Assembly (NCBI GenBank): GCA_019429185.1
Contig: JAHYJH010000016.1
Location: 1-42,706, forward strand
Source of the DNA: Vicingaceae bacterium
Lineage (GTDB): Bacteria > Bacteroidota > Bacteroidia > Flavobacteriales_E > Vicingaceae
DNA length: 42,706 bases
Direction of reading: 5' to 3'
Translations under genes and position numbers: made by a program
In this document: in pieces, positions 1-42,706 of the stretch
Position numbering within the stretch: the first letter of the stretch is position 1
Layout: each line of letters opens with the position of its first letter
The notes under the pieces: generated by a model
The model's database searches: none
Told to the model about the DNA's origin: nothing
The model's input: only the letters and a program-made list of their open reading frames with translations

Positions 1-318
1 GCATATTTTTGTTTTTTAGATTAACAAATATAAACAAGGTTTCATTCTTTTTCTTACTTCATTTCGCTACGCTCCATTTCGTAAGAAAAAGAATGAAAAT
101 AGGGAACAACGTAGTGAAACTAATCAAGTATGTTGTATTTTTAAGAAAATTCAGCAATATTCTAAGAAAGTCTTACCACTACTTTTAACCAACATTTTAA
201 ATTAATAGAGAGTTTTTATATCGATTATCCGACTCCTTTTGATACCTCACAAAATTTTCCTTTCTGTGCGTTTGAGTTAAAGACAGCTAAGTTTTATGTG
301 CCTTGTTGTTTTCTCCGT
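1..318. other. Intergenic left edge with a foldback palindrome
   Basis: No convincing coding region is visible here. The only clear structure is a perfect 18-bp inverted repeat at 40-57 and 81-98 (TTTCATTCTTTTTCTTAC and its complement) separated by a 23-base loop holding TTCGCTACGCTCC. It lies downstream of the minus-strand GIN-domain gene, so it could act in termination or be a small mobile palindrome. Nothing recognisable was seen in 99-318. Confidence 0.5.
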
Positions 319-1821
319 TTAAAAACTTACTAGAGTTACTCCAACCGAAAAAGGATATAATTCTGGTCCTTTGTTATTTTCAAACAATGGAGTTAATGAA
401 TAACTAGCAAATACATTAAATCTTCCATAACCTACACGAGCGGTTAGACTTACTCTAAAAGGATTGGTATTGAAATCTTGTTTGTCTTTTTCCTTTTTAG
501 AATCTCCTTCTACTTTATATTTATATTTCATTTTTGTTTGCAAATTAAATCCAAAAATAGCTCCTGTTGAAATATGAAATGATTTGTTTTTATTGTTTCC
601 TGAGTTTAATTCAAACAAAAGAGGTGCATTGATAAAAAATGTTTTGAATCTGTTTTTGGAATAATCTCTAAGTGTGTCTATTTCTCCCCAAGTATAGTTT
701 TTATTGAAATCATTAACATTGTCGAACACATATTCGCCTCCTTTTGAAGTTAATCTCACGTTATGGCGAAGTTCATAGTTATTCCATTCAAAACCCAAAC
801 CCATTACCAATCCAACGTGATGTTTACTAATTGGGATGTATTGCTCATAAAAATTTAAGTTTACCGACCATGATTTTTGTAATCGCAATTCCATAAATTG
901 AGTAACATCTTGTGGGGTATTTTGAAATGTTTCTGGTGTATTACTCAAATCAGCACTTCCTGATGAATTTAAAAAGCCGTTAATTCCCAAATCGAAACCT
1001 GCCCAATGATTATAACGAAGTTTTTGTTTTTTAGAAATAGAATCTGTATCGCCTATAATTAAAAATGTATTGTTTTTCCATTTAAACCTTGTAGTATCAC
1101 TTTCATTAATAGTGTTTTCATAATTATTAGTTGTTTTAAAACTAACTTTAACTCCCTTAACATCAGCAGCACCACTTTTTTGAATGTTACTACTTTCTGG
1201 ATTTCCTACAATTTTTAAATCTGAGGCACCCGAAACTTCTCCTGATATATTTTTAGTAACATAAACTATTGCTGTTGAAGCTCCAGATAAATCAATTTCT
1301 ACTGTCTCAGAAAATAGTTCTCCATTTTTTATTGACGATGCTCCTGAACCTTTTAAATTGTATGATGTGGCATTTCCTTTTAATTTTAAATCACTTGATC
1401 CTGACACATCAATTATGAGGTCTGTAAAATCTGCATCTAACTTAATTGTTGATGCTCCACTTGATTTTATATTCATCTTGTTAAACATAATTGGCGTGTT
1501 GTTTCTAATTGTTGCCGCTCCACTAATATTAATTTCTTCTAAATCAATAAAAGTTACAATAATTTTCATTTCGGCATCAGCTTTTATACGATTTTTAGCA
1601 TAAATTGACAAGCGGTTGTTTCTCACTTCAGTTACCACATTTTCCAAAAACTGTTCAGGAACACCTATTATTTCAACTTCATTGTCGTTTCCTTTTACTA
1701 GTTCAACTTTAAAAGCGGAGGCAACTTTAATTGAATTAAATGATTCTAATTTTCTAGTTATTTGTGCTGATGAATTAAAGTACGTAAGCACTGCGATAAA
1801 AAATAATGCAATTTTTTTCAT
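319..1821 (-). CDS. GIN-domain (DUF2807) protein with C-terminal outer-membrane barrel-like region
   Basis: A 500-residue exported protein. Residues 1-20 form a signal peptide (MKKIALFFIAVLTYFNSSAQ). Residues about 25-220 show the repetitive GIN/DUF2807 beta-helix pattern, with recurring 'SGAS' and 'SGSSDLKLKG'-type turns (putative head domain of an adhesin). Residues about 265-500 look like an outer-membrane beta-barrel: alternating aromatic strands, ending VGVTLVSF with a terminal Phe. The GIN-plus-barrel fusion is a plausible surface protein, but its ligand is unknown. It lies 73 bases after the anti-sigma gene on the same strand, so sigma, anti-sigma and this protein may form one envelope-stress operon; that is inference. 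The ATG is directly followed by the signal peptide, so the start is secure. Confidence 0.8.
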   Translation of the reverse strand: MKKIALFFIAVLTYFNSSAQITRKLESFNSIKVASAFKVELVKGNDNEVEIIGVPEQFLENVVTEVRNNRLSIYAKNRIKADAEMKIIVTFIDLEEINISGAATIRNNTPIMFNKMNIKSSGASTIKLDADFTDLIIDVSGSSDLKLKGNATSYNLKGSGASSIKNGELFSETVEIDLSGASTAIVYVTKNISGEVSGASDLKIVGNPESSNIQKSGAADVKGVKVSFKTTNNYENTINESDTTRFKWKNNTFLIIGDTDSISKKQKLRYNHWAGFDLGINGFLNSSGSADLSNTPETFQNTPQDVTQFMELRLQKSWSVNLNFYEQYIPISKHHVGLVMGLGFEWNNYELRHNVRLTSKGGEYVFDNVNDFNKNYTWGEIDTLRDYSKNRFKTFFINAPLLFELNSGNNKNKSFHISTGAIFGFNLQTKMKYKYKVEGDSKKEKDKQDFNTNPFRVSLTARVGYGRFNVFASYSLTPLFENNKGPELYPFSVGVTLVSF

Positions 1822-1894
1822 AAATTTTTAATTTAGTTTTTGTGTTTTATAATGGGACGCTTGTGGGTTTAAAGAGTTACATAAAAAATAATTA

Positions 1895-2872
1895 CTATTT
1901 TCTTGCATAAGAAAATGCACCAATTTGAAGTGCTTGTAAATTACCTTTTTCATCTGTTTGCTTTGCAAAAGTGGTTTTTTTTCCAGCAATTTTTTCAGCT
2001 AAAACCAAAAATAAGGATGCTTCATTTTTGGTTGGCTTAACTTGTTTTATTTCTGTTAATGTTTCTTGGTCAATTGGTTCAATGGTAATTAAGTTTTCTA
2101 AATTGTATTCTTCTAGGTATGGTTCTATTATTATAAATTTCTTATTAGTTGAATCAATAATGGCAGTATCATTTTTAAGTAACATTTCCTCTAAAGGTAA
2201 TTCTTTTGCAACAACAAAAGATTTTTTTTCTTGAGGATTTATTTGTTGTTTTTCTTTTTTTTCATTTGTTAAAGTTGTGGTAGCAACTTCTGTTGTTTGA
2301 TTGCTTTCATAAGCACTATTAGATGGTGAAATTTCTGTTGTTTTATTTGGTATTGAATCTTTAACCACTGCTTCAACTAACTGTTCTGTGTTATTAATTT
2401 CAGAAGTACTAAAAATTTTAAGTATGAAAAGGGCTAGAATTATGGCTGCAGCAGAAGACATCCACCAATAAATTAAACGTGTTGGCTTTTCTTTTCTCAA
2501 ACTTTCTTTGTCTGAAAAAATAATTTTTGATGGAATTAAAATAGTCTTTTTATATAAATCAAAGTCTTTTTGTAAAGCGGGTTGTTCGTCTAAAAACAAT
2601 TTTAATTCTTGTTGATTTTTTTCTGAATTAACGCCTTCCATTTCAGCAATCATTAAGTTTTCAATTGCAATTTGTTTCAGCTTGTTTTTGTCTTCAAATA
2701 CAATTGAATCATCACAAACTAATGTGTTGTTGCTTAAATCGTTTAAATCAATATTTAATTCAGGGTGATTTTCTAAAAACACCAACAACTCTATTTGTTG
2801 ATTATCTGATAAATTATTTTCTAAATAATCTAACAAATAAGCTTCGTAGTTATGTATGTTTATCGTGTTCAT
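1895..2872 (-). CDS. Probable anti-sigma factor (membrane-anchored)
   Basis: A 325-residue protein translationally coupled to the upstream ECF sigma gene by an ATGA overlap. Residues 1-130 are an acidic cytoplasmic region with two 'LxxxLxxxP'-like helical segments (LLVFLENHPELN near 28-39, LKLFLDEQPALQ near 91-102), a pattern common in anti-sigma proteins of this phylum. A single hydrophobic span at about 133-152 (IYWWMSSAAAIILALFILKI) is followed by a Ser/Thr/Glu-rich periplasmic region of about 170 residues without a recognised domain. No zinc-binding HxxxCxxC motif is present, so it is not a classical ZAS factor. The role is inferred from gene pairing and topology. The sequence does not identify the signal it senses. 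Confidence 0.7.
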   Translation of the reverse strand: MNTINIHNYEAYLLDYLENNLSDNQQIELLVFLENHPELNIDLNDLSNNTLVCDDSIVFEDKNKLKQIAIENLMIAEMEGVNSEKNQQELKLFLDEQPALQKDFDLYKKTILIPSKIIFSDKESLRKEKPTRLIYWWMSSAAAIILALFILKIFSTSEINNTEQLVEAVVKDSIPNKTTEISPSNSAYESNQTTEVATTTLTNEKKEKQQINPQEKKSFVVAKELPLEEMLLKNDTAIIDSTNKKFIIIEPYLEEYNLENLITIEPIDQETLTEIKQVKPTKNEASLFLVLAEKIAGKKTTFAKQTDEKGNLQALQIGAFSYARK

Positions 2873-3357
2873 AATACAGCTTCTATACTTCCTAAATAAT
2901 TTTTCAAAAAAGTTCTTCCTCTAAAAATATATACTTTTACTTGAGCTTCAGATAATTTTGTAATCTCAGCAATTTCTAAATAGTTATAACCCTCATAATC
3001 TCTTAATAAAATCACAGCTTTTTGAATAGGGGGTAGTTTTTCTAATGCTGCATGAAGGACTTCCTGTATATCAGCAGGTTGTTGCTCATACATCCATGAT
3101 TGATGACTTAGCTCTTCATTTGCGGTTAGTTGAATCTTACTTTTCCGAATATAATCTATGGTTTGATGGTAAGCTGTAGAAAAAAGATATGAATTGGCTT
3201 TTAAAAAGTTAATTTCTTCTTTTTTAAGCCACACTTTTAAGAATGATTCTTGCACAATGTCTTTTGCATCATCTTCATTTTTTATATTTTTCAATACAAA
3301 CCGAAAAAGATTATCCGCATAATTATCAATGATTATGTTGTATTCAGATGACGTCAT
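2869..3357 (-). CDS. ECF-type RNA polymerase sigma factor
   Basis: A 162-residue sigma-70 family protein of ECF size, carrying only regions 2 and 4. Region 2 spans about residues 10-78, with the typical NEDDAKDIVQESFLKVW segment and the downstream Tyr/Arg-rich DNA-melting helix (AYHQTIDYIRKSK). Region 4 spans about 108-158, with the helix-turn-helix YLEIAEITKLSEAQVKVYIF. It is the first gene of a pair with the anti-sigma protein, joined by ATGA. An ECF-like promoter lies just upstream (3393-3421), consistent with autoregulation. ECF factors redirect RNA polymerase in response to envelope or other extracytoplasmic signals; the regulon is not visible here. Confidence 0.92.
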   Translation of the reverse strand: MTSSEYNIIIDNYADNLFRFVLKNIKNEDDAKDIVQESFLKVWLKKEEINFLKANSYLFSTAYHQTIDYIRKSKIQLTANEELSHQSWMYEQQPADIQEVLHAALEKLPPIQKAVILLRDYEGYNYLEIAEITKLSEAQVKVYIFRGRTFLKNYLGSIEAVL

Positions 3358-3392
3358 TCGCTTTTTCTCTACACTTATTTATTAACTTTTAA

Positions 3393-3421
3393 ATAGGACG
3401 TTCATCGATATGAAAAGTTAC
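3393..3421 (-). promoter_or_regulatory. Probable autoregulated ECF sigma promoter
   Basis: On the minus strand upstream of the sigma gene, GTAAC (3417-3421) is followed after 16 bases by CGTCCTAT (3393-3400). GTAAC/CGTC with 16-base spacing is the usual shape of an ECF-dependent -35/-10 pair. Its position, 36 bases before the sigma start codon, supports self-activation of the operon. No transcript data were available. Confidence 0.5.
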
Positions 3422-3531
3422 AGAAGTTAAAAAAATTTGTTATCAATAATTAAATTTTTTTTATCAATAAGCCAACGTATCAATGTTCAGACCTCTAGTT
3501 CCTCTAAGTCTTTTGCGAAAACTTTCTCTTT

Positions 3532-4116
3532 CTATAATTGAAACAAAATTTGAGCATCAATTTGAGGGTCTATCATTATTGATTCTATTGTTTTTAAAGA
3601 ATCATAAACCATTGGGATTATTGCTATGGGTGCTTTCATTTTTTTGGTAATAAATGATTTTACCATTTTTGACTGGAAAGGGTCTGTAGCAAGTGCAATT
3701 TTTTCAAAACCTAAATTTTTCGCTTTTTTATAGGAATAATAGACATTTTCGGTAGAATGTTCTGCCTTTGTTTCTGCAAAAATATTTTCCTTTGGAATTC
3801 CAATGGTTTGTGCATATAATGCCATTATTTCTGCTTCATAATAAGGAGAATAAACTGCCGAACCTGAATAGATTACATTTTTGGTAATTCCTTTGTCATA
3901 CAAGTATTTAGATCAATAAACACGAGCTTTCATGGTTCTGCTCCAATTATTATTCTCAAATGGAACACCAGGTACAATTATCGCATCAAATATTTTATTT
4001 TCATTCTCCTTGAATAATTTGTGCGATTTTTTTTGAGAAAATGAACAAGCATTAATGAATAATACTACTAAAAATAGTAGTAAATATTTGAAAAATAAAT
4101 TACTTTGATTAATCAT
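3532..4116 (-). pseudogene. YdcF/SanA-like (DUF218) protein, interrupted by one in-frame TGA
   Basis: Two reading pieces lie in the same frame and are separated only by TGA (complement of 3913-3915). The first gives a lipoprotein-like N terminus (hydrophobic stretch, then INACS) followed by DAIIVPGVPFENN and ending KARVY. The second continues SKYLYDKGITKNVIYSGSAV...STENVYYSYKKAKNLG...TDPFQSKM. Together they make one DUF218/YdcF-type protein of about 190 residues. The stop falls where a tryptophan (TGG) would fit (ARVY-W-SKYLYDKG), so a single G-to-A change explains it. The gene's first codons overlap the end of the DUF4834-like gene by 8 bases. DUF218 proteins act in envelope or polysaccharide metabolism, but individual substrates are mostly unknown. 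It could be a true recent pseudogene or a sequencing error. Confidence 0.8.
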
Positions 4117-4381
4117 CTTTTACATCTTCGTAATCCACATAATCACCAATTCCATCTGTTTCGGGTTTATTGGTTTTTGTAGTTTTAATTTTTACTTCAC
4201 CTTCTTTTTGTTTAGCAAATTCTTTTGCTTTTTCGGCATCTGTAAACTGATTTTGCTGCTGGAATTGTTGTGCTTTTTTATTAATCCATCGAGTTAATAA
4301 AAATGGAACTACTACTTTAAAGAGAAACTTAAATCCATAATAGAAAAGTAGTATTATTAATATGGTGCGTAAAAGTTGCAT
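4109..4381 (-). CDS. DUF4834-like small membrane protein
   Basis: A 90-residue protein with one N-terminal hydrophobic region (residues 3-30, LLRTILIILLFYYGFKFLFK then VVVPFLLTRW), a Gln/Lys-rich helical stretch (KKAQQFQQQNQFTDAEKAKEF), and an acidic tail ending DYVDYEDVKDD. This layout matches the DUF4834 family of Bacteroidota, whose function is unknown. It overlaps the following YdcF-like gene by 8 bases, so the two were probably co-translated. Confidence 0.65.
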   Translation of the reverse strand: MQLLRTILIILLFYYGFKFLFKVVVPFLLTRWINKKAQQFQQQNQFTDAEKAKEFAKQKEGEVKIKTTKTNKPETDGIGDYVDYEDVKDD

Positions 4382-4439
4382 TTATTTAGTTTAGGAGTTT
4401 ATTTTATAAAGTTCACAGTCTTCAGTCTTCAAATTTGCA

Positions 4440-4510
4440 CATTTTTTTCCCGCAGATTTAACTTCGTTGAGCTCGCAAGCTCGGTTCGCAGATTCTCGCA
4501 GATTTTTTAA
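4440..4510. repeat. Short intergenic CGCAGATT-type repeats
   Basis: Several copies of a CGCAGATT/CGCAGATTT word lie between carB and the DUF4834-like gene, together with an AGCTCGCAAGCTCGG palindromic stretch. The same words (CCCGCAGATTT, TTCGCAGA) recur at about 7499-7527 on the other side of carB. They are non-coding filler repeats that flank this operon. Their origin is not evident. Confidence 0.45.
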
Positions 4511-4526
4511 TTCACACATTTACACA

Positions 4527-7340
4527 TTACTTACTCAAATACAAGTTTCGTTCGGCATAAATATCTCTAAAGAATTTATCTTTTAAATCGGCTATAAAAC
4601 GAATTGCTTCGCCTGTTGATTTCATTTCTGGACCTAATTCTTTATTTACATTAGGAAATTTGTTGAACGAAAACACAGGGATTTTTATTGCATATCCTTG
4701 TTTTTTTGGATTGAACTTGAAATCTTTTATTTTTGCTCCTAACATCACTTTAGTTGCATAATTTACATAAGGCTCATCATACGCTTTTGCAATAAATGGA
4801 ACCGTTCGGGAAGCTCTTGGATTGGCTTCAATTACATACACCACATCATCTTTAATGGCAAACTGAATATTGATTAATCCAACTGTTTTTAAGGCTACTG
4901 CAATTTTTTTTGTAATATCTTCAATTTGTGTAATAATTAAATCGCCTAAATTATAAGGAGGAAGCACCGCATACGAATCGCCAGAATGGATACCTGCGGG
5001 TTCTATATGTTGCATTACCCCAATAATATACACATCTTTACCATCGCAAATGGCATCGGCTTCGGCTTCGATGGCTCCACCTAAAAAGTGGTCTAACAAA
5101 ATTTGATTGTTAGGCATTGCTTTTAAAATATTTACTACATGATGCTCTAAATCTTCTTCGTTAATTACAATTTTCATTTTTTGTCCGCCCAATACGTAAG
5201 ATGGACGAACGAGTAGGGGAAATCCTAATGTTTTGGATAATTGAATGGCTTGTTCAGCACTTTCTACCACACCAAATTCGGGGTAAGGAATTTTAAGTTC
5301 TTTAAGCACATTAGAAAACCGACCTCTATCTTCAGCAATATCTAAGGCTTCAAAAGAAGTTCCTATAATTTTAATCCCATATTTTTCGAGTTTTTCAGCT
5401 AGTTTTAGTGCAGTTTGACCACCTAACTGAACGATTACGCCTTCGGGTTTTTCGTGCTTAATAATATCATAAATATGTTCCCAAAAAACGGGTTCAAAAT
5501 ATAATTTATCGGCAGTATCAAAATCGGTTGAAACGGTTTCGGGATTGCAATTAATCATAATGGTTTCGTAGCCCATTTCTTTAGCAGCCAACACGCCATG
5601 CACACAACTGTAATCGAACTCAATTCCTTGTCCAATTCTGTTTGGACCAGACCCCAAAACAACCACTTTTTTCTTATCGGTAACAACGGATTCATTTTCA
5701 TCTTCAAAAGTAGAGTAGTAATAAGGTGTTTGAGCGGGAAATTCGGCTGCACACGTATCTACTAATTTATAAACCCTATTGATGTTCATTTCTGTTCTTT
5801 TTGCATAAACCTCACTTTCTAAACATCTTAGCAAATGAGCCACTTGCCTGTCGGCATAGCCTTTTTGCTTGGCTTCATACAATAAATCTTTAGGGATGGT
5901 ATCAATTTTATAGGCTTCTACTCTTTTTTCGAGTTTCACAAAATCTTCAATTTGTTTTAGAAACCAAAGGTCTATTTTTGTTTTTTCGGAAATAGTTTTA
6001 AATGGAATACCCATTTTAATTGCATCATAAATGTGAAATAACCTATCCCAACTCGGAAATTCTAAACTTTTTAATACAACATCTTGATTGGTTAATTCTT
6101 TTCCATCTGCACCTAAACCATTTCGGTTAATTTCTAAGCTCTGACAGGCTTTTTGCAAGGCTTCTTGAAATGAACGTCCAATGCCCATTACTTCACCAAC
6201 CGATTTCATTTGTAGCCCTAAGGTTCTGTCTGCACCTTTAAATTTATCGAAATTCCATCGAGGAATTTTTACAATAACATAATCCAATGCAGGTTCAAAA
6301 TAAGCTGATGTTGATTTTGTTATTTGATTGTCTAATTCTGTTAAATTGTAACCTATGGCTAATTTAGAAGCTATTTTTGCAATTGGATAACCAGTTGCTT
6401 TTGATGCTAATGCTGATGAACGTGATACTCGTGGATTTATTTCTATGGCAATAATATCTTCTTTTTCATCTGGACTAACGGCAAATTGAACATTGCAACC
6501 TCCGGCAAAATCGCCTATGGAACGCATCATTTTTATTGCCATATCTCTCATTTTCTGAAAAGTTGTATCAGATAAGGTCATTGCTGGAGCTACTGTAATA
6601 GAATCTCCAGTATGAATACCCATAGGGTCAAAATTTTCTATGGAGCAAATAATCACTACATTGTCATCTTTATCTCTCAATAACTCCAGTTCAAATTCCT
6701 TCCAACCCATCAAGGCTTTGTCTATCATCACCTCATGGATGGGGGAAATATGTAATCCTTGATTTAATAATTCATCAAATTCTTTTTCGTTGTAAACTAC
6801 TGCAGCTCCTGCTCCTCCTAAGGTGTAAGAAGCTCTGATACAAAGAGGATAGCCATATTCTTGAGCAACTTCCTTTCCTTCTAAAAATGATTTTGCTGTT
6901 GTTTGTGGAGCCATTGGAACTCCTATTTTTTCCATCAACAATCGAAATGATTCTCTGTTTTCTGTAATTTCAATGGCAGCAATGTCAACACCTATCATAC
7001 GCACATTGTGTTTTTCCCAAAGCCCAATTTCATTACATTCTATACAAAGGTTAAGAGCTGTTTGTCCGCCCATGGTTGGCAACACTGCATCAATATTGTG
7101 TTTCTCTAAGATTTCTTCAATAGAATCAGTAGTTAGAGGTTTTAAATAAACATTATCAGCCACCACTTTATCGGTCATTATCGTTGCTGGATTGGAGTTG
7201 ATGAGCGTTACTTCTATTCCTTCATCACGCAATGAACGTGCTGCTTGTGAGCCTGCATAATCAAATTCGCAAGCTTGTCCAATTACAATAGGACCACTTC
7301 CTATTATTAATATGTGTTTGATGGAGTTATCTTTTGGCAT
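4527..7340 (-). CDS. carB: Carbamoyl-phosphate synthase large subunit, lacking the allosteric domain
   Basis: A 937-residue enzyme that makes carbamoyl phosphate from bicarbonate, ammonia (delivered by CarA) and two ATP, for pyrimidine and arginine synthesis. The first ATP-grasp half (about 1-400) begins with HILIIGSGPIVIGQACEFDY and contains ATGYPIAKIASKLAIGYNL. An oligomerisation region follows (about 400-545). The second half starts VVVLGSGPNRIGQGIEFDYS and carries EANPRASRTVPFIAKA. The protein stops at FFRDIYAERNLYLSK, about where the MGS-like allosteric domain begins in the roughly 1073-residue enterobacterial enzyme, so UMP/ornithine control through that domain should be absent. As far as I recall, shortened CarB is normal in flavobacteria, so this is a lineage trait and not a truncation. 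carA is not in the window. Confidence 0.95.
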   Translation of the reverse strand: MPKDNSIKHILIIGSGPIVIGQACEFDYAGSQAARSLRDEGIEVTLINSNPATIMTDKVVADNVYLKPLTTDSIEEILEKHNIDAVLPTMGGQTALNLCIECNEIGLWEKHNVRMIGVDIAAIEITENRESFRLLMEKIGVPMAPQTTAKSFLEGKEVAQEYGYPLCIRASYTLGGAGAAVVYNEKEFDELLNQGLHISPIHEVMIDKALMGWKEFELELLRDKDDNVVIICSIENFDPMGIHTGDSITVAPAMTLSDTTFQKMRDMAIKMMRSIGDFAGGCNVQFAVSPDEKEDIIAIEINPRVSRSSALASKATGYPIAKIASKLAIGYNLTELDNQITKSTSAYFEPALDYVIVKIPRWNFDKFKGADRTLGLQMKSVGEVMGIGRSFQEALQKACQSLEINRNGLGADGKELTNQDVVLKSLEFPSWDRLFHIYDAIKMGIPFKTISEKTKIDLWFLKQIEDFVKLEKRVEAYKIDTIPKDLLYEAKQKGYADRQVAHLLRCLESEVYAKRTEMNINRVYKLVDTCAAEFPAQTPYYYSTFEDENESVVTDKKKVVVLGSGPNRIGQGIEFDYSCVHGVLAAKEMGYETIMINCNPETVSTDFDTADKLYFEPVFWEHIYDIIKHEKPEGVIVQLGGQTALKLAEKLEKYGIKIIGTSFEALDIAEDRGRFSNVLKELKIPYPEFGVVESAEQAIQLSKTLGFPLLVRPSYVLGGQKMKIVINEEDLEHHVVNILKAMPNNQILLDHFLGGAIEAEADAICDGKDVYIIGVMQHIEPAGIHSGDSYAVLPPYNLGDLIITQIEDITKKIAVALKTVGLINIQFAIKDDVVYVIEANPRASRTVPFIAKAYDEPYVNYATKVMLGAKIKDFKFNPKKQGYAIKIPVFSFNKFPNVNKELGPEMKSTGEAIRFIADLKDKFFRDIYAERNLYLSK

Positions 7341-7348
7341 ATTTTTAA

Positions 7349-7460
7349 GGTTTTAGGTTTGAAGTTTAAGGTTTGAAGTTTAAGGTTTGAAGTTTAAGGT
7401 TTGAAGTTAAAGGTTTTAGGTTAAAGGTTTTAGGTTAAAGGTTTTAGGTTAAAGGTTTAA
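7349..7460. repeat. Tandem short repeats between carB and rpmH
   Basis: About four copies of a 15-bp unit (AGTTTAAGGTTTGAA) run straight into about four copies of a related 14-15-bp unit (TTTTAGGTTAAAGG). A further CTACTAACCCCTAA-type repeat follows at about 7530-7566, and similar words recur at about 37544-37562. No coding potential is seen. The arrays are likely slippage-derived and variable between strains. Confidence 0.7.
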
Positions 7461-7581
7461 GTTATTATTAACACCTAATCAAATTCACACCTTTTTCTCC
7501 CGCAGATTTCGCTGATTTTCGCAGAAAACTACTAACTACTAACCCCTAACTACTAACCCCTAACTTTTACATTTTTATTCA

Positions 7582-7613
7582 AAAAAAAGGGATACAAATT
7601 GCATCCCTTTTTC
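7582..7613 (-). terminator. Rho-independent terminator of rpmH
   Basis: GGGAT (7589-7593) and ATCCC (7603-7607) form a stem around a 9-base loop. A-T pairs from the flanking A and T tracts lengthen it, and on the minus strand it is followed by a run of U. It lies 29 bases past the rpmH stop codon. Confidence 0.75.
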
Positions 7614-7635
7614 CATTATATTGAAAGTATATCAC

Positions 7636-7794
7636 TTATTTTTTGTGTCTTGGTTCGTCAGAAACAGTTAATTTTTTTCTGCCTTTAGCTCTTCTTCTTG
7701 CTAAAACAGCTCTACCATTAGCAGATTCCATTCTACTCATAAAACCATGTTTGTTTCTTCTTTTTCTTCTGGATGGTTGAAATGTTCTTTTCAT
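7636..7794 (-). CDS. rpmH: 50S ribosomal protein L34
   Basis: A 52-residue basic protein beginning [18 protein letters not shown] and continuing with [17 protein letters not shown], the L34 signature (KRTFQPS...HGFR.RM.T..GR.vL..RR..GR). It belongs to the large ribosomal subunit. The C-terminal extension SDEPRHKK makes it slightly longer than the usual 44-47 residues, as in other Bacteroidota. It has its own promoter (7826-7855) and terminator, so it is transcribed alone. An unrelated plus-strand frame runs over it and is not real. Confidence 0.95.
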
Positions 7795-7825
7795 TTTTTC
7801 TTAGTTTTAAATTTATTTCGGTTCG

Positions 7826-7855
7826 CAAAAATATACTTTTTTTGTTTATTGACAA
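7826..7855 (-). promoter_or_regulatory. Bacteroidota-type promoter of rpmH
   Basis: On the minus strand, TTG (7853-7855) is followed after 19 bases by TATTTTTG (7826-7833), a perfect TAnnTTTG -7 box. Its position, 31 bases before the rpmH start codon, fits the housekeeping promoter of this phylum. Confidence 0.6.
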
Positions 7856-7916
7856 GAATTATTAAAATTTATTTTTTGTTTCAGCTTAATTCTATCAAAA
7901 AAGCTAATTTTACACC

Positions 7917-8153
7917 ATGGGATTATCGAATAATGACATTTTAAAAAAAATTAGAGTGGCTCTAAAACTTAGGGATGACGACATCATTAAAATTTGTGCT
8001 TTAGTAGATTTTAAAATCACAAAAAGCGAATTAGGAGCTTTATATAGAAGTGAAGATCACCCAAAATATATGGAGTGTGGTGATCAATTTCTGCGTAATT
8101 TTTTAAATGGATTAATTATTCATTTAAGAGGTCCTATGCCTCCAAAAAAATAA
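7917..8153 (+). CDS. DUF1456 family protein, single-repeat form
   Basis: A 78-residue soluble protein (NNDILKKIRVALKLRDDDII...LGALYRSEDHPKYMECGDQFLRNFLNGL). This is one DUF1456 unit. The Escherichia coli relative YehS, about 156 residues, contains two such units, so this is half length and might dimerise to make the same fold. DUF1456 function is not established. The ATG at 7917 is chosen because the conserved NNDILKKIR segment starts five residues later. It is divergent from rpmH. Confidence 0.8.
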   Translation: MGLSNNDILKKIRVALKLRDDDIIKICALVDFKITKSELGALYRSEDHPKYMECGDQFLRNFLNGLIIHLRGPMPPKK

Positions 8154-8727
8154 ACGACACTAAAACTTTGTTCTCTATAAATCGTAGTAAATTGACTACT
8201 ATTCAGTTACTTATTTTTTTCTTTGCCACTCCACGTAGCATCAATACATTTTGAAAATAAGAAAGACATTGATAGATTACTCAAATTTTCACAGATTGAA
8301 AACCGCCAAAGGCTGTTATTTTGTGTAAAATTAAACAACACACAGACAGTAGCATCAATACCTATTTCTTAGTAAAAAAAATAAAAAAGAATTGATAAAT
8401 CTGTGAAGAACAAATTAGTGCAAACCTCTGTAATTTGTGGCATTAAGGGTCTGTAATGAAATAAACTATACATTTAGCCTTGCTCTTTTGCTCTTTGCCG
8501 GTACACTATCTCGCTCAAACATCCACTGGTTGTTTGCCGTGTTGAAAATACTCGCCATAGCGTTGCTATGTCTGTGTTTTTCGTCTTATTAGCAAACGAA
8601 ATAACTTCGCCTATTCTGTACACTTTATTTCATTACAGACCCTAAGTGTGGCAGAATAAATACAAAAAAATCTTTTGTATTTTAATCTAAAAATCTTACT
8701 ATCTTTATAACCTATAAAACAAGTAAC
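8154..8727. other. 574-base intergenic region with a MITE-like element
   Basis: No gene is seen. The region holds a short direct repeat (GTAGCATCAATAC near 8234 and again near 8349), words of the CTGTGAA/CTCTGTAA type, and the inverted-repeat element at 8447-8642, described separately. The promoter of the GH3 gene probably lies in its last 60 bases (TTTTG near 8675 and TATCTTTA near 8700). Confidence 0.5.
8447..8642. mobile_element. MITE-like non-autonomous element (196 bp)
   Basis: GGGTCTGTAATGAAATAAA at 8447-8465 is matched by its exact complement at 8624-8642, and similarity extends inward with a few mismatches. Both ends are flanked by TAA (8444-8446 and 8643-8645), which looks like a 3-bp target duplication. 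The outer sequence GTGGCATTAA | ... | TAAGTGTGGCA fits a single original site. The interior has no reading frame. Terminal inverted repeats plus TAA/TNA duplications recall small derivatives of IS5-type elements, but the parent element is not in the window. Confidence 0.6.
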
Positions 8728-10257
8728 ATGGAAATCATTAATTCGGTATTTTCTTGGCTAATTAAAAAGCGTATTCACCAAATAGAGCTTTTTAAGAAAT
8801 ATCCTATTGAAGTTCAAAACGAGTTGCTTCAAAAATTAGTTTACGAAGCTAGAAATACTGAATGGGGAATAAAACACGACTTCAAAAACATAAAAAACTA
8901 TACTAATTACATTGACAAAGTTCCATTGCAAAACTACGAAAGCCTGCAAGCACATATTTTAAGAATAAAACAAGGTGAGCAAAATGTGTTGTGGCACTCC
9001 GAAATAAAATGGTTTGCGAAATCATCGGGAACAACAACAGGGAAAAGTAAATTTATTCCTGTTAGCAAAGAATCGTTGGAAGATTGCCATTACAAAGGAG
9101 GTAAAGATTTGTTGGCTATTTATCATAACAACCATCCTGAAACCAAATTAATAGTAGGGAAAACATTAGTAGTTGGAGGTAGTAGCAAACTCAATTCATT
9201 TAGTGAAACCTCTTATTATGGTGATTTATCAGCCATTATCATGAAAAATTTTCCGTTTTGGGTGGAACAACGCAGGGTGCCAGAAATGGAAATAGCATTG
9301 ATGGAAAATTGGGATGAAAAAATTGAGAAAATGGCAAACTCCACTTCAAAAGAAGATGTATCAAATATTTCAGGAGTTCCTTCATGGACGCTGTTGTTGC
9401 TGAACCGAATTTTAGAAATTAACAAAACGGACAACCTATTGGATATTTGGCCAAATTTAGAGTTATATATGCACGGAGGAGTTAGCTTTTCGCCCTATCA
9501 AAAACAATTTGAAGCTATAATTCCATCCTCAAAAATGAATTATTACGAAAATTATAATGCTTCGGAAGGTTATTTTGGAATTCAGGATCAGCAAAAAAGC
9601 AATGAAATGCTCTTAATGCTCGATTATGGTATATTTTATGAATTTATTCCCATAGATTCCGATGGCTATCGGAACACAAATGAAGAACAACCAACAACCG
9701 TAACTTTAGAAAATGTTGAACTTAATAAAACATACGAAATAGTTATCTCTACCAACGCTGGGTTGTGGCGATATCGCTTAGGCGACACCATAAAATTTAC
9801 TAACTTAAATCCTTTTCGAATAAAAATTATTGGAAGAACCAAACAATTTATTAACGCATTTGGAGAGGAATTAATGGTTAATAATGCTGAAAATGCAATT
9901 ACAGAAGCCTGCAATAAAACACAAGCTGTTGTGAAAGATTACACGGTCGCTCCATTTTTTTTGGAAGGCAACAATGCTGGCAGACACCAATGGTTAATTG
10001 AATTTGAAAAAACACCAAATGATGTAGCGTTTTTTGGATATTTTTTAGATGAAGCATTAAAAAAACTCAATTCCGATTATGAAGCAAAGCGTTTTAACAA
10101 TATGGTTTTAGCTGAGCCAGAGATACTAATTTTAGAAAAAAACACGTTTTATCATTGGTTAAAAAGCAAGAATAAATTAGGAGGACAACATAAAGTGCCT
10201 CGTTTATCTAATGATAGAAAATTATTAGAAGAAATACTTAATTTGGCACGTGATTAG
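8728..10257 (+). CDS. GH3 auxin-responsive-promoter family protein (adenylate-forming)
   Basis: A 509-residue protein of the GH3 family, acyl-adenylate-forming enzymes that in plants join amino acids to carboxylic acids. Seen motifs are the ATP-binding loop SSGTTTGKSKFIPVS (residues 99-113), YENYNASEGYFGIQ (about 273-286), which supplies the adenylate-contacting segment, and AGLWRYRLGDTIKF (344-357), equivalent to the conserved YRxGD motif. The length is typical of bacterial members. The substrate of the bacterial enzymes is generally unknown and cannot be told here. No neighbour suggests a pathway. Confidence 0.9.
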   Translation: MEIINSVFSWLIKKRIHQIELFKKYPIEVQNELLQKLVYEARNTEWGIKHDFKNIKNYTNYIDKVPLQNYESLQAHILRIKQGEQNVLWHSEIKWFAKSSGTTTGKSKFIPVSKESLEDCHYKGGKDLLAIYHNNHPETKLIVGKTLVVGGSSKLNSFSETSYYGDLSAIIMKNFPFWVEQRRVPEMEIALMENWDEKIEKMANSTSKEDVSNISGVPSWTLLLLNRILEINKTDNLLDIWPNLELYMHGGVSFSPYQKQFEAIIPSSKMNYYENYNASEGYFGIQDQQKSNEMLLMLDYGIFYEFIPIDSDGYRNTNEEQPTTVTLENVELNKTYEIVISTNAGLWRYRLGDTIKFTNLNPFRIKIIGRTKQFINAFGEELMVNNAENAITEACNKTQAVVKDYTVAPFFLEGNNAGRHQWLIEFEKTPNDVAFFGYFLDEALKKLNSDYEAKRFNNMVLAEPEILILEKNTFYHWLKSKNKLGGQHKVPRLSNDRKLLEEILNLARD

Positions 10258-10296
10258 TTTAATTTGTTATTTATAATTTGCCATCGCACACCCTTA

Positions 10297-10353
10297 ATCC
10301 CTAAAGGGAGCCTGCCCACGTGGTGTCGAGCGTAGGTTCTCCCCTTTAGGGAT
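10297..10353. repeat. Intergenic palindrome (CCCTTTAGGG type)
   Basis: ATCCCTAAAGGGAG (10297-10310) pairs with CTCCCCTTTAGGGAT (10339-10353) with one bulged C, around a loop of 28 bases, and is followed by GC-rich CGGGGCGGGGG, unlike the surrounding AT-rich DNA. It sits between the GH3 gene and the next plus-strand gene. It looks like a dispersed palindromic repeat and could also help terminate GH3 transcription. Confidence 0.55.
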
Positions 10354-10421
10354 CGGGGCGGGGGTAGCGAGGGATTCAAATTTTAGGTTTTTTATACTGT
10401 TATGTTATTTATTATTAATTC

Positions 10422-11210
10422 ATGAAAAAATACATTATCATTCTTTTTTCTATTATTTCAGTAAACTTAGCGGCTCAATCGCAATTAGTAATGCCTTTTG
10501 CTGGAAAAAGTTTTACAACCGATCAATTTGGCTATTACTATGAAATAAGTGATGTTGAAATAAAAAAATATTCAAACAAAGGAAAACTACAATATACTTA
10601 CAGTAATAACTTGCTCGGAGAAATAACAAGTATAGATGTTTTTAATCCAATGAAAATTTTAGTCTATTTTAAAGAATTTACAAAAATAATTACCTTAGAT
10701 AACACCCTTTCTCCAACCTCATCCATAATTGATTTAACTACCTTAGATATTGATGAAACATCGTTGGTTTGTCGTTCTTATAATGATGGAATTTGGTATT
10801 ACAATCCCATTCGTTTTGAACTCATCAGAAAAAACAATGAACTAATAACCACCAACAAATCTGCGCAATTAGCTAATTTATTAAACAAAAATATTCAGCC
10901 CAATTTTTTAGTAGAATACAACAATCAAGTATATTTAAACGACCCGAAAGTTGGAATTTTGGTGTTCGATAACTTTGGAACATATATAAAAACGCTTCCT
11001 ATTTTTGGGTTAACGGAGTTTCAGGTAAAAGAAAAATACTTACTCTTTGTGAATGAAAAAAACGAAATAATGACTTATGATTTTTTTACCTTAGAAAATC
11101 TAACCTACAAAAAATCAACCGTTAAAGAGATTCATTCTGTTCGTATAGAACAAAATCATATTTATATAATCAACAAAAAGAATGAACTTTTTTTAGATAA
11201 GATTAATTAG
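10422..11210 (+). CDS. Exported protein of unknown function, beta-rich
   Basis: A 262-residue protein with a signal peptide (MKKYIIILFSIISVNLAAQS). The mature part is a chain of short beta segments (YYYEISDVEIKKYSNKGKLQ, YSNNLLGEITSIDVFNPMKI) that reads like an incomplete beta-propeller, and no catalytic motif was seen. The proteins this recalls in flavobacteria are annotated only as hypothetical. The TAG stop lies in the left border (TTAATTAGAGTCTGTCT) of the foldback repeat at 11209-11332, so the repeat may have supplied the stop codon. Confidence 0.65.
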   Translation: MKKYIIILFSIISVNLAAQSQLVMPFAGKSFTTDQFGYYYEISDVEIKKYSNKGKLQYTYSNNLLGEITSIDVFNPMKILVYFKEFTKIITLDNTLSPTSSIIDLTTLDIDETSLVCRSYNDGIWYYNPIRFELIRKNNELITTNKSAQLANLLNKNIQPNFLVEYNNQVYLNDPKVGILVFDNFGTYIKTLPIFGLTEFQVKEKYLLFVNEKNEIMTYDFFTLENLTYKKSTVKEIHSVRIEQNHIYIINKKNELFLDKIN

Positions 11211-11332
11211 AGTCTGTCTATAATGTCCGATTTCATCGTTTTTCTCGACCTTCAAATCAGTCATGTACGAAAGTACACTCCTGATTTTCAGTTCATCGAA
11301 ACCTCGAACTCGAACATTATAGTTCAGCCTCT
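11209..11332 (+). repeat. Foldback repeat, copy 1 (124 bp)
   Basis: The ends AGAGTCTGTCTATAATGTCC and ACATTATAGTTCAGCCTCT are imperfect inverted repeats. In the centre, TGTAC-GAAA-GTACA forms a hairpin inside an outer AAATCAG/CTGATTT stem, with an unpaired TCA/CTC internal loop. A second copy in opposite orientation lies at 26562-26686. No protein is encoded. It could be a small mobile element or a structured RNA. It starts at the stop codon of the upstream gene. Confidence 0.75.
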
Positions 11333-11467
11333 ATACTAAATGGACAAACACTAATTAATTCTTCATTTTATTCATAGTTTTAATAGGTTCATTCCTTCTA
11401 ACTAACAACAATAAAAGAAACAATTTTCGAATACTAACGTAATAAATTGATTTACAATTATTTTATT

Positions 11468-12352
11468 ATGATAAAACGTACTTTATTTTTTGGAAACAAA
11501 TGCTCGCTTACCACAAAAGATGAGCAGTTGGTTATTAAAACTGAATTAAGAGAAACTTCTGTTCCTATTGAAGATATTGGTTTTGTAGTTATCGAACATC
11601 AAGAAAGCTACTTATCAATACCTGCTCTTAATAAGCTATCGGAAAACAATGTTGCTGTAATTTTTTGCAATGCTAAACACATGCCGAATTCGATGTTGCT
11701 AAGCTTAAATTCACACCACATCCAACACGAAATTTTTAAAAATCAAATTGAAGCCAGTGAACCATTGAAAAAACAATTGTGGCAACAAACCATCAGAGCG
11801 AAAATTACTAATCAAGCTCATTTATTGGACAAAATCAATAAAACGCAACATCCTTTAAATTATTTAGCTACCAATGTTTTAAGTGGCGATACCGATAATC
11901 GAGAAGCTGTTGCTGCTGCTTATTATTGGAAAAATCTATTTGATTTTGATTTTAAACGTGAACGCTTTGGGGATTTTCCTAACTTATTTTTAAATTATGG
12001 CTATATCGTGCTGAGAGCTGCTGTTGCTCGTGCATTGTCTGGTAGTGGTTTGTTAAACACAATGGGAATCCATCACCGAAATAAATATAATGCCTTTTGC
12101 TTGGCTGACGATATTATGGAACCCTATCGTCCTTTGGTTGATGCGAAGGTTATAGCTATTATGGAAAAATATTCGGATAAAGAACTTACAACAGCCATTA
12201 AATCCGAACTGTTGAGTGTGCTTACCGAAACGGTATATTTTGATGATAAAGTCAGCCCCTTGATGGTTGCATTAACTACTACAACAAGTTCGCTGCAACA
12301 ATGTTTTTCGGGTTCAACTCGTAAACTAATTTATCCGAAATTATGGAACTAA
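11468..12352 (+). CDS. cas1: Type II CRISPR-associated endonuclease Cas1
   Basis: A 294-residue integrase subunit that inserts new spacers as a complex with Cas2. The type II N terminus MIKRTLFFGNKCSLTTKDEQ is intact. The metal-binding residues expected of Cas1 are present: Glu146 in NREAVAAAYYW, His202/His203 in MGIHHRNKYNAF, and Asp214/Asp215 in LADDIMEPYRPLVD. The start is taken as ATG 11468; an upstream in-frame TTG at 11447 would add seven residues outside the family pattern. The gene overlaps cas2 by 10 bases. No csn2 or cas4 is nearby, supporting subtype II-C. cas1 lies more than 7 kb from the cas9 start codon and points toward the array. Confidence 0.95.
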   Translation: MIKRTLFFGNKCSLTTKDEQLVIKTELRETSVPIEDIGFVVIEHQESYLSIPALNKLSENNVAVIFCNAKHMPNSMLLSLNSHHIQHEIFKNQIEASEPLKKQLWQQTIRAKITNQAHLLDKINKTQHPLNYLATNVLSGDTDNREAVAAAYYWKNLFDFDFKRERFGDFPNLFLNYGYIVLRAAVARALSGSGLLNTMGIHHRNKYNAFCLADDIMEPYRPLVDAKVIAIMEKYSDKELTTAIKSELLSVLTETVYFDDKVSPLMVALTTTTSSLQQCFSGSTRKLIYPKLWN

Positions 12353-12672
12353 ATGCTTACCGAATTATGTGGTTATTTGTTTTTTTTGATTTGCCTACCG
12401 AAACTAAAAAGGATAGAAAAAATGCTTCTGTTTTTAGGAAAAATTTATTGAAAAATGGTTTTACCATGATGCAATATTCTGTTTATATGCGACATTGTGC
12501 AAGTGGCGAAGCAGCTGACACACATGAAAAAAGAATTCAACGCATATTACCGCCTTTTGGCAAAGTGAGTATTTTGAGAATTACCGACAAACAATATGGA
12601 AACATTATGAATTTTTGGGGGAAATCTGCACAAGCAATTGAGCCAACTCCACTGCAATTGGAATTGTTTTAA
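12343..12672 (+). CDS. cas2: CRISPR-associated protein Cas2
   Basis: A 109-residue Cas2 with the ferredoxin-like fold signature: strand LFVFFDLP with Asp16, then KDRKNASVFRKNLLKNGFTM and YSVYMRHCAS. Cas2 is the dimeric bridge of the Cas1-Cas2 integrase, and its own nuclease activity is usually dispensable for adaptation. Translation starts inside the end of cas1 (ATGGAACTAA holds both the start and the cas1 stop), so the two are coupled. The array begins 170 bases downstream. Confidence 0.95.
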   Translation: MELNAYRIMWLFVFFDLPTETKKDRKNASVFRKNLLKNGFTMMQYSVYMRHCASGEAADTHEKRIQRILPPFGKVSILRITDKQYGNIMNFWGKSAQAIEPTPLQLELF

Positions 12673-12740
12673 AAAAAACTGTCTCTTCGAGTAGCGAGGC
12701 ACGAAAAACATATCGAGAAGTTGATGGTTTTACAGAAAAC

Positions 12741-12768
12741 AAAAAATGCCTCAATCAAGGCAATTTTA
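12741..12768 (-). terminator. Possible terminator between cas2 and the CRISPR array
   Basis: TGCCT (12747-12751) and AGGCA (12758-12762) form a short stem with a 6-base loop. On the minus strand it is followed by a run of six T and then GTTTT, so it could end the leftward CRISPR precursor transcript. On the plus strand a weaker T run (ATTTTA) could serve cas2. The stem is only 5 bp. Confidence 0.4.
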
Positions 12769-12842
12769 TCCTTAAAAGAAGCATTTTTTATATCCGATAT
12801 TCCCTATTAACTTTTTGACTATTAGAAGTTTTTGCAAGAACA

Positions 12843-13669
12843 AATATCGTGTTTCCTAATCTTTAATCAAACCACAACTGTTTTGCTGAGGATGTAGCCA
12901 ATTATCTAATATCGTGTTTCCTAATCTTTAATCAAACCACAACGAGGAAAGGTATTAATTGTTTTGAGTTCGCAATATCGTGTTTCCTAATCTTTAATCA
13001 AACCACAACCAATTAACCTTAATATTCTATAATAGTCTAAATATCGTGTTTCCTAATCTTTAATCAAACCACAACGATAGGTGTTAAATATTGTAACTGC
13101 TAAAAATATCGTGTTTCCTAATCTTTAATCAAACCACAACCTGACTTTGGCATTAGTGTTTTTAATGCTAAATATCGTGTTTCCTAATCTTTAATCAAAC
13201 CACAACGCAACTCTGCCAATTGTGCTGCTGTTATTGAATATCGTGTTTCCTAATCTTTAATCAAACCACAACTCACTTATCATTGCTATAGGAATGGAAA
13301 GAAATATCGTGTTTCCTAATCTTTAATCAAACCACAACATAGCGTAAATTTTATTTTTATGTCACTCAAATATCGTGTTTCCTAATCTTTAATCAAACCA
13401 CAACGCAATATTTGTGTTTGAAAACTTATAATATAATATCGTGTTTCCTAATCTTTAATCAAACCACAACAAATTGATTAAATTTAATTGGATCTTTTGG
13501 AATATCGTGTTTCCTAATCTTTAATCAAACCACAACACAGGCGACTTTAACGCTTTTGGCGTTCCTTAATATCGTGTTTCCTAATCTTTAATCAAACCAC
13601 AACTTCTTTCAATAACACTTTTTAAAGTATTCAAATATCGTGTTTCCTAATCTTTAATCAAACCACAAC
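12843..13669 (-). CRISPR. Type II-C CRISPR array: 13 repeats, 12 spacers
   Basis: Thirteen identical 36-bp repeats (plus strand AATATCGTGTTTCC...AATCAAACCACAAC) start at 12843, 12908, 12974, 13040, 13105, 13171, 13237, 13303, 13369, 13435, 13501, 13568 and 13634. They are separated by 12 spacers of 29-31 bases, mostly 30. No repeat at either end is degenerate. In crRNA sense the repeat is on the minus strand and begins GTTGTGGTTTG, the usual start of a type II repeat. Its first 24 bases are complementary to the anti-repeat of the tracrRNA at 19231-19253, which fixes the orientation. The array is therefore read leftward, against cas1-cas2. No spacer was seen to match elsewhere in the window by eye. 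Confidence 0.98.
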
Positions 13670-13833
13670 TAATTGTGGTGGAATAGTTAGTGTAATAAAG
13701 CTGTTGTCACCCGACCAACATAACTATCAACAAAATAGTGTTTTAGGGCGTGTTTAATTTCATTTTTTCTATCCTAATTTTAAATAAAACAAGGTGTATG
13801 TCAAAGAGCTTTTTTGCAAAAAGTATTGTAAAG

Positions 13834-14829
13834 TTACGCAGTTACAATTAAATTTACTATCAATTTTATCATCAATTCTTTTTCGTTGGGGTTACTTTGT
13901 GCTACCAGCAAAGCCAAAGCGGTTAATCCGTTGTCGTTTATTTTTAGTTCTCCGCTTTTTTTAAAGCGGTGTTTGTTTTTTTCTAAAAACCAAATAAACA
14001 AAAATGCTCCTATGCGTTTGTTTCCATCGCTAAACGGATGATTTTTGATGCAAAAATACAGCAAATGAGCCGCTTGTTCTTCAATACTTGGATATAAGTA
14101 TTGACTATCGAAAGTTTGTATAATGCTTAATAAAATTCCAGAAAAACTCTTGTCCTTTTCGTTGCCAAACAATTCTGTGGCTTCTTTTTTAGCTATCAAT
14201 TGTTTTTTTAGTTCGGTGATGGCTGGTTTTGCTTCGAGGTACTTTATTTCATAGGTAATTTCGTAACTTAACTTGCCTGTTGCTATAGCATTGCTATCGT
14301 ATTGATTGAGCAACACAAAGCTGTGGGTGTAGTTGGTAATAATATCGAGCAAACCTTTGGCTTCGTTTAATTTTAATTCATCATTTCCTGCTGTTTGTTT
14401 AATCAAATTAACAGCAACTTCTAACTGTTGCATATTTTTCGACAGTTCATTTAATCGCCTTTGGTTCAATGTATAACCTTGTACCAAATGCTCATTTAAA
14501 CGTTGGGTAGCCCATTGGCGGAATTGAGTACCGCGTTTAGAATTAACACGATATCCTACCGAAATTAGAGCCTCTAAATTAAAGTGTTTAATGTTTCTTG
14601 TTACTTCCCTCTTACCCTCTTTTTGAACTACCGAGAAAAACTCGGTTGTTGAACTTTCTTTTAATTCATCTTCTGCAAAAATATTTTTGAGATGAAGACC
14701 AATAGTATCTGTATCTTTTTCAAAAAGCTCAGCCATTTGTCTTTGATTCAGCCAAACACTATCATTTTCAAATAGAACTTTTACTTCAATTTTATTATCA
14801 ACTGACTGATATATTTCTATCTCATTCAT
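13834..14829 (-). CDS. RhuM-Fic/DOC fusion protein
   Basis: A 331-residue protein. Residues 1-115 are a RhuM/KilA-N-like domain (VWLNQRQMAELFEKDTDTIG, NLEALISVGYRVNSKRGTQF, RQWATQRLNEHLVQGYTLN). Residues about 145-331 are a Fic/DOC domain with the motif HPFSDGNKR (His264 to Arg272), closer to DOC (HxFxDxNKR) than to classical Fic (HPFxxGNGR). Fic proteins transfer AMP; DOC phosphorylates a translation factor. Which reaction applies here is unknown. No inhibitory (S/T)xxxE(G/N) antitoxin partner was identified. It stands between the array and cas9, an unusual place, and its 3' end lies 165 bases from the last repeat. Confidence 0.85.
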   Translation of the reverse strand: MNEIEIYQSVDNKIEVKVLFENDSVWLNQRQMAELFEKDTDTIGLHLKNIFAEDELKESSTTEFFSVVQKEGKREVTRNIKHFNLEALISVGYRVNSKRGTQFRQWATQRLNEHLVQGYTLNQRRLNELSKNMQQLEVAVNLIKQTAGNDELKLNEAKGLLDIITNYTHSFVLLNQYDSNAIATGKLSYEITYEIKYLEAKPAITELKKQLIAKKEATELFGNEKDKSFSGILLSIIQTFDSQYLYPSIEEQAAHLLYFCIKNHPFSDGNKRIGAFLFIWFLEKNKHRFKKSGELKINDNGLTALALLVAQSNPNEKELMIKLIVNLIVTA

Positions 14830-14830
14830 T

Positions 14831-15181
14831 TTATGTGGTAAATTTAAAATTTAAATAACAATCATTAAATCCTTGTGTAGCCCATTGGCGAAAGGCTGTT
14901 CCTTGCTTAGATTTTACCCGATAACCAACAGAAATAATCACATCAAGGTTATAAAACACTACTGGTTTGTCAGAATTTGCAATGTGTATTTTTTGCACAT
15001 TGCTTTTTTCTTTAAGCTCTCCTTCTTTAAAAATGTTATTAATATGCTTGGTTATGACTGTCCTGTCACGCTGAAATAAATCTGTTATTTGACTTTGGTT
15101 TAGCCAAACAGTTTCACCATCAAACTGAACGTCTATAGCAGTTTGTTCATCAGGTGTTTTGTATATTACAATTTCATTCAT
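14831..15181 (-). pseudogene. Truncated RhuM-like gene (N-terminal domain only)
   Basis: About 116 residues beginning MNEIVIYKTPDEQTAIDVQF (an upstream in-frame ATG at 15193 would add four). The sequence is clearly paralogous to the next gene, MNEIEIYQ..., with shared VWLNQ, ISVGYRVKSKQGTAFRQWATQ and similar spacing. Homology stops right after RQWATQGFN, and the frame ends CYLNFKFTT one base before the start codon of the RhuM-Fic gene. The C-terminal two thirds of a RhuM-type protein are missing. A deletion between tandem paralogues is the simplest explanation. The remaining domain could still be expressed and bind DNA. Confidence 0.65.
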
Positions 15182-15317
15182 CTTATGCTGCAAGTTTTCT
15201 TATTCATCAACTGTTTTTTTAAATGTTGTATGCCCATTGTAAAATCAGATACTTATTCTTACTATATTGGATAAAACAAAAAGATTATGGCTTGTTTTTC
15301 AGTGCTTTATGTGTTTT

Positions 15318-15782
15318 TTAATAGCCATTTCTATATACATCATTGGCATCGTCTGCAGGTTTGGTAAGCAATTCTGGTATGAGTGCTTTTTGCGTTTGCA
15401 CCACAATTTCGGCAAAGATTTCTACACTCAGCCCCAAATAAAAATCAGCGGGGTTGATGTGTGTTACAAACGCTTTGAGTTGCACACCTTGGTCTAAAAG
15501 GTTAGCCAACACAATGTTTTCATAAGCCGTGAGGTAGCCCAATTTTGCTTCTCCATAACAGACCTCCACTGCAAAACGGTCGTATTTATTGTCGGCTTCT
15601 CGTTTCAAAACAAGCAAATCGCCTGCTTTGATGTTGTTTTTGAGTTTACCAAAACGATAGTGTTGCAAACCCTTTACATAGTTTTCATAAATTTTAACAG
15701 GCTGCTGCACCAACCCCATTTTAGGGATAATCAGCCCGGTGCTGCCCAACCCAAAGGCTTTTAAAAATTCGGTGCGGTTCAT
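15318..15782 (-). CDS. HIRAN-domain protein coupled to cas9
   Basis: A 154-residue protein. Residues about 40-125 form a HIRAN domain, with AGDLLVLKREADNKYDRFAV and LGYLTAYENIVLANLLDQG matching the family pattern (L.RE..N.yD..AV.V...GYl). HIRAN domains bind DNA ends in HLTF/Rad5-type helicases; free-standing bacterial versions are poorly studied. The N terminus, MNRTEFLKAFGLGSTGLIIP, resembles a Tat signal (xRxxFLK plus hydrophobic Gly-rich stretch) but has a single Arg. The start codon overlaps the cas9 stop (ATGA, 15779-15782), so translation should be coupled to cas9. A link to CRISPR function is inference; the protein could instead be an exported housekeeping protein that drifted next to cas9. 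Confidence 0.8.
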   Translation of the reverse strand: MNRTEFLKAFGLGSTGLIIPKMGLVQQPVKIYENYVKGLQHYRFGKLKNNIKAGDLLVLKREADNKYDRFAVEVCYGEAKLGYLTAYENIVLANLLDQGVQLKAFVTHINPADFYLGLSVEIFAEIVVQTQKALIPELLTKPADDANDVYRNGY

Positions 15783-18700
15783 AGTTTTTCTATTTTTCCT
15801 GTTGGGGTGATTTTTACTTTTATTGGGTTATGAGTAACCCAACCCGTTTTTCCTTCTCCAAAACCTCTAATCTGCTTATAATCGTCATCAGTTATAGTTG
15901 ATGATTTATGTTTTCTAAAAAAATAATCTCCTGATGTTAATTTCTGCACCCTGTACAAATGTTCTTTTAGCAATTCATAATTTGGTTTCTCCCAATTTAT
16001 ATCTTCTTCATTTAATCCTAACAAAAACATATCATTAATATGTAATGTTGTTACAATTTCTTTACCTCCAGTTGGTAATTGATAAACAGGGAAGCCTTTT
16101 CTTTTACGTTCTACTACTGTCCAAAAAGTAACAACATCCTCTTTTAAATTGTCGTTTTCATCTTTATAAATTAATACGTGGTGGTTATTTCTTGGATTTA
16201 CCCATTGATTAACATCATTTTTTAATTGTTCTGCTCCGCCAATATTTTCTTTCATTCTAATTTTTAATATAGGTACAGGATTACCATTTTTGTTAGGTAA
16301 AAAAATCTGAGGCTGATTGATTCCATTTTCATCGGCAACAAAAAAAGTATTGGCTGGTATTTTTCCTTTATCATAACCACCTAATTCGGTTACTCTTTTA
16401 AATATTAATTTTCTAATAGTTTCATCTACTACTTTTTCAACTTGCTTTTCTGTTGTTAAGCTTTCTATAGGTTTTCTAACATGAAAAGCTTCTTCACTAA
16501 ATGGAGCTGTTCGTTTACCAAAAACAGTTTCTTTATGCAACTGTCCACGAGCTGCAACGCCTACATTTTTATATTTTTTTCCATTTTTCTCCGTAAAATG
16601 TGTTCTTATCGTTAAAACACTTTTTAAGCGTTTGTGCGAAACTAAAATTTGCTCAGTAGCTTTGGCTGCATCTTGTTGAAATGTTTCCCAAGGCATAGGA
16701 AAATTTTTAAGTTCATGCGTTCTGTTGTGTCTATTCCATCTTGAAAGTTCTTGTAAATAACTTACTTTTCCTAAAGCCATCACCAACGCATCTATAGCAT
16801 GGTGTCTGTGGTCTTCTCTTGTTTTTTCATTTTCGTCATTTAAAATATTGTTTAGCCCCCATTTGTGTCGTAAATTAGAGGTCATTTGCCCTGGTGCTAC
16901 AGTAACTTTTTTACAAATTTGAGCCAAATAATTTTTTGCTTCTTTGCTTATGTAACGTGTATCATTTAATTGTCGAGAAGAAAAATCATCATCAAAATTT
17001 TGCTGTACAAAGCGTTTAAATTTTTGATACGCATTTGGGTATTCTTTTGTGTCGGAAAATAATTTTAATGCACGTTCTTTTATTGCACTCCAATTGGCTT
17101 CATCATTGCCATAAAATTCAAATGGAGTTTTGTCTCCTTTCTTTCTATTCTCGTCAGCCCAACAAACTGTTTTATTTGCAAAACTGTCATTTAACGACCT
17201 GCTCCAAGGATGGATATGTTCTATCTGAACCTCACCTGAAAACAGATCTTTTATACTAATTGGTTTTCCTGTGTAAGGACAAGTTTGTTTACATTCTTCC
17301 CAAAGTTTAAATTTTAAAATATTATCATGTGAAAGGTTAGTATATTTTAATACTTCTGCTTTTACTCTATCGTTTTCTTTTTCTAACCTTTTTTGGTCTC
17401 TTCTTATTTTGTTACGTTGCGATTTAGATATTTTTAAATCTCGAGCCATTTCTACTTTTATTTCATCGAATTTTTTATGTTCGTCTAAAAGTTCATTAAC
17501 TAACTTTCGCAACTCAAACAATGCTGTAGTTACAATTGGGTTTCTTATAGCTTGTATTTGTTTGTCTGCTTCTTTTCCAACTGGTAGTTTTTCGAGTATT
17601 GCTTTAGCTTCAATTGTAGCTGAATGATGATACAGCTTTTTTAGTTCTTTATCAGACAATCCATATTCTTTCTTTAACAAATCTTTTATCGTTTCAATAA
17701 ATCCACCAGCAATTTTTGAACGGACAATATCTTCAACATTATCTACAATAAAATTTCGTTTTTCTTCAGATAACAGTTCCCATTTATTGCCAAAAACATT
17801 TTTTATTCCTCCTAAAACAACTGCAACATCATAAACAAAACTCTGTTTTAAAAATGGCAAAATATTGTTAATGGCTTTTCTGCTTAAACTTGCATAACCA
17901 TCTTTAACATTAAATTTAGAAATATTTGTTGCCTGTTCTTCGTTAAAGCCCCAATTCTTTACAGCATATTCTTTTAAATTAGACTTACTATCAAAAAAAT
18001 AAAGTATGTGCCAAATATCTTCTTGTTCTTTATTTGTAAAATCAAACCATTTTTTACCAAAAAACTTTTTATTACATAAATTCGAAATGGTATAAGTGCC
18101 AACTATTTTATCATCATTTTTATAATTGAACTTAAACTCAGCACTTTCCTTTCCTAAAACTTTTCTTATTCTTTTAAAATCAGGTTTTTCGTTTTCAAAT
18201 AAGAAATTAGCTATTTTTTCACGTTCTTCCTGTGTAATTTTTTTTCCATTACATTCAATAGTATTTACCCATTGATAAACTCTATATTGTTCAAATGGAA
18301 TTGCACTAATTGGGCATTTAGTTTTAGTTGGTTCAAAAGTACAGTAACCAACTAAGTGTTTTTGAGAACGTAAAGGTCTCTGATGAAACAAAATCCCATC
18401 TTCTTTATATCCATCTAGTTTTCTTCCTCCAAAAAGTTGTTTTAATTCATCTGTAAAAGCTGAATGAAACTCTTTTTGTTTATCCCATATCAATTCAAAT
18501 TCATCCACATACATTTTTCTTGTTGTATATCTGTTTCTTATTCTTTCCAAACCATCTTTAAAAGGTTCGTTTTCTTTAGGATATATGTCATATAAATAAG
18601 ATCCTAATGTTTTGTCTTGGATTTTGTCTTGAGTTTCTGTAATTCCAATTTTACCCTCTTTTGCATTTCCTTTAAAAATAGCTCCATCATCGCTTCCACC

Positions 18701-19147
18701 TTTTCTACTATTACTTAAAAATCCTCTCCGTTGGATTAAATGATAAAAAATTCTGCCTATTTCTTCTAAATTCAACTTCTTTGTTAATGCTTTATTTCTT
18801 AATTCATAGGGATTCAAAGCAAACCAATCTTTCAGTTTAGCTGAAGGAAACATTTTTGTATTTTTCCAATCTTTAAAATCTTCCTCATTAAGCGGACACA
18901 TTTTATTTTCAGATAAAGCTTTTAATAAAATTTTCTTTCTTAATCTTCTCCTAAAAAATTGTCTTCTTACACCTCTTGCTCCTGTCCTACTTGCATTTTT
19001 AGAAACTTCATTATCTCCATCACCTAAATTTTCGACACCCATAGGAAAAATCCTACTTCCCATACCAAGTATTTTTTTATTTTCATCATCCACCACAGCC
19101 CAACCAATGCTATTTGTTCCTAAATCTAAACCTAAAATTTTTGCCAT
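15779..19147 (-). CDS. cas9: Type II-C CRISPR-associated endonuclease Cas9
   Basis: A 1122-residue RNA-guided DNA endonuclease, in the size range of compact II-C enzymes. Motifs in order: RuvC-I ILGLDLGTNSIGWAV with Asp8; the Arg-rich bridge helix RRQFFRRRLRKKILLKAL (about 60-78); RuvC-II IKVEMARDL with Glu566; HNH with CPYTGKP, then QIEHIHPWSRS (catalytic His644) and ADENRKKGDKTPFEFYG (Asn667); RuvC-III DHRHHAIDALVMAL with Asp786; then a C-terminal PAM-interacting region of about 300 residues. All catalytic residues are present, so it should be active. The start ATG is followed directly by RuvC-I. It is divergent from the tracrRNA and is followed by the coupled HIRAN gene. The PAM cannot be inferred from this window. 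Confidence 0.97.
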   Translation of the reverse strand: MAKILGLDLGTNSIGWAVVDDENKKILGMGSRIFPMGVENLGDGDNEVSKNASRTGARGVRRQFFRRRLRKKILLKALSENKMCPLNEEDFKDWKNTKMFPSAKLKDWFALNPYELRNKALTKKLNLEEIGRIFYHLIQRRGFLSNSRKGGSDDGAIFKGNAKEGKIGITETQDKIQDKTLGSYLYDIYPKENEPFKDGLERIRNRYTTRKMYVDEFELIWDKQKEFHSAFTDELKQLFGGRKLDGYKEDGILFHQRPLRSQKHLVGYCTFEPTKTKCPISAIPFEQYRVYQWVNTIECNGKKITQEEREKIANFLFENEKPDFKRIRKVLGKESAEFKFNYKNDDKIVGTYTISNLCNKKFFGKKWFDFTNKEQEDIWHILYFFDSKSNLKEYAVKNWGFNEEQATNISKFNVKDGYASLSRKAINNILPFLKQSFVYDVAVVLGGIKNVFGNKWELLSEEKRNFIVDNVEDIVRSKIAGGFIETIKDLLKKEYGLSDKELKKLYHHSATIEAKAILEKLPVGKEADKQIQAIRNPIVTTALFELRKLVNELLDEHKKFDEIKVEMARDLKISKSQRNKIRRDQKRLEKENDRVKAEVLKYTNLSHDNILKFKLWEECKQTCPYTGKPISIKDLFSGEVQIEHIHPWSRSLNDSFANKTVCWADENRKKGDKTPFEFYGNDEANWSAIKERALKLFSDTKEYPNAYQKFKRFVQQNFDDDFSSRQLNDTRYISKEAKNYLAQICKKVTVAPGQMTSNLRHKWGLNNILNDENEKTREDHRHHAIDALVMALGKVSYLQELSRWNRHNRTHELKNFPMPWETFQQDAAKATEQILVSHKRLKSVLTIRTHFTEKNGKKYKNVGVAARGQLHKETVFGKRTAPFSEEAFHVRKPIESLTTEKQVEKVVDETIRKLIFKRVTELGGYDKGKIPANTFFVADENGINQPQIFLPNKNGNPVPILKIRMKENIGGAEQLKNDVNQWVNPRNNHHVLIYKDENDNLKEDVVTFWTVVERKRKGFPVYQLPTGGKEIVTTLHINDMFLLGLNEEDINWEKPNYELLKEHLYRVQKLTSGDYFFRKHKSSTITDDDYKQIRGFGEGKTGWVTHNPIKVKITPTGKIEKL

Positions 19148-19205
19148 AATGTGTGTTTTTAAATAAAATCTAAAAATAGGTATTTTTTTTTATAAAAAAA
19201 AATGC

Positions 19206-19213
19206 TACTTTTA
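19206..19213 (+). promoter_or_regulatory. Possible -7 box of the tracrRNA promoter
   Basis: TACTTTTA at 19206-19213 matches the TAnnTTTG box except at the last base and lies 17 bases before the anti-repeat. The -33 element would fall in a T/A-rich tract and is not clear. The same stretch must also hold the divergent cas9 promoter. Confidence 0.35.
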
Positions 19214-19220
19214 CAGCAAG

Positions 19221-19310
19221 AAAAAAGAATCCTAATCTTTAATCTTATCACAATAAGGCTATATGCCGTAGATGAAAGTCTTTAGTCCCGCTTCGGTGGG
19301 ACTTTTTTTG
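19221..19310 (+). ncRNA. tracrRNA (start approximate)
   Basis: Bases 19231-19253 (CCTAATCTTTAATCTTATCACAA) are an anti-repeat: 20 of 23 positions match the plus-strand CRISPR repeat. The mismatches form a small bulge (plus a G-U pair) in the duplex with the crRNA. The tail continues with a possible small hairpin (AAGGCTATATGCCG region) and ends in a strong terminator: AGTCCCGC, loop TTCG, GTGGGACT (19284-19303) followed by seven T. The RNA pairs with crRNA repeats so that RNase III can process them and Cas9 can load. It is transcribed away from cas9. The 5' end is estimated from the possible -7 box. Confidence 0.88.
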
Positions 19311-19424
19311 TCCCCTCTAATATACCACTTAAATGAAAAAAATAAAAGCAACTAAAGTTTGAGTAGATTTTCTGTAATTAATTTCTATTTTTGTACTTTT
19401 AACAGCTTTATTGAAACAACCATT

Positions 19425-20048
19425 ATGATAATAGCAATAGCAGGAAATATAGGCTCTGGAAAAACTACACTAACTAGACTTTTAGCAAAACATTACAAAT
19501 GGGAACCTCATTTTGAAGATGTGGATGACAACCCCTACTTAAATGATTTTTATAATGACATGCAGCGTTGGTCTTTCAATCTGCAAGTTTATTACATGAC
19601 CAGCCGAATAAGTAAAATACAAGAAATAAGAAAAGGCAAAAAAACCGTTATTCAAGATAGAACACTTTATGAAGATGCTTACATTTTTGCTCCAAATTTA
19701 CATTCAATGGGTTTAATGACCACACGTGATTTTGAAACCTATTTTTCGCTATTTAAACTTCAAGAAACTTTTATAACTCCCCCCGATTTATTAATTTACC
19801 TAAGAGCGTCTGTGCCAACATTGGTAAATCAGATTCAAAAAAGAGGTAGAGATTATGAAGAAAGCATACGAATAGACTATTTAAAAAGGCTAAATGAGCG
19901 TTATGAAGCGTGGATATCTACCTATGATCAAGGCAAAATTTTAATCGTTGATGTTGATAACAACAATTTTTCTGAAAATGCCGAAGACTTAGGGAAAATA
20001 ATACAAAATGTTGATGCCGAACTGCACGGTTTATTTGAAGGAAAATAA
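19425..20048 (+). CDS. Deoxynucleoside kinase
   Basis: A 207-residue enzyme of the dNK family, which phosphorylates deoxynucleosides with ATP for nucleotide salvage. The P-loop GNIGSGKTT starts at residue 7. The EDVDDNPYLNDFYNDM stretch follows, then the DRTLYEDAYIFA motif with Asp78-Arg79, and the lid-like KRGRDYEESIRIDYL region. The start is ATG 19425. A longer in-frame TTG start at 19359 is rejected because it would place a perfect -7 box (TATTTTTG, 19386-19393) inside the coding region. TTTG at 19358-19361 could be the -33 element. The yebC-like gene follows after 32 bases, possibly in the same transcript. Substrate preference cannot be told. Confidence 0.9.
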   Translation: MIIAIAGNIGSGKTTLTRLLAKHYKWEPHFEDVDDNPYLNDFYNDMQRWSFNLQVYYMTSRISKIQEIRKGKKTVIQDRTLYEDAYIFAPNLHSMGLMTTRDFETYFSLFKLQETFITPPDLLIYLRASVPTLVNQIQKRGRDYEESIRIDYLKRLNERYEAWISTYDQGKILIVDVDNNNFSENAEDLGKIIQNVDAELHGLFEGK

Positions 20049-20080
20049 TACAAAAAACAACTTATAAAAAATTAATAAAA

Positions 20081-20800
20081 ATGGGAAGAGCTTTTGAATT
20101 TAGAAAAGCAAGAAAGATGAAGCGTTGGGGGCAAATGGCTAGAACATTTTCTCGCATAGGAAAAGACATTGTAATAGCAATTAAAGCTGGTGGACCCGAT
20201 CCCCAATCCAACTCCAGGTTAAGAGCTGTAATGCAAAATGCAAAGGCAGCCAATATGCCTAAGGAAAATGTAGAAAGAGCAATTAAAAAAGCTACCTCAA
20301 AAGATGTTTCTGATTATAAGGAAGTTATATTAGAAGGATATGGACCTCACGGAATAGCAGTTTTAGTTGAAACAGCAACCGACAATAATAACCGAACAGT
20401 TGCCAACATAAGAAGTTATTTTAATAAATGTGATGGAAGTTTAGGTGTTTCAGGCTCTGTAATTTTCATGTTCGATCACACCTGTAATTTTAGAATTGCA
20501 AAAACAGGAATTGATATTGAAGAATTAGAACTTGAATTGATTGATTTTGGTGCAGAAGAGGTTTTTGAAGATGAAGATGGCATTATTGTTTATGCACCTT
20601 TTGAAAGTTTTGGTTCTTTACAAAAACATTTTGAAGAAAATAATATGGAAATTCTCTCTTCAGGATTTGAACGCATACCACAAATAACCAAAAAGTTAAC
20701 TCCAGAAGAACGTGTGGATATGGATAAACTTTTAGAAAAAATTGAGGAAGATGATGATGTGCAAAATGTATATCACACCATGGATGAGTCCGAAGATTGA
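20081..20800 (+). CDS. YebC/TACO1 family regulator
   Basis: A 239-residue protein of the YebC/PmpR/TACO1 family. It begins MGRAFEFRKARKMKRW, the variant N terminus seen in Bacteroidota instead of AGHSKWANIKHRK, and continues with KDIVIAIKAGGPDPQSNSRL and MPKENVERAIKKA. The middle and C-terminal domains include ILEGYGPHGIAVLVETATDN and NRTVANIRSYFNKCDGSLG. Family members were described as DNA-binding regulators, and more recent work on relatives points to a role in translation of difficult peptide stretches. The target here is unknown. Confidence 0.92.
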   Translation: MGRAFEFRKARKMKRWGQMARTFSRIGKDIVIAIKAGGPDPQSNSRLRAVMQNAKAANMPKENVERAIKKATSKDVSDYKEVILEGYGPHGIAVLVETATDNNNRTVANIRSYFNKCDGSLGVSGSVIFMFDHTCNFRIAKTGIDIEELELELIDFGAEEVFEDEDGIIVYAPFESFGSLQKHFEENNMEILSSGFERIPQITKKLTPEERVDMDKLLEKIEEDDDVQNVYHTMDESED

Positions 20801-20849
20801 TTTTAAGGCATAAATAATTGCTAACTTTGCTTTAATTATTTAATTCCAA

Positions 20850-21947
20850 ATGGAAAATACAAGAGTAAAGTTCAACACTAAAAGTAACCCCTATTTTCTT
20901 AAAGAACTAAGAAGTAGAGTAAATACTTATTTCAAAGAAAACAACATTTCAAAGTATGGTAATATTAATATGGTTATAAAAACCTTATTTATGTTAGCAT
21001 TATATTTAATTCCTTATTTTTTAGTAATTTTTAATGTTTTCGAGCATAGTTTTTTGGTGTTATTGATGTGGATATTAATGGGAGTGGGTATGGCTGGAAT
21101 AGGCTTGTCCATTATGCATGATGCCAACCATGGCGTTTATTCAAAAAATAAAAAAATTAACTCAGCACTTGGTTACTTAATAAATTTAGTAGGAGGAAGT
21201 GCTGTTAATTGGAAAATCCAACACAATGTATTGCACCATTCGTTCACAAACATTCATGAGCATGATGAAGATTTAGATTCTGGGGGTTTAATGCGTTTTT
21301 CCGTTCATCAAAAAAGATATAAATTACATCGTTTCCAAAAGTACTATGCTTGGTTTTTATATGGTTTACTAACCATTTCATGGTCAATTAAAAAAGATTT
21401 TATTCAATTAAGACGTTATAAGAAAAAAGATTTACTCAAAACCCAATTCATTTCATTCAAGAAAGCATATTTTAATTTAGTTATCGTTAAAATTGTTTAC
21501 TTCATACAAATTCTTGTTATACCCTTATTTTTTGCTAATCAAGCTTGGTGGTTAACTCTAATTTTTTATTTTATGATGCATTATGTGTGTGGATTTATTT
21601 TGTCAACCATTTTTCAAGCTGCACACGTTGTAACAGAAACTTCATTTCCAATTCCTAACAACAGTGGAAACATGGAAAATAATTGGGCTATTCATCAATT
21701 ACATACAACCGCAAATTTTGCTAGAAACAACAGAATATTATCATGGTTTGTTGGAGGATTAAATTTTCAGGTCGAACATCATTTATTTCCAACTATTTGC
21801 CATGTCCATTATCGGAAATTGTCGGAAATTGTAAAAAAAACAGCTTTAGAATATAATCTTCCTTATTATTCAAGCCCTTCTTTTTTTTGTGCACTTAAAA
21901 GTCATTATACACTTCTATCAAAATTAGGAAAGCAAGATGTTCTCTAA
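20850..21947 (+). CDS. Membrane fatty acid desaturase
   Basis: A 365-residue integral membrane di-iron desaturase. The three histidine boxes are complete: HDANH (residues 90-94), HNVLHH (125-130) and QVEHH (307-311). The QxxHH form of the third box is typical of front-end (delta-5/delta-6 or linoleoyl-CoA type) desaturases. Hydrophobic spans flank the boxes (about 45-85, 210-262). Such enzymes introduce a double bond into membrane acyl chains using oxygen and an electron donor, often for cold adaptation. No cytochrome b5 domain is fused. A perfect -7 box TAACTTTG (20822-20829) lies just before the start, so it probably has its own promoter. Confidence 0.92.
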   Translation: MENTRVKFNTKSNPYFLKELRSRVNTYFKENNISKYGNINMVIKTLFMLALYLIPYFLVIFNVFEHSFLVLLMWILMGVGMAGIGLSIMHDANHGVYSKNKKINSALGYLINLVGGSAVNWKIQHNVLHHSFTNIHEHDEDLDSGGLMRFSVHQKRYKLHRFQKYYAWFLYGLLTISWSIKKDFIQLRRYKKKDLLKTQFISFKKAYFNLVIVKIVYFIQILVIPLFFANQAWWLTLIFYFMMHYVCGFILSTIFQAAHVVTETSFPIPNNSGNMENNWAIHQLHTTANFARNNRILSWFVGGLNFQVEHHLFPTICHVHYRKLSEIVKKTALEYNLPYYSSPSFFCALKSHYTLLSKLGKQDVL

Positions 21948-22064
21948 TTTATAAAAAATCATTTTTTTTTGTTAAAATATTACAATTACATTTGCCCATT
22001 AACAATGGTATGCAACTTTGTTTGTGTTTTAAAAGTCCTATTATTATATTATAAGTAAAAAAAT

Positions 22065-25000
22065 ATGAAATTTATAAAGTCTTTTTCACTAATCCTTATT
22101 TTAATTATTACATCAACTTTATTGTTTGCTCAAAGAGGAAAAGATGGGTCAAAAACAGTTTCAGGTACTGAAATTGTAAATGCTTTCACAACACTAACAA
22201 ACAATGCTAATATCGGTGAAACATCTATAACAGTAGCAAATAGTTCATTAACAGCCAACTTCAGTAGTCCACTTTCTCAAGGTGATTTAATACTCATCTA
22301 TCAAGTTCAAGGTGCATCAGTTGAAGATAGTGTTGATAATATAAATTTTGGAAATTCGTCAAGATTTTTTCAGTCATGGGGAGAAATTACAAATTATAAC
22401 AATGCTGGAAACTACGAATTTCTTCAAGTATCAAGTGTTCCAAATGCAATTACCATAAATTTTGATTGTGCTTTAACCAAAAACTACACAGCAGCTGATA
22501 GAGTAATTATAGTTAGAGTTCCAAGGTATAATTCATTAACAGTAGTTAATGGAGGTATTCTAACCACATTGCCATGGAATGGTTCTGTTGGAGGAGTTTT
22601 AGCCGTTGAAGTGTTGGGATTAACAACAATCAATGTAGGAGGAGTTGTTGATGTTAGTGGTTTGGGCTTTAGGGGAGGGTTAGCTTATTCAACAAGTGTT
22701 ACAACTGTTAATGGAGGATTACGCTATGCAGATTCTAATATTCCGAATTTAGAAGGAGCCGAAAAAGGAGAAGGAATTGCTGGCGATCAATCTATCTATC
22801 TCACATTTAATATGGGAGGAGCTGGATATTGTAGAGGAGCAGCAGCTAATGCAGGTGGTGGAGGTAACGGACATAATTCTGGAGGTGGAGGAGGTGCCAA
22901 TGCTGGAGACCTTTTAAATTGGAACAAGGGAGTTGGAACTCCAGACCGAAGCACTGCTAATTATAATACAGCATGGAATTTAGACACCGGAATAGCAACA
23001 ATAACAACATCTTCTGGTGGAGGAAGAGGAGGTTATTCTATCCTAAAAAATAACAGAGATGAATTAACTGTACCACCAAACAGTACATTGTGGGGAGGAG
23101 ATTTCAGGAGAGATAATGGTGGTTTAGGTGGCAGACCTTTGGATTATTCCACAGGAAAACTGTTTTTTGGAGGTGGAGGTGGAGCTGGCGAAGGCGATAA
23201 TGGTCAAGCTACAAATGGAGGAAATGGTGGTGGACTTATTTTCTTTTCTACTTACGGTAATATTACGGGTGGAGGAAAAATTAAAGCTAATGGGGGTAAT
23301 GGAATTGATGTAAACCCTGGCTCAGCTCCAATTGGTCAGCTAAGAGGTATTGATGCTGCTGGTGGTGCTGGAGCTGGAGGAACTATCATCCTTAAAACTA
23401 CAGGAACAGTTTCTTTAACAGATTCTATTGTTGCCAATGGAGGAAGAGGGGGTAATCAGGTATTGGTTGCTGGTCTTTTTGCTACTATTGATGAAGGTGA
23501 AGGCCCTGGTGGTGGTGGTGGTGGTGGTTATATTGCTATTTCTGCTGGAACACCTCCTTTAAAATTCGCCAATGGTGGTATAAATGGAGTAACAAATTGC
23601 CCTTATGTTTCATTGTTTCCTCCTAATGGAGCTACAATGGGTGGAACTGGTTTAGCAAATGAAACCATCAACAGTTTCGATATTGTTATTATTGAAGATA
23701 GCATTTGTGCAAATACAACTGCATCCATTTCAGCATCATTATCAGGAAACCCTCCTGTAGGTGCATCCATTGAATGGTTTGATGCTCAGTTTAATGGAAA
23801 TTTAGTATTTACTGGTTCGAACTTTACGACACCTATATTAACAACTTCAACCACTTATTGGGTTAGAGTTTGTCCAGCTCCCTATTTAGTTCCTGTTTTA
23901 GTAACTGTTGTGCCATGTACCTTTCCTGTTGCTAGTTTCAGTTCATCAGATAGTACAATTTGTATTAATGATTGTATTAGTTTTACAGATTTAAGCTCTG
24001 GAACACCCACAAATTGGTCGTGGTATTTCTTTGGATCATCCACTTCTACTTCATCACAACAAAACCCAACTAATATTTGTTACCCAAACGCAGGAAGTTT
24101 TGATGTAGCTTTAGTTATAACCAACACAAATGGGCAAGATTCTATCTTTCTAGCTAATTTTATTACCGTAAACCCGCTACCAACTGTTGTGGCAAGTAAC
24201 GATACTTCTGTTTGTTTAGGAAGCCCAGCTACTATTTCAGCATCTGGTGGGTTAACTTACGCTTGGAACAATGGCTTAGGTGCAGGTCAGAATCATACTG
24301 TTTCTCCAATTGCAACTACAACCTATATGGTTACTGGAACTGATGTGAACGGTTGTCAAAATACAGATAATGTTGTTGTTACCGTTATTAATTGTGGGAA
24401 TCCTCCTGTTGCTAGTTTCAGTTCATCAGATAGTACAATTTGTATCAATGATTGTATTAGTTTTACAGATTTAAGCTCCGGAACACCCACAAATTGGTTG
24501 TGGTATTTCTTTGGATCATCCACTTCTACTTCATCACAACAAAACCCAACTAATATTTGTTACTCAACTTCTGGAAGTTTTGATGTAGCGTTGGTTGTAT
24601 CAAACGCAAATGGACTAGATTCTATTTTTGTTTCAAATTTTATTACAGTTAATGTTCTACCTAATGTTGTTGCAAACACAACTAATTCATCCATTTGTAT
24701 GGGCGATAGTATTATTTTAACAGGCAGTGGAGCAACTACCTATGTGTGGGATAACGGAGTTACGAACGGAACATCTTTTACGCCAACAGCAACAACTTCA
24801 TATACTGTAATAGGAACAGATTTAAACGGATGTCAAAATACAAACAATGTAACTATAACAGTAAATTCTTGTGCTGCTTCTATTGCTAATTTTAATTCGA
24901 GTAATAATACTCCTTGTTTAGGAGATTGCATTACGTTTACTGATTTAAGCTCAGAAAACCCAACAAATTGGCTGTGGGTTTTTAATGGAGGAACACCAAA

Positions 25001-25415
25001 CACTTCAACAAACCAAAATCCAATAATTTGTTATGACAGTATAGGTAATTATGATGTTCAACTGATTGTTAGTAATTCTTTTGGATTTGATACACTATTG
25101 ATAACGAATTATATTACTGTTGATTCATGTGTTCAAAAAGAACCAGTATTTATTATTCCTAATATTTTTAGCCCAAATAATGATGGTAATAATGATGTTT
25201 TCTTTGTGGAAAGCTTTGGTTTAGAAACACTAAGCATGAAAATTTACAACAGATGGGGAGAAAAATTATTTGAAAGTAATCAATTGGATGCAGCTTGGGA
25301 TGGTAGAACTGAATCAGGCAAAATATGTTCTGAAGGAACTTATTTTTACCTAATTTCAATTACCATTTCGGGAAAAAAAGAAGTTTATAAAGGTACATTA
25401 TCTTTGTTGAGGTAA
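22065..25415 (+). CDS. Large secreted adhesin with Gly-rich region, PKD domains and T9SS type B sorting domain
   Basis: A 1116-residue secreted protein. A signal peptide (residues 1-23, ending LLFAQ) is followed by a beta-rich region (30-200) and a very Gly-rich segment (about 200-510, with GGGGNGHNSGGGGGANAG and repeated GGNGG). Then come Ig-like/PKD modules (about 545-1015) and a C-terminal sorting domain (about 1025-1116) with FSPNNDGNNDVF, YNRWGEKLF, AWDGR, and GTYFYLI. The last domain is the 'gliding motility-associated C-terminal' (T9SS type B) signal that directs export across the outer membrane. Two of the PKD modules are almost identical in DNA. It probably acts as a surface adhesin; its ligand is unknown. 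Confidence 0.88.
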   Translation: MKFIKSFSLILILIITSTLLFAQRGKDGSKTVSGTEIVNAFTTLTNNANIGETSITVANSSLTANFSSPLSQGDLILIYQVQGASVEDSVDNINFGNSSRFFQSWGEITNYNNAGNYEFLQVSSVPNAITINFDCALTKNYTAADRVIIVRVPRYNSLTVVNGGILTTLPWNGSVGGVLAVEVLGLTTINVGGVVDVSGLGFRGGLAYSTSVTTVNGGLRYADSNIPNLEGAEKGEGIAGDQSIYLTFNMGGAGYCRGAAANAGGGGNGHNSGGGGGANAGDLLNWNKGVGTPDRSTANYNTAWNLDTGIATITTSSGGGRGGYSILKNNRDELTVPPNSTLWGGDFRRDNGGLGGRPLDYSTGKLFFGGGGGAGEGDNGQATNGGNGGGLIFFSTYGNITGGGKIKANGGNGIDVNPGSAPIGQLRGIDAAGGAGAGGTIILKTTGTVSLTDSIVANGGRGGNQVLVAGLFATIDEGEGPGGGGGGGYIAISAGTPPLKFANGGINGVTNCPYVSLFPPNGATMGGTGLANETINSFDIVIIEDSICANTTASISASLSGNPPVGASIEWFDAQFNGNLVFTGSNFTTPILTTSTTYWVRVCPAPYLVPVLVTVVPCTFPVASFSSSDSTICINDCISFTDLSSGTPTNWSWYFFGSSTSTSSQQNPTNICYPNAGSFDVALVITNTNGQDSIFLANFITVNPLPTVVASNDTSVCLGSPATISASGGLTYAWNNGLGAGQNHTVSPIATTTYMVTGTDVNGCQNTDNVVVTVINCGNPPVASFSSSDSTICINDCISFTDLSSGTPTNWLWYFFGSSTSTSSQQNPTNICYSTSGSFDVALVVSNANGLDSIFVSNFITVNVLPNVVANTTNSSICMGDSIILTGSGATTYVWDNGVTNGTSFTPTATTSYTVIGTDLNGCQNTNNVTITVNSCAASIANFNSSNNTPCLGDCITFTDLSSENPTNWLWVFNGGTPNTSTNQNPIICYDSIGNYDVQLIVSNSFGFDTLLITNYITVDSCVQKEPVFIIPNIFSPNNDGNNDVFFVESFGLETLSMKIYNRWGEKLFESNQLDAAWDGRTESGKICSEGTYFYLISITISGKKEVYKGTLSLLR
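23925..24563 (+). repeat. Near-identical duplicated PKD segment inside the adhesin gene
   Basis: Bases 23925-24083 and 24405-24563 (159 bp, exactly 480 bp apart) differ at only three positions in my reading. The 160-residue period keeps the frame. This points to recent duplication or gene conversion of a PKD module and makes the gene prone to length variation. Confidence 0.85.
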
Positions 25416-25645
25416 ACAGTGTCTGCAAGCCCCTCCTTTTTTAGTGTCTTTGATAAGAATTAAGCGAAGCGAATCACGATTACAAAAAAAAACAATAGAA
25501 AATAACGAAGTATTTGGGAGTTTTCTTGCAAAGACTAGGTAATAAGAACGTAAAAAGGCATATATAAACAAAGCCACATAAACCAATAGAATAGGGTAGT
25601 GTTGAATAGGAATTTTTTTTATAAAGGTCATTATATTCATTTGAA

Positions 25646-26398
25646 TCATTTAAAAAACTGCCCTAATTTGGATAGAGGCTTAAAAATAAGTGTTAATGGA
25701 TGTGGTTTTAACCCATTTATTTCCCATGCTTTTTTGTCTTCTCTGTTGGCTTTTATTCTGTTTATTAAACTAGCATTGCTAACTCCTCCAACACGCATCC
25801 GAACAATAACTCTCGGTAAATAGGTAATACTAGCTTTATAGCGATGAATAAATCGAAGCATAATTTCATAATCAGCTGCCGATTTGAATTCAAGATTAAA
25901 CATTCCGTAGTTTTGATACACTTCTTTTTTTACGAAAAAAGTAGGGTGGGGAGGCATCCAGCCTTTTAAAAACAATCCTTCTTTATATTGTTTAGATTTC
26001 CAATAACGCACAATTTTAGAAGTGTCTTTGGTGTCAACATAATACAAATCAGCATATAATAAATCTGTTTTAGCTTCATTAAATGCAGTAACAACATCAC
26101 TTATTACCTCGTTGTCAATATAAAAATCATCAGAGTTGAGGTTGGCAATAATATCGCCTGAAGCCATTTTAATTCCCTTATTGATAGCATCATAAATTCC
26201 ATTGTCTTTTTCAGAGATAATGGAGGTAATTTTGTTTTTATATTTATTAATAATAGTTAAGGTGTTATCCGTAGAACCGCCATCAATAACAATGTATTCA
26301 ATGTTTTCATACGTTTGATTGACAACCGATTTAATGGTGTCTTCAATAGTTTTTTCGCTATTAAAACAAACAGTTATTATGGAAACTTTTGGCTGCAT
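25646..26398 (-). CDS. Family 2 glycosyltransferase
   Basis: A 250-residue GT-A fold enzyme. The nucleotide-sugar binding start VSIITVCFNSEKTIEDTIKS (residues 5-24) and DGGSTDNT are present, the DxD-like motif is NSDD (about residues 89-92), and the acceptor region includes WMPPHPTFF and SAADYEIMLRF. It transfers a sugar, probably to a lipid carrier or polysaccharide, at the inner membrane. No other polysaccharide genes are adjacent, so it looks like an isolated member. It converges on the adhesin gene upstream; the 230 bases between them hold no convincing gene. Confidence 0.9.
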   Translation of the reverse strand: MQPKVSIITVCFNSEKTIEDTIKSVVNQTYENIEYIVIDGGSTDNTLTIINKYKNKITSIISEKDNGIYDAINKGIKMASGDIIANLNSDDFYIDNEVISDVVTAFNEAKTDLLYADLYYVDTKDTSKIVRYWKSKQYKEGLFLKGWMPPHPTFFVKKEVYQNYGMFNLEFKSAADYEIMLRFIHRYKASITYLPRVIVRMRVGGVSNASLINRIKANREDKKAWEINGLKPHPLTLIFKPLSKLGQFFK

Positions 26399-26922
26399 AA
26401 AAGTTGATTTCTTTTGTATAGTAAGTTATTTTTATATACTCAAACTTAATAGCTTTTCGGGAGGAAAGATAATTAGTTTGAGTTATACTCGCAACAAAAT
26501 ACTAACTATTTTTAGAAAATTCATTTGGTTGCGGTATATTTAGTATCTGTCTTTTTAGTCAAGAGGCTGAACTTTAAAGTTCAAATTCGAGGCATTCGAA
26601 GTTTTGAAAATCAGGAGTTTACTTTTGTAAATGACTGGTTTTTAAAACGAGAATAACGAAGAAGTTGGACTTTAAAGACAGACTCTAATTAACATTTTTA
26701 GATTTTTTTAGCTACGAATACACGAACCGAGCTCGAAAACTCAACGAGGTTAATTTTTAAATTTTCAAACTGCTATATTATTAAATTGTAAAATTGTAAA
26801 ATTGCTACATTGTAAAATTGCTACATTAATAAGTGTTAATATGTTTTAGAAAAAAAAGGAAATGAAAACAAACTTAATTTATTGTTGTTCCTAAATTTGC
26901 GGCTCTATTTTTAAATCGAAAA
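26399..26922. other. 524-base intergenic region upstream of purL
   Basis: No gene is visible. It contains the second foldback repeat (26562-26686), a GAACCGAGCTCG stretch like the one near 4465, and tandem AAATTGTAAAATTGCTACATT repeats (about 26780-26830). A perfect -7 box TAAATTTG (26892-26899) lies 23 bases before the purL start and is its likely promoter; a clear -33 element was not found. Confidence 0.55.
26562..26686 (-). repeat. Foldback repeat, copy 2 (125 bp)
   Basis: Read on the minus strand it matches copy 1 (11209-11332) end to end: the start AGAGTCTGTCTTTAAAGTCC, central AACCAGTCATTTAC-AAAA-GTAAACTCCTGATTTTC, and end ACTTTAAAGTTCAGCCTCT. Both copies are preceded by TTAATT. The arms again pair with each other. 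Where copy 1 has TATAATGT in both arms, this copy has TTTAAAGT in both, so the changes compensate. Confidence 0.75.
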
Positions 26923-29900
26923 ATGATACTATTTTTTAAGACTAAAACAAGTAAAATCATTGCTGTTCAATACAATGAAAAATATAAAAATGAAGATATA
27001 CCAAAACTCAATTGGTTATTAGCAGCCGAAAAATTAGAAGAAGAAAGTCTTTCAGGTTTTTTTGTTGGTCCTCGTGCCGAAATGGTTTCTCCTTGGAGTA
27101 CAAATGCAGTTGAGATTACTCAAAATATGGGTATTACTTCCATTGTTCGTATGGAAGAATTTAAAATAGAAAAATCTGCAAAAGCAGTTTATGACAACAT
27201 GTTGGAAGTGTTATACACCAACTTAACTCAAACCTTATTTACCGTAAATGTATTGCCCGAATCGGTTAAATATATTGATGATATTGCTGCATATAACAAA
27301 GCAGAAGGGTTGGCATTGAGCGATGATGAAGTAGAATACTTAGATAAAATAAGTAAAAAAAACAACAGAAAACTTACTGATAGCGAAGTATTTGGATTTT
27401 CTCAAGTAAATTCAGAACATTGCCGACATAAAATTTTTAACGGTACTTTTATTATTGATGGGAAAGAAAAACCTTCCTCGCTGTTTCAACTTATTAAAAA
27501 AACATCAGCACAAAATCCAAACACGATTGTTTCTGCATATAAAGACAATGTAAGTTTTGTGCAAGGACCAAAAGCCATGCAATTTGCACCTAAAACACAA
27601 CATCAATCCGATTTTTTTGAAATAACAGAAATAGATACCGTTTTATCGCTTAAAGCAGAAACACATAATTTTCCTACAACCGTTGAACCTTTTAATGGAG
27701 CCGCAACTGGTTCGGGAGGAGAAATTAGAGATAGAATGGCAGGCGGACAAGGCAGTGTACCTATGGCAGGAACAGCCGTTTATATGACCGCCTATTCTCG
27801 ATTAGAAAAAGATAGAACTTGGGAACAAGCCATGCCCGAAAGACCTTGGTTGTATCAATCGCCCATTGAAATATTAATTAAAGCATCAAACGGAGCTTCC
27901 GATTTCGGGAATAAATTTGGTCAGCCACTTATTAATGGTTCCGTTTTTACCTTTGAACATACCGAAAATAACAAAAAATATGGCTACGATAAGGTAATTA
28001 TGCAAGCCGGAGGAATTGGTTATGGTAAATTGGATAATGCTCAAAAGAAAACACCACAAAAAGGAGATAAAATTGTTGTGTTGGGAGGAGATAATTATCG
28101 AATTGGTATGGGCGGAAGTGCTGTTTCTTCGGTTGCAACAGGCGAATATAGTAATGCCATTGAATTAAATGCCATTCAGCGGTCAAATCCAGAAATGCAA
28201 AAAAGAGTTTCTAACGCTATTCGTGCTTATGTAGAATCAACAAAAAACCCCATCATTTCCATTCACGATCATGGTGCTGGTGGGCATTTGAATTGCTTAT
28301 CTGAATTAGTTGAAGAAGTAGGTGGCACAATAGACTTACGAAAACTCCCTATTGGCGACCCAACCTTATCTGCCAAAGAAATTGTTGGAAACGAATCGCA
28401 AGAACGTATGGGATTGGTTATTAAAGCTGAAGATGTTGCGTTGTTAGCAGCCATTTGTCAACGTGAAAGAGCTCCCATGTATGTGGTTGGAGAAATTACG
28501 GGCGACCAACATTTTAAATTTGAAGATAAACAAACAGGCGAAAATCCCATAGATTTAAAAATAGAGGATATGTTTGGTAAACCTCCAAAAACGGTAATCA
28601 CAGACAAAACATTACCTTCAAAATTTAAGGAAATTGATTATAATTCCAATAAAATTAAAGATTACATTAAACAAGTGTTGCAACTAGAAGCAGTTGCTTG
28701 TAAAGATTGGTTAACCAACAAAGTAGATAGATCGGTAACTGGAAAAGTGGCAAAACAACAAACCACAGGCGAATTACAGATTCCACTTAATAACTTAGGA
28801 GCTGTAGCCATTGATTTTAAAGGAGAAAAAGGGATAGCCACAGCACTTGGTCATGCTCCAATAGCCTCTTTAATTAATCCAACCAATGGAAGTAAATTAG
28901 CCATTGCCGAAGCATTAACCAACATTGTTTGGGCTCCACTCGAAGAAGGACTAAAATCTGTTTCGTTAAGTGCGAACTGGATGTGGCCCTCAAAAAATGA
29001 AGGCGAAGATGCTCGTTTATATCAAGCTGTTGAGGCGGTTAGCGATTTTGCTTGTGAATTAGGCATCAACATTCCTACAGGAAAAGACTCGTTGTCTATG
29101 GTGCAAAAATATCCTAATGACAAAGTGATAGCTCCCGGAACGGTTATTATTACAGCTTCTGGTGCAGTTAGTGATGTTAAAAAAATAATTGAACCCACAT
29201 TAGTAAATGACGAAAATACAGCACTAATTTTTGTAGATTTTTCGAGTGAAGAATTTGAATTGGGAGGAAGTGCTTTTGGGCAAGTTATTAACCGATTAGG
29301 TACAAAAACACCTACTGTTTCGGATAGCAACTATTTTGTAAGGGCATTTAATACCATCCAAAAATTGATTAAAGAAGACAAAATTTTAGCGGGACATGAT
29401 ATTTCTTCGGGAGGGATAATAACTACCTTACTTGAAATGAATTTTGGAAATCAAAATGGTGGGGTTATCGTTAATTTGAATTCCTTTGATGAAACAGAAT
29501 TGGTTAAAATTTTGTTTAGTGAAAATCCAGGGGTAATTATTCAAGTAAAAGACAGTCATAAGGTAGTTTCTGAATTTGGTAAAAATGGTGTGCATGCACA
29601 TATTATTGGAAATGTTATTAACGAGCGTTGTTTAAAAATTAAACTCAATGCGGCTCAACTTAATTTAGCTATTGATGAATACAGAGATATTTGGTTCAAA
29701 ACTTCTTATTTGTTGGATAAAAAACAAACCCTTGAAACCCTTGCTAAAGAACGCTTTGAAACTTATAAAAACAATGCAATTACGTTTAAATTTCCAACGC
29801 ATTTCAACGGAAAATTAACAGATTATGCTATTGCTCACGACAGAAAAAATACCACAGGAACTAAATCTGCAATTATTAGAGAAAAAGGAGTAAATGGCGA

Positions 29901-30603
29901 TAGAGAAATGGCTTATTCCTTATTTTTAGCTGGTTTTGATGTGAAAGATGTGCACATGACAGATTTAATTTCGGGTAAAGAAGATTTAACCGATGTTAAT
30001 GTAATTGTTTTTGTTGGAGGATTCTCCAATTCAGATGTATTGGGGTCGGCAAAAGGTTGGGCGGGAGCATTTTTATACAATGAAAAAGCCAAGCAAGCCA
30101 TCGACAATTTTTATAAAAGAGAAGATACGTTGAGTTTAGGTGTTTGCAATGGTTGTCAATTAATGATGGAATTGGGTTTAGTGCAATCGAAAGGAAAAAC
30201 ACAAGCGATGGCACACAATCAATCAGGTAAATTTGAATCGGCTTATTTAAGTGTTCAAGTTGCTAAAAATAATTCGGTTATGTTGGCTTCATTGTCGGAT
30301 AGTCAATTAGGAATTTGGGTTGCCCATGGTGAAGGCAGATTTTTATTTGAAGGAAGTGAAGAAGAATATAACATAGTAATGAAATATTCGGATAATACCT
30401 ATCCAGCCAATCCCAATGGTTCGGAATACAATACTGCGGGCATTGTTTCCGATTGTGGTCGTCATTTAGCTGTGATGCCGCATTTAGAAAGAACCATTTT
30501 TCCTTGGCAAACAGGATTTTATCCACCAGAAAGAAAACAAGATGAAGTTACCCCTTGGATAGAAGCCTTTGTGAATGCACGAAAGTGGGTGGAGAGTAAA
30601 TAA
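26923..30603 (+). CDS. purL: Phosphoribosylformylglycinamidine synthase, single-chain form
   Basis: A 1226-residue enzyme of purine synthesis that converts FGAR to FGAM with ATP and glutamine. This is the large fused form, with N-terminal (PurS-like), synthetase and glutaminase parts in one chain. Visible motifs include VNSEHCRHKIFNG (about 165), the metal/ATP segment KAETHNFPTTVEPFNGAATG (about 245), GNESQERMGLVI (about 485), and the C-terminal class I glutamine amidotransferase with GVCNGCQLMMELG (nucleophile Cys1075) and MPHLERTIFPWQ (His and Glu of the triad). The length is normal for the single-chain type. It is transcribed alone on the plus strand and converges on the HEPN-SecB operon only 10 bases away. 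Confidence 0.96.
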   Translation: MILFFKTKTSKIIAVQYNEKYKNEDIPKLNWLLAAEKLEEESLSGFFVGPRAEMVSPWSTNAVEITQNMGITSIVRMEEFKIEKSAKAVYDNMLEVLYTNLTQTLFTVNVLPESVKYIDDIAAYNKAEGLALSDDEVEYLDKISKKNNRKLTDSEVFGFSQVNSEHCRHKIFNGTFIIDGKEKPSSLFQLIKKTSAQNPNTIVSAYKDNVSFVQGPKAMQFAPKTQHQSDFFEITEIDTVLSLKAETHNFPTTVEPFNGAATGSGGEIRDRMAGGQGSVPMAGTAVYMTAYSRLEKDRTWEQAMPERPWLYQSPIEILIKASNGASDFGNKFGQPLINGSVFTFEHTENNKKYGYDKVIMQAGGIGYGKLDNAQKKTPQKGDKIVVLGGDNYRIGMGGSAVSSVATGEYSNAIELNAIQRSNPEMQKRVSNAIRAYVESTKNPIISIHDHGAGGHLNCLSELVEEVGGTIDLRKLPIGDPTLSAKEIVGNESQERMGLVIKAEDVALLAAICQRERAPMYVVGEITGDQHFKFEDKQTGENPIDLKIEDMFGKPPKTVITDKTLPSKFKEIDYNSNKIKDYIKQVLQLEAVACKDWLTNKVDRSVTGKVAKQQTTGELQIPLNNLGAVAIDFKGEKGIATALGHAPIASLINPTNGSKLAIAEALTNIVWAPLEEGLKSVSLSANWMWPSKNEGEDARLYQAVEAVSDFACELGINIPTGKDSLSMVQKYPNDKVIAPGTVIITASGAVSDVKKIIEPTLVNDENTALIFVDFSSEEFELGGSAFGQVINRLGTKTPTVSDSNYFVRAFNTIQKLIKEDKILAGHDISSGGIITTLLEMNFGNQNGGVIVNLNSFDETELVKILFSENPGVIIQVKDSHKVVSEFGKNGVHAHIIGNVINERCLKIKLNAAQLNLAIDEYRDIWFKTSYLLDKKQTLETLAKERFETYKNNAITFKFPTHFNGKLTDYAIAHDRKNTTGTKSAIIREKGVNGDREMAYSLFLAGFDVKDVHMTDLISGKEDLTDVNVIVFVGGFSNSDVLGSAKGWAGAFLYNEKAKQAIDNFYKREDTLSLGVCNGCQLMMELGLVQSKGKTQAMAHNQSGKFESAYLSVQVAKNNSVMLASLSDSQLGIWVAHGEGRFLFEGSEEEYNIVMKYSDNTYPANPNGSEYNTAGIVSDCGRHLAVMPHLERTIFPWQTGFYPPERKQDEVTPWIEAFVNARKWVESK

Positions 30604-30613
30604 AAACAACAAG

Positions 30614-31027
30614 TTAATCAAAGGTTGTATTATTCCTTAATTTCTCGCCAAGTCCAGTTAAGTTCATAGTTGGAATAGTTATGGTTTTTAACCCCGAAAG
30701 AGCTGTTAAAGCAGATATGTATGCTCTGATATAAGGAAAGATAATCGCTGAAGAATTAACATAAAAATAGGTTCCTATTTCAGATTCATTCACATTTTCT
30801 TTGAATTCAAATAAGGATTGAGTTTTAATAATTGCTTCAAATGATTTCTCATCATACACCCTTACTTCAAGATTTAATTGGAATTGTTTCAACTTTTTGG
30901 TGTATTTCCCACTTGGAGCTAAATCAATTTTGAATTTACCTTGTTTTTCTTCTTTTCTAGTTATGTGCGTTTCTGAGATTAAAAATCCCTCAAATGAAAA
31001 TGCTGATAATTTAGTTTCTTTTGTCAT
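30614..31027 (-). CDS. SecB-like chaperone
   Basis: A 137-residue protein. Its second half, YVNSSAIIFPYIRAYISALT then GLKTITIPTMNLTGLG, matches the SecB signature (yPYaRe.IS.L...g.p.l.L.PvNF..Ly), and the first half has the beta-sheet pattern of the fold. General SecB helps export of preproteins, but solitary SecB-like proteins also serve as the chaperone of toxin-antitoxin-chaperone systems, where they hold an unstable antitoxin. Here the gene is last of three, its ATG overlapping the stop of the middle gene (ATGA), which favours a dedicated partner role. Assignment to SecB is by pattern; the TAC role is inference. Confidence 0.65.
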   Translation of the reverse strand: MTKETKLSAFSFEGFLISETHITRKEEKQGKFKIDLAPSGKYTKKLKQFQLNLEVRVYDEKSFEAIIKTQSLFEFKENVNESEIGTYFYVNSSAIIFPYIRAYISALTALSGLKTITIPTMNLTGLGEKLRNNTTFD

Positions 31028-31401
31028 GCTGCCATTGCGTAATTATTCTCTCCTGCATCCATTACAAGAATTGTTTTATTAAAATTTTCAAAACTATAAC
31101 TTGAAATTAATTCTGATTCAAACTTTTTACCTACTACTTGATAAACAGGATTTTTTATAGATATAGATACATCATCCTCAGTAAAGAATAAAATATTGGA
31201 ATCGTTATATCTACATATAAAATCAAAAACAATCTCCGATTCAAATTCTGAGTATTTCTTATTTAAGTCGAATTCTCCTTGAGGAAGTACTTTAATAAGA
31301 TGAACTTTCGACATTTCATCATACTCATAAATACACTTCAGATTAGGGAAGTATTCTATAATTAAATCTAATCTTTCTATAATAAATTCTTTTGCGGTCA
31401 T
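31024..31401 (-). CDS. 125-aa protein of unknown function with ssrA-like C-terminal tail
   Basis: A 125-residue acidic protein without a family I can name. Visible segments are KCIYEYDEMSKVHLIKVLPQ (about 22-41), an acidic strand region, and NILFFTEDDVSISIKNPVYQ (69-88). The last nine residues are GENNYAMAA, nearly the peptide tag added by tmRNA in Bacteroidota (GEnnYALAA form, from memory) and similar to the E. coli tag AANDENYALAA, which ClpXP and ClpAP recognise. The protein may therefore be made unstable on purpose. It is coupled by ATGA to the HEPN-like gene before it and to the SecB-like gene after it. An unstable antitoxin is the most attractive reading; no DNA-binding motif is evident. 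Confidence 0.7.
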   Translation of the reverse strand: MTAKEFIIERLDLIIEYFPNLKCIYEYDEMSKVHLIKVLPQGEFDLNKKYSEFESEIVFDFICRYNDSNILFFTEDDVSISIKNPVYQVVGKKFESELISSYSFENFNKTILVMDAGENNYAMAA

Positions 31402-31799
31402 ATTTTAAAAGCCATATTTAAAGTTGTAAGTAATTCTATTGCTTTATCAAGAGCATTTTCACTCATTCCTTTTTTGATTTCAATTTCTTTGTAATCAGCA
31501 TCAATACGAGCCATTTTTAAAGTGGGTAGTTCTCTTGATACATCACGAAAATTAATCGGAGAAACATCTTTTATTTTAATTAAGATTGCATTTATCAAAA
31601 ATTCATGAGAAGGTTTTCCTGATTTTTCTTGTTCATTTCTAAGTTCATTTTCTGACATTTTATATTTATGCAACAGAATATGTTTTATTAATTGCACACA
31701 ACTATAATAGGAACAATGTACACTAGATGAGTAGTATTCTATCTCATTTAGTGCTTTAGCAGCACCAATACTACTTTCTGATTTCTTTTTTAGAATCAT
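31398..31799 (-). CDS. HEPN-like protein (UPF0332-type)
   Basis: A 133-residue helical protein. The pattern CSYYSCVQLIKHILL (residues 29-43), then SGKPSHEF (60-67) and MARIDADYKEIEIKKGMSEN (96-115), matches the UPF0332-type HEPN layout (R.YYA.F.a...LL ... KSHegv ... lR..ADY). The catalytic Rx4-6H motif of HEPN RNases is not present in clear form: the Arg before YY is replaced (HCSYY), and Arg54 is 11 residues before His65. It may be a divergent toxin or a non-catalytic HEPN. It is the first gene of the three-gene overlapping operon; the next gene starts inside its stop codon (ATGA). Confidence 0.6.
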   Translation of the reverse strand: MILKKKSESSIGAAKALNEIEYYSSSVHCSYYSCVQLIKHILLHKYKMSENELRNEQEKSGKPSHEFLINAILIKIKDVSPINFRDVSRELPTLKMARIDADYKEIEIKKGMSENALDKAIELLTTLNMAFKI

Positions 31800-32195
31800 A
31801 ATACAAACGCAAATATGTAAAATATTTGTTATTGTTTAAGTAAAGTACAAAATTATAAAATAGTACTCAATAAAATATAGTTTATGTAAAAATATTTCTA
31901 ATGGACAAAAAGGATAGATTAATGAGTTAAACTCTGTGGCATACAAATACAAAAAATTACATCCTAATTTCCAAAATTGAGTACTATCAATTACGTAAAG
32001 ATGATGAAACTATAAGTAAGTCATTGAATTACTGATAGCATGAACAAAAGAAAGTAGATAGGTGTTATTTCGCTAAAGTGGTACAAAAAAATGGTGTAAA
32101 TACGATGAAGATAATTAAAGAATAAAATGTGTAAACTTGCAAGTTATAAATTTAGAATGTTGTTGTTTAAAAAGTTATCTTTAATTATTAAACCA
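31800..32195. other. Intergenic region between two divergent operons, with an inverted repeat
   Basis: About 400 AT-rich bases with no convincing gene. ATAGTACTCAAT (31860-31871) and ATTGAGTACTAT (31976-31987) are perfect 12-bp inverted repeats enclosing 104 bases, and each contains the palindrome AGTACT. Between them is only a tiny frame (MDKKDRLMS). The promoters of the HEPN operon (leftward) and the repeat-rich protein (rightward) should lie here. The repeats could be operator sites or remnants of a small element. Confidence 0.4.
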
Positions 32196-34664
32196 ATGAA
32201 ACAAGTAATAAGTTTATTTTTATTAGTAGCAATTCATAGTTCTATTCTTGCCCAAGGAGAACAACAAATCTCTCTTTCAGGAATAGTTACCGAATATTAT
32301 GCAGGAAATAAAATGCAAGGAGTAAGTATAAAAGCTACTTCAAATGGAGCTTATGTTACTAATGTAATTTCCGATGCAAAGGGAAAATATGAAATCTTGT
32401 TAGACTATGAAAATGAATATGTTATTCTGTATGAAAAAGCCAATTTTGAACCCAAAAAAGTTGTTGTAAATACCAAAGGTATTCCTCCTGATAAAAGAAA
32501 TAAAGTAAATGATTTAGAAGTTGAAATGACGTTGTTTCAAAAACATAAAGATTTAAATGTTTCGTTTCTATCTGAACCCATAGGAAAAACAAGGTATGAT
32601 GCAAAAACCAATGATTTTGGTTGGGATATGGGTTATACAGCACCCATTGCTCAAAAATTAAATCAACTTTTAGTTGATTTTCAGCAAAACAAAAAAAAGC
32701 GAGAATTAGAAGATAAAATTAAAGCACAACAATATGCTGATGCAATGAAAGAAGGAGATAAAGCTTTATTTGCCAAAGATTTTGAAGGAGCAAAAAGTGC
32801 TTATACAAGAGCCACTTCAATAGATCCTTCACAACAAGATCCTAAATCGAAATTAGAAATTTTAAATGCCACAATTAAGCAACAACAAGAAGCAGAACGA
32901 TTAGAAAAAGAAGCAAAATTGAAAGCAGAGGCAGAAGCCAAAGCGAAAGCGGAAGCGGAAGCAGCTGCAAAGAAACAAGAAGAAGAACGTATCGCTAAAG
33001 AAAAAGCTGAAGCGGAAGCCAAAGCGAAAGCAGAGGCAGAAGCCAAAGCCAAAGCAGAAGCAGAAGCAGCAGCGAAAAAACAAGAAGAAGAGCGTATCGC
33101 CAAAGAAAAAGCCGAAGCCGAAGCAAAATTGAAAGCAGAAGCAGAAGCCAAAGCGAAAGCAGAAGCGGAAGCAGCTGCAAAGAAACAAGAAGAAGAGCGT
33201 ATTGCCAAAGAAAAAGCTGAAGCGGAAGCAAAATTGAAAGCAGAATTGGAAGCCAAAGCGAAAGCAGAAGCGGAAGCAGCTGCAAAGAAACAAGAAGAAG
33301 AACGTATTGCCAAAGAAAAAGCTGAAGCAGAAGCCAAATTAAAAGCCGAAGCAGAAGCCAAAGCGAAAGCAGAATCTGAAGCAGCAGCAAAAAAACAAGA
33401 AGAAGAGCGTATCGCCAAAGAAAAAGCAGAAGCCGAAGCCAAATTAAAAGCCGAAGCAGAAGCCAAAGCGAAAGCAGAATCCGAAGAAGCAGCGAAAAAA
33501 CAAGAAGAAGAGCGTATTGCCAAAGAAAAAGCAGAAGCTGAAGCCAAATTAAAAGCCGAAGCAGAAGCCAAAGCGAAAGCAGAATCCGAAGCAGCAGCGA
33601 AAAAACAAGAAGAAGAACGTATTGCCAAAGAGAAAGCAGAAGCCGAAGCCAAATTAAAAGCCGAAGCAGAAGCCAAAGCGAAAGCAGAATCTGAAGCAGC
33701 AGCGAAAAAACAAGAAGAAGAACGTATTGCCAAAGAGAAAGCAGAAGCAGAAGCCAAATTAAAAGCCGAAGCAGAAGCCAAAGCGAAAGCAGAATCTGAA
33801 GCAGCAGCAAAAAAACAAGAAGAAGAACGTATCGCCAAAGAAAAAGCCGAAGCCGAAGCCAAATTAAAAGCCGAAGCAGAAGCCAAAGCGAAAGCAGAAT
33901 CTGAAGCAGCAGCGAAAAAACAAGAAGAAGAACGTATTGCCAAAGAGAAAGCAGAAGCAGAAGCGAAGAAACAAGCAGAATTGGAAGCTAAATCAAAAGC
34001 AGAAGCTGAGGCAGCAGCGAAACGTCAAGCAGAAGAGAAAAAACTTAAAGAAATAGCAGAAGCAGAAGCGAAGAAACAAGCAGAATTGGAAGCTAAATCA
34101 AAAGCAGAAGCTGAAGCAGCAGCGAAACGTCAAGCAGAAGAGAAAAAACTTAAAGAAATAGCAGAAGCAGAAGCAAAAAAACAAGCAGAATTGGAAGCGA
34201 AATCAAAAGCCGAAGCTGAAGCAGCAGTGAAACGCCAAGCAGAAGAGAAAAAACTTAAAGAAATAGCTGAACTAGAAGCAAAAAAACAAGCAGAATTGGA
34301 AGCGAAATCAAAAGCCGAAGCTGAAGCAGCAGCGAAACGTCAGGAAGAAGAAAAGAAATTAAAAGAGCTTGCAGAAGCAGAGGCTAAGAAAGCAAAAGAA
34401 GAACAGTTGCTTAAACAAGCAGAGTTAGAAGCATTGAACAAAAAAATGCAAGAAGAACAAGAAAAACGTGATGCAGAGATGAAAGCTAAGGAAGAAGAAC
34501 GATTGAAAGCTGAAGCAGAAGAGACGGCTAAACAAAAAGAAATAGAAGAAAATGCAGAAAAAGCTGGATTTATTATGAAATCAACATCAACTACTGATAG
34601 CAAGAAAAAACCACTTTCAAAAGCTGCTAAACAATTTTCAGGATCTAAAAAAGCAAAGTTTTAA
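32196..34664 (+). CDS. Exported protein with carboxypeptidase-regulatory-like domain, TPR-like segment and long 35-residue-repeat coiled coil
   Basis: An 822-residue protein counted from ATG 32196, chosen because it begins the signal peptide MKQVISLFLLVAIHSSILAQ; an in-frame upstream ATG at 32127 would add 23 residues before it. Residues about 25-110 resemble a CarboxypepD_reg-like beta sandwich (ISLSGIVTEYYAGNKMQGVS). A TPR-like pair follows (about 178-225, ADAMKEGDKALFAKDFEGAK). From about 245 to 745 the protein is an Ala/Glu/Lys helix built of 35-residue units: ten of type A (ending KKQEEERIAKEK) and four of type B (ending KRQAEEKKLKEI). Thirty-five residues equal five heptads, so a continuous coiled coil or single helix is expected. 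The basic tail may anchor to the cell envelope. The role could be structural; it is not otherwise known. Confidence 0.8.
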   Translation: MKQVISLFLLVAIHSSILAQGEQQISLSGIVTEYYAGNKMQGVSIKATSNGAYVTNVISDAKGKYEILLDYENEYVILYEKANFEPKKVVVNTKGIPPDKRNKVNDLEVEMTLFQKHKDLNVSFLSEPIGKTRYDAKTNDFGWDMGYTAPIAQKLNQLLVDFQQNKKKRELEDKIKAQQYADAMKEGDKALFAKDFEGAKSAYTRATSIDPSQQDPKSKLEILNATIKQQQEAERLEKEAKLKAEAEAKAKAEAEAAAKKQEEERIAKEKAEAEAKAKAEAEAKAKAEAEAAAKKQEEERIAKEKAEAEAKLKAEAEAKAKAEAEAAAKKQEEERIAKEKAEAEAKLKAELEAKAKAEAEAAAKKQEEERIAKEKAEAEAKLKAEAEAKAKAESEAAAKKQEEERIAKEKAEAEAKLKAEAEAKAKAESEEAAKKQEEERIAKEKAEAEAKLKAEAEAKAKAESEAAAKKQEEERIAKEKAEAEAKLKAEAEAKAKAESEAAAKKQEEERIAKEKAEAEAKLKAEAEAKAKAESEAAAKKQEEERIAKEKAEAEAKLKAEAEAKAKAESEAAAKKQEEERIAKEKAEAEAKKQAELEAKSKAEAEAAAKRQAEEKKLKEIAEAEAKKQAELEAKSKAEAEAAAKRQAEEKKLKEIAEAEAKKQAELEAKSKAEAEAAVKRQAEEKKLKEIAELEAKKQAELEAKSKAEAEAAAKRQEEEKKLKELAEAEAKKAKEEQLLKQAELEALNKKMQEEQEKRDAEMKAKEEERLKAEAEETAKQKEIEENAEKAGFIMKSTSTTDSKKKPLSKAAKQFSGSKKAKF
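32930..34385 (+). repeat. 105-bp tandem repeats inside the coiled-coil gene
   Basis: The DNA repeats with a 105-bp period, for example at 33360, 33465, 33570, 33675, 33780 and 33885, where AAAGCGAAAGCAGAATC recurs. The central copies are almost identical, suggesting recent expansion. After about 33955 a second 105-bp repeat type takes over for four copies. Unit number is likely to vary between strains, and long antisense frames over this stretch are by-products of the codon pattern. Confidence 0.9.
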
Positions 34665-34711
34665 ATTATTGAAAAACAGTGTTTAACAACTATTAAATTA
34701 AAATATAAACA

Positions 34712-35371
34712 ATGAAATTTCACAAACAAGGGTATCCTTCATTAATCATCGTGTTGTTATTTTCAATAGTATTGAACGGATTAATATATTTTTTCTTCAA
34801 TGATTATATAGTGGTAAAAGTACTAGGCTATCTGGTTGCTGCTTTTCTAATTATAGTGATTCTTCAATTTTTTAGAAGTCCGTCTAGAAATTTTATAGCT
34901 AAAGAAGGTGATATTATTTCTCCTGCTGATGGTAAAGTGGTGGTAATAGAAGAAGTAATGGAAACGGAGTATTTTAATGAAAAAAGATTACAGGTTTCTG
35001 TATTTATGTCTCCTGTTAACGTACATATTAATCGTTACCCAATTGGTGGAATACTTAAGTATTATAAATATCATCCAGGAAAATATTTAGTTGCTTGGCA
35101 TCCAAAATCTTCCACAGAAAATGAGAGAACTACTGCTGTTGTTGAAGATAATCAAGGAAGAAAAGTATTGTTTAGGCAAATAGCTGGTGCATTGGCTCGC
35201 AGAATTGTTTTTTACCATGAAATAGGAAAACAAGTAAGCCAAACGGAAGAGTGTGGGTTTATTAAGTTTGGTTCTCGTGTTGATTTATTGTTGCCCTTAG
35301 ATGTGAAATTGAATGTAAAATTAAATGAAACAGTTAAGGGTGGAATTACTTCCTTAGCGAGTTTTAGTTGA
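34712..35371 (+). CDS. psd: Phosphatidylserine decarboxylase (short, archaetidylserine-type)
   Basis: A 219-residue enzyme that converts phosphatidylserine to phosphatidylethanolamine. Two N-terminal hydrophobic spans (about 10-30 and 33-51) anchor it. Motifs include ISPADGKVVVIEE, FMSPVNVHINRYP and KYHPGKYLVAWHPKSSTENE. The self-cleavage motif FGSR is present (Gly187-Ser188), where Ser188 would become the pyruvoyl group. The length and SPADGKV/FGSR form fit the short family common in Bacteroidota. It follows the coiled-coil gene by 47 bases, and its 3' end overlaps the convergent PorP/SprF gene by 8 bases. Confidence 0.92.
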   Translation: MKFHKQGYPSLIIVLLFSIVLNGLIYFFFNDYIVVKVLGYLVAAFLIIVILQFFRSPSRNFIAKEGDIISPADGKVVVIEEVMETEYFNEKRLQVSVFMSPVNVHINRYPIGGILKYYKYHPGKYLVAWHPKSSTENERTTAVVEDNQGRKVLFRQIAGALARRIVFYHEIGKQVSQTEECGFIKFGSRVDLLLPLDVKLNVKLNETVKGGITSLASFS

Positions 35372-36425
35372 ACCTAGCCTTACTTTTCACACCTCCAAAA
35401 GGGTTTGGGTAAACATAACGAATGGCTATTTCATAAGCTCCTTGTTTCCCAGAAGCATCATTCAGTGATGAGGTATTGATATCATAACTAAAACTAAATG
35501 TATAATTAGCATATTCCATCATAATTAACGCAACAACAGCGTCATTCCATCTGTAAAATAAGCCACCACCTACAGCCATTCCTTTCACATTATCAGTATA
35601 TTTTGATGCTTCATTCAGATTGTATAGTACATTTGAGCCAAACATAATTTCATTGATAGCTCCTTGTCGAGAGTAAAAAGCATAAGGCAATAGCGTAACT
35701 TTAGGATTTATACCAACAATGGCATTAGCATGACCTATCCATCGATAATGCAATTGATCTGGAAAAATATCTTGAAATTCAACTTTGGGTTTTGTAAGAT
35801 GATGCATGGATAAACCAGCATTAATTAATAATTTTTTTCCTGATAAATATTTTTCATCGTTTCTATACGTCCAAACCAATCCCGAAGTAAAATCTGTTGT
35901 TCCAAAAGATAATTTATTTGCTCCATTGGCTTCGTTAGATTCAAATGTAGAGTTGTATTGGAAGCCATCAAATTGGCTGCCCCATTTCAAATTAGCTATG
36001 TTAGAGGAGCGTTGAAAATAGCCACCTTGAATACCTAAACCTAAAGTGTTTTTTTGAGAAATCCGAACATGATAAGCTCCGCTCAAATTAATTTGTGTTG
36101 TTTTTGTGCTAGATTCTCCAGCCTCATCCATAAATGCATATAAACCTCCAGCAAAATAGCCAACTTTCGATTCTTTTTTTGGTTTAAACTGCATATCATA
36201 GCTTGCCATCATCGTATTAAATGGATTGGTTACACTTCCCCATTGGCTTCTATAATTTAATATTCCACGCATGGTGTATTCACTACCTGCATTTGCTGGA
36301 TTTATTAATAAAGGTGTCATTAATGTTTGCGATAAATGAATATCTTGAGCTTGTATGTTCGAGGTTTGAAGTAGAAAGCTCAAGAATAGCACTACTGCTA
36401 TTAAAAGTTTTATTATTGGGTTCAT
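35364..36425 (-). CDS. PorP/SprF family type IX secretion membrane protein
   Basis: A 353-residue outer-membrane protein counted from ATG 36425 (MNPIIKLLIAVVLFLSFLLQ signal peptide); an ATG at 36446 would add seven residues. The mature N terminus QDIHLSQTLMTPLLINPANAG is the PorP/SprF hallmark (Q...fsqy...p...NPA.aG), followed by NYRSQWG and barrel strands ending FGGVKSKARFN. PorP/SprF proteins work with T9SS and are often paired with specific type B cargo for surface attachment. The two T9SS cargo genes in the window (22065-25415, 37572-41819) are candidate partners, the second lying about 1.1 kb away on the same strand. Confidence 0.9.
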   Translation of the reverse strand: MNPIIKLLIAVVLFLSFLLQTSNIQAQDIHLSQTLMTPLLINPANAGSEYTMRGILNYRSQWGSVTNPFNTMMASYDMQFKPKKESKVGYFAGGLYAFMDEAGESSTKTTQINLSGAYHVRISQKNTLGLGIQGGYFQRSSNIANLKWGSQFDGFQYNSTFESNEANGANKLSFGTTDFTSGLVWTYRNDEKYLSGKKLLINAGLSMHHLTKPKVEFQDIFPDQLHYRWIGHANAIVGINPKVTLLPYAFYSRQGAINEIMFGSNVLYNLNEASKYTDNVKGMAVGGGLFYRWNDAVVALIMMEYANYTFSFSYDINTSSLNDASGKQGAYEIAIRYVYPNPFGGVKSKARFN

Positions 36426-36519
36426 ATAATTAAGTTGAAAATTCATATAGTTGAAAGTTTCGAAAAGTGTTTTTTTAAAAACTAATTTTTAGGTATTTAT
36501 AAAGTTAAAAAGTTAGTTT

Positions 36520-36650
36520 AGGGTTTGCAGTATATAATGGTTGTCGATTTCGGAGACGAAAACTGTCCGTCAGCACTGAACTTGATACGAAGCACAAAGC
36601 TTCATTTAACCACTGAGCCGCCAATTTCTTGTAGGTATTATGTAAAGGTT
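36520..36650 (-). repeat. Structured intergenic element next to the 285-aa gene
   Basis: This stretch differs from its surroundings in base composition. It contains small hairpins: TTTCG-GAGA-CGAAA (36548-36561) and GAAGC-ACAAA-GCTTC (36589-36603). Its two ends carry related inverted words (minus strand ACATAAT near the gene, and ATTATAT at the far end). On the minus strand it follows the stop of the 36654-37511 gene at once. I recall similar elements (GAAATTGGCGGCTCAGTGG...) next to single genes in Bacteroidota, reminiscent of cassette attachment sites, but this was not checked. Confidence 0.4.
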
Positions 36651-36653
36651 TCC

Positions 36654-37511
36654 TCATTGTGCGTTTATTTCCCAAATTAAATATTGTCCGTTTATATATT
36701 CAAATACAATTTCTTTAATCGTATGTCCTGTTTTGATTTTGATTACGTGTTTAATATTTTGCCCTAACGCCATTCGCATATTTTCTTCGTATGCATTTTC
36801 ATCAGAAGTGTTGATTTTGTTTAGACCTTTGCTAATTTCTCGGATTGTCTGAAAGATTTTTGAATAGTCAGTTTCTACTTCTGACTTTAATGACTTACCG
36901 AAAAACATTGTTTGGTCTATGTAATAAATTTCAATTCCTGGTGCTAAAATACTTACAATGTCAGCATTGTTTTTTGAACTCAACAACTTCACAATATTGT
37001 CAAATTTTGGAAGTTTACTAACATCAGGCGTGTTACTTGAATAATTGTCCGTAATTTTTATGCTTGATAGTTTTCCGCTTTTTGAAATCTCAGCGGTATA
37101 GTTTGTCTTGTCGTAACTCCATTTTTCGCCATATTCGCCTATATCTTCTTTTTTGTCTGGATTGCCCAAAACACGTTCCACTTCTTTTTTGTCAAGTCCA
37201 AGTTTTAAACCTTTAAAGCCAATGTCCGCAGTTGTGTTGTTGCCTGAAATCTGAATTGACCAAATTACGTCTATATGTGCTGCGGAATATTCAAAAACCA
37301 TATATAAACTTGTGTCAGGTTTAATGATGAAAACTTCGTATTCAAAACCGTCTTCGTATTTATCTTTCTGAATAGGTTTCCCAAATTCGTTAGTGGCTGT
37401 TTCTCGGTATTGTCCAATTCGGAAACCGTTTAGGTCAGTTACGGCTGTCTGTCCGCTTACTTCAAATAAAGTCAAAAGAAGTAATAAAAATGTTATCATA
37501 ATATTTTTCAT
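36654..37511 (-). CDS. Exported protein of unknown function
   Basis: A 285-residue protein with a signal peptide (MKNIMITFLLLLLTLFEVSG). The segment FKGLKLGLDKKEVERVLGNP (about 98-117) resembles the 'G..lGm...eV...lG.P' helix-turn of BamE/SmpA-like and related small envelope domains, and the part before it repeats a similar theme (GFRIGQYRETATNEFGKPIQ). The C-terminal half (about 165-285) has no visible family. Codon use and neighbours differ in style from the T9SS genes. Together with the structured element at its 3' end, this would fit a movable single-gene cassette, which is inference. Confidence 0.6.
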   Translation of the reverse strand: MKNIMITFLLLLLTLFEVSGQTAVTDLNGFRIGQYRETATNEFGKPIQKDKYEDGFEYEVFIIKPDTSLYMVFEYSAAHIDVIWSIQISGNNTTADIGFKGLKLGLDKKEVERVLGNPDKKEDIGEYGEKWSYDKTNYTAEISKSGKLSSIKITDNYSSNTPDVSKLPKFDNIVKLLSSKNNADIVSILAPGIEIYYIDQTMFFGKSLKSEVETDYSKIFQTIREISKGLNKINTSDENAYEENMRMALGQNIKHVIKIKTGHTIKEIVFEYINGQYLIWEINAQ

Positions 37512-37571
37512 TGTTGTTGTCTTTTTAAACTTGTGTATAACTAACTACTAACACCTAACTACTTAATTTTC

Positions 37572-40500
37572 TTATTTAAACAACGTAACATCTCCTTTTA
37601 ATTCAATTTCTTCGCCATTTATAAGTTTTGCTTTAACAGTATAAACATAAACGCCAGAATTTAATGTTGAGCCATTGTATTCCCCATTCCAACAAGCTTC
37701 AATATCTTCTGTTTCATAAATCATAGCTCCCCAGCGAGAGTAAATTCTAAATAAAACTTTCTCTAAACAATTGCTATAAACTCTTAAACAATCGTTGTTT
37801 CCATCGTTGTTGGGCGAAAATGCATTTGGAACGAATACTTCTCCACAGGTTTCATCCACAAAAATGGTAACACAAGCAGAATTTATACAGTTGTTTTCAG
37901 TTGTTTCTACACAATAAGTTGTTGTTGTACTCGGTGTAGCAGTTGGACTAACACAGGTTGAACACGATAAGCCTTCAATTGGACTCCAAGTGAAAGGAGC
38001 TGTTCCTTGTGCATAAATAGAAGCCGATTGTCCAAGCATGATAGCTGTGTCACTGTAGGCAGAGATTGAAGGCAATGGAGTCCAATTAATAGTTGTTGAA
38101 GCTGTGTCAGAACAACCACTAGCTGTAACAATTACCATAAATGTTGTTGTATCTGTTGGTGAAACTGAAATTGTAGCAGTTGTTTCGGTTGTAGTCCATA
38201 AATAAGAGGTTCCTCCTGATGCTGTTAAATCAATAGTAGCACCGTCACAAACTGAATTATTCCCTGAAATTGATGCAGTAGGCAGAGGCGTTACTGAAAC
38301 AGTAAATTGAGCGGAATCAACACAACCATCAGTACTTGTTCCAACAACAGTATAGGTTGTAGTGTTTGTTGGATTTACTGTTACCACAGCAACTGTTTGA
38401 CCTGAACTCCAAACATAATTTAATGCTCCAGAAGCAGTTAAAGAAGCTGTAGCTCCATTGCATATTGTGTCATTTCCTGTAATAGTTATACTAGGAAGAG
38501 GATTAACGGTTATTGCTGTTGAGGTTGAATCCACACAACCATTTGCATCGGTAATAATTACTGAATATGTTGTTGGATTTGCAGTTGGACTAACTGAAAT
38601 ACTTGTTGAAACAGCACCCGTACTCCATGAATAAGTTCCTCCTCCTGAGGCTGTTAAAGTAAGCGTTTGTCCATCACAAATAACATTGTTTCCATTAATA
38701 ACAGGAATGGGGAGCGGATTTACAATAACAGGAAATGAAGCAGTGTCTGTACAACCACCTAAATCAACAATAACCGAATAGGTAGTGTTTAAAGTAGGAC
38801 TAACAACCAACGAATCAAAGGTAGAATTATCATTCCATAGATAAGTTCCTCCTCCTGTTGCATTTAATACTAAAGTTTCTCCAAAACAAATGGTATCTTT
38901 TAGTGCTGAAATGTTTGCCGTTGGTTGGGTTGTTACTTGTACGGTAACATTAGCTGAATCAATACAACCGTTTGCTCCTGTGCCAATTACAGAATAAGTT
39001 GTTGGAATTGTTGGGCTTACGGAAATTGAACTTGAAGTGGCACTTGTGTTCCATACATAACTATTTCCTCCTGTTGCGGTTAGCGTAACAGAAGATCCAT
39101 TACAAACACTAACGGTATTTCCTCCATTTATTTGAATGGTTGGAGGTGTTAACAAATTGATAGCTGTTGAGGTTGAATCCACACAACCATTTGCATCGGT
39201 AACTACAACCGTGTATGAAGTTGGATTAGAAATAGGCGTTACAGTAATACTTGCAGAAGTTGCTCCTGTATTCCAAGTATATGAAACCCCTCCTCCAGCA
39301 GTTAAAGTGATTGAATCATTAGAACAAACTGTTGTTCCTCCGGTTATAGTGGGAGAAGGTAACGGATTTACGGTAACAGGGAAATTTGCTGTATCAACAC
39401 ATCCTCCAACATCAACAATTACATAATAATTAGTGTTTGTTGTTGGATTAACAACGAGTGAATCAAAAGTAGAATTATCATTCCATGTGTAAGTTCCTCC
39501 GCCTGTTGCTTGTAAAGTTAAGTTTTGTCCGTTGCAAATAGTATTAGAATTTGCTGTAATATTAGCAGTTGGATTTGTAACAATTTGAACAAGAACGGTA
39601 TCAGAACCAACACAACCATTCACATCTGTTCCAATTACTGAATAAGTGGTTGGAACAACAGGATTAACATTTATTGGATTGGCTGTGCTGCTCGTACTCC
39701 AAAGATAAGTGCTTCCTCCTGTTGCAGTTAGCGTAGCCGTTGAACCATTACAAACAGCAACTGGATTTCCGTTGTTAATTAAAATTGTTGGTAGAGGATT
39801 TACAGTAATTGTTTTTGTTAGCGTTTGTTTATTTCCACAAACACCTTCAACAGTTAGTGTGTAAGTTGTTGTTGTAGATGGTTGTACAGTAATGTTTTGT
39901 GTAGTTGCTCCTCCTGGTTGCCACAAATAAGAAGAAGCTAAAGCAGGACCAAATAAAGTTGTAGTATCACCAAAACAGATTGAAGGTCTAGGAGCAATAA
40001 TATCAGGAAAAAGAATACCAGAATTTGCTGTTATTGAATAATTACAAATATCACCAGCATAACCATCAATCATCAGATAATAATCGTTTCCAATAGTTAA
40101 ACTATTGGCTGTTATGGTAAAATTAGAAGAACCTTCTTCAAAATTTGAAACAGGGGTAAACGAACAACAATTTGTTGCAGAAAAAATTTGCATTTGAATT
40201 CCTCCTGAAGGGTAATTTCCTATCCAACAATCACTAATAGCTACATTTAGAACAGCGGTTGTATTGCCAGCTGTAAATCTTATCCAAGAGTTGTTATCAA
40301 TTCTCACGTCAAAAGCGGGAGAGCCTGTTCCCCAAGGGCCGCCTTGACCAAAAATTCCTCCTGTGTTTGTTCCTGGCGTATAGGTATATGTTGGTGGATT
40401 GTTTTGTTCGGCATTTCCTCGCATATTACAAGGTCTGTCTGGTGTGTATGCCGCACTTGTTGAACCGCTATATCCATTCAAATCGCAAATATATAATGCA

Positions 40501-41819
40501 GTGGCACAAAAATCGTTAGTTGGAGAGGAAACACAAAAGCCAAAATTTCCTGTAGATGTTCCATAACCCCAATAACGAATGTAATACGTTGCTCCAGGAG
40601 TTAATCCTGTTTGCGAAATATAAGGTTTGAAATCGTTTGTTGTTCCGGGATAATTATTGTCATCCGAACAAGCAATTTGTGTTAATGCTCCACAAGTGCC
40701 GCTATACAACGCCATAACTCCATCATTAATACCAAAATTTGGTTGTGAAGTAATTGCTAGTTGACCGTTTGCAGGAGCAACAACACTAAACCAAACATCA
40801 GCACTTCCTGCACCAAAACCTCCTTGTTGAGGGGCTGATCCTCCAACACAAGCAGATGGAGTAGGTACTCCCATTGAAGCTGTTGCCCCAACTGTAGAAA
40901 ATTGTAAAAAGTTACAATCGGAAGTAACAGCAGGTAAGGCAATTGCATTACAAGGCTCGTCATTTGTTGGAATGGTTGACGATGCTGGTCCTGTTATGCA
41001 AATGTCAAAAGGGTAACCTCCACCACCATAATAATCATATACACGAATATAGTAAGTTGTACCTGGGTTTAATCCAATGGCATTAATTACCTCATTTCCA
41101 TTCATAAATCCTGTGTCTTCACACTGGATAGAATTTAATAAACCACAAGTACCAGAAAAAAGTTGCAACACAGGATCCATAAATGAAGATGGATCAACGG
41201 TGATTGTTGCGGTAGTGTTAACGGCTGTGAAACTAAACCAAACATCATCATCAGCATTTCCTACACATCCAGGCATAGATTGTGTTGCTCCTACGGATGT
41301 TGTTGCCGTATTTATACAGGTGGTATTTATTAATAGATTTGTTGCTCCCGCACAATTGTTGTTGCTTGGTGCTGGAGGAGGATTGGTTACACAAATGGTA
41401 AAATTACCTGATCCAGAACCAACTCCATAGTGGTAAACTCTTAGTAGATAGGTGTTTCCTATGGTTAATCCGGTAGCGTTAATTACCTCATTTTGACCAG
41501 TAAAAGTTGCATCCATGCAAGATATTGTTGCTAATGAGGAACAAATTCCTGAAAATAATTGTACCACAGGATCCATTGAAGCACTAGGAACAACTGTTAT
41601 TTGATGAGAGGTGGCAGTTGCTACAAATTGATACCAAACATCATCATCGGCATTACCCACACATCCGGAAATTGAAGGTGTAGCTCCTGTTGTTGTTCCA
41701 CTTGTGGGGCTTGAACAATTTGCCGTAACAGAAATAAGTGTAGCTGAAGAACAGTTGTCGGATTGGCTGTAACCAATTCCAAAACTGATAAGTAAAATAA
41801 GTGAAAGTAATATTCTCAT
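37572..41819 (-). CDS. Giant secreted adhesin with T9SS type B sorting domain
   Basis: A 1415-residue surface protein. Signal peptide: residues 1-18 (MRILLSLILLISFGIGYS). The N-terminal third has three or more PPC-like modules with recurring ADDDVWYQFVA / GNADDDVWFSF and DPVLQLFSGTCG motifs. The middle (about 600-1310) is a series of eight or more Ig-like units of roughly 80-90 residues (GGGTYTWNDNSTFDSLVVNP, NPLPxxxI, ATTSYSV-type strands, many Cys). The C terminus (about 1325-1415) is the T9SS type B domain with VPNAFSPNNDGNNDCLRVY, IYSRWGAMIYE and GVYVYTVKA. Such proteins are exported by T9SS and act in adhesion or gliding. It follows the small exported-protein gene by 93 bases. Confidence 0.88.
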   Translation of the reverse strand: MRILLSLILLISFGIGYSQSDNCSSATLISVTANCSSPTSGTTTGATPSISGCVGNADDDVWYQFVATATSHQITVVPSASMDPVVQLFSGICSSLATISCMDATFTGQNEVINATGLTIGNTYLLRVYHYGVGSGSGNFTICVTNPPPAPSNNNCAGATNLLINTTCINTATTSVGATQSMPGCVGNADDDVWFSFTAVNTTATITVDPSSFMDPVLQLFSGTCGLLNSIQCEDTGFMNGNEVINAIGLNPGTTYYIRVYDYYGGGGYPFDICITGPASSTIPTNDEPCNAIALPAVTSDCNFLQFSTVGATASMGVPTPSACVGGSAPQQGGFGAGSADVWFSVVAPANGQLAITSQPNFGINDGVMALYSGTCGALTQIACSDDNNYPGTTNDFKPYISQTGLTPGATYYIRYWGYGTSTGNFGFCVSSPTNDFCATALYICDLNGYSGSTSAAYTPDRPCNMRGNAEQNNPPTYTYTPGTNTGGIFGQGGPWGTGSPAFDVRIDNNSWIRFTAGNTTAVLNVAISDCWIGNYPSGGIQMQIFSATNCCSFTPVSNFEEGSSNFTITANSLTIGNDYYLMIDGYAGDICNYSITANSGILFPDIIAPRPSICFGDTTTLFGPALASSYLWQPGGATTQNITVQPSTTTTYTLTVEGVCGNKQTLTKTITVNPLPTILINNGNPVAVCNGSTATLTATGGSTYLWSTSSTANPINVNPVVPTTYSVIGTDVNGCVGSDTVLVQIVTNPTANITANSNTICNGQNLTLQATGGGTYTWNDNSTFDSLVVNPTTNTNYYVIVDVGGCVDTANFPVTVNPLPSPTITGGTTVCSNDSITLTAGGGVSYTWNTGATSASITVTPISNPTSYTVVVTDANGCVDSTSTAINLLTPPTIQINGGNTVSVCNGSSVTLTATGGNSYVWNTSATSSSISVSPTIPTTYSVIGTGANGCIDSANVTVQVTTQPTANISALKDTICFGETLVLNATGGGTYLWNDNSTFDSLVVSPTLNTTYSVIVDLGGCTDTASFPVIVNPLPIPVINGNNVICDGQTLTLTASGGGTYSWSTGAVSTSISVSPTANPTTYSVIITDANGCVDSTSTAITVNPLPSITITGNDTICNGATASLTASGALNYVWSSGQTVAVVTVNPTNTTTYTVVGTSTDGCVDSAQFTVSVTPLPTASISGNNSVCDGATIDLTASGGTSYLWTTTETTATISVSPTDTTTFMVIVTASGCSDTASTTINWTPLPSISAYSDTAIMLGQSASIYAQGTAPFTWSPIEGLSCSTCVSPTATPSTTTTYCVETTENNCINSACVTIFVDETCGEVFVPNAFSPNNDGNNDCLRVYSNCLEKVLFRIYSRWGAMIYETEDIEACWNGEYNGSTLNSGVYVYTVKAKLINGEEIELKGDVTLFK

Positions 41820-41912
41820 ACTAAATAGGTTGAATGTAGTTTAAATAAAATTATTTTTTTAATAAATAGCTTGATTTACATTAAGTTGATTAGTTATTAT
41901 GGATAATATCAA

Positions 41913-42278
41913 CTAATTTTTTAATATTTCAAGGGTTAATTCATTAGGGATAAGGTTGTTTTTTGATAAAAGTTTTTTTAAATCAGTGGGTTGAAACAGA
42001 ATGTCTCCTTCAGAATTTCTGTTTTTTTCTTTAACCAGCACGATAAGTTGACCAAGTTTATTTTCTTCTTTATATTTAACCTTAACTTCATCAACATTCG
42101 TAAGTTGCTTTGCCTCTGATTCTATTTCACTAAGTGTTGTTGAGGATAATTCACCCGAAAAACTATAGTAATAAATGGTTGTTATAACTTCTTGATTGCT
42201 TGTTGTTTGAGCGTGTAAATAAAAATTAGTAAAGCACAAAATGGGGATTAAAAAGGCAAGAGTTCTAATGAGTTTCAT
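41913..42278 (-). CDS. Small exported protein of unknown function
   Basis: A 121-residue protein with a signal peptide (MKLIRTLAFLIPILCFTNFY...HAQ, about 23 residues). The mature part TTIYYYSFSGELSSTTLSEI then ESEAKQLTNVDEVKVKYKEE suggests a small ferredoxin-like beta-alpha-beta fold, without metal-binding Cys. It lies upstream of the giant adhesin gene on the same strand and may share its promoter. Function is not known. Confidence 0.6.
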   Translation of the reverse strand: MKLIRTLAFLIPILCFTNFYLHAQTTSNQEVITTIYYYSFSGELSSTTLSEIESEAKQLTNVDEVKVKYKEENKLGQLIVLVKEKNRNSEGDILFQPTDLKKLLSKNNLIPNELTLEILKN

Positions 42279-42581
42279 TGATTTGATTTTTAAATATATA
42301 ACAAAAAGAATAACAAAGGTATAAAATTTTAATCATTGAAAGCAAATGTTTTTTTAAACACCAACTAAGATTCTACATCTTTTTTTAAGATAGTCTATAA
42401 AGTGTCAACCAAATACAATGTTGGGCTGGGTGGAAAATATCCGAGAGGTTAAACAAAATTACGGACAGAAGGAAATTTGCTAAAAGCAAACTCTAATATT
42501 ATTCACTCGGCACAGCCGAGCGAGTGGTTGAGTGGTTGAAGGTTAATATACTTTATTAATATCCTTGAATATATGTAGTTG
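42279..42581. other. Intergenic region with a GC-rich hairpin
   Basis: No gene is seen. CTCGGC-ACA-GCCGAG (42506-42520) is a short GC-rich hairpin within AT-rich sequence, flanked by CACTCGG/CGAGTGG words. It lies downstream of the partial gene at the right edge and may be its terminator or a dispersed palindrome. Confidence 0.4.
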
Positions 42582-42706
42582 TTAAGTTTCACAAGGTTGT
42601 TCCTTAAAGTCTTGTTTACTATTACTCTTCAAAAGTAGTATTTTTTCTTTAAACACTGCTGGCTTTTCCTTAAAAATTTTAGGTTCGAGTTCAAACCACT
42701 TTTCTA
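42582..42706 (-). CDS. C-terminal end of a gene running off the right edge
   Basis: An open frame enters from the window edge and ends at TAA (complement of 42582-42584). It gives about 40 residues, EKWFELEPKIFKEKPAVFKE... to ...DFKEQPCET. The Lys/Glu/Phe-rich composition and lack of stops suggest a real C terminus, but no family is recognisable and the rest lies outside. Confidence 0.45.
   Translation of the reverse strand, partial: EKWFELEPKIFKEKPAVFKEKILLLKSNSKQDFKEQPCET

Follow-up and report, generated by a model that had tools for sequence, protein, structure and literature searches.

The two foldback repeats in the window, by which we mean the whole 42,706-nucleotide stretch of Vicingaceae DNA that was analyzed, are copies of a real, widespread, and structured MITE, and both its identity as such an element and its mobility are well supported. 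As a whole, the observations are best explained, with good confidence on our part, by non-autonomous mobile elements that form a Bacteroidota branch of an ERIC/IRU-like family. Units with AGWGTYTGTCYNTAAAGTC TIRs have entered T-ANNT-A targets and duplicated 4 bp. In the mechanism that we propose, DDE transposases encoded by ISNCY-type elements with matching ends (IS-B in this genome) would act on these units in trans. The fold would be kept because the folded single strand, most likely RNA, serves the element, possibly as a transposition cofactor or by turning an insertion at the 3′ end of a transcript into a harmless or useful one.

Two copies in the window

The initial annotation had described two repeats in opposite orientation, and a direct reading of the window finds both of them in place (Table 1). 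Its sequence details are borne out as well. The outer-stem changes affect both arms (copy 1 has TATAATGT/ACATTATA, copy 2 has TTTAAAGT/ACTTTAAA), the inner hairpin apex TGTAC/GTACA of one copy becomes TTTAC/GTAAA in the other, and the unpaired AGTCAT/ACTCC loop and CTCCTGATTTTC are identical in the two. The borders that had been drawn fell slightly short, as the mobile unit continues to a second, outer terminal repeat.

Compared with dinucleotide shuffles, the fold energies of the two copies have z-scores of −5.2 and −4.7, with 0/200 shuffles as good, and the common core gives two matches in the window against 0.00 expected. In the central hairpin of copy 1, the GA/GA internal loop is invariant and the apex stem variable; this core is common to ERIC. 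Without the element, the reading frame of the ORF at 10422-11210, which ends in TAG at the left border of copy 1, would end in TAA.

Table 1. Coordinates of the two copies and their parts in the window; the covariance models R1 and R2 and the alignment A3 are described in the text
Feature	Position	Strand	Basis
Left 4-bp target duplication AATT, copy 1 (target T-AATT-A)	11205..11208	.	Read directly
Stop codon TAG of upstream ORF 10422-11210	11208..11210	+	Last T of the duplication and the element's first AG
Copy 1, complete mobile unit	11209..11352	+	R1, 165.1 bits, E 6e-35
Copy 1, TIRs: left AGAGTCTGTCTATAATGTC; right outer AGTGTTTGTCCATTTAGT (minus strand, read inward)	within 11209..11352		
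Copy 1, folded core, structure-bearing strand	11207..11333	-	R2, 129.6 bits minus vs 42.2 plus
Copy 1, conserved central hairpin CAGGAG-TGTAC-TTTC-GTACA-TGACTG (minus strand)	11259..11289	-	A3 columns 55-82
Right 4-bp target duplication AATT, copy 1	11353..11356	.	Flank reading
AAAT at right end of copy 2 (duplication, one mismatch)	26538..26541	.	L031: AATT/AAAT
Copy 2, complete mobile unit, TTTAAAGT subtype	26542..26686	-	R1, 163.5 bits, E 1.5e-34
Copy 2, folded core, structure-bearing strand	26561..26688	+	R2, 137.1 bits plus vs 34.4 minus
AATT duplication at left (AGAGTCTG) end of copy 2	26687..26690	.	Flank reading (L031)

The neighborhood of copy 1 is a type II CRISPR-Cas locus (11447-19258) with cas1, cas2, and an array of about 13 repeats (12842-13698). 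RhuM/Fic and HIRAN genes lie between the array and cas9 (RuvC_III, HNH_4; 15779-19147, minus strand), and a partial repeat copy upstream of cas9 (19230-19258) may be a tracrRNA anti-repeat. A CRISPR or tracrRNA role for the element, suggested by the position of copy 1 next to cas1, was rejected because copies occur genome-wide. The window also holds a long array of 105-nt tandem repeats (32789-34243) within an 845-aa ORF (32127-34664).

Copies, ends, and target sites

Further copies, which the initial annotation had proposed to look for, are plentiful. BLAST gave 51 matches in the source genome (G000), and R1, a covariance model built from 26 copies and applied at E ≤ 0.01, found at least 69 there, as many as there were candidates scored. 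The six genomes of the genus all carry copies (at least 69, 54, 34, 8, 8, and 8), and elsewhere in the family copies have a patchy distribution, with six genomes from four further genera carrying them. The exact core pattern was present in at least 96 stretches in GTDB contigs from Bacteroidota-type MAGs, with contig titles naming Bacteroidetes, Bacteroidales, Salinivirgaceae, Saprospiraceae, and Flavobacteriales as well as a few “Chlorobiota” or Marinimicrobia MAGs; among IMG/VR viral contigs, it was not found. A sample of the phylum yielded more relatives in two families, f78 and f84, and as eight candidates were scored per genome in this sample, genomes without a match weigh little.

The mobile unit is 144-145 bp long, lacks a transposase gene, and consists of a foldback of ~126 bp and an outer right end of ~19 bp. 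It begins with the left end AGAGTTTGTCC, continues with the foldback, which closes in CAAACTCT, and finishes with the ~19 bp closing in GACAGACACT. The terminal sequence is thus found twice at the right end, where the inner copy closes the hairpin and the outer copy is the true end. The TIRs in this genome are AGWGTYTGTC, and the TIR pattern AGWGTYTGTCYNTAAAGTC occurs 166 times in the genome (≤1 mismatch) against 0 for a reversed-pattern control. In the genomes that contain the exact core pattern, the same inside is found between different ends (AGAGTTTGTCCATAATGTC, AGTGTTTGCAAGAAAACG, AGTGGCTATAAGAAAACG, and AGTCTCAGCAAGAAAAC), and there are at least four TIR classes in all.

Copies are flanked as T-ANNT/element/ANNT-A, i.e., by a 4-bp target duplication. 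Exact identity of the 4-bp flanks was seen in 20 of 30 complete copies, compared with 7.7 ± 2.0 when the right flanks were shuffled (0/10000 shuffles). Alternatively, the duplication may be taken as the inner 2 bp (NN), the T and A then being the element's own; the two readings are formally equivalent, and neither amounts to a duplication of TA. L037, L045, and L159 are tandem insertions, in which a second element directly adjoins the first in a shared target.

Empty sites were sought by comparing the joined flanks of several copies with the five other genomes of the genus. The L005 site is empty in G002 (GACTAACTAACAGGTTTCAGG; TAACTA), G001, G003, and G004 and filled in G005, the L022 site is empty in G001, and the L003 site is empty in G001 to G004. 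Filled and empty sites have the identical host stop codon. The element therefore shows the features of a MITE: it is short, encodes no transposase, has TIRs, duplicates its target, and has empty counterparts of its insertion sites in sister species.

Relation to ERIC

The core of the element resembles the ERIC PCR primer sites, a lead that was then tested with R2, a covariance model built from Bacteroidota copies alone with no ERIC included. In three E. coli strains (L287-L289), R2 matches the ERIC that separates ybhJ from ybhI, with positions 1-128 aligned (23.7-29.3 bits). On a 568-kb Klebsiella replicon, it gave two matches (E 2e-6 and 8e-6), both ERIC and none other, and on a complete 4.94-Mb E. 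coli chromosome, the record of which is filed as a plasmid, it gave ten, all ERIC/IRU and nine of them full length. ERIC has the same strand preference as the Bacteroidota element (G.U 33, A.C 2; consensus energy −42.4 vs −27.3).

Earlier work describes ERIC as a single stem-loop (PMC2267715) that duplicates TA and has TA termini (PMC2759123), reports it from Enterobacteriaceae and Vibrionaceae (PMC10969869), and ascribes to it an orientation-dependent effect on upstream mRNA in Yersinia (PMC2229807). No report of ERIC in Bacteroidota was found in our literature search, which covered mainly freely available papers. Likeness to ERIC/IRU/RU-1 extends to the length of ~127 bp, one long imperfect hairpin, the presence of TIRs, intergenic location, the same structure-bearing strand, the core CAGGAG-nTTAC-NNNN-GTAAn-TGACTG, and the AAGGC and AACGCA motifs. 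The central core CAGGAGCTTAC...GTAAGTGACTG that characterizes ERIC is present with a variable apex stem, many of the copies having been fetched by the core pattern, and the ~127-bp unit agrees in sequence and structure, as R2 aligns ERIC over all 128 positions. The Bacteroidota element differs in its 4-bp T-ANNT-A targets, its extra 19-bp outer right end, its four or more TIR classes, and its one-sided placement at stop codons. Where ERIC has the TA target duplication and TA termini, we find a 4-bp ANNT inside T-ANNT-A, and where ERIC has the TIR TATACTC...GAGTATA, this genome has AGWGTYTGTC, with at least three different sequences taking its place elsewhere in Bacteroidota. Because its TIRs differ from those of ERIC, the element is named “ERIC-like” rather than ERIC proper.

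It is unlikely, though the strongest of the alternatives that we weighed, that the similarity to ERIC arose by convergence on a short palindromic core and not by common descent. The best conserved stretch is just ~30 nt, and the resemblance of the arms to those of ERIC is modest: outside the core, the arms are more alike than column-permuted controls, clearly so for the f78 relatives (5-7 sd) and modestly for ERIC (3.8 sd on the left and 2.1 sd on the right). Convergence does not, however, sit well with full-length matches over positions 1-128, with ERIC alone being found in 4.94 Mb, with equal length (~127) and equal strand asymmetry, or with the intermediate sequences in other Bacteroidota (f78 and f84). 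On its sequence and predicted structure, the Bacteroidota element is a branch of the ERIC-like family outside Proteobacteria.

Other known elements share more general traits. Correia/NEMIS, RUP, CIR, and other bacterial MITEs (PMC2229807) are likewise small and non-autonomous, with TIRs, target duplications, and stable hairpin transcripts, but have different ends. The betaproteobacterial repeat element BRE (PMC3110155) and sX9 (RF02228) are also repeated intergenic or small structured elements, BRE being likened by description. A second enterobacterial repeat with the ends GAGCCTATCCCA...TGGGATAGGCTC has a related core, CCGGAG-CGTAC..GTACG-TGAGG (L290, L291, L293, and L294), and is possibly a known one (box C or another MITE).

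Fold, covariation, and strand

The initial annotation took the paired changes as a mark of selection for folded structure. Two copies are suggestive in this respect, and the 41 distinct copies from many genomes provide strong covariation. These Bacteroidota copies were aligned as A3 (134 columns and 39 pairs, oriented as the reverse complement of window copy 1), in which 96.3% of the paired cells can pair compared with 80.0% when partners are shuffled and 35-40% when they are slid. Compensatory change was seen at 24 of the 39 pairs, with 241 doubly changed cells vs 71.8 in the shuffled alignment. As related copies inflate such pair counts, the changes were also placed on a tree, on which 46 branches alter both sides of a pair and 42 of these preserve pairing. 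When these columns were re-paired at random (1000 times), the number of branches altering both sides averaged 6.4 and never exceeded 20; when the pairs were slid, it was 2-13. Both outcomes that would have told against selection on the fold, a lack of more copies and a lack of excess compensating change, are thereby contradicted.

The loops behave differently from the stems. The GGAG/UGAC loop around the apex, with tandem G.A and G.U, is invariant in 41/41 copies, which were largely fetched by a pattern containing those bases, and AGGC opposite AACGMAG, which lies outside the fetching pattern, is nearly invariant in A3.

The two strands are not equivalent. On the A3 strand, there are 160 G.U cells and 12 A.C cells, or 68 vs 11 without three wobble-dominated pairs. 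R2 was built from the A3 strand, and fold energies were therefore used as an independent measure of strand; the A3 strand folds better in 41/41 copies (mean MFE −53.0 vs −34.3 kcal/mol). A palindrome selected as a duplex or cruciform would lack such an asymmetry, and the selected form is therefore a single strand. RNA is the simplest reading of this folded strand, and single-stranded DNA is possible given that G.T is also stabler than A.C in DNA.

It is improbable that we are dealing with an ordinary MITE in which long terminal repeats give rise to the palindrome incidentally and template-switch correction between the arms accounts for the paired changes. The element is indeed a MITE, with target duplications and empty sites, and arm-to-arm correction creates paired changes without any RNA. 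However, correction would erase the GGAG/UGAC and AGGC/AACGMAG loops, which remain fixed and mismatched across the phylum while the stems vary. In addition, G.U is tolerated on one strand only (160 vs 12), and the inner part is conserved though transposition should need the TIRs only.

Several copies are altered at single helices or loops. In L107 (contig C153 of G005), the apex stem CCCGATAGTTATCGGG replaces TTTAC/GTAAA and the flanking loops are retained, so that a whole helix has been exchanged. An insert, ACTCACAATATTAAATTGTTTTTTAGTTGTGTTCGTGAGTTCGCTTCGCTCAGTTCTG, is found at one spot of the right arm in L010, L011, L016, L023, L024, and L025, and a related piece, TCGTGAGTTCGCTTCGCTCAGTTC, stands in place of the left arm in L002, L178, and L199. 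Foreign small hairpins (CCCGCTTAAAGCGGGG, CTGCCTACCGGACAGGCAG, and ATCCGCCAGCTGGCGGAT) lengthen the element at loops in the manner of helix expansions (L142, L150, L160, and others).

Placement at stop codons

At the left (AGAG) end, the stop codon of the preceding gene lies inside the target in 25/54 copies of the source genome and in 42/94 others (67/148 in total), compared with a background of ~9% for target hexamers outside genes (20/255 and 73/789; Fisher 1e-10 and 3e-16); as ORFs were called mechanically, these counts are approximate. The right end has a stop codon in the target in 3/39 and 6/76 cases (total 9/115), which equals the background and is not a depletion. Since the opposite orientation is at background and not depleted, the bias probably reflects either insertion preference or positive selection. 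The stop occurs in two of the three frames, the third being nearly absent (3/148), a pattern expected of insertion at natural stop codons rather than at random coding sites. The idea that ORFs end at the element because it interrupted a coding sequence was rejected, both on the rarity of the third frame and because empty sites keep the stop.

The structure-bearing strand usually runs antisense to the gene that the element abuts (72 of 91 co-directional sites), and simple read-through of that gene therefore does not produce the folded RNA. No Rfam family exceeded its gathering score in the window or over the elements of 20 loci. The sX9 family (RF02228) reached 35.4 bits against a cut-off of 44, on the antisense of the core in a single f78 copy (L263) and over one half. 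An intrinsic terminator was rejected because no U-tract follows the hairpin, and a Bacteroidota promoter (TAnnTTTG) in the apex was rejected because it is present in some loops only and is not conserved.

There is accordingly little to commend a host structured RNA gene or cis-regulator, such as an attenuator or terminator, that became repeated by chance, even if strong covariation and a position right at stop codons in one orientation are what such a gene or regulator would show. The insertions are polymorphic among sister species and have unrelated flanking genes, the hairpin lacks a U-tract, no Rfam family reaches its cut-off, and the conserved strand lies opposite to the sense strand of the adjoining gene.

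Candidate partner element and transposase

Many contigs of the draft genome end in one of two multi-copy elements, IS-A or IS-B. At contig ends, IS-B reads AGTGTCTGTCTATAAAGTCC directly after AAAT/ATTT/AATT/AAGT, and its start, AGTGTCTGTCTATAAAGTCCAATTTTTTTC, is the right outer end of the MITE, with the target type of the MITE. IS-B, an ISNCY-type element of the same genome, has in common with the right outer end of the MITE the end AGTGTCTGTCTATAAAGTC and AAWT-type targets; it differs in that the parts of IS-B that were read, all from incomplete copies, have no hairpin core in common with the MITE. A broken internal copy of IS-B (L103) retains the end of a DDE transposase (PF13751, 1.5e-6; NCBIfam ISNCY, 2e-20), of which just 92 residues are left, and the ISNCY match is consequently well under the whole-protein cut-off of the model. 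The same locus contains an IS110-type transposase fragment (PF02371).

No complete IS-B was recovered from the draft genome, where copies are collapsed at contig ends and those found inside contigs, at C230 and C154, are broken. An IS-B transposase was found neither in other genomes of the family nor among 295 genomes sampled in the class, and the fetched loci contained no intact TIR-bounded IS, solely chance pairs around host genes. As no intact IS-B was recovered and the transposase is absent from relatives, we infer the partnership for this genome alone, in which the ISNCY-type IS-B is the likely partner moving the MITE. The MITE is far more widespread than the IS-B transposase, and other transposases must therefore serve elsewhere.

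IS-A, which is preceded by MITE arms, was rejected as the parent because it is a different element, which some copies carry in their hairpin apex and which occurs outside MITEs too. Its contig ends read CCCGATAG / ATTCTGTG, and it sits at CCCGATAG both in such apices and elsewhere (contig ends L061, L104, and L105).

The initial annotation had also considered a hairpin acted on by a Y1/REP-type transposase and proposed a search for the gene. Such genes exist, as the genome yields six Y1_Tnp (PF01797) matches that include at least two full-length ones, but none of the four Y1 loci that were fetched has an element copy adjacent to it. The TIRs, 4-bp target duplications, and clean empty sites that we observe are not produced by Y1 transposition, and the traits of REP/REPIN sequences (no target duplication, a hairpin of 20-40 bp, and a Y1 gene alongside) are lacking. 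Foldback repeats close to gene ends and strand-specific folding would fit a single-strand recombinase, yet it is very improbable that the repeats are hairpins of the REP/BIME or REPIN type, recognized as a folded single strand and moved by a Y1 (RAYT) transposase. This idea is mostly refuted by the target duplications and further weakened by the size of the units, which at 144 bp, with two outer ends, greatly exceed REPs of 20-40 bp.

Implications for the ERIC-like family

ERIC repeats have been used in strain typing for more than 30 years without an agreed origin or role. A broader scheme, which we put forward tentatively and consider rather doubtful in its full form, is that in an ERIC-like family spanning at least two phyla, the folded single strand, probably an RNA transcribed antisense to the adjoining gene, would take an active part in transposition or targeting. 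Differing DDE transposases, corresponding to the TIR classes, would move a common structured cargo and place it tail-to-tail with genes whose stop codon falls in the target.

The Bacteroidota relatives, in which stems are rewritten and loops kept, provide deep comparative data beyond the few similar copies of E. coli. They reveal which strand is under selection and which loops matter, show that the inside persists as the transposase-binding ends are swapped, and link placement to stop codons in a single orientation.
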